The notes under the pieces are model-generated. The model was given only the letters and a program-made list of their open reading frames with translations, was not told the DNA's origin and did not search any database. The position numbers and the translations under genes are program-made. Source: a virus. From it: a stretch of 36,053 bases of DNA. Shown here one piece after another: positions 1 to 36,053 of this stretch. The DNA lies in the IMG/VR virus record IMGVR_UViG_3300035698_008813, positions 1-36,053 of that record. One strand, written 5' to 3'. Every line of letters starts with the position of its first letter. The stretch's first letter is position 1.

Positions 1-268
1 TCATCTTAGCTTGAACTTGTGCTTGAGATGTTACACCCAATTGGGCGGCAAGGGAACCTAGTTCATCGGAGGATGATTCAGCAGCACGATCGGTGTTGAG
101 TAGGGAATCAAACGCGGTTTTTGAGGATGTGCTGAAACTGCGAAAGGACTTTGATACATCCTGCGCGGTTTTTTCAGTTTCACCGAGATTGTCGGTAAAC
201 TTTTTTATGGTTTTCGTCGCATCGTCCTCAGACGTAAGCAGGACTGCGATGGTATATTCAGCGCCCAT
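1..268 (-). CDS. Tape measure protein, N-terminal part (runs off the left edge)
   Basis: The minus frame from ATG 268 stays open to the window edge, giving 89 residues that begin MGAEYTIAVLLTSEDDATKT. The sequence is polar and helical, with repeated patterns such as TIKKFTDNLGETEKTAQDV, typical of the coiled-coil start of phage tape measure proteins that set tail length. Position is the main support: it directly follows the major tail protein and the two tail chaperone frames, which is the conserved siphovirus order. Its start overlaps the chaperone frame by 11 bases. The function is inferred from context plus composition; the transmembrane and hydrophobic-repeat part that would confirm it lies outside the window. 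Confidence 0.7.
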   Translation of the reverse strand, partial: MGAEYTIAVLLTSEDDATKTIKKFTDNLGETEKTAQDVSKSFRSFSTSSKTAFDSLLNTDRAAESSSDELGSLAAQLGVTSQAQVQAKM

Positions 269-545
269 ATTCGTTCCTCAGATTGATAACCTCACCTACG
301 ATTCGCCACAACCCAGGGTTAGAATCTATCCAGGTGTTCCAGTCACGGCTTGTTTTCCACGCTCGTACAGCATTGTATACGTTTAGTGCTGTTAGCGCTC
401 GGCGCAACTCCCCGGCGCGTTGATCTCGTACCCCTCCCGGTTCTGGCAATGCATCAAATGCTTTGCATTGCCAGGCAAGTTCTAATTCTGGCGGCGGAGG
501 GTACTTCTTTGGGTTTTCGGCGTGATCCGCCGCCGCCAGGATCAT
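258..545 (-). CDS. Tail assembly chaperone, downstream (T-like) frame
   Basis: This 95-residue frame begins MILAAADHAENPKKYPPPPE and continues with a Trp- and Asn-rich helical segment. Its first ATG overlaps the stop of the upstream chaperone as ATGA. In lambda-like phages the second chaperone domain is made only as an extension of the first by a -1 frameshift, and this frame lies in the -1 register with a run of five G just before the overlap. It could be made as a fusion (about 230 residues in total) or by re-initiation at the ATGA. The position between major tail protein and tape measure supports the role; no family motif was recognised. Confidence 0.6.
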   Translation of the reverse strand: MILAAADHAENPKKYPPPPELELAWQCKAFDALPEPGGVRDQRAGELRRALTALNVYNAVRAWKTSRDWNTWIDSNPGLWRIVGEVINLRNEYGR

Positions 546-551
546 TCCCCC
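542..551 (-). promoter_or_regulatory. Candidate -1 ribosomal frameshift site
   Basis: On the minus strand the last codons of the upstream chaperone read CCG GGG GAA TGA. Slipping back by one base on the G run puts the ribosome into the frame of the downstream chaperone. Programmed -1 frameshifts at this place are conserved in many tailed phages (gpG/gpGT of lambda). The heptamer is not the ideal lambda GGGAAAG, so simple stop-start coupling at ATGA is the alternative. Confidence 0.4.
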
Positions 552-955
552 GGTACGTCCTGAGAATCAGCGATCCAGTTGTCGATCTCACGAGATAGCC
601 AATGCACGGCAGCGGGGAGCATATCGTCAACGGTCTCTTCTGTGACATCCTTGAGCCAACCACACGAAGCTGCTGCACGCACAATAGCCCCCCGGTTTTC
701 CGGGATAGATAGTTGTGCGCTGCGCTTCTGTTCTGCTTGCAAGTTGGCTATAAACTCACGCAACACCAGGCCGAATCGCTCGCCATCGAGCTTGGGTAGC
801 GATTTCACAAAATCCGTTATTTCCTCGCCGTATTTGTGAGCGTCTATGCCACCACCTTTGATCCGGCGTAGGATGGCGAAAAACTCCTCTACTCCCCGTT
901 GGCGCAAGTTTGGCAAGTCGAAGGACAGTTCTAGCTTTTTGTGTGATATATTCAT
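542..955 (-). CDS. Tail assembly chaperone (G-like)
   Basis: A protein of 137 residues starting MNISHKKLELSFDLPNLRQR. I chose the ATG at 955 because it overlaps the stop of the major tail protein gene as TAATG; a longer reading to 1009 would run into that gene. The product is helical and charged, with no membrane segment. Its place directly after the major tail protein and before the tape measure gene is that of the tail assembly chaperone, which coats the tape measure protein before the tail tube polymerises. The end of the gene contains a GGGGGAA run just before TGA, a candidate slippery site. Confidence 0.65.
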   Translation of the reverse strand: MNISHKKLELSFDLPNLRQRGVEEFFAILRRIKGGGIDAHKYGEEITDFVKSLPKLDGERFGLVLREFIANLQAEQKRSAQLSIPENRGAIVRAAASCGWLKDVTEETVDDMLPAAVHWLSREIDNWIADSQDVPGE

Positions 956-1413
956 TAGCTTGCGATAGTCTCCGTCGTCACGTAAGCCACTTTGAACTGG
1001 AATGAGCACTTGATCGGACTACCATCACCAGCGTCGAGCGGCGGGTATTGGAAATTGGTGATCTTTGTCAGCGGAGTATAGTACCGCTGGTCTCCAATAT
1101 CCCCACCTCCAGGACTCCACCGAATATAGATCGCGTCTCCACAGGCAGCCTCGTGCTCTGCTCGTGCCAATTCCCAACCCTCGACGTCGTTTTCTGAGTA
1201 GATGACCGTTACAGTCGGCGTCATCGGTTCTCTTTTGCCGAAGGTGATTACGGCAGTGTCACCGTCTTGGGTATACCCTTCTCCACTCATTCTCGATTGG
1301 TCTAGGCCAGAGATTGATTGTGCCGTCCCACTGATGTCTGACCAGGACGCATTGTCACTGCTGAACTCTATTTTCCCGCAAGCCATTGAAAAACGTTCTG
1401 TAGTCTGTGCCAT
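955..1413 (-). CDS. Major tail protein (tail tube)
   Basis: A protein of 152 residues beginning MAQTTERFSMACGKIEFSSD, with a strong ribosome binding site (AGGAGGT) nine bases before the ATG. The beta-rich pattern, with segments such as DTAVITFGKREPMTPTVTV and a C-terminal KCSFQFKVAYVTTETI strand, fits a tail tube protein that assembles into the stacked hexamers of the tail. It is followed by chaperones and tape measure and preceded by tail completion genes, which is the usual order. The identification rests on size, context and fold-like pattern rather than a diagnostic motif. Confidence 0.7.
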   Translation of the reverse strand: MAQTTERFSMACGKIEFSSDNASWSDISGTAQSISGLDQSRMSGEGYTQDGDTAVITFGKREPMTPTVTVIYSENDVEGWELARAEHEAACGDAIYIRWSPGGGDIGDQRYYTPLTKITNFQYPPLDAGDGSPIKCSFQFKVAYVTTETIAS

Positions 1414-1443
1414 TTCGTCTACCTCCTGATAGTTAACCTATTT

Positions 1444-1782
1444 TCAGCCTTTACGTCTTCGTGCAGGCTGTGAAGCCGTAATCCATTCTTGTGCATTTCG
1501 TTTCCACTTCTGAATCGTGCTCGTTTTGTATTTGAATAATTCTGCTACTTGTTCATCGTCGGCATCTAAAAATTGAGCTACCGTGACAATTCCAATCATT
1601 GCAAGCCTTTTTCCTCTCCTCACCCAGCCGGGCAACTCCGAAAGAGGCGGCGTGTAAACTGGTGCGAGAGCATTCTTTTTCAACAGCACACCGATTACGC
1701 CGGGTTTGAAATCACCCTCGGTGACAAGAGCGCCAATAGGTTGTCCTGTGCTCAATTGTTTCAAAACTGTATATCGTCCCAT
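1444..1782 (-). CDS. Small tail-module protein with helix-hairpin-helix-like C-terminus
   Basis: A protein of 112 residues starting MGRYTVLKQLSTGQPIGALV; the ATG at 1782 has AGGAG six bases upstream. The N-terminal half, with the pattern G-x-L-V...VLLKKNALAPV, resembles small domains often encoded beside phage head and tail genes. The C-terminal half (about residues 55-100) reads LAMIGIVTVAQFLDADDEQV then a KxSTIxKWK-like helix, similar to helix-hairpin-helix modules. It sits between the tail terminator-like gene and the major tail protein gene. The precise role is unknown; it could be a minor structural or assembly factor. Confidence 0.5.
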   Translation of the reverse strand: MGRYTVLKQLSTGQPIGALVTEGDFKPGVIGVLLKKNALAPVYTPPLSELPGWVRRGKRLAMIGIVTVAQFLDADDEQVAELFKYKTSTIQKWKRNAQEWITASQPARRRKG

Positions 1783-1789
1783 AGCTCTC

Positions 1790-2239
1790 CTAGAACACAT
1801 TCAGCACAATCGTGAACCGCCCACGCAGGTCTGTTACGCCCTGATATTCAAATGAGCCTATCGCCCACGACCATTTGAACGTGCGAATACCTGTCAAATC
1901 AAACGGCGGGCAATCCTGAACTTTCATTATCGCTCGGATCGCGTCCACCCCGCCAACGAGCGCCTTCATATCCTCTCCCAGGTGACGACGCGGGCGGTAC
2001 ACGTCGGCAAAGATGATTATTTCCTCTACGATCTCAGCGTTGTTGAGTGTCACTTTCTGCGTTCTGCTGTCCGTGCTCACAGGTGAACCAGATTGCGGCC
2101 AGACCTGGAGCAGTAGATCTTCGTGTTGTCCCTCGGTCAGTTCGTCGTAGGATTCACTCCGGGCAATCCCCGAAGCGACGCTCAGTTTGCCTTCTATCGC
2201 ATCGCACATCTGTGCTAGTGTTAGGGTGCTGCCTCCCAT
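1790..2239 (-). CDS. Putative tail terminator or tail completion protein
   Basis: A protein of 149 residues beginning MGGSTLTLAQMCDAIEGKLS. The ATG at 2239 is preceded by a GAGGG ribosome binding site and lies one base after the stop of the gp10-like gene. The sequence alternates helices and strands (EIVEEIIIFADVYRP, FKWSWAIGSFEYQGVTDLRG) and ends in a beta strand, as in gpU-like terminators that cap the tail tube and bind the head connector. Length and position between HK97 gp10-like and major tail protein agree with this. No direct motif proves it. Confidence 0.55.
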   Translation of the reverse strand: MGGSTLTLAQMCDAIEGKLSVASGIARSESYDELTEGQHEDLLLQVWPQSGSPVSTDSRTQKVTLNNAEIVEEIIIFADVYRPRRHLGEDMKALVGGVDAIRAIMKVQDCPPFDLTGIRTFKWSWAIGSFEYQGVTDLRGRFTIVLNVF

Positions 2240-2240
2240 A

Positions 2241-2609
2241 TCATTTCCCCCTCGTGATGCTGCCCACTGCCCGGTCAAAGATGGCAAAGATGCGCTCTTT
2301 GTTTTTTTCTATTGCTCGGCTCAGATAGAATTTGCCCTTCATAAACTTTGTTCCGAACTCTTGATAAGGCGCATAATGTACATTGCTTCCTACAATTCCC
2401 TCGACTGGATTTCCTTGCCTTACCTCTGGTGTGATGCTTGCCCGCAATCGCCCAGTGTCTACCGGGGCATTGATCTTGGCATCCCTCACAACTATCAAAG
2501 TAGCATCACGCATTGCCTGGAGCATCGGCGATCCGCGCAAGCCTTGAACTGTGCGAATCATAGCACTTTGGATTTTTTTCAACCCGCGCACTTCAACACT
2601 GACGTCCAC
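2241..2609 (-). CDS. HK97 gp10-like tail completion protein
   Basis: A protein of 122 residues starting at GTG 2609, with GGAGG six bases upstream. It shows the signature of the HK97 gp10 family: an N-terminal helix, then APVDTGRLRASI (about residues 48-59) and NVHYAPYQEFGTKF (about residues 75-90). Members act in joining head and tail or as minor tail components. The start follows the connector stop directly (TAAGTG), so the genes are translationally coupled. Confidence 0.85.
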   Translation of the reverse strand: MDVSVEVRGLKKIQSAMIRTVQGLRGSPMLQAMRDATLIVVRDAKINAPVDTGRLRASITPEVRQGNPVEGIVGSNVHYAPYQEFGTKFMKGKFYLSRAIEKNKERIFAIFDRAVGSITRGK

Positions 2610-3317
2610 TTACCGCCTCCCCGTCATCGGCTTGACATAGCGCCCATCAACGAGCAGCCGCTTGATGTCTGGGTCGAGACTTTGCGTATACATCAACGTC
2701 CCCAACTCCCCACTTGCCAGCGTGTCACTCATTGCAGCCTGAAGACGCTTGAACCAGCGCGCCGATTGCATAATACATGCCGTCACGATGTCTGCTGGCG
2801 TATCTGTCGCCCAGCCCCACTTGGCCGTAACTTTGACAGTAGGAACGCCCCGCGAGACAGTCGTGTGGGGTTTGAATCCAGCCTTGAAAGAATAGTCCCC
2901 ACTGGTGAATAGACTATAAGCTGCGTTTGCCCCAATGACGAGCATCGTGTAAGGCATAGATACGTAGTCAGGCAACTTCGGATCACCCGTCGCCGGAAAG
3001 CAGTCCGCATCTGTCGTAATGCCCAGGGTTCCCACCGTCCAGGCCGTGTATTCGTCTTCATCGTCGCTTGGTGAGTTTTTTACAGCGACTGTTGAGATTG
3101 ACGTGCACTCGTCTATCAATTGATAGGGCTTTCCTGAGCCAGAATAATAACGAGCGGTGGCGCTATCATCTGCCGTAAACCCATCGGGACGATTACAAAA
3201 CCGGTCGATGTTTCTGGTGGCGCTATCGAGCAAACGAGTGATCGTCGCTGTCCATTTCCCAGCGGTGTCTTTAAGGTCAATCTCGGCTTTGAATATTGCT
3301 ATTGTCGCGTAAGCCAT
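2610..3317 (-). CDS. Head-tail connector (adaptor) protein
   Basis: A protein of 235 residues beginning MAYATIAIFKAEIDLKDTAG. The start at ATG 3317 is set by GGAGG four bases before it and by the TAATG overlap with the preceding sulfotransferase gene; an open frame upstream of this is a shadow of that gene. The pattern of N-terminal helices (TITRLLDSATRNIDRFCNRP), a central beta region with the YYSGSGKPYQLIDE motif, and C-terminal helices ending in SLDPDIKRLLVDGRYVKP is that of gp6/gp15-like adaptors that sit under the portal. The virion genes resume here after the glycan cassette. Confidence 0.7.
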   Translation of the reverse strand: MAYATIAIFKAEIDLKDTAGKWTATITRLLDSATRNIDRFCNRPDGFTADDSATARYYSGSGKPYQLIDECTSISTVAVKNSPSDDEDEYTAWTVGTLGITTDADCFPATGDPKLPDYVSMPYTMLVIGANAAYSLFTSGDYSFKAGFKPHTTVSRGVPTVKVTAKWGWATDTPADIVTACIMQSARWFKRLQAAMSDTLASGELGTLMYTQSLDPDIKRLLVDGRYVKPMTGRR

Positions 3318-4042
3318 TATTCCTCCACAAACTGTTCGTACTCTGTTCCACGCAAGTGCCCAACGATGGCCTTCCAATTTGAAATCGTATCCCGCCAGGG
3401 CGCATGGTGAACCTTCTGCATTGCATACGAGAGTGGTAAATATGGAACGCCAAGAAAACCACATATTGACCGTCCAAAAGTTTCTGGTATCCAACTAGCG
3501 TTTTCGCCGCCTGTAATCTGCTCATAAGTCAAGTTCAAAACTGGGAGATTGCTTCTCGTTAGTTTTCTTTCGGCTAAAAAGTAGCGTCCGGCCTCATCAT
3601 TACAGCGGGCCAGCACACTGCCGGGACCGAGTTTACACGGTGGCAAATCAACAGGTGTGAAGGTGTGCGTTGGATGTCCCTTTATAGTTCCCAACCGCCG
3701 TCCGGCGTTTATCTCGTGACTGATTGCCTGGTTGAGAATGTTTTCACGCTTCAGGAAAATCACCTTGACGGGTGGCGCTTGAGACGTGAGATATTTCCAT
3801 ACCGGTGAACGGAAAGCGTGATTATTGATTAGCTTACACATTGCGATCTTGTAATGCTGCGAGTGCAAGATCAATTCAAGACGCGCTACTTCGTCAGGCG
3901 CAGCTTTGGCCCATTGGCTACGTTTCGCTAACGGCTCCCCTCGTTCACAGAAGATGTCCGGGTGATTGCTCAGGCAACCAGCCAACCAGCTTCCGCCCGT
4001 TCGTTGCAGTGTAATGAGTACCGCCGGATTAGCCGCTGTCAT
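3317..4042 (-). CDS. Sulfotransferase family protein (copy A)
   Basis: A protein of 241 residues beginning MTAANPAVLITLQRTGGSWL; the ATG at 4042 has GGAGG upstream. Residues 10-40 contain QRTGGSWLAGCLSNHPDI and then RGEP, matching the 5'-phosphosulfate loop of PAPS-dependent sulfotransferases. About residues 90-120 read KVIFLKRENILNQAIS, which fits the 3'-phosphate binding segment. A late NLTYEQI stretch is also typical of Stf0/carbohydrate sulfotransferases. It would transfer sulfate from PAPS to a sugar or protein. It overlaps the upstream methyltransferase by 14 bases and is about half identical in key stretches to copy B at 7.1-7.8 kb. Confidence 0.8.
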   Translation of the reverse strand: MTAANPAVLITLQRTGGSWLAGCLSNHPDIFCERGEPLAKRSQWAKAAPDEVARLELILHSQHYKIAMCKLINNHAFRSPVWKYLTSQAPPVKVIFLKRENILNQAISHEINAGRRLGTIKGHPTHTFTPVDLPPCKLGPGSVLARCNDEAGRYFLAERKLTRSNLPVLNLTYEQITGGENASWIPETFGRSICGFLGVPYLPLSYAMQKVHHAPWRDTISNWKAIVGHLRGTEYEQFVEE

Positions 4043-4646
4043 TTTTCCTCCGATAGAAACGACGCTCGCCGTCGAATAATTCAAGACTACACTCAAGTTC
4101 AAAAGACTTTAGCAATTCATCCCTGCCTTCGTCATTGCGAACGTCTATTATCAAAAGTCCTCCAGGGCGAACTAGACGACTGGTTTCTTTTGCATAAGCT
4201 TCCAGTGGGAAATGCCAACCCCATGCAAACAAAGAAAGTGCCAAGTCTACTTTTACATCTGTAGGGATCTCACAGTCATCTGTTGCCTCAAGCAGGTGAA
4301 TCTGCTTTGCGGGCACACCGTTGTTGCCCATCAGTTTCCACGCTGTCCGAAGCGACGTATAGAAAGCGTCTTGGGTTTCTGTTCCATATTCTGCGTTGAT
4401 TGATGTTTTATCCAGTAAATAAAAGTCAGCATCAGGATACAGTGAATACAAACGTGCATCTATGGCGGCAATGCCACACCCGATGTCGAGGATAGCGTCA
4501 GCCTCGTCGGACAACCAGGGCCTTATTAGCGCCATATCGTACTCGATAATCTCTGAGTACATCAAATCAAGTCGCCGGATCGCTGTACGCTGGAGGACGG
4601 CATAGGCCAACATCTCGTGATTCAGTTTCAAGTAGTAAGATTTCAT
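4029..4646 (-). CDS. Class I SAM-dependent methyltransferase
   Basis: A protein of 205 residues beginning MKSYYLKLNHEMLAYAVLQR. Residues about 52-60 read ILDIGCGIAAID, the glycine-rich SAM-binding motif I, and LLDKTSINAEYG follows as the acidic end of strand 2. VDLALSLFAWGWHFPLE and LVRPGGLLIIDVR correspond to motifs IV and the post-V strand. The substrate is unknown; in this cassette a sugar O-methyltransferase or similar is likely. It overlaps the preceding small gene by four bases and the next sulfotransferase by 14, so the genes are clearly co-translated. Confidence 0.8.
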   Translation of the reverse strand: MKSYYLKLNHEMLAYAVLQRTAIRRLDLMYSEIIEYDMALIRPWLSDEADAILDIGCGIAAIDARLYSLYPDADFYLLDKTSINAEYGTETQDAFYTSLRTAWKLMGNNGVPAKQIHLLEATDDCEIPTDVKVDLALSLFAWGWHFPLEAYAKETSRLVRPGGLLIIDVRNDEGRDELLKSFELECSLELFDGERRFYRRKNDSG

Positions 4647-4924
4647 TGCCCAATTCCCAGGCTGTCGGCAAGTACCATCAAGGCGGTTTGCAGATCTTCT
4701 TCTGAACCATTGAAAAACGACGGCTTCATCTTGCCGTTTTTCAATGTGTAGAATCCATCAGGCAGCCACTTGCCTTTCTTCTTGAACAGGTTACGGTATG
4801 CCGTTCTGTATTTTTCATCTTCTGGAGAAACCGTTATAAGCAGTCCATTCATCTTGTACAGAATACTCTCAAAGATGAATAGATTCTCTACCTGTTGGCG
4901 TTTCAGTTTACGCTTTTGGCCCAC
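4643..4924 (-). CDS. Small hypothetical protein in the glycan cassette
   Basis: A charged protein of about 93 residues. I favour GTG 4924, which has GGAGG eight bases upstream and overlaps the glycosyltransferase end by 17 bases; ATG 4852 (MNGLLITVSPEDEKYRTAYR) is the alternative. The basic first part (QKRKLKRQQVE) is followed by a segment KGKWLPDGFYTLKNGKMKPS and a C-terminal helix. I recognise no family. Its tight coupling to a glycosyltransferase and a methyltransferase suggests an accessory role in the same pathway, which is inference only. Confidence 0.6.
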   Translation of the reverse strand: MGQKRKLKRQQVENLFIFESILYKMNGLLITVSPEDEKYRTAYRNLFKKKGKWLPDGFYTLKNGKMKPSFFNGSEEDLQTALMVLADSLGIGQ

Positions 4925-5675
4925 TAGCCCATCCTCCAAATTGATAATCAAACACCCAGTGTTTTTGCTGATAAACGTGTCCGGCCATCCGCTTGTCATA
5001 TTTCTTGGCTGTGAAGTGAGTTCCGACACGTCCAGTATTTGTCACACGGGATAGGGCGGGAAATAGATTGTACACTCGCTCCCCCCGCTTTCTAATGTAG
5101 TTTGCCACGCTGTTGTCCCACATCCCCGGACGCCCCCACAATATCTCGGCGTTGCACCAAGCCGGATTGCCATAAGACCACCACTGGCGCTCACCCATCA
5201 AAAAGCCCCACCCAACAAAGGCCCGCGAGAAAAGTAGGTCTTGAGGATTCTCTCGTCCCATATCGTGCATTTTACACAAGCATAATGCCCCGATGTCATC
5301 GAGGCCTGGCGTGGCTAATAGTTGCGCTTCGTTTTCAATGTACCAGTTTGCGACGTCAAGCGCATCAGGAGATAGTACCAGGTCATCTTCCAGGTACAGG
5401 TTGTAGCCAGCCCCTTCGTGGTCAAATACGTGATTCATTAGCCAGTAGGTATTTTGGTTTATACCTTCATTCTCTCTCGCCCGATGAATCGCCGTGTCAA
5501 CAAAGTCAACTTCTTCTGCTACCGCCCAGACATCATCAAAATTCCCACCACCCGCGTCGATACGGATGTGGAGTTTCCAATCATCAAAGGATGCTTGTTG
5601 GTTATATAGTGAATCAGTGAGCAAGCGCAAGTTGTCGGGTCTGTTGTAAGCCGCTATCGTGATCGTTTTATTCAT
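4908..5675 (-). CDS. Glycosyltransferase, GT-A fold (GT2/GNT-I-like)
   Basis: A protein of 255 residues starting MNKTITIAAYNRPDNLRLLT, with AAGGAAGG just before the ATG. The opening strand followed by AYNRPDNLRLLTDSL is the classic nucleotide-sugar binding start of GT-A enzymes, and NLYLEDDLVLSPDAL (near residue 100) supplies the acidic metal-binding EDD. The later GWGFLMGERQW and RPGMWDNSVANYIRKRG segments resemble enzymes related to GNT-I, which add a sugar to a glycan. It overlaps the upstream methyltransferase by eight bases. Donor and acceptor cannot be read from the sequence. Confidence 0.75.
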   Translation of the reverse strand: MNKTITIAAYNRPDNLRLLTDSLYNQQASFDDWKLHIRIDAGGGNFDDVWAVAEEVDFVDTAIHRARENEGINQNTYWLMNHVFDHEGAGYNLYLEDDLVLSPDALDVANWYIENEAQLLATPGLDDIGALCLCKMHDMGRENPQDLLFSRAFVGWGFLMGERQWWSYGNPAWCNAEILWGRPGMWDNSVANYIRKRGERVYNLFPALSRVTNTGRVGTHFTAKKYDKRMAGHVYQQKHWVFDYQFGGWASGPKA

Positions 5676-6291
5676 CGCCTTCCTTGACAGATGTAAAGTG
5701 CATTTTTTTAGATCGTATATTGGCAGAACTAACGAGCATCCAGTCTGCCTCTTTTCTTGCCCACCAGACAACTCCCCCCTTCGGCACTTGTGGATCGGCT
5801 AACGTTTCGTCTACTGCCCGGATCACACCCTCGCGCCCTTTTCCGTAATCGTGCCCGCACAGAATGCCGCCGGTTTTCAGTAGGGGGGCATAATGCAGAA
5901 TATCAAACTTGACGGCTTCGTAACTGTGATCGGCGTCTATACATACCAGGTCAAAACAACCCGCCGGAAGTAGTCCAACCGCATCACTGGTGAGCATTCT
6001 CAAGACTGTTACCCTATGCCGCTTGTCTGTGATATTCGCAAGGAAGATCGCCACGTCTTTATCGCCCACTTCACGACCACCAGGTTTGACTGGTGGCAAG
6101 TTCCAATTGTCCACACACCAGATGTGCGCGTCACTACTGTCGAGCAGTGCTCGCGTCGAGCGCCCGTGATAGCAACCGAGTTCAATGATTTTCTGACAAC
6201 CGGTTGCCAGTTCAGCGAGTCGTCTCAAGTCGTGTTCAAACATAGACGACTGAACCGGAATTTGCAAAGCTCTCGTTAAATCAACGCTCAT
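5668..6291 (-). CDS. Class I methyltransferase, Methyltransf_24-like (copy A)
   Basis: A protein of 207 residues beginning MSVDLTRALQIPVQSSMFEH. Residues about 34-50 read IIELGCYHGRSTRALLD, a motif I typical of the Methyltransf_24 group, and CFDLVCIDADHSYEAVKFDI is its conserved acidic motif. GGILCGHDYG follows, as in related cephalosporin hydroxylase/macrocin O-methyltransferase-like enzymes. Copy B (6.5-7.1 kb) is a clear paralogue. It is the first gene after the palindrome-rich gap at 6.3-6.5 kb and its GGGAG site lies ten bases before the ATG, so its transcription may restart there. Confidence 0.8.
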   Translation of the reverse strand: MSVDLTRALQIPVQSSMFEHDLRRLAELATGCQKIIELGCYHGRSTRALLDSSDAHIWCVDNWNLPPVKPGGREVGDKDVAIFLANITDKRHRVTVLRMLTSDAVGLLPAGCFDLVCIDADHSYEAVKFDILHYAPLLKTGGILCGHDYGKGREGVIRAVDETLADPQVPKGGVVWWARKEADWMLVSSANIRSKKMHFTSVKEGDE

Positions 6292-6327
6292 TGTTTATTT
6301 CTCCCATCTAAACAGTGTTTTGTGTCC

Positions 6328-6475
6328 ATTATATCCCAAATATATCCCAAATTTGGGATATAAATATTTGCAAAAAATTCTGTAACATTTTTTCGTACCC
6401 CTATATATAGACAGAACTCCTTGGATTTGCTACTTTTCCCTACATATAGGGGTAGTTTTTATACCCCCTAAAAAC
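6328..6475 (-). promoter_or_regulatory. Palindrome-rich intergenic control region with candidate promoter
   Basis: This is the only sizeable gap (about 220 bases) inside the glycan cassette, and it is AT-rich. It holds a perfect 22-base palindrome at 6341-6362 whose half-site ATATCCCAAA occurs again at 6331-6340. Minus-strand TATAAT (6333-6328) lies against the palindrome, so the palindrome looks like an operator; no clear -35 was found. Further right is an inverted repeat 6396-6410/6440-6454 with one mismatch, and a hairpin 6455-6461/6469-6475. The repeat arm 6448-6454 can also pair with 6462-6469, so alternative structures are possible. Confidence 0.5.
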
Positions 6476-6511
6476 GCCATACTATATACACATATTGCTC
6501 TCATAACACGT

Positions 6512-7087
6512 CTAGGGGCTTCCTATATCCCTAGTTTTATCCCAAATTTCAGGGGAAACAGCCCAGATATGATGACCGCACAACTCAAAATCAGCCCCGA
6601 ACATCTCCCCGACGGCGCGTGCTACACCGGGCCATCGCTCAATATAATCGTGGCCGCAGAGGATGGCATTTTCTTCGAGCAACGGGATACTGTTTTCGAT
6701 GTCAAATTTGACGGCCTCATAATCGTGATCGGCATCTATAAATATCAGGTCAAAGATACCAAGCGGCAATATCTCAAGAGCCTCTCGTGTGAACATTGGC
6801 ATCACTGTCACTCGCCCCTGAACGTCTGCAATGTTCTCTAGGAATACTTGATAGTCGGCGTCCGTAATCGTGACACGGCCTTGCACTCCACCCTCGTCAA
6901 CTCCACTCCAGCTATCTACACACCAGAGACGGGCATTGGAGTTGTCAAGCATTGCTCGTGTCGAACGCCCGTGGTAACAGCCCAACTCCAGAATATTTCC
7001 ACATCCTCGTGCTTGCTCTGCTAACCATTGCAGATCGGCCACAGATGTGCCACCAGCGCGGATAGATAATGCTTTGCTTAAATTCAT
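6512..7087 (-). CDS. Class I methyltransferase, Methyltransf_24-like (copy B)
   Basis: A protein of 191 residues starting MNLSKALSIRAGGTSVADLQ. It carries ILELGCYHGRSTRAMLD near residue 32 and FIDADHDYEAVKFDIE near residue 115, both nearly the same as in copy A next door, followed by ILCGHDYIERWPGVARAVGE. It is therefore a duplicate or a diverged partner with the same chemistry on another position. Its ATG overlaps the sulfotransferase stop as ATGA. The last bases of the gene contain another copy of the half-site ATCCCAAATTT also seen in the neighbouring palindrome. Confidence 0.8.
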   Translation of the reverse strand: MNLSKALSIRAGGTSVADLQWLAEQARGCGNILELGCYHGRSTRAMLDNSNARLWCVDSWSGVDEGGVQGRVTITDADYQVFLENIADVQGRVTVMPMFTREALEILPLGIFDLIFIDADHDYEAVKFDIENSIPLLEENAILCGHDYIERWPGVARAVGEMFGADFELCGHHIWAVSPEIWDKTRDIGSP

Positions 7088-7818
7088 TGTAGCCCCTCAT
7101 TTACATTGTCTGCAAAATCAGTCTGTTGCAAAAATGCAACGACTTCATCCCAATTGGCAACTGTCTCTGCCATTGTTCCCCGGTGGAGCTTACGCATATC
7201 GCTATACATCTCTCGATATGGTACTTCCAGAAATTGACAAATCTCCTCGGTGGCAGAATTGGCAATACTGGATGTTTCTACGCCTCTCGTCATCTGTTCG
7301 TAAGTCACGTGCAAGACAGGCAATCCGCTCTCTTGAAATCGCTGGCTCCAATCCCCTTGTCGCTGCGTCAAACTACGACACCAGTTGAAAACATCATACG
7401 GGTCTAGCGTTGCCGGTGTTGGGTGTACCTGTTCAAATGTATGCGTCGGATGATCGCACACTTTCCCTGAGCGTTGCGCAATGTTTATCGCAACGCTCAC
7501 AGACTGCTCTACAATATTCTCGCGTGTTAGATAAATGATCTTTACCTGCGGCTCGTACTCTATGATACATTGCCATACCTGCTCACGGCTTGCGTGGTTG
7601 TGCATTAGCTTACACATACAGGCTCGATAATGCTGTTGGCACCAGATCAATTTCAATCGTTCAGTCTGGTCTTGGCAGGCCACCCCCCACCGGCTCCCCC
7701 GGTGGAATGGCTCCCCCCTTGTGCAAAATATGTCGGGATGATTACTCAGGCAGCAGGCTAAAAATGTACCGCCTGTGCGTGGCCCGGCCAGTATGATAGC
7801 GGGTTGCGGGTTTTTCAT
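7084..7818 (-). CDS. Sulfotransferase family protein (copy B)
   Basis: A protein of 244 residues beginning MKNPQPAIILAGPRTGGTFL. The PAPS 5'-phosphosulfate loop is seen in PRTGGTFLACCLSNHPDI with RGEPF following, and the 3'-phosphate region in KIIYLTRENIVEQSVS. LPVLHVTYEQMTRG corresponds to the same region of copy A. The start overlaps the stop of the DUF616 fusion gene as ATGA, with AGAGG upstream. It would move sulfate from PAPS to a carbohydrate or tyrosine. Two sulfotransferases in one phage cassette suggest two sulfation sites on one product. Confidence 0.8.
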   Translation of the reverse strand: MKNPQPAIILAGPRTGGTFLACCLSNHPDIFCTRGEPFHRGSRWGVACQDQTERLKLIWCQQHYRACMCKLMHNHASREQVWQCIIEYEPQVKIIYLTRENIVEQSVSVAINIAQRSGKVCDHPTHTFEQVHPTPATLDPYDVFNWCRSLTQRQGDWSQRFQESGLPVLHVTYEQMTRGVETSSIANSATEEICQFLEVPYREMYSDMRKLHRGTMAETVANWDEVVAFLQQTDFADNVNEGLQ

Positions 7819-8996
7819 TCTGGCCTCTTGTATGCTGCCAATGAGTCCGGCGTGTCTAGTTGTTCCCATCTTGCTTCCTGTGCCCATTCGCTGATTGCCC
7901 GCCTCACTCCCTCGAGGTGAGGCAGTAGTACCAAGTGCTTGGGCAGTGGGGCATAGTCATGCATCACGACTATGCCCCACGGTACAATTTTAGGTGTCCA
8001 ATTCACCAGGTCTGCTTTCACCCCAGCATAATGATGATCGCCGTCAACGAAAAGCAGATGAATCGGCCCGTCAAATGCCGTGTGGCAAGTCACGCTATCT
8101 GCTATGATGTCAGTGGTACGCAAGCTAGGAGACGGATCAACGTCTGGTTTTTTGATGTCAATTCCATACAATTTCGCTTTCTGTGAACCTGCCCGTAAGC
8201 AATACATCGAAGCATAGCGAAAAATACCGATGTTCACAAAGACCGGATCTGTGAACCGCCCGGCAATGAGCGAGGCGGTGTTCTTGAGGTATTGTCGCTC
8301 GTCTGGTGTTAACTGTTTTCCGTAAGCTGTTTTCCAGTCTACCATTGCAAAATCCTGTCGTTGTCTCTCGTGGGGAAATCGCTTGAAATCATCACTTGTT
8401 CCCTTGAATAAATTCCCTGGCAACGTTGCCACTTTTATACCTGTCTTCCAGCGCACATAATCGAATGATAATTGATCACGCTTTGCACCTCTCTCGTACT
8501 CGTTCCACCACAGTTCGTTGAATCGCTCCACAGCCTCAGTGTGTCGCCTGATGAGCACGTAACAAGCCGATAATCCAAAGTGCTCTGGAAATCCATCTTG
8601 GTGATAACGTTCCATCTGTGCACCGACTGTGCCCGGTTTCGCCTTGCTCTGGCGTAACACCTCGCGGGCTTCCTGGTAAATACAGTCACGCCCTTCAGGA
8701 TGGGTAAACACCGCCATATCAGCGTCTTTGAGATAGTTCGTTATTAACCTTTCAGGACTGGTAAGCATTTGAACGTTGCCATCGTGATAGATTGAATATT
8801 CACAATTGAGATGTTTGTGAGCCAGAATCTTACATCGTCGGTTTGCCCATTTCGGATCGCGGCCTGAGTAAATAGACTGGTATGACCAGCCGTTCACGGA
8901 CGGCATACCGCCGTCTGTAAAGCATAGGCTTTGATACCTCGTTGGTAGCAACGTGTCGTAACCTCCAAAGACAGCGGAGTAAATAACGATGCTCAT
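7815..8996 (-). CDS. Fusion: DUF616-type glycosyltransferase plus methyltransferase-like domain
   Basis: A protein of 393 residues starting MSIVIYSAVFGGYDTLLPTR. Residues 1-215 fit DUF616 (TOD1/MUCI70-like, GT-A related): VIYSAVFGGYD at the start, NRRCKILAHKHL and SIYHDGNVQM near residues 53-75, and SKAKPGTVGAQMERY later. Residues about 245-393 look like a Methyltransf_24 domain: PVFVNIGIFRYASMYCLR takes the place of motif I, and LLFVDGDHHYAGVKADL is close to the DADH motif of copies A and B. The first glycine of motif I is less ideal than in the paralogues, so activity of the second domain is uncertain. The order suggests glycosylation followed by methylation by one polypeptide. Confidence 0.75.
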   Translation of the reverse strand: MSIVIYSAVFGGYDTLLPTRYQSLCFTDGGMPSVNGWSYQSIYSGRDPKWANRRCKILAHKHLNCEYSIYHDGNVQMLTSPERLITNYLKDADMAVFTHPEGRDCIYQEAREVLRQSKAKPGTVGAQMERYHQDGFPEHFGLSACYVLIRRHTEAVERFNELWWNEYERGAKRDQLSFDYVRWKTGIKVATLPGNLFKGTSDDFKRFPHERQRQDFAMVDWKTAYGKQLTPDERQYLKNTASLIAGRFTDPVFVNIGIFRYASMYCLRAGSQKAKLYGIDIKKPDVDPSPSLRTTDIIADSVTCHTAFDGPIHLLFVDGDHHYAGVKADLVNWTPKIVPWGIVVMHDYAPLPKHLVLLPHLEGVRRAISEWAQEARWEQLDTPDSLAAYKRPE

Positions 8997-9403
8997 TTCT
9001 TCAAAATCCTATGGACAAGTTTTATATCACGCCACGATGGAATATTTCCTCTTTGATAAACTGCCAAGTTCCAAACAGTTGCCGTGATAATCAAACGGCG
9101 GTATATTAAATCGGGGATGTATCCCCACCTATGCCACAAAAAAAGCAAATATGAAATTGCTCCGCGTATCCGAACCACTTTGAAAGCACCTTGCAACGGC
9201 ATAAATTCAGCAACACGTAGCCTGAATGGCCCAATCTCAAAAGTATCCCCGGCTGAAAGTTTTTCCTTGCCGATCATATCAAGTAAACAGCAAATAGAGA
9301 TTTCAGTTACATCGCCGCCTTCCCACCTATAATCAACACGCTCTGCTTTGCCTGTAAGTGGATTATAAAATTCCTGAACTTTTATGTTTCCATTAACTTC
9401 CAT
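8993..9403 (-). CDS. Hypothetical protein in the glycan cassette
   Basis: A protein of 136 residues starting MEVNGNIKVQEFYNPLTGKA, with CGGAGA upstream of the ATG. The first 70 residues look beta-rich (DTFEIGPFRLRVAEFMPLQG), and the second half is basic and aromatic (FLWHRWGYIPDLIYRRLIIT). I recognise no family. It overlaps the glycosyltransferase before it by 11 bases and the DUF616 fusion after it by four, so it belongs to the same translational unit. Confidence 0.6.
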   Translation of the reverse strand: MEVNGNIKVQEFYNPLTGKAERVDYRWEGGDVTEISICCLLDMIGKEKLSAGDTFEIGPFRLRVAEFMPLQGAFKVVRIRGAISYLLFLWHRWGYIPDLIYRRLIITATVWNLAVYQRGNIPSWRDIKLVHRILKK

Positions 9404-10133
9404 TTATCAGTCTCCGATTTACTTCTGCTACCTGCCGCGCCGTTTCCTTCCACGCATCATGTGGTACAATGAGCCTCTGTACAATATCCAGCATTTGCTC
9501 CTTTGTCTCATAACGCAATACCGGAAAATCCCAACTATACCCAACGTCGGGAGCAATAATCGGAACTCCTCGCGCCAGCGCCTCAACTACTGGCTTCGGC
9601 CCCCCTTCGTTCTCGCTGATGACAACCAGATAATCCAAGCCGTCATAGTAGGCAGGCATATCTTCCCTCGCCACGTTGCCGTCTGTCGTCTTGACCACAA
9701 CCCCAGGAATAGCGCGCAGTTCGTCTACCCAGTGCATCCGCTTGCGCCCACTTTTGTAGTCACGGCCACAGATGCCGATGGTAAGATTGTCTCGATAATA
9801 CTGCGGGCACGGCCAGACCGTCATAATGCTCGATTTCCATTTTGGCAGACGACGCAATGTATTCTTGCACATCGCAAAACACCAGTCTACGGCATCGGCC
9901 ACCTCAAAGAAAACGTCCACCCATTTTCCTTCTTTTTCAAGATGTGTGAACATCGCCGTCGTTACTGTGTCTACAGGTTCGTACAGGGCGTAGTTGATGA
10001 ACATATTCACGTCCGCTTCTGGATCGGGCTTCTCTGTTATGACTGCACTAGGCATCCACTCGGCCAGGTTTTCAGCGTCATAGCGCAGTGACCAGCGTTG
10101 TTTTTCTGTCTCTGTAACGATGTTCAGTTTCAT
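9393..10133 (-). CDS. Glycosyltransferase, GT-B fold (GT4-like)
   Basis: A protein of 246 residues beginning MKLNIVTETEKQRWSLRYDA. The C-terminal third contains SENEGGPKPVVEALARGVPI followed by IAPDVG, the donor-binding E-x7-E motif of GT4-like retaining glycosyltransferases. The preceding LTIGICGRDYKSGRK and YYDGLDYLVVIS fit the start of the nucleotide-sugar domain. It is shorter than typical GT4 enzymes (350-400), mainly in the acceptor-binding domain. Its ATG overlaps the preceding GT2 stop (ATGA). Confidence 0.8.
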   Translation of the reverse strand: MKLNIVTETEKQRWSLRYDAENLAEWMPSAVITEKPDPEADVNMFINYALYEPVDTVTTAMFTHLEKEGKWVDVFFEVADAVDWCFAMCKNTLRRLPKWKSSIMTVWPCPQYYRDNLTIGICGRDYKSGRKRMHWVDELRAIPGVVVKTTDGNVAREDMPAYYDGLDYLVVISENEGGPKPVVEALARGVPIIAPDVGYSWDFPVLRYETKEQMLDIVQRLIVPHDAWKETARQVAEVNRRLINGS

Positions 10134-10741
10134 TGGAACACATCCCGCGTGTATGTTTCTAACATTCTCTGCTTGAATACATCAGAGTCGTGTATCTTCC
10201 AATCAGACTTGAATCCAGAACCTTGATGCTCGTGCCAGAGATAGACAGCCTTTACCCAGACGCTACGCCAGTCCGCCCTCCGTGCTTGGATACAAAACCA
10301 GGTATCAGATGAATAATGAATAAAATCCTCATCCAGGTAACCGATGGTATCAAATACCTCGCGCCGTATAAGCGCACACCAAAAAGGAACGGTATTTGCA
10401 AGTACCAGGCCAGTGTTGCCTAATCGTCCACTCTTCATACTCGATGCACAGTGCCCAGACGGAACAGCGATCCCGTAATTCTCTTTTGCGTAGAGCGCGG
10501 CTTGTAATGCTGCCAGCCAACTATAAGAAAACCGCTTGATGTCATCGTTCAAAAAGCAAACATCTTCATTTGATAACGTGCGCTCTAGCCCTGCGTTGAC
10601 TGTCTTCGTAAAGCCTTGTCCTTTTTCGTCGTGTATAACTACAAGTCGGGTGTCCATACCTGCTGAAATCTGTGCCCGTCGCCCGGTGTCTTCACCTTGT
10701 TGTTTGTCAAGCGTCGGTATGATAATACAAATATCTCTCAC
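10130..10741 (-). CDS. Glycosyltransferase family 2-like protein
   Basis: A protein of 203 residues starting at GTG 10741, which overlaps the upstream stop as GTGA. It begins MRDICIIIPTLDKQQGEDTG. KGQGFTKTVNAGLERT and EDVCFLNDDIKRF (near residue 60) give the acceptor helix and the DxD-like metal site of GT2 enzymes. GYLDEDFIHYSSDTWFCIQA matches the later catalytic acidic region, followed by WHEHQGSG. It most likely adds one sugar to the growing glycan; the substrate is unknown. Confidence 0.8.
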   Translation of the reverse strand: MRDICIIIPTLDKQQGEDTGRRAQISAGMDTRLVVIHDEKGQGFTKTVNAGLERTLSNEDVCFLNDDIKRFSYSWLAALQAALYAKENYGIAVPSGHCASSMKSGRLGNTGLVLANTVPFWCALIRREVFDTIGYLDEDFIHYSSDTWFCIQARRADWRSVWVKAVYLWHEHQGSGFKSDWKIHDSDVFKQRMLETYTRDVFQ

Positions 10742-11340
10742 AGGGCAGCCCTCCCGAATAAGTGCTCTACAATCTCGCCGCCGTTAAATGGTCTTCCGGC
10801 AATGAATAATTTTACCGGACTTTTACGAAGCGCCCTGAGTAGCGCCCCCTGGTCGTGCCGTCTCCATTGCAACCATTCTTTGTGCCAGGCGTCAAATAAT
10901 TTCTGCGTTCGTTCATTCTTTTTGAACCACATCACACCGGTATTGAGCATCAGTGGGAAATTATCTCCAAGTTCTTTCAGTGTCGCCAATCGCTCATTTT
11001 TATCCAGGTGGTGCAATGGCTCTCCAGTTATTTTGCTTGGCACGATTACAAAATCCCATCCATCGTCTAGTGCCCTAAATCCCCACGACACATCTCCGTG
11101 TACCCGTGTGTCGGCATCCAGGAAAAGTGTGTCAACGAATGGCGTCGTATGAAAAAGCATCGTTTTGGCCCATCGCCCCGGTTGGCCTATGTTCTCACTG
11201 TCCAGGGTAAAATCAACTCCCTCAATTCTGTCTCCGACGACGGCAACAGGATAATGATTTTGTTTTCTTAAAGTACGAATACTCGCAGTTGCTTCTATCA
11301 CGGCCCGCTCTCCATAAGCCACGTATATGACGCCTCTCAT
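10738..11340 (-). CDS. Glycosyltransferase, GT8-like
   Basis: A protein of 200 residues; I use ATG 11340 (MRGVIYVAYGERAVIEATAS), which overlaps the preceding stop as ATGA. The AVIEATASIRTLRKQNHYPV segment and VDTLFLDADTRVHGD (DxD metal motif near residue 75) resemble GT8 and related enzymes. MLNTGVMWFKKN and RRHDQGALLRALRKS correspond to the conserved later motifs. It lies between the GT2-like gene and the composite GT-like gene next to the head genes. Confidence 0.75.
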   Translation of the reverse strand: MRGVIYVAYGERAVIEATASIRTLRKQNHYPVAVVGDRIEGVDFTLDSENIGQPGRWAKTMLFHTTPFVDTLFLDADTRVHGDVSWGFRALDDGWDFVIVPSKITGEPLHHLDKNERLATLKELGDNFPLMLNTGVMWFKKNERTQKLFDAWHKEWLQWRRHDQGALLRALRKSPVKLFIAGRPFNGGEIVEHLFGRAAL

Positions 11341-12017
11341 AATTGTCGCAAGTTCCACTTCGGTGGCAGGGTGCATACCATTGCACGAACGGCGTAAAGT
11401 GAACGAAGGAAAGCGTGCTGTTCATCTGCCCCTGATTCTATTTCTGAACGCCAGCGCGCAACGATGTTTTCAGTGTTGGCAGTTCTGCGCATCCACATCA
11501 AATTCGTATCATAAACCGGGATACGTAAGTCGCCAACGATATTCAGTGTGCGGGCTTTTTCTTCATCAGTTCCATAGTCTTTTGCTGTTTCGTTTTCGTC
11601 TACGAGCATTGCCAGGATTTCCCATCCTGGCTGTCCTGTCTCCTCAAAATCAAGTAACCGAGAGAACCCAGCGATTGTGGCGTTCTCTGTAACTGTCACT
11701 TTATCCGTATTCCATAACATCGTCCCGGGGAAAGGTAAAGAGATAGCGCCACACTCAACGTCGAGCAATTCACCGGCCCGCCCCAAGAAGGTTATAGTAG
11801 GAAGAGTGTCTGAGCGTGCCAAAATCCCACAGCCGTCAAACTGCATAGCTTCTTCAAACCGGTCTTGTCGAGGAATCTCTGCCTGTCCAGCTGCAAATAG
11901 TTGGCGGGCACGATTCTTGTAAACAGGAACCCAGCTACCCGGATGGTAAACCACTTGATCGCCGTGCTCGTCTGTCTCGCGAATGATACCTGTTGCTTTG
12001 ACGTAGATCTTGCCCAT
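11337..12017 (-). CDS. Composite protein: small virion-type N-terminal domain plus glycosyltransferase-like C-terminus
   Basis: A protein of 226 residues; ATG 12017 has AAGGAAA upstream. Residues about 1-48 contain VYHPGSWVPVYKNRARQLFA then AGQAEIP, a pattern common to short proteins encoded near phage capsid genes. The rest resembles a GT-A nucleotide-sugar transferase: LRIPVYDTNLMWMRRTANTE and then DEQHAFLRSLYAVRAMVCTL followed by PPKWNLR recall the end of such enzymes. No clear DxD was found, so it may be a pseudo-enzyme or a tether. It is the first gene of the glycan cassette and follows a hairpin after the head protein gene. Confidence 0.5.
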   Translation of the reverse strand: MGKIYVKATGIIRETDEHGDQVVYHPGSWVPVYKNRARQLFAAGQAEIPRQDRFEEAMQFDGCGILARSDTLPTITFLGRAGELLDVECGAISLPFPGTMLWNTDKVTVTENATIAGFSRLLDFEETGQPGWEILAMLVDENETAKDYGTDEEKARTLNIVGDLRIPVYDTNLMWMRRTANTENIVARWRSEIESGADEQHAFLRSLYAVRAMVCTLPPKWNLRQL

Positions 12018-12028
12018 AGGTTTCCTTT

Positions 12029-12057
12029 GGGGAGCGGGCAATGTATACCCGCTCCCC
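12029..12057 (-). promoter_or_regulatory. GC-rich hairpin between head genes and glycan cassette
   Basis: A perfect ten-base inverted repeat (GGGGAGCGGG at 12029-12038, CCCGCTCCCC at 12048-12057) encloses a nine-base loop. It lies 12 bases before the first cassette start codon in the direction of transcription. There is no U-run after it on the minus strand, so it is not a standard terminator. It could lower expression of the cassette relative to capsid genes or mark an mRNA processing point. Confidence 0.45.
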
Positions 12058-12071
12058 TTGTCAAGCCTCGG

Positions 12072-12512
12072 TTAGTCAATCACCTCAGCAAGCGCCGAAG
12101 TGGATACGGGCGGATAGGCCGCAACGAACTTGATAGGGATGAGTTCACAGTAGACATTTGCCGTGCCCACCGTTAGAACACCCCGCACATAGTCAAAGCC
12201 GCCGTCCACGTCAAGCTCTGCGGTGCGTAGTTCAACCACGCAGGTCTCGCTTCCATCACCACCAGCCTGCGTCAACTGCGTGATGGATTTGCCGCTGATG
12301 TCTTTCGCACCGGTTCCAGACGAGTCAGTCGCCTGTTGCAGTTTGAAATCCAGTGTCGCGGTGGCCGCCATCACACCTACACGGACGAGGTACACCCCGC
12401 GCTGGTGGCTTGCATACGATGCCCAAGCCGAGTTGTAAGCTGCCGGGATTTTGTTCGCCGGGTAGAGACCGGCGATTATCTCGTTCAGTTCTGTAAATTT
12501 AGCTGTATACAT
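12072..12512 (-). CDS. Small head protein (decoration or capsid-associated)
   Basis: A protein of 146 residues beginning MYTAKFTELNEIIAGLYPAN, with GGAGG upstream. The core reads VRVGVMAATATLDFKLQQAT, then GAKDISGKSITQLTQAGGD and VELRTAELDVDGGFDYVRGV, a pattern I know from conserved proteins encoded just after the major capsid protein in many siphoviruses. It is beta-rich and lacks a signal peptide. The likely role is capsid decoration or head completion, based on position. Confidence 0.65.
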   Translation of the reverse strand: MYTAKFTELNEIIAGLYPANKIPAAYNSAWASYASHQRGVYLVRVGVMAATATLDFKLQQATDSSGTGAKDISGKSITQLTQAGGDGSETCVVELRTAELDVDGGFDYVRGVLTVGTANVYCELIPIKFVAAYPPVSTSALAEVID

Positions 12513-12527
12513 TTGTCATACCTCCGA

Positions 12528-13847
12528 TTAGCTACTGGACGGATCGCCCAAGATCACGAACGGTGAAATCTGAGTTACCCCATCGGAATAGGTTAGTGGC
12601 GCGGAAAGCCAGGGCCTTCCATCCACGCGGTGCACGGCGCGCCATGCGGTGATGTCATTTTGGAACCTATAGTGGTTCGAACTGTCCACTGTGATGCTCT
12701 GGCGGTCGCCAATCAAATACTTCGACCAGTCAGCCAGGATGAGATCGCCAGCCGTTCCAAGCGCCGGGCAGTGTTCATTGAAGATGAGCGGATACCCGAA
12801 CAGGGTGTGCGGCATCGCGTCGCGGGCGCTGGGCATAAAGACGTAACTCGGATTCTCTGCCGGGCCGTTCAGCAGCATCAGGTTACTGAGCAACTGCCGG
12901 GAAGCAAACCACACTGGGCTAACGCCCTGGAACGACTCGATCATATTGACCACGTCGGCGAGGACAACAGCATTCGCCCCAGCACGGTTGACTGTGATGG
13001 TAGCGGGTGCACCGATGACGCCGAGGGGTTGCCCTGCTCCGGTTCCGTTCACAAACGCCTGCTCTTCATACCAGTTGATCGTACCCTGAAAGGCTTGCAT
13101 CAAGAGAGCCTCCAGGCTGATGGCAGAATCCTCGAGCAGTTCATCACCGGCCTCAGTATAGCAGACCAGCTTGTGCGCCGTCAAAGTCAACTGGCGAAAG
13201 GTCGGCTCAGTCTCGGTCTTCGATGTAACTTCCTCGGTCCACTTCGCCAGCACACCGCCCCACCAGTGAGGCTGTCCGCTAGTCGTGCTAGTCTGGTTGA
13301 GCGAGGGGAAGCGGATCGTCCGGCGACGCATAGGGATGATGGTAGCACGCTGGCGGACGATAGTTTCAGGCGGCTTGATAAAGAACAGTTCAGTGCCTTG
13401 CTCTACAGGAACGAGAAAGCCACCAGAAGCCCCCACGCTTTCGACCAGATCTTTTTGTTCTTTTAATTCATTCCATCCGCTCGTCTGTCGAACAGGCGTC
13501 CCCGGTTCAGTCGGGTCCCTCCACGACTTGAGCTGGTTGTCGTGCTGACCTCGAGCAGAATTATAGATAGCCAGAAGGAATTCACCCAAGGTCTTGAACC
13601 CCTGTGGCTTTTGCAGTTCTGGATCATCGTCGTGGACGGTGGTGGACATAAACGCCTTGCTCGCCTGCTTGATCTGAAGCAGGGAATCGATGTCTGCTGT
13701 GATTGCTATAGCTTGCTCAACTTTGGCGCGGGCAGCCTGCTTTTCCTCTGCTGATGCTTCTTCGTTGAGCAATACAGGTTGGGCTTCATTGAGCAAGAAA
13801 GTTCCTTGCCCCTTCATCTCGGCGATCTTGGTTTCTGTGATTTCCAT
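12528..13847 (-). CDS. Major capsid protein, HK97 family
   Basis: A protein of 439 residues; ATG 13847 is preferred over TTG 13856, with GGAGG ten bases before. Residues 1-100 are a charged coiled-coil delta domain (scaffold) with repeated EEKQAARAKVEQA segments. From about residue 135 the HK97 fold shows: GGFLVPVEQGTELF, RRRTIRFPSLNQT, AHKLVCYTEAGDELLEDSA and the glycine-rich FVNGTGAGQPLGVI. The late LFGYPLIFNEHCPALG is the conserved P-domain region. The protease encoded before it would remove the delta domain during maturation. Confidence 0.95.
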   Translation of the reverse strand: MEITETKIAEMKGQGTFLLNEAQPVLLNEEASAEEKQAARAKVEQAIAITADIDSLLQIKQASKAFMSTTVHDDDPELQKPQGFKTLGEFLLAIYNSARGQHDNQLKSWRDPTEPGTPVRQTSGWNELKEQKDLVESVGASGGFLVPVEQGTELFFIKPPETIVRQRATIIPMRRRTIRFPSLNQTSTTSGQPHWWGGVLAKWTEEVTSKTETEPTFRQLTLTAHKLVCYTEAGDELLEDSAISLEALLMQAFQGTINWYEEQAFVNGTGAGQPLGVIGAPATITVNRAGANAVVLADVVNMIESFQGVSPVWFASRQLLSNLMLLNGPAENPSYVFMPSARDAMPHTLFGYPLIFNEHCPALGTAGDLILADWSKYLIGDRQSITVDSSNHYRFQNDITAWRAVHRVDGRPWLSAPLTYSDGVTQISPFVILGDPSSS

Positions 13848-13869
13848 TTTAGTCAATCCTCCATCTCAG

Positions 13870-15219
13870 CTAACCCGTCAAGGCTAGTCTTATTTTGTGA
13901 ATATCCAACAACGTCAACTCGTCTGAGGTGGGTAGACTATCATCTGGCCCGGCCTGCGCTGCGATTGACTCTTTACTCGCGGCCTGTTTGTCAGGTGCGG
14001 TTTTATCTGGTGGTGGTTTCGATTGGGGTAGTTTCTCCCAGCCTGGAACTTCCACACCAGCGTCCTCTAGTATTTCGAGTATTGTGCCAAGTGCTGTTAC
14101 TAGACGGTCGGCGTTGCGTTGAGCTAGAACACGCCCGGCCTTAGAATCTGGATATGAGTTGACATCTGGCAACCGGATCAATTGACATTTAGCGTTGGCT
14201 ACAAATCCACGCTCTTTGCCGTCTAGCCATTCGTTGAATCTATGAGCCTCAGCCGTCATTTCCATATCAGTGAGATGATCTTTGATAACCAGTATGAAAC
14301 GCCCTGATTTTTCGTCTTCATCTAGCACAATTTCGTCAATATCCGTCTCTTTATCACCTTCGCCCGGTCGTTCGGCCCGTCGCATCTGCCCCCCACACTC
14401 TGGACATTTTACATCCCGGCAGTGTTCGCTCGATTCCATCTTGTAGCCACACTCGATGCACTCACAAGAAAATCCCCCCTCCTCTTCTGGTACGATTTCG
14501 GGGTTGTCTTCTTCTGTCATCTGTTTATCTGTTTCTTCGTTGGCATACAGCGCCGCCATTTGCGCTTGCGCCTCTTCCTCTGTGTCGTGACAGCCCAGAC
14601 TTTCACCAGTCTGATTGCCTTCCTCGTCTACCTTGTAGACACAAAACTGTTCGCTCTCTGGGAAAATATCCCAGGGCTTTTGTTCTTTCTGCTTTGTCCC
14701 TGTCGTAGCAGTCTCGGAGTTCACACCCCAGATGACGGGGGAAATCTCCCACAGTTTCAATGTGCGAAGATTACGAACGGTAACTTCTTGCTCTTCCTTC
14801 GTGGCCTTCGAGAAATCGCAATCGAGCACGTCATACCCAAAGCTCCATTCCCTTACGTCGCCAGCTTCGAGCAAGTGGAAAACCTCGCTTCCGTTTTGGG
14901 TTTTCATATTGAACTTGATACGCGCCCAGGCCCCACCTGTTGCATCGGGACAACTGGATTTTATCTCAACAGGGAGTTCATCACGCCCCAATTCCCGAAA
15001 GGCCATTGGGTGGCCCAGGACACGCAATACACTATCGGTCTGGTGTTTGTCGAGCACACTCACATTTCGCCCGTGCTCGGCAAACGTCTTCGTAAATGCG
15101 CCAGGGTGAATAACGTCAAGGCCCTCGTCCACGTTTCCCATCACAGCCCAAACCGCCTCGACGATCCCTTGCGCCTCGTCTGACTTTGTTACCATTGCAG
15201 AAAATGTCTTGCGTTCCAT
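13870..15219 (-). CDS. Prohead protease (HK97 type) with zinc ribbon and long C-terminal tail
   Basis: A protein of 449 residues starting MERKTFSAMVTKSDEAQGIV. Residues 1-170 are the HK97 (U35) serine protease: GLDVIHPGAFTKTF, the histidine in VLDKHQTDSVLRVLGHP and the serine in VREWSFGYDVLD. About residues 180-230 hold a motif (FCVYKVDEEGNQTG, then SLGCHDTEEEAQAQMAALYA) seen in other phage proteases. Residues 250-285 form a zinc ribbon with CECIECG and CPECGGQ. The remaining 160 residues are charged and may be scaffold. It would cut the capsid delta domain. The start was placed at ATG 15219, four bases after the preceding stop. Confidence 0.9.
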   Translation of the reverse strand: MERKTFSAMVTKSDEAQGIVEAVWAVMGNVDEGLDVIHPGAFTKTFAEHGRNVSVLDKHQTDSVLRVLGHPMAFRELGRDELPVEIKSSCPDATGGAWARIKFNMKTQNGSEVFHLLEAGDVREWSFGYDVLDCDFSKATKEEQEVTVRNLRTLKLWEISPVIWGVNSETATTGTKQKEQKPWDIFPESEQFCVYKVDEEGNQTGESLGCHDTEEEAQAQMAALYANEETDKQMTEEDNPEIVPEEEGGFSCECIECGYKMESSEHCRDVKCPECGGQMRRAERPGEGDKETDIDEIVLDEDEKSGRFILVIKDHLTDMEMTAEAHRFNEWLDGKERGFVANAKCQLIRLPDVNSYPDSKAGRVLAQRNADRLVTALGTILEILEDAGVEVPGWEKLPQSKPPPDKTAPDKQAASKESIAAQAGPDDSLPTSDELTLLDIHKIRLALTG

Positions 15220-15223
15220 TTTA

Positions 15224-15400
15224 TTAGTCCTCACTTTTTGTCTCGACTGGCCCCGGTTTTATCTTACTGAGACACCGGCGGCATAATTGTTTCCCGGCGT
15301 GTTTGCTATTCGGTGGCGCTACCACCAACAGGTCACAGCGCATAGGATAGTCACATCCAGCACACCGAGCGAAGTCAATCTGCAAGCTAATCATTGCCAT
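15224..15400 (-). CDS. Small zinc-binding protein between portal and protease
   Basis: A 58-residue protein beginning MAMISLQIDFARCAGCDYPM. Its ATG overlaps the portal stop as TGATG and has GGAG close by. Cys pairs CAGC, C in MRC, and CRRC suggest a zinc knuckle or ribbon. It is basic at its C-terminus. The function is unknown; such peptides occur in phage head operons and may help assembly or be regulatory. Confidence 0.6.
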   Translation of the reverse strand: MAMISLQIDFARCAGCDYPMRCDLLVVAPPNSKHAGKQLCRRCLSKIKPGPVETKSED

Positions 15401-17604
15401 CACATCTCCAGTACCGGCAAGACCGTGCACCGACAAAAACAAATCTGTTCGGGCGGCGCGCTCTTGTCGCCAGGGTGCTGCATTGGAATCCCAGCCACGT
15501 CGAAAGGCTCGTTAATAGGCCGCACTTGCCCACTGGTCGGCGGTTTATGATCATCTCGCGTCCTCTTGTCACCCGTCGCCAACCACTCCTTCCCTGGTGC
15601 GCCCCACGCTTTGTACAATTCCCACGAACCGGTATTAGATGCTCCTACAGTTTCAGTCCGGGCAATGTTTTCACGGCGATAAAAGGGCATTCGAGAGGCG
15701 TACCATTCAAAGTCCTCTTTCGTCAAATCACCCTTCATCCACTGCTGAAACATCGCCTCCAGATTCTTGGTCATATCGTGAATGCTCCAGCCCTCTTCCA
15801 TCGACTGCTGGAACATAATCCGCATCGCCTCGTTCGTAGTGTCGAGAATGGGTTGGGCAAACTCGATGACGTATTGCATAAACCATTCTTCGGCCAACAG
15901 GTTCTCAACGTCAAATGACATACCAAACTCAATATTCAATTGCTTGGCTCGGTCTTCGACTAGTCCCGCCAGCACAGGAGCGAAAGTCTCGCGCCAGTTT
16001 TCCAGGCCGCCCATCGCTAAATAATCCTCGACGCGCAAGAGAGTTTCATTCCAGGCAATCGTCGCTTTGCTTTCCAGCGCCTTTGACTTTGCGCCGTGGA
16101 CGATGGCTAGTATCTCGCGGAGGTCGTGGGCAAAAGCGCCGTTGGCAGCGTCTCCAAACTTCGGTTCCCAGGAAATAGCCTGAGTGTCCATCTGTTTCCA
16201 GAAGGCAGCTTTTTGTTCCTGCATTAAGCGGTTGGCTTTCGTTTTAACCTTACCGCTTCGATCTTCTTCGTCTTCCTCTGCCTCGACGGGTTGATCGGAC
16301 GGCTCCGGCAGTCGTGGCGTTTCTGACGAACCCGTTGCCATCAGATTGAACGGCAAATACCCCCGGTTGCCACCGGGGATGGGCGGAACTTTAAGCCCAA
16401 CAGCGGCAAACGCTTCATCGGCGGGTGTTCCCATTTGAAACATCGTATACGCCGCTGTAACGAGCGCGGGTACATCTTTCTGCAATGCTGGCACGTCGCT
16501 GAAATCATAAGCCACCCAACTATTTCCACCCTGCAAATAGTAACGAAATTCATCTTCATACAGTTTCATCTCTGGGTACAGTGTATCTTCCCAGAAGCCG
16601 CGCCGGGCAGTAGGGTAGTTAGATTCTGTACTTCTAAACAAACCAAGCCGCGTCCCGATAAGCATTGGGTGAACACCAAAAGGTCCACAGATACGGCTCT
16701 CGTTTCGTTCGTCAATTACTTGAAACCCCATCTCGTCAAACGATAGACCGATGCGTTCATAACTTGCACTCTCATCCAACACCGCAATTTCCTCGGCCCA
16801 GTTGCGATAACCGCCGTAAATCTCCTTGTAGCGTTCTTTGATACGGGAAGCAGTAGCCTCGTCAGCGAATCCCTTGACACTGATGATGCCGGGCAGAATA
16901 ACACCTTTGTCGAAAAACAACTTGAGGAAATGCGTCACCGAGTTGTCGACGTCGGCACTCCTGGCGACTGGTGAGATGGGCGATAAACCTTGTCCCATTC
17001 CCTCGAGCGGGTCAAGCGGATTGGGTAGCTTGACGTGCATCATATCCTTGCTCAGAATCGCTTCGCCTTTCTCCCAGGTCTTGCCCTCCGGTACATAGAG
17101 ATAGCCTACCTCGCGCCTGCCAAGTGGCACAACGAAAGTGCGATCTGGCCGAAGTGCATACAGGGCAACCGGCACATCTTCTCCCGGTTTTCTTTCCACG
17201 GCTACATAGCAATTCCCTGAAATGTTAAGGTACACCTCGCACTGAGCTTGAAACTCTGCAAATCCCTGGTGTGGATTGGGGCGTGTTACCAGTTTTGAAA
17301 GCGGATCGTCTTCTGGTAACATCTCTGGATTCTCGCGTGTCCCGGTGTAGGCCCGCAACGGCACTTGCATCATAGAGCGAGCTTTGTACATTATGCAACT
17401 ATACACGACTGAGTTGAGATTGAACCCCTCCTTAACGTATGCCTGATAATCACAGAGTTGCCACTGCGGTTGCTCGTTTCTCCAGTTCGGCCAGATAAAC
17501 GGCGCTGATTTCTTCTCTCTGGAGCCTGTACTCTTCTGAGGGAAGCCGTTTCGGAAAACGTTCAGTGCTATTTTTGCCCGTTCAATTGCGTTTGGTCTTG
17601 TCAT
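15400..17604 (-). CDS. Portal protein fused to MuF-like head morphogenesis domain
   Basis: A protein of 734 residues starting MTRPNAIERAKIALNVFRNG. Residues about 60-430 are a portal of the HK97/phi-29-like superfamily: LNSVVYSCIMYKARSMMQVP, DDPLSKLVTRPNPHQGFAEF, GNCYVAVERKPG and FGVHPMLIGTRLGLF. A charged linker (EAEEDEEDRSGKVKTKANR) precedes the MuF domain (about 480-734), which ends in RTETVGASNTGSWELYKAWG, TGDKRTRDDHKP and CFCRCTVLPV. The portal forms the packaging channel; MuF proteins enter the capsid in a few copies. No ribosome binding site precedes ATG 17604, but the gene overlaps a short leader ORF by ATGA. Confidence 0.95.
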   Translation of the reverse strand: MTRPNAIERAKIALNVFRNGFPQKSTGSREKKSAPFIWPNWRNEQPQWQLCDYQAYVKEGFNLNSVVYSCIMYKARSMMQVPLRAYTGTRENPEMLPEDDPLSKLVTRPNPHQGFAEFQAQCEVYLNISGNCYVAVERKPGEDVPVALYALRPDRTFVVPLGRREVGYLYVPEGKTWEKGEAILSKDMMHVKLPNPLDPLEGMGQGLSPISPVARSADVDNSVTHFLKLFFDKGVILPGIISVKGFADEATASRIKERYKEIYGGYRNWAEEIAVLDESASYERIGLSFDEMGFQVIDERNESRICGPFGVHPMLIGTRLGLFRSTESNYPTARRGFWEDTLYPEMKLYEDEFRYYLQGGNSWVAYDFSDVPALQKDVPALVTAAYTMFQMGTPADEAFAAVGLKVPPIPGGNRGYLPFNLMATGSSETPRLPEPSDQPVEAEEDEEDRSGKVKTKANRLMQEQKAAFWKQMDTQAISWEPKFGDAANGAFAHDLREILAIVHGAKSKALESKATIAWNETLLRVEDYLAMGGLENWRETFAPVLAGLVEDRAKQLNIEFGMSFDVENLLAEEWFMQYVIEFAQPILDTTNEAMRIMFQQSMEEGWSIHDMTKNLEAMFQQWMKGDLTKEDFEWYASRMPFYRRENIARTETVGASNTGSWELYKAWGAPGKEWLATGDKRTRDDHKPPTSGQVRPINEPFDVAGIPMQHPGDKSAPPEQICFCRCTVLPVLEM

Positions 17605-17660
17605 ATAAACACAAAAAAGCCCCGCTTGAGGTGCTCAGGGCACACAAGCGGGGCGCTCAT
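17601..17660 (-). CDS. Possible 19-residue leader peptide overlapping the portal start
   Basis: ATG 17660 opens a frame MSAPLVCPEHLKRGFFVFI whose stop overlaps the portal ATG as ATGA. The frame passes straight through the terminator hairpin and its U-run. No convincing ribosome binding site lies before it. If it is translated, ribosomes would disrupt the hairpin and reload on the portal start, giving a translation-coupled attenuator. It may also be chance. Confidence 0.3.
   Translation of the reverse strand: MSAPLVCPEHLKRGFFVFI
17613..17654 (-). terminator. Rho-independent terminator (or attenuator) before portal
   Basis: On the minus strand a ten-base GC-rich stem (GCCCCGCTTG at 17654-17645 pairing with 17628-17619) with a 16-base loop is followed by six U (17618-17613). 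This is a textbook intrinsic terminator. It lies only eight bases before the portal start codon and about 30 bases after a strong promoter, so it may act as an attenuator that is overcome late in infection. Confidence 0.75.
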
Positions 17661-17690
17661 AGGCGCTCAGTATTTAGTTGTAACTACACT

Positions 17691-17719
17691 AGTTTAACAC
17701 AAAATATCGTGGATGTCAA
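17691..17719 (-). promoter_or_regulatory. Sigma-70 promoter before the portal/head operon
   Basis: Minus-strand TTGACA (17719-17714) is followed by 17 bases and TAAACT (17696-17691). The spacer begins TCCACG and ends TTTTGTG, nearly the same as in the promoter at 18.5 kb. The -35 overlaps the stop codon of the upstream gene. The transcript would start near 17684 and meet the terminator hairpin at once. Confidence 0.7.
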
Positions 17720-18024
17720 GCAAGCGGAATAGTAACAAACGTTGCCTTTTCACTCATCACAGCACCGTTGTAAAAAGGAGCAAGTGGCACCCAGCCGACT
17801 GAAGGAGCGTCGGCTATCTGTGTGGCAGAGATAGTTATTCCAACAAAGCAGTTTTCCTCAGTATCAAATCGTATCCAATCCATCACACCGCCAATGATTA
17901 CAGGGAATGTCAAATAGCGACGCTCTGAATGAATTGATCTAGCGTAATTCAGTAGGTCTTCTTTGTTCTCTTCATAGTAACTGAGAATTTTCTCTTTTAG
18001 TTCTACAGATACGTTTTTATCCAT
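17716..18024 (-). CDS. Hypothetical protein
   Basis: A protein of 102 residues starting MDKNVSVELKEKILSYYEEN; ATG 18024 has GGAGAG upstream and overlaps the preceding stop by eight bases. The N-terminal third is helical and charged, the rest looks beta-rich (YLTFPVIIGGVMDWIRFDTE). No cysteine pairs or membrane segments. I do not recognise a family. It is the last gene before the portal promoter and is co-transcribed with the gene upstream. Confidence 0.6.
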   Translation of the reverse strand: MDKNVSVELKEKILSYYEENKEDLLNYARSIHSERRYLTFPVIIGGVMDWIRFDTEENCFVGITISATQIADAPSVGWVPLAPFYNGAVMSEKATFVTIPLA

Positions 18025-18445
18025 CTTGCTCTCCTTGCTCAGAATCAAATTCCATCGACACACAAGCCCCCGGCTCAGACTGGCGAACGTGCGCTTTCAG
18101 GCTGTGCGGCTCTGTGGGTAGGGATAATTTCGGGTACAATGCACGCATCTCAATAACAGTATATCCGAGACGTACGGGCCACTTCGCCTTGAACCACGCA
18201 GGAGCAAACCGTTTCTTGGCGTGTTCTAGCCAGTTAGCGGGATACTCAACTTTAACCCATTCCAACGTCTCGCCATAGACCTCTTGGATGATACGCAAGA
18301 CAAGTTGGTTTGCGTGGAATTCCGCAGCTTTCAAATCAACCTTCCGCTCACCGACTACCGTTTCTTTTAGATTATCATTAAGGTATTGGAACAGAAACAA
18401 TTTGAACTTTTCCAATTTTACCTCACGTTCTGTCATTTCATCCAT
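18017..18445 (-). CDS. Hypothetical protein
   Basis: A protein of 142 residues starting MDEMTEREVKLEKFKLFLFQ. I chose the third codon of the open frame (ATG 18445) because AGGAG lies seven bases before it, while the first ATG is only one base from that site. The sequence is mainly helical, with an aromatic, basic centre (YPANWLEHAKKRFAPAWFKA) and an acidic C-terminus. No family recognised. It is the first gene after the promoter at 18.5 kb. Confidence 0.6.
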   Translation of the reverse strand: MDEMTEREVKLEKFKLFLFQYLNDNLKETVVGERKVDLKAAEFHANQLVLRIIQEVYGETLEWVKVEYPANWLEHAKKRFAPAWFKAKWPVRLGYTVIEMRALYPKLSLPTEPHSLKAHVRQSEPGACVSMEFDSEQGEQDG

Positions 18446-18496
18446 TATCATTCTCCTTTATCTGTAACAAGTTTTGCCCCTTGTTGTTATCCTGGT

Positions 18497-18525
18497 AGGT
18501 TATCACAAAATTACGTGGATGTCAA
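18497..18525 (-). promoter_or_regulatory. Sigma-70 promoter, near copy of the portal promoter
   Basis: Minus-strand TTGACA (18525-18520), 17-base spacer and TAACCT (18502-18497). The first 12 bases from the -35 (TTGACATCCACG) and the TTTTGTG stretch are the same as in the promoter at 17.7 kb. It drives the two small genes at 18.4-17.7 kb with a leader of about 45 bases. Confidence 0.65.
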
Positions 18526-18545
18526 GTTAGTGTTACTCTTTTTGG

Positions 18546-18887
18546 TCATTTTTCTCCTTTAGTCAACTCAAATATATCTCTACCCCTAACCTGTTCCCTC
18601 TGCACAAGTCCAAGCCCTTCTAGTGTGTTCAACGCTATGGCAATATCATCGGGGAAACAATACAGCGCCGCCACCAGTTCAACCGCCGGGGCAGGCCCCA
18701 TCTCAAGCAACCGTAATATCTTGCGCCCCTTTTCCTCAGTACCACAGTAGCGGCGCACCAGGTTTGTGATAGGGATGACGGTCGTGTGTTCCTGGCCGTG
18801 ATGCTTGGCCTTGACGACCAGGCAACCGTTTTGCACTTCAGCGATAGGGGTTTGGCAGGCGGTACAGCGGATGTAGTTAGTAGTCAT
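18546..18887 (-). CDS. Zinc-ribbon plus winged-helix-like small protein
   Basis: A protein of 113 residues starting MTTNYIRCTACQTPIAEVQN. The N-terminus, YIRCTACQTPIAEVQNG, looks like half of a Com-type zinc finger, though the second cysteine pair is replaced by VKAKHHGQEH, where His could bind metal. The C-terminal part (about residues 50-110), KILRLLEMGPAPAVELVAAL then DDIAIALNTLEGLGLVQRE, fits a winged-helix DNA-binding domain. It may be a regulator of late genes, but this is inference. Confidence 0.6.
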   Translation of the reverse strand: MTTNYIRCTACQTPIAEVQNGCLVVKAKHHGQEHTTVIPITNLVRRYCGTEEKGRKILRLLEMGPAPAVELVAALYCFPDDIAIALNTLEGLGLVQREQVRGRDIFELTKGEK

Positions 18888-18901
18888 TTGACCTGCCTTT
18901 C

Positions 18902-19117
18902 TTATTCCCATTCATCACTGCCACAGTTCTTGCAGCACAATACACCTATCAGTTTTGCCCGACCGCAATATGCACAGTGTTGCGGCTTGCGTTTAACTGC
19001 CTCGCCGGGATGCAATAAAGACTTCCTTAACGATCCGGTGTCAACAAGGCGGCCATACTTAGTTTCATTTCCTAATTGAAGCTCCATAAATTGCAATAAG
19101 CTGAGGAAACTACTCAT
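18902..19117 (-). CDS. Small zinc-ribbon protein
   Basis: A protein of 71 residues starting MSSFLSLLQFMELQLGNETK. The C-terminal half reads CAYCGRAKLIGVLCCKNCGS, a clear four-cysteine zinc ribbon. A start at GTG 19135 is also open, but ATG 19117 is better placed relative to the GGAG run. It lies between two hypothetical genes in the block between TerL and portal. A nucleic-acid or assembly role is possible but not shown. Confidence 0.55.
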   Translation of the reverse strand: MSSFLSLLQFMELQLGNETKYGRLVDTGSLRKSLLHPGEAVKRKPQHCAYCGRAKLIGVLCCKNCGSDEWE

Positions 19118-19131
19118 TATCCGCTCTCTCC

Positions 19132-19566
19132 TCACATTTTGTCAATCCATTTTACCACGCCTTTCTCGCCATCCCATTCGATCTCTCTCTCTTTAATCTC
19201 GTCACCAAATTCAACTGTAATGCGAGTAGGTCGTGGTATATCGCCAATTTTAATGGCGCAGAGCGGCAAATGATGAGACAACTTTGGGAGATACCAGTTA
19301 CCTTTGTCTTCTGGGTCATTTCCCGATACAACTCCTTTGAGATAGGGATACTCGTCATTTTTATGAAGATGAATATTTGTCCACCCTTCTGTTATTGCCG
19401 CCTCTATATCGGCTGGCGTCCAGGTATACGGTTCATATCCTCCCGCAGTCCAGTATTCTCTAGGATTCGGAAACTTGGGACTAGATTCTTTGGTAAATAA
19501 TTTGCGTATCCAGTCACCGGCTACATTTCGTATTTGTAATACAAGACTCTTTCCTGTCTTTATCAT
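19132..19566 (-). CDS. Hypothetical protein
   Basis: A protein of 144 residues starting MIKTGKSLVLQIRNVAGDWI; ATG 19566 has GGAGG six bases upstream. Segments such as ADIEAAITEGWTNIHLHKND and ITVEFGDEIKEREIEWDGEK suggest an alpha/beta fold with a beta-rich end. I know no family. It overlaps the next gene's possible GTG start by four bases. Confidence 0.55.
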   Translation of the reverse strand: MIKTGKSLVLQIRNVAGDWIRKLFTKESSPKFPNPREYWTAGGYEPYTWTPADIEAAITEGWTNIHLHKNDEYPYLKGVVSGNDPEDKGNWYLPKLSHHLPLCAIKIGDIPRPTRITVEFGDEIKEREIEWDGEKGVVKWIDKM

Positions 19567-19621
19567 TGACAACCTCCTCAACGTCATCCTGTGTTAGAAT
19601 CGAGCCACAATCACAGCGCAT
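19514..19621 (-). CDS. Possible 35-residue Cys-rich peptide
   Basis: A short open frame begins MRCDCGSILTQDDVEEVVND. Upstream of its ATG the frame stays open and includes another RCDCAS motif but no standard start codon. The repeated CDC pattern suggests metal binding, and the frame overlaps the gene at 19.1-19.6 kb. No good ribbon of upstream signals supports translation, so this is a weak call. Confidence 0.25.
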   Translation of the reverse strand: MRCDCGSILTQDDVEEVVNDKDRKESCITNTKCSR

Positions 19622-19650
19622 ACCAGATGCACAATCGCACCTGTTTATTT

Positions 19651-20157
19651 CTACATAGTGCGTTTTCCCTTCTTCCGTTCCCCGGCGCTGCCATCATCTT
19701 CTAATACCTCGTCAATCCGCTGAATAACGCCAAACAGTCCAGATAAGAGAGCAGCCTTTTCCTGAGCAGCGGCAAGTTGTTCCTGTTCAAGTTCCGCTAT
19801 CCGCTCACGCACCCTCTCTGCCGATATGCCCTGCTCGAAAAGCATCCAAGAATAGGATGAACCTCGTCCTGTCGGTTGCACACTCATCATCTTTACTCCC
19901 TCCCCACAATAAGCCGGATCACGTCTCGTCCACATCTTGCCTACCTCGACGCACTTCGGGCAATACGGGTCAATAAACCCGTCATCATCTGCCTCAATTT
20001 CCTCAGCCCGAAAAGTAACGTACCATCCATCAGCGACCAGGGCATCTAGAAAAAGTTGTTGATCGTCGTCAAAGTCTAGGCCGTAATCAAATATGCTACG
20101 CCGTTCACCACACGGATAATTGCTACATTCTGCTACGACGATAGGCCAAAGACTCAT
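19651..20157 (-). CDS. Hypothetical protein with Cys motifs and coiled coil
   Basis: A protein of 168 residues starting MSLWPIVVAECSNYPCGERR. It has Cys pairs near residues 11-16 and in DPYCPKC near residue 65, suggesting metal binding. Residues about 110-140 (ISAERVRERIAELEQEQLAA) predict a coiled coil, and the C-terminus is very basic (GERKKGKRT). No known family recognised. It belongs to the run of small genes after TerL. Confidence 0.55.
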   Translation of the reverse strand: MSLWPIVVAECSNYPCGERRSIFDYGLDFDDDQQLFLDALVADGWYVTFRAEEIEADDDGFIDPYCPKCVEVGKMWTRRDPAYCGEGVKMMSVQPTGRGSSYSWMLFEQGISAERVRERIAELEQEQLAAAQEKAALLSGLFGVIQRIDEVLEDDGSAGERKKGKRTM

Positions 20158-20162
20158 TAGGG

Positions 20163-20582
20163 CTACTCCAGTGCTCGCTCAACTTCTGGCAATCGTACTA
20201 AAAGTAGTTGATACGCGGTGCATATTGCATCGGATAGATCGTCACCTACCGTATCAATTATCGTGAGTGCATTGGGTAGCAAACGAATGCCGATAAAAAA
20301 GGTCTTTTGCTCAAGGGAATTCTCACTCATTCGCCAATGCAAACCGGCAGCCTCAACAGTCTTGATCGCCTCTATGGCCTCTGGCGTAATTGAACGATCT
20401 CCTAACCGCTCAGAGAATGATTTAGTCACTCCAGTATGTGATATGTCACGCAGTTTATCCAGACAATGCGGACATAGCTCCTCAACTGAAAAAGAGATAG
20501 ACGCCGTGAGCCAATCATTATTAGGTTCACCACAAAGCGTCTTGTCTGCGTCTCTGTGGTACAAGCATCTGGTTTCACTCAC
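20163..20582 (-). CDS. Hypothetical protein
   Basis: A protein of 139 residues read from GTG 20582 (MSETRCLYHRDADKTLCGEP), with GAGGTG upstream and an eight-base overlap with the YkgJ-like gene. Cys at positions 6 and 17 and CPHC near residue 37 suggest a zinc site in the N-terminal part. The C-terminal half looks alpha/beta (FIGIRLLPNALTIIDTVGDD). Function unknown. Confidence 0.55.
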   Translation of the reverse strand: MSETRCLYHRDADKTLCGEPNNDWLTASISFSVEELCPHCLDKLRDISHTGVTKSFSERLGDRSITPEAIEAIKTVEAAGLHWRMSENSLEQKTFFIGIRLLPNALTIIDTVGDDLSDAICTAYQLLLVRLPEVERALE

Positions 20583-21006
20583 CTTCGCACCTCTCGAAAC
20601 TAAACCCGCAATTGGGGAACTTTATCAAGTTGTCAGGGTGAAAAGGCCAGTAACGGCAGATGGGCCTAAAATCATCTTCGTCTTTCCAGATGGTACAAGC
20701 GCTTAATTCATCTTGTGAGGGACAGGGGTGTGGCGTATCATCTATTGAACTAATCTTGAACCAGAACCAAGTGCCCTGCCCGTAAATTATTGACCAGCCT
20801 TCCCAATTAGACCAATCTGCTGGTTCTTTTGAGCAAACCTGTTCTTCTCCCTCTTCTGGTAGTGAATCCACAAATGACACCTTCATAGAAAACTTAATCG
20901 TGTTGTGTATACCGCAGCACTCCCCGCATCGGTTACACTGTCCCAGGCGGTTATACTCTACGAGTTCATTATTCTCAACGATGTAGATGGTCGTTTTTGC
21001 TACCAA
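20575..21006 (-). CDS. YkgJ/UPF0153-type zinc- or iron-chelating Cys cluster protein
   Basis: A protein of 143 residues, probably from TTG 21006 because GGAGG lies ten bases before it and the start overlaps the TerL stop by seven bases. CNRCGECCG near residue 24 and RPICRYWPFHP near residue 114 are the hallmarks of the YkgJ-like CxxCxxCC family. Family members bind metal, often Fe-S-like clusters, but their reaction is mostly unknown. Its place right after TerL is unusual for phage packaging genes. Confidence 0.7.
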   Translation of the reverse strand: MVAKTTIYIVENNELVEYNRLGQCNRCGECCGIHNTIKFSMKVSFVDSLPEEGEEQVCSKEPADWSNWEGWSIIYGQGTWFWFKISSIDDTPHPCPSQDELSACTIWKDEDDFRPICRYWPFHPDNLIKFPNCGFSFERCEGE

Positions 21007-22424
21007 AACCCCATCCCCCTCCTAGCGCCGTGATTCGCCAAAGCGCCAGCCGCAATGTCATCGGGCAAGTGCCCCTCCCTGTATACGTCATCCACACTGG
21101 CGTACCTGTGGCCGTCGTGCATAAAGTCAATCATCGGCGCAACAAATTCCCCGCGCTCAATAGCAGAGATGTAGTTACTGAGCATATCCGAACGCGCCCG
21201 CCCTACCATTATAACACCTTCGACGCCGCCGCTTTTCATAAACCCTCTCACCACATCCCCGATGCCAGTTTCGTCGTGGGCGGCGCGTCCTGGATACCGC
21301 TGTACCCGTTCGTCAAACTTGCTTACCATCACCGGCCAGGGCAAGCGCCCACAACGTTCAAAGGCCACCAGGTGCATCGGGGTAACATCGGTGCGGAACG
21401 TCACGATCACTGTCCAGTCTTTTTTCCTTGCCCAGTCTGCCCCCGTGCTGTACGTTGCGCTCTCCAGATCTCTCCCACCGCAAGCAGGGCACTTGCTCGT
21501 TTCCACATCGCTCGTCTCTTCCTGACAAGCAACGCATCTCTGTACCGGCGGTTCAACTTCGATGTATTCCTGATTGCCGCCTACCCAGTGGCCGCGAGAT
21601 TTGTCAAACATCGCGGCCACCGCTTCAGGGCGAATAGCGCGGTCTTCTGGTGACGGTTCCTGGTGATCATACTCTGTGAGCCACTGCGCATCTGTCACCT
21701 CTAAGCGTTTCCGTTCAATCTCTGACTGCAAGAGCCACCCACCAGCCGCGCTCGTTTCCTTGTAACACCAGGTATGAATCGGAAAGTTGCGTTCCCTTGC
21801 CCGTTTCAGTATTTCCGTCATCGTTCCATCGGCATAATGATGTGTGCTGCTCGCTACCGTCTGAGCGGGTACGATGATGTCCCCGTCTTCTACCAGGGCC
21901 ATCGTTTGGCCCATCGCAGCGTCAAAGATTTCGAGGGACATTTCGTCGATTTCATCGAGTCTCAAGCGGGGCGTATGCGGACCTCTCACGCTCGCCTGTG
22001 ATGCCATCAGCGCCTTGATCTTGTTCCCCCATACCAGGCGCGTCTCACGTTTTATGTCACCGGCCAACAAGTCCAGCGGCGATCCTTTGTGATTCCAAAA
22101 CTCGCCGATGTACTCCAGAACACGCCCGGACTGCTCCCCACTACCACCCAGAACGTTGACGTTTGCTTTGAGCGTTGCGGCCTCAGTCAATCCGAGAAGT
22201 GCCAGAAGGTAAGATTTTCCACCGAATCCTCGAGATGCTTGCCATACCGTCAAGGGCGCGACCGCAAAGTAAGCGTCTGCAAAAGCTCGCCAGGGTGTCG
22301 AGTGATCGGGGCATACTTGCACATCAGGAATAGATACACCCCAGGCTTTCTCGACGAACAGGCGTAGCTCTGCCTCATTTCGTAGGGGTAACTCGAAGTG
22401 CCAGTCAGTCGGCTGTTGGCTCAT
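21000..22424 (-). CDS. terL: Terminase large subunit with zinc ribbon insertion
   Basis: A protein of 474 residues (ATG 22424; GTG 22436 also open). The ATPase shows a Walker A-like QASRGFGGKSY near residue 65, Walker B RLRLDEIDE near residue 155 and the coupling motif VASSTHH near 195. The nuclease half begins TGADWARKKDWTVIVTF near 330, with its acidic residue, and later has HDETGIGDVV. Between the two domains is a four-cysteine ribbon (CVACQEE...CPACGGR, about 297-315). The enzyme packs DNA through the portal. It overlaps TerS by 20 bases. Confidence 0.9.
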   Translation of the reverse strand: MSQQPTDWHFELPLRNEAELRLFVEKAWGVSIPDVQVCPDHSTPWRAFADAYFAVAPLTVWQASRGFGGKSYLLALLGLTEAATLKANVNVLGGSGEQSGRVLEYIGEFWNHKGSPLDLLAGDIKRETRLVWGNKIKALMASQASVRGPHTPRLRLDEIDEMSLEIFDAAMGQTMALVEDGDIIVPAQTVASSTHHYADGTMTEILKRARERNFPIHTWCYKETSAAGGWLLQSEIERKRLEVTDAQWLTEYDHQEPSPEDRAIRPEAVAAMFDKSRGHWVGGNQEYIEVEPPVQRCVACQEETSDVETSKCPACGGRDLESATYSTGADWARKKDWTVIVTFRTDVTPMHLVAFERCGRLPWPVMVSKFDERVQRYPGRAAHDETGIGDVVRGFMKSGGVEGVIMVGRARSDMLSNYISAIERGEFVAPMIDFMHDGHRYASVDDVYREGHLPDDIAAGALANHGARRGMGFW

Positions 22425-23007
22425 CCACGTACTCACGCACTATGATGACGTTGGACTTGATCTTCTCGCCACCGGTCTTGTGATCGATCTCGGTCGTCGG
22501 CAACGTCTCCCTCGTCGTGATCCGTGCTAACTCATCAGCGGTCTTGAGGATACCCGCCGCTGCCCTGAGCGTCGTGGGTGGGATGGCTTCGACCGTATAG
22601 GCGACCGCTACCAATTTATCACCGATCATTTCCTCTCGCGTAGCAATGCGTGTCGTCGTGGGCAGCTTGAGCAACTCCAGCGCCTTGTCTCGCAACATCG
22701 CGGCGTCTTTGAAACGGTTGGCCCGCCACTCGTCGGCGTCCTTTTGAAACTTTTCCTTGATACGTTCTAGCTCTGCAATGTCCCACGCTTCGGCTCTAGT
22801 TTTCCATTGCCAACGCTCAAAAGCATTATTCCACGCACCGGGCACTGCGTGATACTTTTTCCTACCGGTTTGTACTCTCCAGCGATTGACAGCGCCTAAC
22901 AGCGACCTCTCTGTACCCATCGGACGGTAAATCTTGTCGAATCGCCCGTACCAGAGCATCGGTTCCAGTTCGTCGCCGTCTCGTTGGCGCTGCCAGGGGT
23001 TAGTCAT
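22405..23007 (-). CDS. terS: Terminase small subunit-like protein
   Basis: A protein of 200 residues starting MTNPWQRQRDGDELEPMLWY, with GAGG upstream. The N-terminal pattern WYGRFDKIYRPMGTERSLLG followed by a segment ending WQWKTRAEAWD matches the HTH start of small terminase proteins that bind pac/cos DNA (F..Y..MG..RSL...W..R..AWD). The middle is a long helix with many charges and the end is beta-like. It overlaps the terL gene, as expected. Confidence 0.75.
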   Translation of the reverse strand: MTNPWQRQRDGDELEPMLWYGRFDKIYRPMGTERSLLGAVNRWRVQTGRKKYHAVPGAWNNAFERWQWKTRAEAWDIAELERIKEKFQKDADEWRANRFKDAAMLRDKALELLKLPTTTRIATREEMIGDKLVAVAYTVEAIPPTTLRAAAGILKTADELARITTRETLPTTEIDHKTGGEKIKSNVIIVREYVDEPTAD

Positions 23008-23013
23008 TTTGCC

Positions 23014-23214
23014 TCACTTTCCTGCTTTACCAATGCGACTATCTATCGCTGCAATCTTTACGCCGTTGAGGTAAAACTCCAACACACGCGGCTTGTCTTG
23101 TTCTCTGATGATAATTTCGAGACTGTCTTGGCGGACTACATTATTCTCATCGAACCATTTCACGTGAATAGTATTCCAATCGCCTGCGCCACCAGTATGC
23201 AATGTTAGTTCCAT
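23014..23214 (-). CDS. Small hypothetical protein before TerS
   Basis: A protein of 66 residues starting MELTLHTGGAGDWNTIHVKW, with AAAGGAG upstream of the ATG. It is beta-like in its first half (SLEIIIREQDKPRVLEFYLN) and ends in a basic stretch. No family recognised. It precedes TerS by six bases and follows the two tiny ORFs driven by the divergent promoter at 23.46 kb. Confidence 0.6.
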   Translation of the reverse strand: MELTLHTGGAGDWNTIHVKWFDENNVVRQDSLEIIIREQDKPRVLEFYLNGVKIAAIDSRIGKAGK

Positions 23215-23226
23215 TTTTCTCCTTTC

Positions 23227-23346
23227 CTATCGCCTCGCCTGCCTGGAAAATACAACAGAGAACGATAACAAAATATCCAAACAGATGAGGACATAAATCG
23301 ATGCCGTTTGTGCTAAATTCATATCCGCAAAAGGTGTTACGTTCAT
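23227..23346 (-). CDS. Tiny single-span membrane peptide
   Basis: A 39-residue frame that starts MNVTPFADMNLAQTASIYVL and continues through a hydrophobic segment (about residues 16-33) to a basic end RQARR. AGGAG lies nine bases before the ATG, and the ATG overlaps the previous short ORF stop as ATGA. The pattern of a short membrane helix plus basic tail is common for phage small membrane peptides. It is too short for a firm identification. Confidence 0.45.
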   Translation of the reverse strand: MNVTPFADMNLAQTASIYVLICLDILLSFSVVFSRQARR

Positions 23347-23447
23347 TCTAGCAAACTCCTTTTCAACGCTACGTTCGCAGCCCGGCTCTCGCCTAGCGGA
23401 TACGGGCGGGCTAGTGGGTCGGTCTTGTTCCAGGTGAAAATTATCAT
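23343..23447 (-). CDS. Tiny hypothetical peptide, first gene after the leftward promoter
   Basis: A 34-residue frame starting MIIFTWNKTDPLARPYPLGE. It begins only four to five bases after the predicted transcription start, so the message would be almost leaderless. The sequence is low in rare codons and looks protein-like, and it is coupled to the membrane peptide by ATGA. Function unknown. An in-frame ATG at 23459 lies within the -10 box and cannot be used from this promoter. Confidence 0.4.
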   Translation of the reverse strand: MIIFTWNKTDPLARPYPLGESRAANVALKRSLLE

Positions 23448-23457
23448 CTCATTATCC

Positions 23458-23463
23458 ATTATA
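23458..23463 (-). promoter_or_regulatory. Leftward promoter, extended -10
   Basis: Minus-strand GTGGTATAAT has the extended -10 motif TGnTATAAT (TATAAT at 23463-23458). The -35 is poor (TAGCAA at 17 bases). It would start the packaging and head-side transcripts leftward, back to back with the rightward promoter at 23.5 kb. The region 23215-23576 otherwise holds only the two tiny ORFs. Confidence 0.55.
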
Positions 23464-23508
23464 CCACAATTAGAACAAAATTGCTACACTGCGAGATTAC
23501 TACACGTA

Positions 23509-23537
23509 TTGACAGATAGCTTGATATATGGTAGAAT
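23509..23537 (+). promoter_or_regulatory. Rightward sigma-70 promoter
   Basis: TTGACA (23509-23514), 17 bases, TAGAAT (23532-23537). It lies 40 bases before the AGGAGAG/ATG start of the first plus-strand gene and forms a divergent pair with the promoter at 23.46 kb. Confidence 0.75.
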
Positions 23538-23576
23538 ATAGCTAGATAGGAAATCAAACAAACCAGGAGAGAGAAA

Positions 23577-23948
23577 ATGACCAGCAGAATAAAATACGAA
23601 CCAACAGCAGGAAACGAGAAAAAGTGGGCCAGGTATAAAACGGTTGAGATGCCCACCGACGAGCAATTCAAAACCCGCTGGGCAAAAGCCCATCACGGAA
23701 AGGTAAGCGGGTGGGGAATGATGAAACGGGATTGGGTACTCAGCAATATGGTTAAAACCCGTGAATACCAGATCGGTCTCTGGCAGGGACGAGTAGACAC
23801 CGCTCGCGAACTGGGATACTCTGAGGAACGAAACGAGAACACCTACAATCTCGGATACAACCGAGGATATAATGGCTACGAGAGCAACCGGCGCGGATGG
23901 GACAGTGCAACCCGCGAGCGATTTGACGCCAAGTACGTTAACGCATAG
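23577..23948 (+). CDS. Hypothetical protein, first gene of the rightward operon
   Basis: A protein of 123 residues starting MTSRIKYEPTAGNEKKWARY, with AGGAGAG before the ATG. It is very rich in Arg, Tyr, Asn and Trp; the C-terminal region has a repeat-like pattern (NTYNLGYNRGYNGYESNRRG). No family recognised. The upstream leader and first eight codons resemble those of the operon at 29.08 kb (MTSKINYE), so the two starts probably share an origin. Confidence 0.6.
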   Translation: MTSRIKYEPTAGNEKKWARYKTVEMPTDEQFKTRWAKAHHGKVSGWGMMKRDWVLSNMVKTREYQIGLWQGRVDTARELGYSEERNENTYNLGYNRGYNGYESNRRGWDSATRERFDAKYVNA

Positions 23949-23957
23949 GAGAATAAA

Positions 23958-24179
23958 ATGCCTAATGATTTTGACAAAACGGGGTTGGGAATCGGTGGCG
24001 CTGGCCGCCACGACCTGACTGCCGAGACTGCCGAATTGATAGCGCGAGGCGAGATGATCTATGTTGAACGGGAGAAAATCGGCCCAATGCCCCACGGCCA
24101 ATTGTGGCAAGAGTGTTTTTGTGGAAATGAGCCGGTTTGTTTGGATTGCGAACGATGCTATAAGCACTGTGCCTGCTAG
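23958..24179 (+). CDS. Small Cys-rich hypothetical protein
   Basis: A protein of 73 residues starting MPNDFDKTGLGIGGAGRHDL, with AGGAG before the ATG. The C-terminal 22 residues hold seven cysteines (ECFCGNEP, CLDCERCYKHCAC), likely a metal-binding knot. The first half is charged. It sits nine bases after the previous gene and ten before the next, so all three are one operon. Function unknown. Confidence 0.55.
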   Translation: MPNDFDKTGLGIGGAGRHDLTAETAELIARGEMIYVEREKIGPMPHGQLWQECFCGNEPVCLDCERCYKHCAC

Positions 24180-24188
24180 GAGAAACAA

Positions 24189-24644
24189 ATGAGACCCATA
24201 AACAATCGCATCAGCGACGACGCCGGAGACAAACTAGACGAACTGGTCAGAAAGTTTGAGAGCCAACGAGTAACTTTTGAAACACTGATTAGAGACGGAT
24301 TTGAAAAATATATTCCAAAGGAGAAGAAGATGAACACGCGCAGATTTGTAGAACATTCGCAACTCATTGAGGGTGGCGAGTATACGGACGAGGAGTTGGT
24401 GGCCTGTCGCATAGTAGGTGGTGTCAACCTGTTCAGGACTGGACTGTATGAAGGAATAAGTCAATTGCGCGCCGATGCACCTCCAGGCTGGCGCGTAGCC
24501 AGCAGCGACGGAAGCACGCACTCGTATGACCCACCTGTACCAGAGCGCCAGGATGCTATCACTGAACCTATTCTGTTGGGTTTCATTCACGTTCATCACG
24601 GCGATCCCCATTTCCCAATCTGGATATTCAAAATCAAATCATAA
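24189..24644 (+). CDS. Hypothetical protein, possibly with an internal start
   Basis: A protein of 151 residues starting MRPINNRISDDAGDKLDELV. The first 47 residues look like a small helical or RHH-like segment. At position 24330, in frame, is an ATG (MNTRRFVEHS) with AAAGGAG seven bases upstream, so a 104-residue product may also be made, or the two parts were once separate genes. The later part reads EEGEYTDEELVACR-like and GFIHVHHGDPHFPIWIF, without a known motif. Confidence 0.5.
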   Translation: MRPINNRISDDAGDKLDELVRKFESQRVTFETLIRDGFEKYIPKEKKMNTRRFVEHSQLIEGGEYTDEELVACRIVGGVNLFRTGLYEGISQLRADAPPGWRVASSDGSTHSYDPPVPERQDAITEPILLGFIHVHHGDPHFPIWIFKIKS

Positions 24645-24692
24645 TTACTCAGGCCAGCCGGGAGCCTGTACCAATCTCGACAAAGGAGAAAA

Positions 24693-25550
24693 ATGTCTGT
24701 CATCTATCAACCTAGCAGAAAAGCTCGTGAATATGCACCTCTCGCCTGTAATATTTATCGTGGCTGTGACCATCGTTGCACATACTGTTTTGCTCCAAGC
24801 GCCACATATAATCCTCGTACCGTTTTCAACGTTCCCACGCTACGAAAAAACTTCATTCTGCAACTCAAGAAGGATACATTGAAACTATGGAAAAGCGGAA
24901 CCCACGTTCGTATCTTACTCTGTTTCACCTGTGATCCATATCAAAAACTTGACATTGAACACAAGCTAACCCGACAAACTATTGAGATTTTGCACGGTCG
25001 CCAACTAAATGTACAAGTCCTCACGAAAGGCGGCAGTCGGGCGCTGCGCGATATAGATCTATTCACCCCCAATGATGCATTTGCCTCAACTCTCACCTGG
25101 CTTGACGACGAACGTAGCTTAGAATGGGAACCTGGCGCTGCGTTGCCATCCGATAGAATCTACGCCTTACATCAATTTTACGAAAAAAACATTCCAACCT
25201 GGGTTAGTCTTGAACCTGTATTGTCTCCAGGTGTAGCATTGCAGATTATCAAGGAAATCCACACCTTTGTCAACCTGTTCAAAATCGGAAAGCTCAATTA
25301 TCACTCATTGGCAGAAACTATCAACTGGCGTGACTTTGGCATAACTGCAATCGAATTGCTCGAAAGTCTCAACCAACCGTACTACATCAAGAACGACCTG
25401 CTCAATCTTCTACCAAGCGAGGCTCTAGGCCCATGTCACATAACCGTTGCAGAGTTAGAGCGACGTTTTTTGGTTCAATCTCTACGCCAACCGCCCGCCG
25501 CCCCAATTGCTCACACGCAACAAGGGTTTGACACATTTGTCCTTCTGTAG
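24693..25550 (+). CDS. Radical SAM protein (SPL-like family)
   Basis: A protein of 285 residues starting MSVIYQPSRKAREYAPLACN, with AAAGGAG before the ATG. YRGCDHRCTYCFAP (about 23-36) holds the CxxxCxxC that binds the 4Fe-4S cluster for SAM cleavage. LLCFTCDPYQKLD, VQVLTKGG and TWVSLEPVLSPG are conserved in a family related to spore photoproduct lyase that is common in phage and metagenomes. The family core ends near YYIKNDL (about residue 240). The last 45 residues are antisense to a DNA methyltransferase fragment and may be a late addition. The substrate is unknown. Confidence 0.8.
   Translation: MSVIYQPSRKAREYAPLACNIYRGCDHRCTYCFAPSATYNPRTVFNVPTLRKNFILQLKKDTLKLWKSGTHVRILLCFTCDPYQKLDIEHKLTRQTIEILHGRQLNVQVLTKGGSRALRDIDLFTPNDAFASTLTWLDDERSLEWEPGAALPSDRIYALHQFYEKNIPTWVSLEPVLSPGVALQIIKEIHTFVNLFKIGKLNYHSLAETINWRDFGITAIELLESLNQPYYIKNDLLNLLPSEALGPCHITVAELERRFLVQSLRQPPAAPIAHTQQGFDTFVLL
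25402..25530 (-). pseudogene. Remnant of a DNA methyltransferase C-terminus
   Basis: On the minus strand, 42 codons ending at a TGA read QTLVACEQLGRRAVGVEIEP then a further segment ending DMGLEPRLVED. This matches the end of the ParB-methyltransferase at 26.1 kb (GIACERLGRKSRMIEIEPKY, ...ADMGLVPSLIKD) but differs at most silent sites, so it comes from another, diverged methyltransferase. The rest of that gene is absent: the sequence loses similarity just before the QT, next to the HNH start. It lies antisense to the radical SAM 3' end. Confidence 0.6.
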
Positions 25551-25563
25551 TATCATTCGGTAT

Positions 25564-26286
25564 ATGGGAAGAAAAACCGGTTGTGAAAATTGTGGCAAAG
25601 AGCAATACAAACACGATTGCTATATTAAACGAAGCAAGAGCGGTATTTTCTTTTGCTCTTGGGAATGCCAGCGTGCCTACAGAAAAAAGCAGAAAGTGTT
25701 CACTCGCTGCCCAGCTTGCGGAAAAGAGTTTTATGCAAAACCGTACAGGCGAAAAAGGGCTGGCGCTGTTGCTTGTAGTCCTGAATGCAGAATGGTTATA
25801 TTGGGATGGGGAAGTCAAATAGTTGCTTGTGATTGGTGCGGCAAAGAGTTTAGTCGCAAAAATACACAAATCAACAAACACAACTTTTGCTCTCGAAAGT
25901 GTATGGGCAAATGGCAATCGCAAAATCTGACCGGTGAAAATCACCCCAGCTGGCGCGGCGGCTATAAACAATACTATGGCCCAACTTGGAAACGCCAGCG
26001 CAGAAAGGCACGACAGCGCGACAACTATACCTGCCAAACCTGCAACCTGACCGAGAGTCAATCTGACCATGCCCTGGAAGTGCATCATATTAAACCATTT
26101 CGACTTTTCGATAATCATAGTAAAGCCAACTATCTATCAAACCTCATCACGCTGTGTCGTGATTGCCACGTTGCCGCCGACGCGGTTGCCAGACGCATCT
26201 TTGATGAGGGATGGAACGAGTCCCATATCCGCAAATCGCTGGAGAATTACAGCACAGTATTTAGGCTCTATTTCTATCATCCTTGA
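25564..26286 (+). CDS. HNH endonuclease with multiple zinc fingers
   Basis: A protein of 240 residues from ATG 25564 (MGRKTGCENCGKEQYKHDCY). Residues 1-115 hold three or four CxxC-type zinc fingers (CENCGKEQ, CPACGKEFY, CDWCGKEFSRK). TGENHPSWRGG near residue 120 is a NUMOD-like DNA-contact motif. The HNH domain (about 150-200) has CQTCNLTES, HALEVHHIKPF and NLITLCRDCH. Such free-standing enzymes often act as homing endonucleases. The last 50 residues are antisense to the 3' end of the methyltransferase gene. Confidence 0.85.
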   Translation: MGRKTGCENCGKEQYKHDCYIKRSKSGIFFCSWECQRAYRKKQKVFTRCPACGKEFYAKPYRRKRAGAVACSPECRMVILGWGSQIVACDWCGKEFSRKNTQINKHNFCSRKCMGKWQSQNLTGENHPSWRGGYKQYYGPTWKRQRRKARQRDNYTCQTCNLTESQSDHALEVHHIKPFRLFDNHSKANYLSNLITLCRDCHVAADAVARRIFDEGWNESHIRKSLENYSTVFRLYFYHP

Positions 26287-27366
26287 TTTGCGCCCAAGTC
26301 TCTCACAGGCTATGCCGGTTGTGCCGCTTCCGGCAAACGGATCATAAACATCGCCAATCAAACAGTTACCCACGAGAAGCCGCACCCAGTCAAACGGTTT
26401 TTCGTGCTTGTGCGATTTGTGGATTTGCGTAATGCCCATCTGAAACACATCTGAAAGATGCTTACCGCGTTGATCGGGCACAAAATCATATTCTCCCCTC
26501 GTATTTCTAACAGTGTGCGCCTCAAGTGGCTCCCCATAATGAGCACCGTTAAAATTATAATCTGTGAGATTGCCGTACCATAGGGCCAGTTTACCGCGTC
26601 GCAGTGGGCGGTTAGGAGTATACCACGATGTCACGCAATCCCAAATAAAAACCCAGGCCGGGGAGCCAAGAAGATCAATTATTGTACCTGCCCGAAATCC
26701 ATCACAGAACGCGAGGGTTGATTCCCACTTCCCTTCTGGCACTTGAAAACCTCCATCCCAGGACGGATCATAAAATAGATTACAGGGCAGTTTTCCCAAC
26801 TGCGCCACCACCGCCGCGTCCGTGCAATCACCGCAGATCAACTTGTGTCTGCCTATCTCCCACAGATCGCCCGTTTTAACCTTCCACTTCTCTTGCAACT
26901 CATCTGCCCGCGAAATCTGCGGTTCTGGCGCTGGTGGCAACTCCTCCTCAATCCCCGCCAACAAATCAGCCAGCACCTCGTCGTCGATCCCCGGAATCTC
27001 AGTCGGGTCATCCCGATCCCCCAGCAGCGCCGCCAGCGTCTCGTTGTCGAATTTGCGCGAGGGCGAGAGGTTGTCGGTTATCATTAAGTCCTCAGCCTCT
27101 TCACGCGATAGATGACTCTGGTCACTAACGACGATCTTTGTGTCACCTTTCTGCTTGGCCGCCAATAGCATACCGTGGCCCGCGATGCAGTAGAGAACGC
27201 CGTCGTCAGGGTCTCTCCAAACTACCAGGTTTTTGTATTGATTGAACTTTTCGAGGCTCTTCTCCAGCGTGTCAACCTGAGCATCGGGATGCTCATTATA
27301 GTTCTGAGGATGGAAAGTCACCTCGTCGACGCCAATCAGTTTCAAGGTTTCGAGTAGGTTTGTCAC
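26137..27366 (-). CDS. ParB-like domain fused to DNA methyltransferase
   Basis: A protein of 409 residues from GTG 27366, which overlaps the preceding stop as GTGA. Residues 1-100 resemble a ParB/Srx-like domain (FHPQNYNEHPDAQVDTLEKS, CIAGHGMLLAAKQKG). From about 165 a beta-class methyltransferase follows: WEIGRHKLICGDCTD, motif IV as LFYDPSWDGG near 205, and motif I DPFAGSGTTGIACERLGR near 350. Such enzymes methylate adenine or cytosine in DNA; DPSW differs from the usual DPPY/DPPW. The last 50 codons overlap the HNH gene on the other strand. Confidence 0.85.
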   Translation of the reverse strand: MTNLLETLKLIGVDEVTFHPQNYNEHPDAQVDTLEKSLEKFNQYKNLVVWRDPDDGVLYCIAGHGMLLAAKQKGDTKIVVSDQSHLSREEAEDLMITDNLSPSRKFDNETLAALLGDRDDPTEIPGIDDEVLADLLAGIEEELPPAPEPQISRADELQEKWKVKTGDLWEIGRHKLICGDCTDAAVVAQLGKLPCNLFYDPSWDGGFQVPEGKWESTLAFCDGFRAGTIIDLLGSPAWVFIWDCVTSWYTPNRPLRRGKLALWYGNLTDYNFNGAHYGEPLEAHTVRNTRGEYDFVPDQRGKHLSDVFQMGITQIHKSHKHEKPFDWVRLLVGNCLIGDVYDPFAGSGTTGIACERLGRKSRMIEIEPKYCAVILQRFADMGLVPSLIKDASGNRVGGNVAITTQRDEV

Positions 27367-27671
27367 CGAGCGTCTTTTCCCTTCACCGCTTTCGAATAGG
27401 TGTAAACGCGAGCAACGAGTCGTTCATAATCTGAACCGTCGCTCTTGCACGGAAATTTACCAACGCGGAGATAGGGCCACTTCTCTTGGTCAATCGCCAG
27501 GAAAAATGCTTGCGTGGCTTCTTGCAGTTCAATGCCCAACGTCTTGCCACCATCTTTGACTATGCAGACTTCCAGCGTGTTATCGACCAATTCATCGGTA
27601 TTACAGTAACGCCACTGATTATCGTCGCCGTATACAAGTTCACGCCCGTCCACCGTTGCTTTAGCTGTCAT
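27363..27671 (-). CDS. Hypothetical protein
   Basis: A protein of 102 residues starting MTAKATVDGRELVYGDDNQW, with GGAGG upstream of the ATG. It appears beta-rich with ends helical (ELQEATQAFFLAIDQEKWPY). It precedes the ParB-methyltransferase in the same unit (GTGA overlap). No family recognised. Confidence 0.55.
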   Translation of the reverse strand: MTAKATVDGRELVYGDDNQWRYCNTDELVDNTLEVCIVKDGGKTLGIELQEATQAFFLAIDQEKWPYLRVGKFPCKSDGSDYERLVARVYTYSKAVKGKDAR

Positions 27672-27872
27672 TCATTCCTCCACCTGTTCCAATATGCAAT
27701 CCTCCAGGTCGATATGCCTCAACCAGTTCTCTTGCCCTCGTAAACGCAGGATAAAAAGGAAGAGGTTAGCAATCGCCCTCTCTGGCGTGTCACCGTCTCC
27801 ACAGGGAGGTGAGCCAGGGAGGTCTACCAGGTCGGCGCGGTAACGGGTGATCTTTGTGATTTTTATTTTCAC
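27672..27872 (-). CDS. Small hypothetical protein
   Basis: A protein of 66 residues read from GTG 27872, overlapping the preceding gene as GTGA. It begins MKIKITKITRYRADLVDLPG and has a DTPERAIANLFLFILRLRG helix, so it has the beta-beta-alpha look of small HicB-like or DUF domains (a strand, then SPPCGDGDTPERAI). A HicB-like partial fold is possible, but no antitoxin partner is visible. Confidence 0.5.
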   Translation of the reverse strand: MKIKITKITRYRADLVDLPGSPPCGDGDTPERAIANLFLFILRLRGQENWLRHIDLEDCILEQVEE

Positions 27873-28339
27873 TCTTTTCCATCCGTCTCAATCCACCCAA
27901 ACTCAACCGCCGTATTCAAAAGAATTTCCATTAACTGACTAGAGATCCCGAACCGTTCTAGGTTCACCGCCAATGATTGCTCTATGCTGCCACTGTCGTG
28001 CCGTTCGCTCGCTGCCTTCCAATCCATCAGCATCTCAACCACGTCAACGAGGGTCATACCTCTGATACCGTGTTTGTGATGTTCTGGGTGATGCCTGTTA
28101 TGCTGATAATGATGATCTAACGCTGGCCCTAATCCATCCAATGCCTCTTTATACGCATCACTGCCATAATCGAGAGACGCGAGCAATGGCGTGTACTCAT
28201 CAAACATTTCCTTTTCAGGTGGCTTGAGTTTACTCTCGTCGTGGTCGCTCGCTCTATCTGAAAGTGCAAGAGTAAAATTAACTAGAAGTTCGCGCACTCT
28301 CTGGATGTGATTTATCGTGTCTTGTTTGCTATCGTACAC
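27869..28339 (-). CDS. DUF5662 family protein
   Basis: A protein of 156 residues from GTG 28339, with GAGGGGG upstream. SDRASDHDESKLKPPEKEMF (about 27-46), GPALDHHYQHNRHHPEHHKH (about 71-90) and VDVVEMLMDWKAASERHDSG (about 98-117) match the DUF5662 family, known from many phages. The many conserved His and Asp residues suggest a metal-dependent hydrolase of the HD type, which is inference. It forms one unit with the three downstream genes to the methyltransferase. Confidence 0.75.
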   Translation of the reverse strand: MYDSKQDTINHIQRVRELLVNFTLALSDRASDHDESKLKPPEKEMFDEYTPLLASLDYGSDAYKEALDGLGPALDHHYQHNRHHPEHHKHGIRGMTLVDVVEMLMDWKAASERHDSGSIEQSLAVNLERFGISSQLMEILLNTAVEFGWIETDGKE

Positions 28340-28390
28340 TATTCCCCCTCCCCAAACGCATCCGCCAGCGCCGCCAACCCCCCGCTTTTG

Positions 28391-28669
28391 TTATGAGATC
28401 CTGTTGTCTATTTCTTGCAGGTATTTTATGGCCGCCCTCGCTTTACTCGTCATAACATCCAGGTTGATTTCAATGACAGATAACACACAACCACCAGGTG
28501 TCGATTGCTTTTCTTCAGGTGATTCGTTGCCGCTGATTTTCATCACACCTGTAACAATATCTGTCAAACAATCATCAAGCTGATGAATTTTGTCGAGAAT
28601 AGATTCCCGCGGCATATCTGTGCCAGTATTTTCCACACCGACTGCTACTACTGTTTCATAAGTTGTCAT
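28391..28669 (-). CDS. Hypothetical protein
   Basis: A protein of 92 residues starting MTTYETVVAVGVENTGTDMP. It is helical and acidic, with a central DKIHQLDDCLTDIVTGVMKI and a C-terminal helix. No family recognised. It lies between the RHH repressor and DUF5662 and is probably in their transcript. Confidence 0.5.
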   Translation of the reverse strand: MTTYETVVAVGVENTGTDMPRESILDKIHQLDDCLTDIVTGVMKISGNESPEEKQSTPGGCVLSVIEINLDVMTSKARAAIKYLQEIDNRIS

Positions 28670-28687
28670 CTCTCACCACCTTTATAG

Positions 28688-28876
28688 TCATTCTTGAAAG
28701 TCTCTGCTAATTTCCCCAACGGACGCCACCTCTCGCGGCTGGCGTCCGTTGATGTCACGTTCAACAGCCTGACGGATCAACTCTGATCGGCTTATGCCGC
28801 GCTCATCCGCTACAGCATCCCACCGGTCGCGTTGTATTCTCAAAAGTTCAACAGAGGCGAATACCTTATCATCCAT
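28688..28876 (-). CDS. Ribbon-helix-helix repressor (CopG/Arc-like)
   Basis: A protein of 62 residues starting MDDKVFASVELLRIQRDRWD. The KVFASVEL strand followed by two helices with GISRSELIRQAVERDI is the standard ribbon-helix-helix layout. I use ATG 28876, which lies about six bases after the -10 box, so the message would be leaderless. The imperfect palindrome at 28895-28914 over its own -35 is a likely operator, suggesting autoregulation and perhaps control of the divergent rightward promoter. Confidence 0.75.
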   Translation of the reverse strand: MDDKVFASVELLRIQRDRWDAVADERGISRSELIRQAVERDINGRQPREVASVGEISRDFQE

Positions 28877-28882
28877 AGAGCT

Positions 28883-28911
28883 ATTGTACCACAACCGTTG
28901 TCAATTGTCAA
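28883..28911 (-). promoter_or_regulatory. Leftward sigma-70 promoter of the RHH gene
   Basis: Minus-strand TTGACA (28911-28906), 17 bases, TACAAT (28888-28883). The spacer ends in TGTGG, as in the promoter at 23.46 kb. The predicted transcript start coincides with the RHH start codon. Confidence 0.8.
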
Positions 28912-28914
28912 CGG
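28895..28914. promoter_or_regulatory. Candidate operator of the RHH repressor
   Basis: CCGTTG (28895-28900) and CAACGG (28909-28914) form an inverted repeat around TCAATTGT; TTGTCAA occurs three times from 28899 to 28922. It covers the -35 of the RHH promoter, where a bound RHH dimer pair would block RNA polymerase. Confidence 0.55.
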
Positions 28915-29018
28915 ATTGTCAAGCATTCTCGACGGGTTTTTGAGCTAAAATTCCATTGCAGTAACTTGCCATTTTTGTCTATTTACTACAACGAAAAAGG
29001 AGCAATATGACCAATCAC

Positions 29019-29047
29019 TTGACAACCCTGGCATTGTGGTGTATACT
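29019..29047 (+). promoter_or_regulatory. Rightward sigma-70 promoter
   Basis: TTGACA (29019-29024), 17 bases ending in TGTGGTG, then TATACT (29042-29047). Transcription would start near 29055, before the GGAGAG and ATG at 29083. Confidence 0.8.
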
Positions 29048-29082
29048 AGTGTCAGATAAGAGAGAGACAAGGAGAGAAGAAA

Positions 29083-29109
29083 ATGACCAGCAAAATCAAC
29101 TACGAATAA
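29083..29109 (+). other. 8-codon leader ORF or broken gene start, MTSKINYE then TAA
   Basis: A good ribosome binding site (AAGGAGAG) precedes ATG 29083, but the frame stops at TAA 29107 after MTSKINYE. The same frame then continues open with IEKIEQEQIALAESSE into the gene starting at 29158. The start matches the first codons of the gene at 23577 (MTSRIKYE). Either one stop mutation has split an 89-residue gene, or the octapeptide is a leader. Confidence 0.5.
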
Positions 29110-29157
29110 ATAGAAAAAATCGAACAGGAACAAATAGCACTAGCCGAATCATCCGAG

Positions 29158-29352
29158 ATGCCCTTACCGACCAAACACCAGATAGCAGGCGAGTACATCA
29201 GACAGGCTCAGGGTTACAGGAATGCACTCGTAAGGGAATTGGTAGGAGATGAGTGCTATGACAACCTGATAGGAAAAAGTATAACCTGGCTAGTCCGGGC
29301 AGCGACGAGAGAACTAGCCAGCCGGCTAGAGGCCAGGGAGCAAGGCGAATGA
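29158..29352 (+). CDS. Hypothetical protein, probably the 3' part of a split gene
   Basis: A protein of 64 residues starting MPLPTKHQIAGEYIRQAQGY. It is helical and charged, ending ASRLEAREQGE, and overlaps the next gene as ATGA. Upstream in the same frame are 16 more codons of protein-like sequence and then the TAA at 29107. Only a weak ribosome binding site precedes this ATG, which favours the idea that the original start was at 29083. Confidence 0.5.
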   Translation: MPLPTKHQIAGEYIRQAQGYRNALVRELVGDECYDNLIGKSITWLVRAATRELASRLEAREQGE

Positions 29353-29552
29353 AACAAGAAGTTGTGGAATTCCTAAAACGAGAAGATGCCAGATTGTCTT
29401 GCCATAGACGTTATATGATGTACCACGAACAAAGAAAAGAATGGTGGGTGCACACCCGTGCAAGTTATCCTAAAAAAGACACTGTGATACTTCGTGTGGC
29501 AGAAGAACGTCTATCAGTTGCACTTGAATGCCTACGCACAGGAGCACAATGA
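29349..29552 (+). CDS. Small hypothetical protein
   Basis: A protein of 67 residues starting MKQEVVEFLKREDARLSCHR. It is basic and aromatic (YMMYHEQRKEWWVHTRASYP), likely beta-alpha. Coupled by ATGA to both neighbours. No family recognised. Confidence 0.55.
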   Translation: MKQEVVEFLKREDARLSCHRRYMMYHEQRKEWWVHTRASYPKKDTVILRVAEERLSVALECLRTGAQ

Positions 29553-29953
29553 CCCAACTCACAACAACCCAGGCCGCCGACATCCTCAACCTATCCACCC
29601 GGCGTATCGTGCAAATGCTCACCCAACCCTGCCCGGCCTGTGACGGCCAAGCAGAAGACTGCGCCCGCTGCCGGGGTACTGGTGTCAAGCTGCCTCACTC
29701 TATACCCTACTGGGCAGTGGAGTTGCCAGACAATAAATATCCAGTACAAGGGCAGCCTTCTGGCGTGCCGGGTGTGACACTCGCCCAAGAGAAGGACGCC
29801 CAAGCAGTGTACTATGAGGGAAGACGCATCGGTTGGGTATACCAGGACAGTGATGCTCGGCGGTCGTGGGTGTGGTTCAACGATGATAACCAGGGGGGAC
29901 AGTTTCGGTCGCGGAAGGCTGCGATCTTGGAACTGTTGGAGGCTACAAAGTAG
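29549..29953 (+). CDS. HTH DNA-binding protein with DnaJ-type zinc finger insertion
   Basis: A protein of 134 residues; ATG 29549 overlaps the previous stop as ATGA. Residues 1-24, MTQLTTTQAADILNLSTRRI, are the opening helices of an excisionase/MerR-type HTH. Directly after come CPACDGQAEDCARCRGTG, a CxxCxG-type zinc finger like half of DnaJ, where the wing of the HTH would normally continue. The later part (YYEGRRIGWVYQDSDARRSW, then QFRSRKAAILELLEA) is a separate small domain. It is the last gene of the rightward unit. Confidence 0.65.
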   Translation: MTQLTTTQAADILNLSTRRIVQMLTQPCPACDGQAEDCARCRGTGVKLPHSIPYWAVELPDNKYPVQGQPSGVPGVTLAQEKDAQAVYYEGRRIGWVYQDSDARRSWVWFNDDNQGGQFRSRKAAILELLEATK

Positions 29954-29970
29954 ACCAGCATTTCTCGCTC

Positions 29971-30837
29971 CTACTCCTCACGCGCCACAAACGGCAGGTA
30001 CACACGCTTCCCATACAACGGAACAAGCCCCGGCAATTCCGGCATCCCGTCCCAGGTCAACGCGACGGGGTAAATTCGTAAGAGTTTAAACACGACGTCC
30101 GAATCTGTTCTGCCATACTCTACCCATTCAATTCTGCTACTCCAGGTCGAGCAAATCGCGGTCAGTAGCGCATCATCATCGTAGCCGACTATCACCCAAG
30201 AATGCCCGCCACCGCCGATGTAACCCAGGGCCGGGAGAGGATAACCGCGCTCTAGTTCTGCCACGACGGTATCCCAGCCGAAGGAATAGACCGTGTCAAT
30301 ATCTATCTGGTACTCCGGTAAACCGTGTGTTACAGAGACATAGCGCAGGTACTCGACCACTCCAGGCAGAACTTTGTCAGACCAGGTTGAGCCGTAAACC
30401 AGTCCATCAGCCGATGCGCTCGTCCTCATATATCCAGCGAGTGACGTTGGCGGATCTGGCGGATCGCAATCGGGCAACTCTGTACAATCAGGGATGGGAG
30501 GGCCATAATCGATTGGCAAAGATACAGTTTCGTACCATTCGGGACTTTCGATATAGTCGCTCTCCGGTTTGTCGTCGGGAATAGCATTGAACCCCAGATC
30601 GTCGAGGTACTTTAGCCAACAAAAGCTCGCAGTAGGGGAACAGCCGCCCGTCCAGGTGTGGCAGATACTCTCTGCGCCATCGAGGATTAGAGCGCCGAGG
30701 GATGGTTTTTGTTGGATAGCAAACTGTACAACCGCTGGGGGGATGGGGCCTAACGATGCGCTGTGCTTTTCGCCTCTGGCAAAGATGAGAAGCGTGGCGA
30801 GTGCGGCGATTGTAATCCAGTTTGGTTTGGGTTTCAT
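29971..30837 (-). CDS. Secreted C39-like cysteine peptidase
   Basis: A protein of 288 residues; ATG 30837 is better spaced from the GGA than ATG 30846. A short basic start and a hydrophobic core (ITIAALATLLIFA) form a signal peptide. CSPTASFCWLKYLDDLG (Cys near 66) and GGGHSWVIVGYDDD (His near 212) match the catalytic Cys and His regions of C39-type papain-like peptidases. It ends GKRVYLPFVAREE, a tail resembling those of secreted Chloroflexota proteins. It may cut host surface proteins or help lysis. Confidence 0.65.
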   Translation of the reverse strand: MKPKPNWITIAALATLLIFARGEKHSASLGPIPPAVVQFAIQQKPSLGALILDGAESICHTWTGGCSPTASFCWLKYLDDLGFNAIPDDKPESDYIESPEWYETVSLPIDYGPPIPDCTELPDCDPPDPPTSLAGYMRTSASADGLVYGSTWSDKVLPGVVEYLRYVSVTHGLPEYQIDIDTVYSFGWDTVVAELERGYPLPALGYIGGGGHSWVIVGYDDDALLTAICSTWSSRIEWVEYGRTDSDVVFKLLRIYPVALTWDGMPELPGLVPLYGKRVYLPFVAREE

Positions 30838-30904
30838 AATTTTCATCCTGACATCTCTGACTCTGGGTTTGTACTCTCTCAGTCACCGCTATAGATTGCA
30901 CTCG

Positions 30905-31312
30905 TTACTGATTGCCAACCTGATAATTATGATACTGCCACTCATCCATCAGTACCACGTACCTACCTCGTGGCCCGTAAGGAAACGTGTGAAAACTACT
31001 TCCGCACTTGCGGAGATACCGAGCAATAATCCAATGCCAGAGCCGCCTAAGTGTCACTTTTTGTCCTGATGTTTCAAAATAGCTCTTGGAGGCTTGCAAA
31101 TAGATCGGGGGTTGCGTTGCCTCACTCAAAACGGCTGCCCAGACACGACCGAACAGTAATGCTGAGAGACGTTCGCGGAATGACATTTGCCAACAAGAAA
31201 CGCATCTCTCGTTATCCCTCCATACCGGTAGTGACAAAATGCTTTCATCTAAAAAGTCACTTCTGTATCCTTCTAATGTATTTGTCATTTCATCAAATTC
31301 TACTGGTTTCAT
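30905..31312 (-). CDS. Conserved phage hypothetical protein
   Basis: A protein of 135 residues starting MKPVEFDEMTNTLEGYRSDF. CVSCWQMSFRERLSALLFGR followed by VWAAVLSEATQPPIYL is a pattern I know from conserved unnamed proteins of diverse phages. It has no signal peptide. Function unknown. It is coupled to the T5orf172 gene by ATGA. Confidence 0.6.
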   Translation of the reverse strand: MKPVEFDEMTNTLEGYRSDFLDESILSLPVWRDNERCVSCWQMSFRERLSALLFGRVWAAVLSEATQPPIYLQASKSYFETSGQKVTLRRLWHWIIARYLRKCGSSFHTFPYGPRGRYVVLMDEWQYHNYQVGNQ

Positions 31313-31626
31313 TTAGTTCCTTTTTCATAGACTGCCGTATTCAGAATGCATCCCTGGCTGCGTGCTATAACAGTTGCTAATGCCAGCCATAACGCAACCT
31401 GTCTATCATCCAGTAAAAATAGTTCACCGTCTACTCGCTCTCTCGCAAACAACTCGTGGAACCAGGTTTCTACCATTTTGCCATCGTCTACCTGGATAGA
31501 ACCTATCAAAACGAGTGGTGTGCAAAACTCGCGGGAAAGCTCACGGCGGCGTCGTTCGACATTGCTTGAGAATCCTATTTTGTGTAGGCGGCTATCGATA
31601 TTTGTGACGTGCATCAAATAGACCAT
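31309..31626 (-). CDS. T5orf172/MUG113-type (GIY-YIG-like) protein
   Basis: A protein of 105 residues starting MVYLMHVTNIDSRLHKIGFS. The VYLMHV opening, HKIGFSSNVERRRRELSREF and the later WFHELFARERVDGELFLLDD are typical of the T5orf172/GIY-YIG-related family. Members may cut DNA. A Glu near residue 58 in VETWFHEL could be catalytic. It is the gene after the coiled-coil protein. Confidence 0.7.
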   Translation of the reverse strand: MVYLMHVTNIDSRLHKIGFSSNVERRRRELSREFCTPLVLIGSIQVDDGKMVETWFHELFARERVDGELFLLDDRQVALWLALATVIARSQGCILNTAVYEKGTK

Positions 31627-31692
31627 AATGCTCCAGATAACAAAAACCTCTCGCGCTATTCTCAGACGGCGCTTCGGCGACAGTCCATCAAG

Positions 31693-32199
31693 TCACTCAA
31701 CCGTCTCCTCGACCTCTGTCTCTGTTACCATCGGGGTCTGGTTATAAAACGTTTTACCGGTCGCCGGATCGTAGTGCTCTCCAGTGGCGCGGTCTTCTAT
31801 GCGATTCAATACTGCCCGCTTGACAACTGGATTGCGAACGAGCGTTTCTAGCACCGTGACCATCGTACTACTGATACGCCTCTCTGCCCCGAGTTTGATC
31901 TCTAGTTCCCTCTCTCGTAGGCGGCCCGCTTGAGTACAAAGTACCTCGGCCTTTGCATCCAGGTCGCCAGCAAGTTCAAGTTGGCTGTTTAGTTTTCCGA
32001 CCTTTTTTTTCTGGTTATTGAAATCACGCTGAAGTTGTGTGCAATTGTCCCCGGCGACCTCTAGCTGTACCTGGAGGTCTTCTATTCGATTCTCCAGGGC
32101 AACAACTTCTCCAAGCCGCGCCTGTAACACATCCCCGACCTGTTGTGGCAGATCATCGCGGATCGCTTTCTCGATTTTAGCCTGTAAGTCTTTGTCCAT
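31693..32199 (-). CDS. Coiled-coil protein
   Basis: A protein of 168 residues starting MDKDLQAKIEKAIRDDLPQQ, with GGAG upstream. Residues about 20-115 form a long coiled coil (VALENRIEDLQVQLEVAGDN and KVGKLNSQLELAGDLDAKAE show heptads). The C-terminus is extended and acidic. It could be a spanin-like, scaffold or anti-host factor; no motif decides this. It lies within the putative lysis module. Confidence 0.6.
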   Translation of the reverse strand: MDKDLQAKIEKAIRDDLPQQVGDVLQARLGEVVALENRIEDLQVQLEVAGDNCTQLQRDFNNQKKKVGKLNSQLELAGDLDAKAEVLCTQAGRLRERELEIKLGAERRISSTMVTVLETLVRNPVVKRAVLNRIEDRATGEHYDPATGKTFYNQTPMVTETEVEETVE

Positions 32200-32257
32200 C
32201 TTTCACATCTCCTTTAACTATTGCAGCAGCCTGTCAAGTCGCTGCGGGCGGCTCAAT

Positions 32258-32482
32258 TTAGCTCCAGATTGCCCATCTCCAAGTATCCTTGATAAGTCTC
32301 CATAGCAGCACACACGAATGAACCAGTAGCATAGCGACACCGATGACAGCGACGATGGGCCACGCGATAGCGAGCAAGAATTTTTCTTCATTGTCAAACA
32401 TCAGAAAAAAACCGGTGATTACACACCCTGATACATACAAAACCAGGACTATTGCCAATACACTAGGTGTCGCTGATTCCAT
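32258..32482 (-). CDS. Small protein with two membrane spans
   Basis: A 74-residue protein starting MESATPSVLAIVLVLYVSGC. Two hydrophobic helices (about 8-29 and 36-62) are joined by a short charged loop (DNEEKF), and the C-terminus is basic/aromatic. This fits a small holin- or antiholin-like protein. It overlaps the gene before it by 20 bases. Confidence 0.55.
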   Translation of the reverse strand: MESATPSVLAIVLVLYVSGCVITGFFLMFDNEEKFLLAIAWPIVAVIGVAMLLVHSCVLLWRLIKDTWRWAIWS

Positions 32483-32669
32483 TTTTTATCTCCCTCTTAC
32501 TAATCGTATACCCAATCGCCTCGCCGCTTGCACCACGAATCCAATTCACGTCTTCGTCGTCGGCTAGATAGACGCCCATTATCTGCCCTGTCATCGTGCG
32601 ACCATCGTAAGGTGTCGGGGCGGGGATGAAGCGTTTACCATCGGTCGTCGTCTTTAATCTAGGATTCAT
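32463..32669 (-). CDS. Small hypothetical protein
   Basis: A 68-residue protein starting MNPRLKTTTDGKRFIPAPTP. ATG 32669 overlaps the preceding stop as ATGA. It is hydrophilic with a GQIMGVYLADDEDVNWIRGA segment. No family recognised. Confidence 0.5.
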   Translation of the reverse strand: MNPRLKTTTDGKRFIPAPTPYDGRTMTGQIMGVYLADDEDVNWIRGASGEAIGYTISKREIKNGISDT

Positions 32670-32854
32670 CGCACTACCCCGCGCGCCACAAACGGGCAGT
32701 ATGCCCACGGCACAAACGGCGGCAGCAATGTCGGCTCAGGCGGGGTGGGAGTGATGCCAGTTACGTCGGCGAGCGGTGTGGATGCAAACGGTGTAAGAAG
32801 AATCAGGACGAGAGCAACGAGAGCCAAAAGTAAAACGGATTCAGGTTTTTTCAT
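32666..32854 (-). CDS. Short secreted or membrane-anchored proline-rich protein
   Basis: A 62-residue protein starting MKKPESVLLLALVALVLILL, a strong signal peptide or anchor, with GGAGG before the ATG. The mature part is Pro- and Thr-rich (ITPTPPEPTLLPPFVP) and ends WAYCPFVARGVVR. This end resembles the tail of the C39-like peptidase in the same operon and the tails of secreted Chloroflexota proteins. Confidence 0.55.
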   Translation of the reverse strand: MKKPESVLLLALVALVLILLTPFASTPLADVTGITPTPPEPTLLPPFVPWAYCPFVARGVVR

Positions 32855-32878
32855 CTTGTACCTCCTTTCGTAACTCGT

Positions 32879-33193
32879 TCAACAGCGCAGTGCATCGCGC
32901 AACCGCCTTATGGCGTCTTCTGGTAGTAGATCGCCTTCTTTCCAGGGAATTGAACGTGTTACCTTCCAGCTTTCCGGCGGCTCTGGAAACGTCACCGGTT
33001 GCCATTGGCCGGTTACATCGTAAAGATTGTAAAAAGTATTCCGCCCCCAAGTGTAACGCGGAATATCCTCGATCAACTCGACCTCGACGTAGAAAAAACT
33101 GAGCGGTTCATCATAACCTAAAAATCCCCACGTGCCATAGAACCAGTAGAACCCCGGCTCTGTGGGCCACTCGCGTGTCCAGTTATTCGCCAT
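32879..33193 (-). CDS. Hypothetical protein
   Basis: A 104-residue protein starting MANNWTREWPTEPGFYWFYG, with GAGGTG before the ATG. The EWPTEPGFYWFYG start is shared by many unnamed phage proteins (WP-x-x-PGYYW-x-G). The sequence is aromatic and acidic. No function is known. It follows the structured RNA element. Confidence 0.6.
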   Translation of the reverse strand: MANNWTREWPTEPGFYWFYGTWGFLGYDEPLSFFYVEVELIEDIPRYTWGRNTFYNLYDVTGQWQPVTFPEPPESWKVTRSIPWKEGDLLPEDAIRRLRDALRC

Positions 33194-33239
33194 CGTTCAC
33201 CTCGATCTCCTCAATCCCGTGAGCCAATAGAAACGTCCT

Positions 33240-33314
33240 CTAGTCGGCGCGGGCAACCAGCTTTCGCTGGCAAGGAGACGGGAGAATCAGGCCCGCGCCC
33301 GCGCCGACCGCTAG
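33240..33314 (-). ncRNA. Structured RNA element in the leader of the 33.2 kb gene
   Basis: A perfect 12-base inverted repeat (33243-33254 with 33297-33308) closes a region that holds a hairpin CCAGC-GAAA-GCTGG on the minus strand (33270-33257), i.e. a GNRA tetraloop, and a second pairing CGGG/CCCG (33279-33282 with 33292-33295). No U-run follows, so it is not a terminator. The layout is a three-way junction on the transcribed strand. It resembles no riboswitch I know. Confidence 0.5.
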
Positions 33315-33325
33315 AAGGTTAATTG

Positions 33326-33622
33326 CTATACCTCATCGGAGAAAAGCTCAAACTCGTCTTTCTTGAAAACGTCGTGAATCAGGGAAGATCCGCCGCCGAC
33401 GAACAAACAAGTTGCGATTCGTCCAACGAGCAAGTCGGGAATGTAGGTAGTAAACAGGTTGACTCTGGCAAACCAGGCCAGGATCGCACCTGTTACCAGC
33501 GCCACGTAAACCAGCCACCACAAGTCCAGGTCGGGGAACTTTTTGCGAAACGGCGCGGCCAGGCAGTCTATAACGGCCTTGTTTGCGCCAGCGAGAAAAA
33601 GACCTGCTGTAAAAGTTTCCAT
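33326..33622 (-). CDS. Holin-like membrane protein
   Basis: A 98-residue protein starting METFTAGLFLAGANKAVIDC; GGAGG lies seven bases before ATG 33622. An amphipathic N-terminus (LFLAGANKAVIDCLAAPFRK), a clear membrane helix (WWLVYVALVTGAILAWFA) and a second weak one (RIATCLFVGGGSSLIHDVF) fit a small holin. It is the first gene after a strong promoter, consistent with a late, abundant protein. Identification as a holin is inferred from size, topology and neighbours. Confidence 0.55.
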   Translation of the reverse strand: METFTAGLFLAGANKAVIDCLAAPFRKKFPDLDLWWLVYVALVTGAILAWFARVNLFTTYIPDLLVGRIATCLFVGGGSSLIHDVFKKDEFELFSDEV

Positions 33623-33645
33623 CACAAAACCTCCTCAATTATATG

Positions 33646-33701
33646 GGCTGGCCGGGCCGTCTTCGACCCTAGTTCTCTAGCGCCTGCTGGCCCGGCCAGC
33701 C
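33646..33701 (-). promoter_or_regulatory. Hairpin leader directly after the promoter
   Basis: A perfect 13-base GC-rich inverted repeat (33646-33658 and 33689-33701) with a 30-base loop that itself can form CTAG-AGAA-CTAG and GTC-GAA-GAC hairpins on the minus strand. It begins four bases after the predicted transcript start. No U-run follows. It may stabilise the mRNA or regulate translation of the holin-like gene. Confidence 0.55.
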
Positions 33702-33711
33702 ATTCGATTAC

Positions 33712-33740
33712 AGTATACACCAGGGAGAGCCGCTTGTCAA
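33712..33740 (-). promoter_or_regulatory. Sigma-70 promoter of the holin-like operon
   Basis: Minus-strand TTGACA (33740-33735), 17 bases ending CTGGTG, TATACT (33717-33712). The -35 overlaps the last codons of the csf3-like gene. The transcript would start near 33705. Confidence 0.8.
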
Positions 33741-34477
33741 CAGGGAATGTCTGTAAAAAATTCAAACATTGTGTCAATTTTCGCCCCTGCTCGCCACCCC
33801 ATCGCAAAAAGTGACGGTTTCCAGAATGGCGGTGTCCAACCAACAAGTGAGGGGTTTTGCAACCAGGGGATCAAATCTGCTTGCGCTGGCACGGGTTTTA
33901 TCAATGCTCCATTACGTTGCACAATGTCTCGTTCTGTGTAACCGGCCTGCTCAACCAAGACACTTGCTACTCGTCCAAGTCTCAGCTTGCCTATATGAGT
34001 AAAATAGTTGCAAAGTTCTTGGACTATCTCCAGGTTTCCAATACACCGCGCCTTGTAGGTACTGCACACCCGTGTGGGCGTAGGCAACCGGCGTTCCATC
34101 CACGGTCCATTTCGCGTCTGGAGTTTAGGCCGGTTGTGCAAAAAACCTTCTGAATTGCGCTTGTGTCGCACATACACATCCTCAACGGCTTGGGCAGCTG
34201 GGTACAACACTGATGCAGCCCACAGCGGAAATCCATTCTTGTCCCGCCACAGCATCTTGAATGGTAACGGTATCCAATAGCCATCCTCTGAATCTGCGAG
34301 TAGTCGTCCTTCGGTAGCAATCTCCACGACGGCGCGGGCCAATAGGCCATCGAAATGAATCGGGTCATAGTTGACGATCCGACTATTGGATTGCAGATTA
34401 AATGTCACACGCAACGGCTCACAATTGCACTGCGCGAATCCTGCGGTAAATCGGTCAAGTTCTGGTAGGTGGATCAT
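33737..34477 (-). CDS. csf3-like: Csf3/Cas5-like RAMP protein
   Basis: A protein of 246 residues starting MIHLPELDRFTAGFAQCNCE, coupled by ATGA to the CysH-like gene with AAGGAG upstream. EPLRVTFNLQSN (20-31) and YDPIHFDGLLARAVV (37-51) are the first RAMP strand and following helix seen in Csf3. STYKARCIGNLEIVQELCNY (139-158) and THIGKLRLGRVASVLVE (160-176) match the late glycine-rich RAMP loop of Csf3 (IGk-x-x-G-x-V). GWTPPFWKPSLFAMGW near 213-228 is similar to the PPYW motif there. In type IV complexes this subunit caps the guide RNA end. Confidence 0.6.
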   Translation of the reverse strand: MIHLPELDRFTAGFAQCNCEPLRVTFNLQSNSRIVNYDPIHFDGLLARAVVEIATEGRLLADSEDGYWIPLPFKMLWRDKNGFPLWAASVLYPAAQAVEDVYVRHKRNSEGFLHNRPKLQTRNGPWMERRLPTPTRVCSTYKARCIGNLEIVQELCNYFTHIGKLRLGRVASVLVEQAGYTERDIVQRNGALIKPVPAQADLIPWLQNPSLVGWTPPFWKPSLFAMGWRAGAKIDTMFEFFTDIPC

Positions 34478-35256
34478 ATCATTCTCCTTATCGAAGGAAA
34501 GTGTATTGATAACTGGTTAAATTTCTCTGGAGCGATACGTTTCAATGTAGAGTACCGTCCTAGATTCGAGGCAACCTCTCCAAGAAGAATTGAAACACGC
34601 CAATGCTTTCTAGGTACGCCAATTTCGGCCATCTTGTCGTAAATTTTGTTATATGGCAAGTCGCGTGACGCAATATAAGCCCACACGTCCTCATCTTTCC
34701 AGTCAACTATTGGTGTGCAGTGGTGATGCTGTACGCCATCCAGGTATTCAAATTTGACTGGATAAAAATATCCGCGCACTTTTCTTGACAAGCGCCGCCC
34801 CGCGCTCTCTTGCGCCCGCAATCCCATCACGGTCACGTCAAACTTGTACTTTCGGACAAATCTAACGCTTGGCTCACCGACTAGAAAGGCGAACCAATCT
34901 ACCTCATCGGCAAATTTTTCGGGTTCATGCCCCCAATATCCAAAATCACGACACAGATCGGCCAATGTTCTATAAGACTCGAAAACATCCACATCTGGAT
35001 GATGGTTTTTTAGCAATTCAAAACATTGATCATATTCAGTTTCAATACCGCTACTGAAAAATGCAGCGGGTACGCCTGGATATACCCGCCGTACTAGATC
35101 GAGTGTCACTGTTGAGTCTTTCCCTGTACTGAATGAAACTCCCATCTTGAAACCGCGCTCTACCAACGATGAAAGCAGATCAATAGCACGATCAGCTTTT
35201 CGCTGAAACGCTGGCAGCATAGCATGCGCTTTATCCCCGATGGTAATTGCCCTCAC
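34474..35256 (-). CDS. cysH-like: CysH-like PP-loop (PAPS reductase family) protein
   Basis: A protein of 260 residues from GTG 35256, which overlaps the stop of a 24-residue ORF as GTGA. MGVSFSTGKDSTVTLDLV (38-55) is the PP-loop that binds ATP/PAPS. FFSSGIETE, MGLRAQESAGRR (144-155) and CTPIVDWKDEDVWAYI (180-195) are conserved in the family. The C-terminal ECGLH of classic PAPS reductase is missing, so it is probably not an assimilatory reductase. Type IV-B CRISPR loci and many phages carry such proteins; the role is unknown. Confidence 0.8.
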   Translation of the reverse strand: MRAITIGDKAHAMLPAFQRKADRAIDLLSSLVERGFKMGVSFSTGKDSTVTLDLVRRVYPGVPAAFFSSGIETEYDQCFELLKNHHPDVDVFESYRTLADLCRDFGYWGHEPEKFADEVDWFAFLVGEPSVRFVRKYKFDVTVMGLRAQESAGRRLSRKVRGYFYPVKFEYLDGVQHHHCTPIVDWKDEDVWAYIASRDLPYNKIYDKMAEIGVPRKHWRVSILLGEVASNLGRYSTLKRIAPEKFNQLSIHFPSIRRMI

Positions 35257-35327
35257 TTACCCTGGCCCCTTGTTCCTCCCCCTGATGGGGAACCACCCGG
35301 TGGTCTTTGCTTGAATAGAGCTTTCAT
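35253..35327 (-). CDS. 24-residue Gly/Pro-rich peptide
   Basis: A short frame MKALFKQRPPGGSPSGGGTR then GQGK. Its ATG 35327 has one of the best ribosome binding sites in the window (AGGAGGTGAT, six bases before), and its stop overlaps the GTG of the CysH-like gene. It may exist to load ribosomes for the CysH-like gene, whose own site is weak, or be a genuine small protein. Confidence 0.5.
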   Translation of the reverse strand: MKALFKQRPPGGSPSGGGTRGQGK

Positions 35328-35353
35328 ATCATCACCTCCTGTTCCAGGCAGTT

Positions 35354-35578
35354 TTACGTATTATAACTTAGAATCCGATATGGGTAAAGTCGCCCATTAT
35401 CCTCGGCTAAAAGAAAACCTTGTTTTTCGAGCACTGGCAATTTACGATGCACATTGCTCTTTGGAATACCTAATGATCGCGCAATATCTACCTGGCGACA
35501 ACCAGGAACTAACATCACCTGTGCATAAATTGCCGCCAGGAGTATGTGATTTATTTTACGACGACCGCCGAACAACAC
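35354..35578 (-). CDS. Winged-helix DNA-binding protein
   Basis: A protein of about 74 residues, probably from GTG 35578, overlapping the cas7-like gene by 28 bases. HILLAAIYAQVM, PGCRQVDIARSLGIPKSNVH and RKLPVLEKQGFLL are three helices of a MarR/IclR-like winged helix; LLAEDNGRLYPYRIL is the wing. The later ATG 35515 would lose the first helix. It may control the operon. Confidence 0.65.
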   Translation of the reverse strand: MLFGGRRKINHILLAAIYAQVMLVPGCRQVDIARSLGIPKSNVHRKLPVLEKQGFLLAEDNGRLYPYRILSYNT

Positions 35579-36053
35579 AATGTACCATCCAGTATTCCAG
35601 AAAACAGGCGCTCTTTGTTCTCCACCAGATACGCCTCATATTCTGCAACGCCACTCGGTTTCTCACCAAGCCAATCCACAGTGACATGTCCGTGTCCGCG
35701 TGCCGATTGGCCGCCGATCACGTTGTCATTGTCGGCGTAGTAAGCCACCGCTGCCGCGAGAGCACCCTGAGTCAATGCGGTGGTGTAGGGCGTCAGCGTC
35801 AACTCGACGTAGACCTGAGTACCTTTTATCAACGTTTCATAGTTGTAAATCATTTGCCCTTCGCCACTGGCCGTAGCATGGCGAGTGCGTGTCACACTGT
35901 CAAGCATCTCAAAAACGCTCGTTCTTGACTGCGCTGTGTCACGTAACGATTCAGGCAATGCGTCGACATTTTCAGAACATACAATCCAGGCCGAAACTTT
36001 TAACTTGCTCTCGCCTAGATCAAAAGACGCTGTAACTCCACCAAGCAGGTCAA
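35551..36053 (-). CDS. csf2-like: Csf2/Cas7-like RAMP protein, C-terminal part (runs off the right edge)
   Basis: The frame is open from the window edge to TAA 35551, giving 166 residues; an in-window TTG is not the real start. It begins DLLGGVTASFDLGESKLKVS and continues AWIVCSENVDALPESL. The C-terminal half, MIYNYETLIKGTQVYVELTL followed by TQGALAAAVAYYADNDNVIG and GQSARGHGHVTVDW, matches the end of Csf2/Cas7: a strand after a GT-x-x-Y motif, an alanine-rich helix, then GG-x-S-A-x-GHG-x-V-x-x-D. Cas7 forms the backbone on the guide RNA. Family assignment is from pattern only. Confidence 0.6.
   Translation of the reverse strand, partial: DLLGGVTASFDLGESKLKVSAWIVCSENVDALPESLRDTAQSRTSVFEMLDSVTRTRHATASGEGQMIYNYETLIKGTQVYVELTLTPYTTALTQGALAAAVAYYADNDNVIGGQSARGHGHVTVDWLGEKPSGVAEYEAYLVENKERLFSGILDGTLCCSAVVVK

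What the first reader, a model, noticed from the sequence alone, without database searches (positions are those of the whole stretch)
33737..36053. Phage operon with Csf2/Cas7-like, Csf3/Cas5-like and CysH-like genes: a type IV-B-like CRISPR-associated system
The sequence shows an operon with tight overlaps: a Cas7/Csf2-like C-terminus (GG-x-S-A-R-GHG-x-V-x-x-D motif, LLGG...SKLKV start), a winged helix, a 24-residue peptide, a PP-loop CysH-like protein without the ECGLH tail, and a Csf3-like RAMP with the IGK-x-RLG-x-V loop. Type IV-B systems are known for csf2, csf3, no array, no nuclease and a cysH-like companion. None is well understood. Here such a set is inside a phage genome, next to a lysis-type module, and includes a DNA-binding protein not usual for IV-B. 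The window edge hides any csf1/cas8 and cas11.
Basis: partly seen in the sequence, partly recalled or inferred. Interest (0 to 1): 0.92.

Follow-up and report, generated by a model that had tools for sequence, protein, structure and literature searches.

The report
Phage CRISPR-like operon with nested subunit
This phage carries most of a stripped-down CRISPR-type (type IV-B-like) RNA-binding machine, and its nearest relatives show that in this branch of viruses two normally separate filament proteins have merged, one tucked inside the other, which has apparently not been described before.

Summary
On the minus strand at the right edge of a tailed-phage contig lie, in transcription order: the last 166 residues of a Csf2/Cas7, a winged-helix protein, a 24-residue peptide, a cysteine-less CysH-like PP-loop protein and a Csf3/Cas5. 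The type IV-B-like reading holds, but virus-borne IV-B is not itself new: published for an archaeal virus family, and I find an unannotated complete set in Skermania phage SPI1.

What is new lies beyond the window edge. About 50 related loci, mostly IMG/VR viruses, carry the module. In 25 of them (fewer independent lineages), including both close relatives with a full-length Csf2, Csf2 is a ~470-residue protein with the Cas11 small subunit inserted between its second and third strands. In canonical plasmid IV-B and a sister set of viruses cas11 is a separate gene. One profile hits both Csf2 and Cas11 of the solved IV-B complex; the insert alone folds like that Cas11 (Z 11.8, next 4.2). On the Csf3 tree the nested form needs one origin (support 90/95, weaker with more rows).

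Likely mechanism: a filament around RNA built from one protein, assisted by CysH chemistry, probably serving counter-defence or competition between mobile elements. That biological role is unproven.

The parts
35551..36051 (-). csf2 (type IV Cas7), C-terminal 166 residues; the gene runs off the right end of the contig. In relatives L009 and L010 the missing N-terminal ~300 residues contain a nested Cas11 domain
   Evidence: PADLOC typeIV_Cas7 9.6e-21; 66-71% identical to the C-termini of full-length nested Csf2 in L009/L010
35354..35578 (-). winged-helix DNA-binding protein (74 aa, GTG start), overlaps the csf2 stop by 28 nt
   Evidence: Pfam HTH_IclR 1.7e-6 and MarR_2 4.8e-6; homologues at the same place in L009, L010 (two copies) and L049
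35253..35327 (-). 24-residue glycine-rich basic peptide MKALFKQRPPGGSPSGGGTRGQGK with a strong ribosome-binding site (AGGAGGTGA)
   Evidence: read; counterpart MCSQQKPVGPSSGGGGSRDQGK at the same place in L010, similar glycine-rich peptide before cysH in L041
34474..35256 (-). CysH-like PP-loop protein (260 aa): PP-loop kept, no C-terminal ECGxH
   Evidence: PF01507 1.9e-18; closest plasmid relatives are Rhodococcus CysH-like genes beside csf genes; no ECG.H in any of 54 relatives
33737..34477 (-). csf3 (type IV Cas5), 246 aa, ATG overlaps the cysH stop (ATGA)
   Evidence: PADLOC typeIV_Cas5 Csf3 1.4e-26; NCBIfam cas5_csf3 6e-12, below that model's cut-off; 62-64% identical to csf3 in L009/L010

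Best explanation
The operon is the downstream part of a virus-encoded, array-less type IV-B-like Csf module: csf1 - csf2 (with cas11 nested inside) - wHTH - small peptide - cysH - csf3. Shown: the homologies, the gene order in relatives and the nested Cas11 domain in relatives. Inferred for the window itself: csf1 and the N-terminal part of csf2 lie beyond the contig edge, and that csf2 is nested. How it most likely works: Csf2 subunits polymerise around RNA of fixed length, as in the solved IV-B complex; because each Csf2 carries its own Cas11, one polypeptide builds both the backbone and the minor 'belly' filament at fixed 1:1 stoichiometry; Csf3 and Csf1 cap the ends. The PP-loop CysH, lacking the reductase cysteine, would use ATP to adenylate or otherwise activate a substrate tied to the complex, presumably the bound nucleic acid. 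The wHTH would regulate the operon. The filament most plausibly captures host or competitor RNA, including guide RNAs, for counter-defence or inter-element competition. I put the anatomy at about 0.95, the nested form in the window itself at about 0.93, the RNA-filament mechanism at about 0.75, and the counter-defence role at only about 0.35.
For: Family hits for Csf2, Csf3 and CysH. Relatives L009 and L010 keep csf1-csf2-wHTH-(cysH or radical SAM)-csf3. Remote Csf1 relatives hit PADLOC Csf1/typeIV_Cas8 at 1e-10 to 1e-12. Nested Cas11: PADLOC Cas11 models hit inside Csf2 of L010 and L040 (0.05 to 1e-4); one Csf2 profile hits 7JHY Csf2 (7.6e-10) and 7JHY Cas11 (0.0023) as two separate chains; an insert-only profile hits 7JHY Cas11 at 1.5e-4; insert against canonical plasmid Cas11 by hhalign 5e-7, shuffled controls 0.1-0.85; AlphaFold pLDDT 80.5 with strands, an all-helical insert, then RAMP strands, matching IV-B Csf2 over 222 of 228 residues, Z 16.8; insert alone pLDDT 85 matching IV-B Cas11 at Z 11.8, 126 of 143 residues, next best 4.2. 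Csf3 tree puts the window with nested relatives at 100/99-100. Purifying selection. No array found. IV-B complexes assemble on heterogeneous RNA with six Csf2 and five Cas11 (PMC7937560).
Against: The window holds only the C-terminal third of Csf2, so nesting there is inferred from relatives. No RNA, target or partner has been identified. The counter-defence role rests on virus location, the absence of nuclease, array and adaptation genes, and published proposals. CysH is missing or replaced in some relatives (L009 radical SAM; L012 and L040 none recognised), so it is not strictly required. No spacer or guide source was found.
Confidence: 0.72

Rival explanations
1. The virus module uses guide RNAs made in trans by the host's CRISPR arrays (or acquired spacers) to repress competing phages or plasmids: true RNA-guided interference, as in type IV-A, rather than RNA sponging.
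For: Type IV-A represses targets by crRNA without cleavage, and Fuxivirus IV-B carries a mini-array (PMC10848311; PMC11656645). Csf3 and Csf1 are retained here.
Against: No array or cas6 in the window or the fetched flanks; the one purified IV-B complex bound non-CRISPR RNA even beside a type I-E array (PMC7937560); CysH has no role in this model.
Confidence: 0.25
2. The complex is not about guide RNA at all: it is a nucleic-acid modification or regulation device in which the Csf filament presents RNA to CysH (or radical SAM / another enzyme in other viruses) for chemical modification, altering host or viral transcripts.
For: cysH lies beside most modules, while one close relative has a B12-type radical SAM in its place and another module holds QueC; the PP-loop is kept while the reductase cysteine is gone; proposed for IV-B in PMC8175902.
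Against: No modification has been shown; some modules have no recognisable enzyme partner (L012, L040).
Confidence: 0.3
3. The window's own csf2 is the ordinary short form and cas11 is a separate upstream gene; nesting is a feature of relatives only.
For: The window does not contain the N-terminal part of csf2.
Against: Window csf2 and csf3 group with L009, L010 and L049, all nested; Csf3 clade support 99-100; identity 66-71% to nested proteins.
Confidence: 0.06
4. The module is a decaying remnant picked up from a plasmid, without function.
For: It sits at a contig edge and differs from canonical gene order.
Against: Open frames with tight overlaps and purifying selection in three genes; the same phage lineage (terminase or portal relatives L017, L038, L009) keeps it.
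Confidence: 0.03

Closest known systems
Type IV-B CRISPR-Cas of plasmids (Mycobacterium sp. JS623, PDB 7JHY; Rhodococcus, Xylanimonas plasmids)
   Same: csf1, csf2, csf3, Cas11 homologue, cysteine-less CysH, no array, no nuclease
   Different: Cas11 is a separate gene there, nested inside Csf2 in the relatives here; the order here is cysH before csf3; wHTH and small peptide added; carried by viruses
Type IV-B of archaeal Fuxiviridae viruses (PMC10848311)
   Same: virus-encoded IV-B with cysH beside csf3
   Different: all typical components and a mini-array reported; no nested Cas11 mentioned in the text I read; archaeal virus
Skermania phage SPI1 orf40-44 (KR011061)
   Same: csf1-cas11-csf2-csf3-cysH inside a tailed phage genome
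   Different: separate cas11 and only about 25-31% protein identity; annotated as hypothetical proteins
Cas7-Cas11 fusions of type III-D/III-E/III-I
   Same: Cas11 and Cas7 in one polypeptide
   Different: there several Cas7 domains are strung end to end with Cas11 between domains; here Cas11 is inserted inside a single type IV Cas7 fold and the protein can still polymerise

Membership tests
Type IV-B CRISPR-Cas | type IV Cas7 (Csf2) | tested here: met
   PADLOC 1e-20; profile finds 7JHY Csf2 at 7.6e-10 while no IV-A Csf2 is listed up to E 1; structure Z 16.8 to IV-B Csf2, 16.7-18.8 to IV-A Csf2, so fold alone does not separate subtypes
Type IV-B CRISPR-Cas | Csf3 (Cas5) | tested here: met
   PADLOC Csf3 1.4e-26
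Type IV-B CRISPR-Cas | Csf1 large subunit | tested here: inconclusive
   outside the window; present directly upstream of csf2 in most relatives with that stretch, and remote members hit PADLOC Csf1 at 1e-10 to 1e-12; the close-clade Csf1 itself gets no direct PADLOC hit
Type IV-B CRISPR-Cas | Cas11 small subunit as a separate gene | tested here: inconclusive
   outside the window; in the nearest relatives Cas11 is nested inside Csf2 instead of being a gene
Type IV-B CRISPR-Cas | CysH-like protein without catalytic cysteine | tested here: met
Type IV-B CRISPR-Cas | no CRISPR array, no Cas6 | tested here: met
   none in the window or in the fetched flanks of relatives; viral contigs are fragments
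Type IV-B CRISPR-Cas | assembles on RNA as a Csf2/Cas11 double filament | not testable with these tools
   known only for JS623 (PMC7937560)
Type IV-B CRISPR-Cas | Csf2 falls on the IV-B branch of a tree with IV-A and IV-C references | not tested
Type III-E/III-I Cas7-11 effectors | several fused Cas7 domains in one effector | tested here: not met
   a single Cas7 fold per protein
Ordinary CysH (PAPS reductase) | C-terminal ECGxH catalytic cysteine motif | tested here: not met

The most novel reading that the evidence does not exclude
A branch of bacteriophages has rebuilt type IV-B into a compact four-to-six-gene machine in which one nested Cas7-Cas11 protein forms both filaments around RNA, with an exchangeable nucleotide-chemistry partner (CysH, or radical SAM in another virus). 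It is a stably inherited phage weapon or shield acting on RNA, not a CRISPR immune system.
Probability: 0.35. Interest if true: 0.85.

Novelty: new variant of a known kind. Interest (0 to 1): 0.72.

Why it matters
What type IV-B does is a standing open question. Here is a widespread, virus-borne branch in which the small subunit has been placed inside the backbone subunit, apparently once. It fixes the 1:1 Cas7:Cas11 relation seen only approximately (6:5) in the one solved complex, shows another route to Cas subunit fusion besides the end-to-end Cas7-11 effectors, and reduces the complex to few genes, making expression and RNA pull-down simple. Replacement of CysH by a radical SAM in a close relative gives a natural test of what the partner enzyme is for.

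Tried and rejected
Single-sequence searches with the window's csf3 and cysH found no close relatives in viral contigs, and csf2/csf3 had no match in annotated phages; alignments were needed. phmmer of the window proteins against the PDB found nothing for csf2/csf3 and only weak PAPS reductases for CysH. Full-length nested Csf2 and a split viral Csf2 have no match in isolate phages, and nested Csf2 has only one partial plasmid match, so the nested form is known here only from metagenomic contigs. CRISPR arrays: the only regular direct repeats in relatives have spacings that are multiples of three or lie in coding sequence; I take them for protein repeats. Considered and rejected: CysH as an ordinary PAPS-reductase metabolic gene (no ECGxH, lies inside the csf operon, closest to csf-linked CysH); a frameshift or assembly artefact making the fusion (25 loci, one continuous frame, one fold); the helical insert as an unrelated lineage insert (hits Cas11 by PADLOC, hhalign, PDB profile and fold). 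RNA family search found nothing. A phylum-wide genome search could not be run for lack of a genome handle. Two type IV survey papers (PMC7038947, PMC8658065) are not in the library, so I cannot exclude that a nested form is shown there.

Full report
WHAT IS THERE. The window is a 36,053-base linear virus record. PHROGs profiles find a portal, a head maturation protease, a major head protein and a weak terminase match, so it is a tailed-phage fragment. At its right edge, on the minus strand, five genes read away from the edge: the C-terminal 166 residues of Csf2 (35551-36051, running off the contig), a winged-helix protein (35354-35578), a 24-residue peptide (35253-35327), a CysH-like protein (34474-35256) and Csf3 (33737-34477). 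The sequence shows overlaps of 28, 4 and 4 nt and one gap of 26 nt. The family assignments are solid: typeIV_Cas7 9.6e-21 and typeIV_Cas5 1.4e-26 in PADLOC, PAPS_reduct 1.9e-18 in Pfam, Csf3 6e-12 in NCBIfam though below that model's cut-off. Two PHROGs of unknown function (22746, and weakly 34599) match Csf2 and Csf3.

RELATIVES COMPLETE THE OPERON. Searching with the Csf2 fragment gave L010 (71% identity, 56 kb virus contig) and L009 (66%). L010 reads csf1-like, csf2, two wHTH genes, a small peptide, cysH, csf3, with a portal protein upstream. L009 reads csf1 C-terminus, csf2, wHTH, a B12-type radical SAM protein where cysH should be, a small HTH protein, csf3, and then a terminase. Alignment searches then gave 28 viral loci by Csf3, 37 by Csf2 (many the same contigs) and 6 contigs of bacterial MAGs. 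A csf1 family sits next to csf2 in most loci whose flank reaches that far. Its remote members hit PADLOC Csf1/typeIV_Cas8 at 1e-10 to 1e-12. Members of the window's clade have lost one of the two cysteine pairs seen in those remote members.

THE NESTED SUBUNIT. The full-length Csf2 of L009 and L010 is about 470 residues, against about 290 in ordinary IV-B. An HMM started from it matches two adjacent genes in canonical loci: cas11 (model positions ~50-190) and csf2 (~200-450). So the extra ~150 residues correspond to Cas11. Independent tests agree. (a) PADLOC Cas11 models hit inside Csf2 of L010 (0.003, 0.011, 0.05) and L040 (1e-4). (b) An hhalign comparison of the insert alone with Cas11 of five canonical plasmid or phage loci gives P 5e-7; five column-shuffled controls give 0.1-0.85 and a Csf1 control 0.68. 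(c) A profile of nested Csf2 searched against all PDB sequences finds the IV-B complex 7JHY twice, as Csf2 (7.6e-10) and as Cas11 (0.0023); the insert-only profile finds the same Cas11 at 1.5e-4, with the next hit at 0.5. (d) The AlphaFold model of L010 Csf2 (pLDDT 80.5) has two strands, an all-helical block at 50-193, then the remaining RAMP strands. It superposes on 7JHY Csf2 over 222 of 228 residues with Z 16.8, starting at model residue 4, so the first strands belong to the Cas7 fold and the block is a true insertion. (e) The insert folded alone (pLDDT 85) matches 7JHY chain g with Z 11.8 over 126 of 143 residues; the next best is Z 4.2. That chain is Cas11: the molecule name Csf4 (Cas11) is attached to chain h and its identical chains, five in all. 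(f) The first 46 residues of the nested proteins match the N-terminus of separate viral Csf2 proteins at 2e-5 to 6e-10 in most of them.

DISTRIBUTION AND HISTORY. Of 56 loci with a csf2 match, 25 are nested, 21 have separate genes and 10 are partial or unclear, the window among them. Several nested contigs are near-identical (for example L056/L057, L051/L055, L021/L023, L025/L042), so independent lineages are fewer. On a tree of Csf3, which does not contain the trait, nested loci form one side of a single branch (support 90/95; 93% of bootstraps) in a 29-row set. In a 51-row set still one change is needed but support falls to 52/40. One origin is therefore favoured, not proven. The window's Csf3 groups with L009 and L010 at 99-100 in both trees. 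Nested loci lie beside phage genes: terminase in L009, L012, L025, L051 and L053; portal in L010, L020 and L021. The window's phage backbone is shared with L017 (terminase 78%, portal 70%) and L038 (terminase 58%), which also carry csf3 at their contig ends, so the module is kept within a phage lineage. csf2, csf3 and cysH differ between window and L010 mainly at third codon positions, i.e. under purifying selection. No isolate phage matched the nested Csf2, and the plasmid collection gave only one partial match.

THE OTHER PARTS. CysH keeps the PP-loop (S-x-x-GKDS) and a set of conserved G, R, E, P, W and Y residues but lacks the C-terminal ECGxH of sulfate-assimilation CysH in all 54 sequences, as published for IV-B CysH (PMC8175902). 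The wHTH recurs at the same place in L009, L010 and L049, and wHTH-like sequence lies in the csf1 reading frame of L053 and, weakly, L051. The 24-residue peptide has a counterpart in L010 (MCSQQKPVGPSSGGGGSRDQGK) and a similar glycine-rich peptide in L041, each directly before cysH; three cases with usable ribosome-binding sites suggest it is translated, but this is not shown.

HOW IT PROBABLY WORKS. Established: the JS623 IV-B complex is a Csf2 filament on RNA of regular length with Cas11 sitting on each Csf2-Csf2 interface, six Csf2 to five Cas11, and the RNA is not crRNA (PMC7937560). Inference: nesting makes each Csf2 deliver its own Cas11, so filament assembly needs one protein. CysH (PP-loop, no cysteine) would activate a substrate with ATP. 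The absence of array, nuclease and adaptation genes, together with virus carriage, fits capture of RNA in counter-defence or inter-element competition, a proposal already made for IV-B in general; guide use in trans and RNA modification remain open rivals.

NOVELTY. Virus-borne IV-B is known (PMC10848311; 'some phages and prophages', PMC11656645), and phage SPI1 has an unannotated set. The passages I read in the 2025 classification (PMC12669027) describe no nested Cas11 in type IV; the Cas7-Cas11 fusions discussed there are type III effectors with several Cas7 domains. Three literature searches found none. Two key type IV surveys were not available to me, and supplementary files could not be read. 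I therefore call it a new variant of a known kind.

Noticed in passing
L009:2075-3361: A B12-binding-type radical SAM protein occupies the place of cysH in an otherwise matching module: a natural partner swap.
   Followed up: partly
L027:4414-5097 and 7848-8987: A split-type viral module without cysH has a QueC gene (also PP-loop) between csf1 and cas11 and a DNA sliding clamp after csf3.
   Followed up: no
window 35253-35327; L010:10959-11027; L041 upstream of 2121: Glycine-rich basic micropeptide directly before cysH, ending TRGQGK / SRDQGK / GRDQ; possible nucleic-acid binder.
   Followed up: partly
L002:3063-6696 (Skermania phage SPI1 orf40-44): A complete type IV-B set in an isolate phage, annotated only as hypothetical proteins.
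   Followed up: yes
L007:2254-7261 (Gloeobacter plasmid pGMOR1): A type IV-like module that combines an annotated Cas6 with CysH, csf2 and csf3.
   Followed up: no
L031:6604-7881: csf2 is interrupted by one in-frame stop at 7696-7698; either a broken gene, a sequencing error or stop-codon reassignment in that virus.
   Followed up: no
window 26137-27366: A ParB-like domain fused to a DNA methyltransferase; similar proteins lie near several csf modules, directly after csf3 in L017, perhaps an anti-restriction neighbourhood.
   Followed up: partly
L053:465-1412, L051:5063-5977: The csf1 reading frame begins with wHTH-like sequence, suggesting a wHTH-Csf1 fusion (weak in L051).
   Followed up: no
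window 31309-31626: A T5orf172/MUG113-domain protein (GIY-YIG-like), a free-standing endonuclease candidate.
   Followed up: no
L045 (Dehalococcoidia contig BPIC01000002): A split-form module lies inside an 810 kb bacterial contig; whether it is in a prophage was not checked.
   Followed up: no
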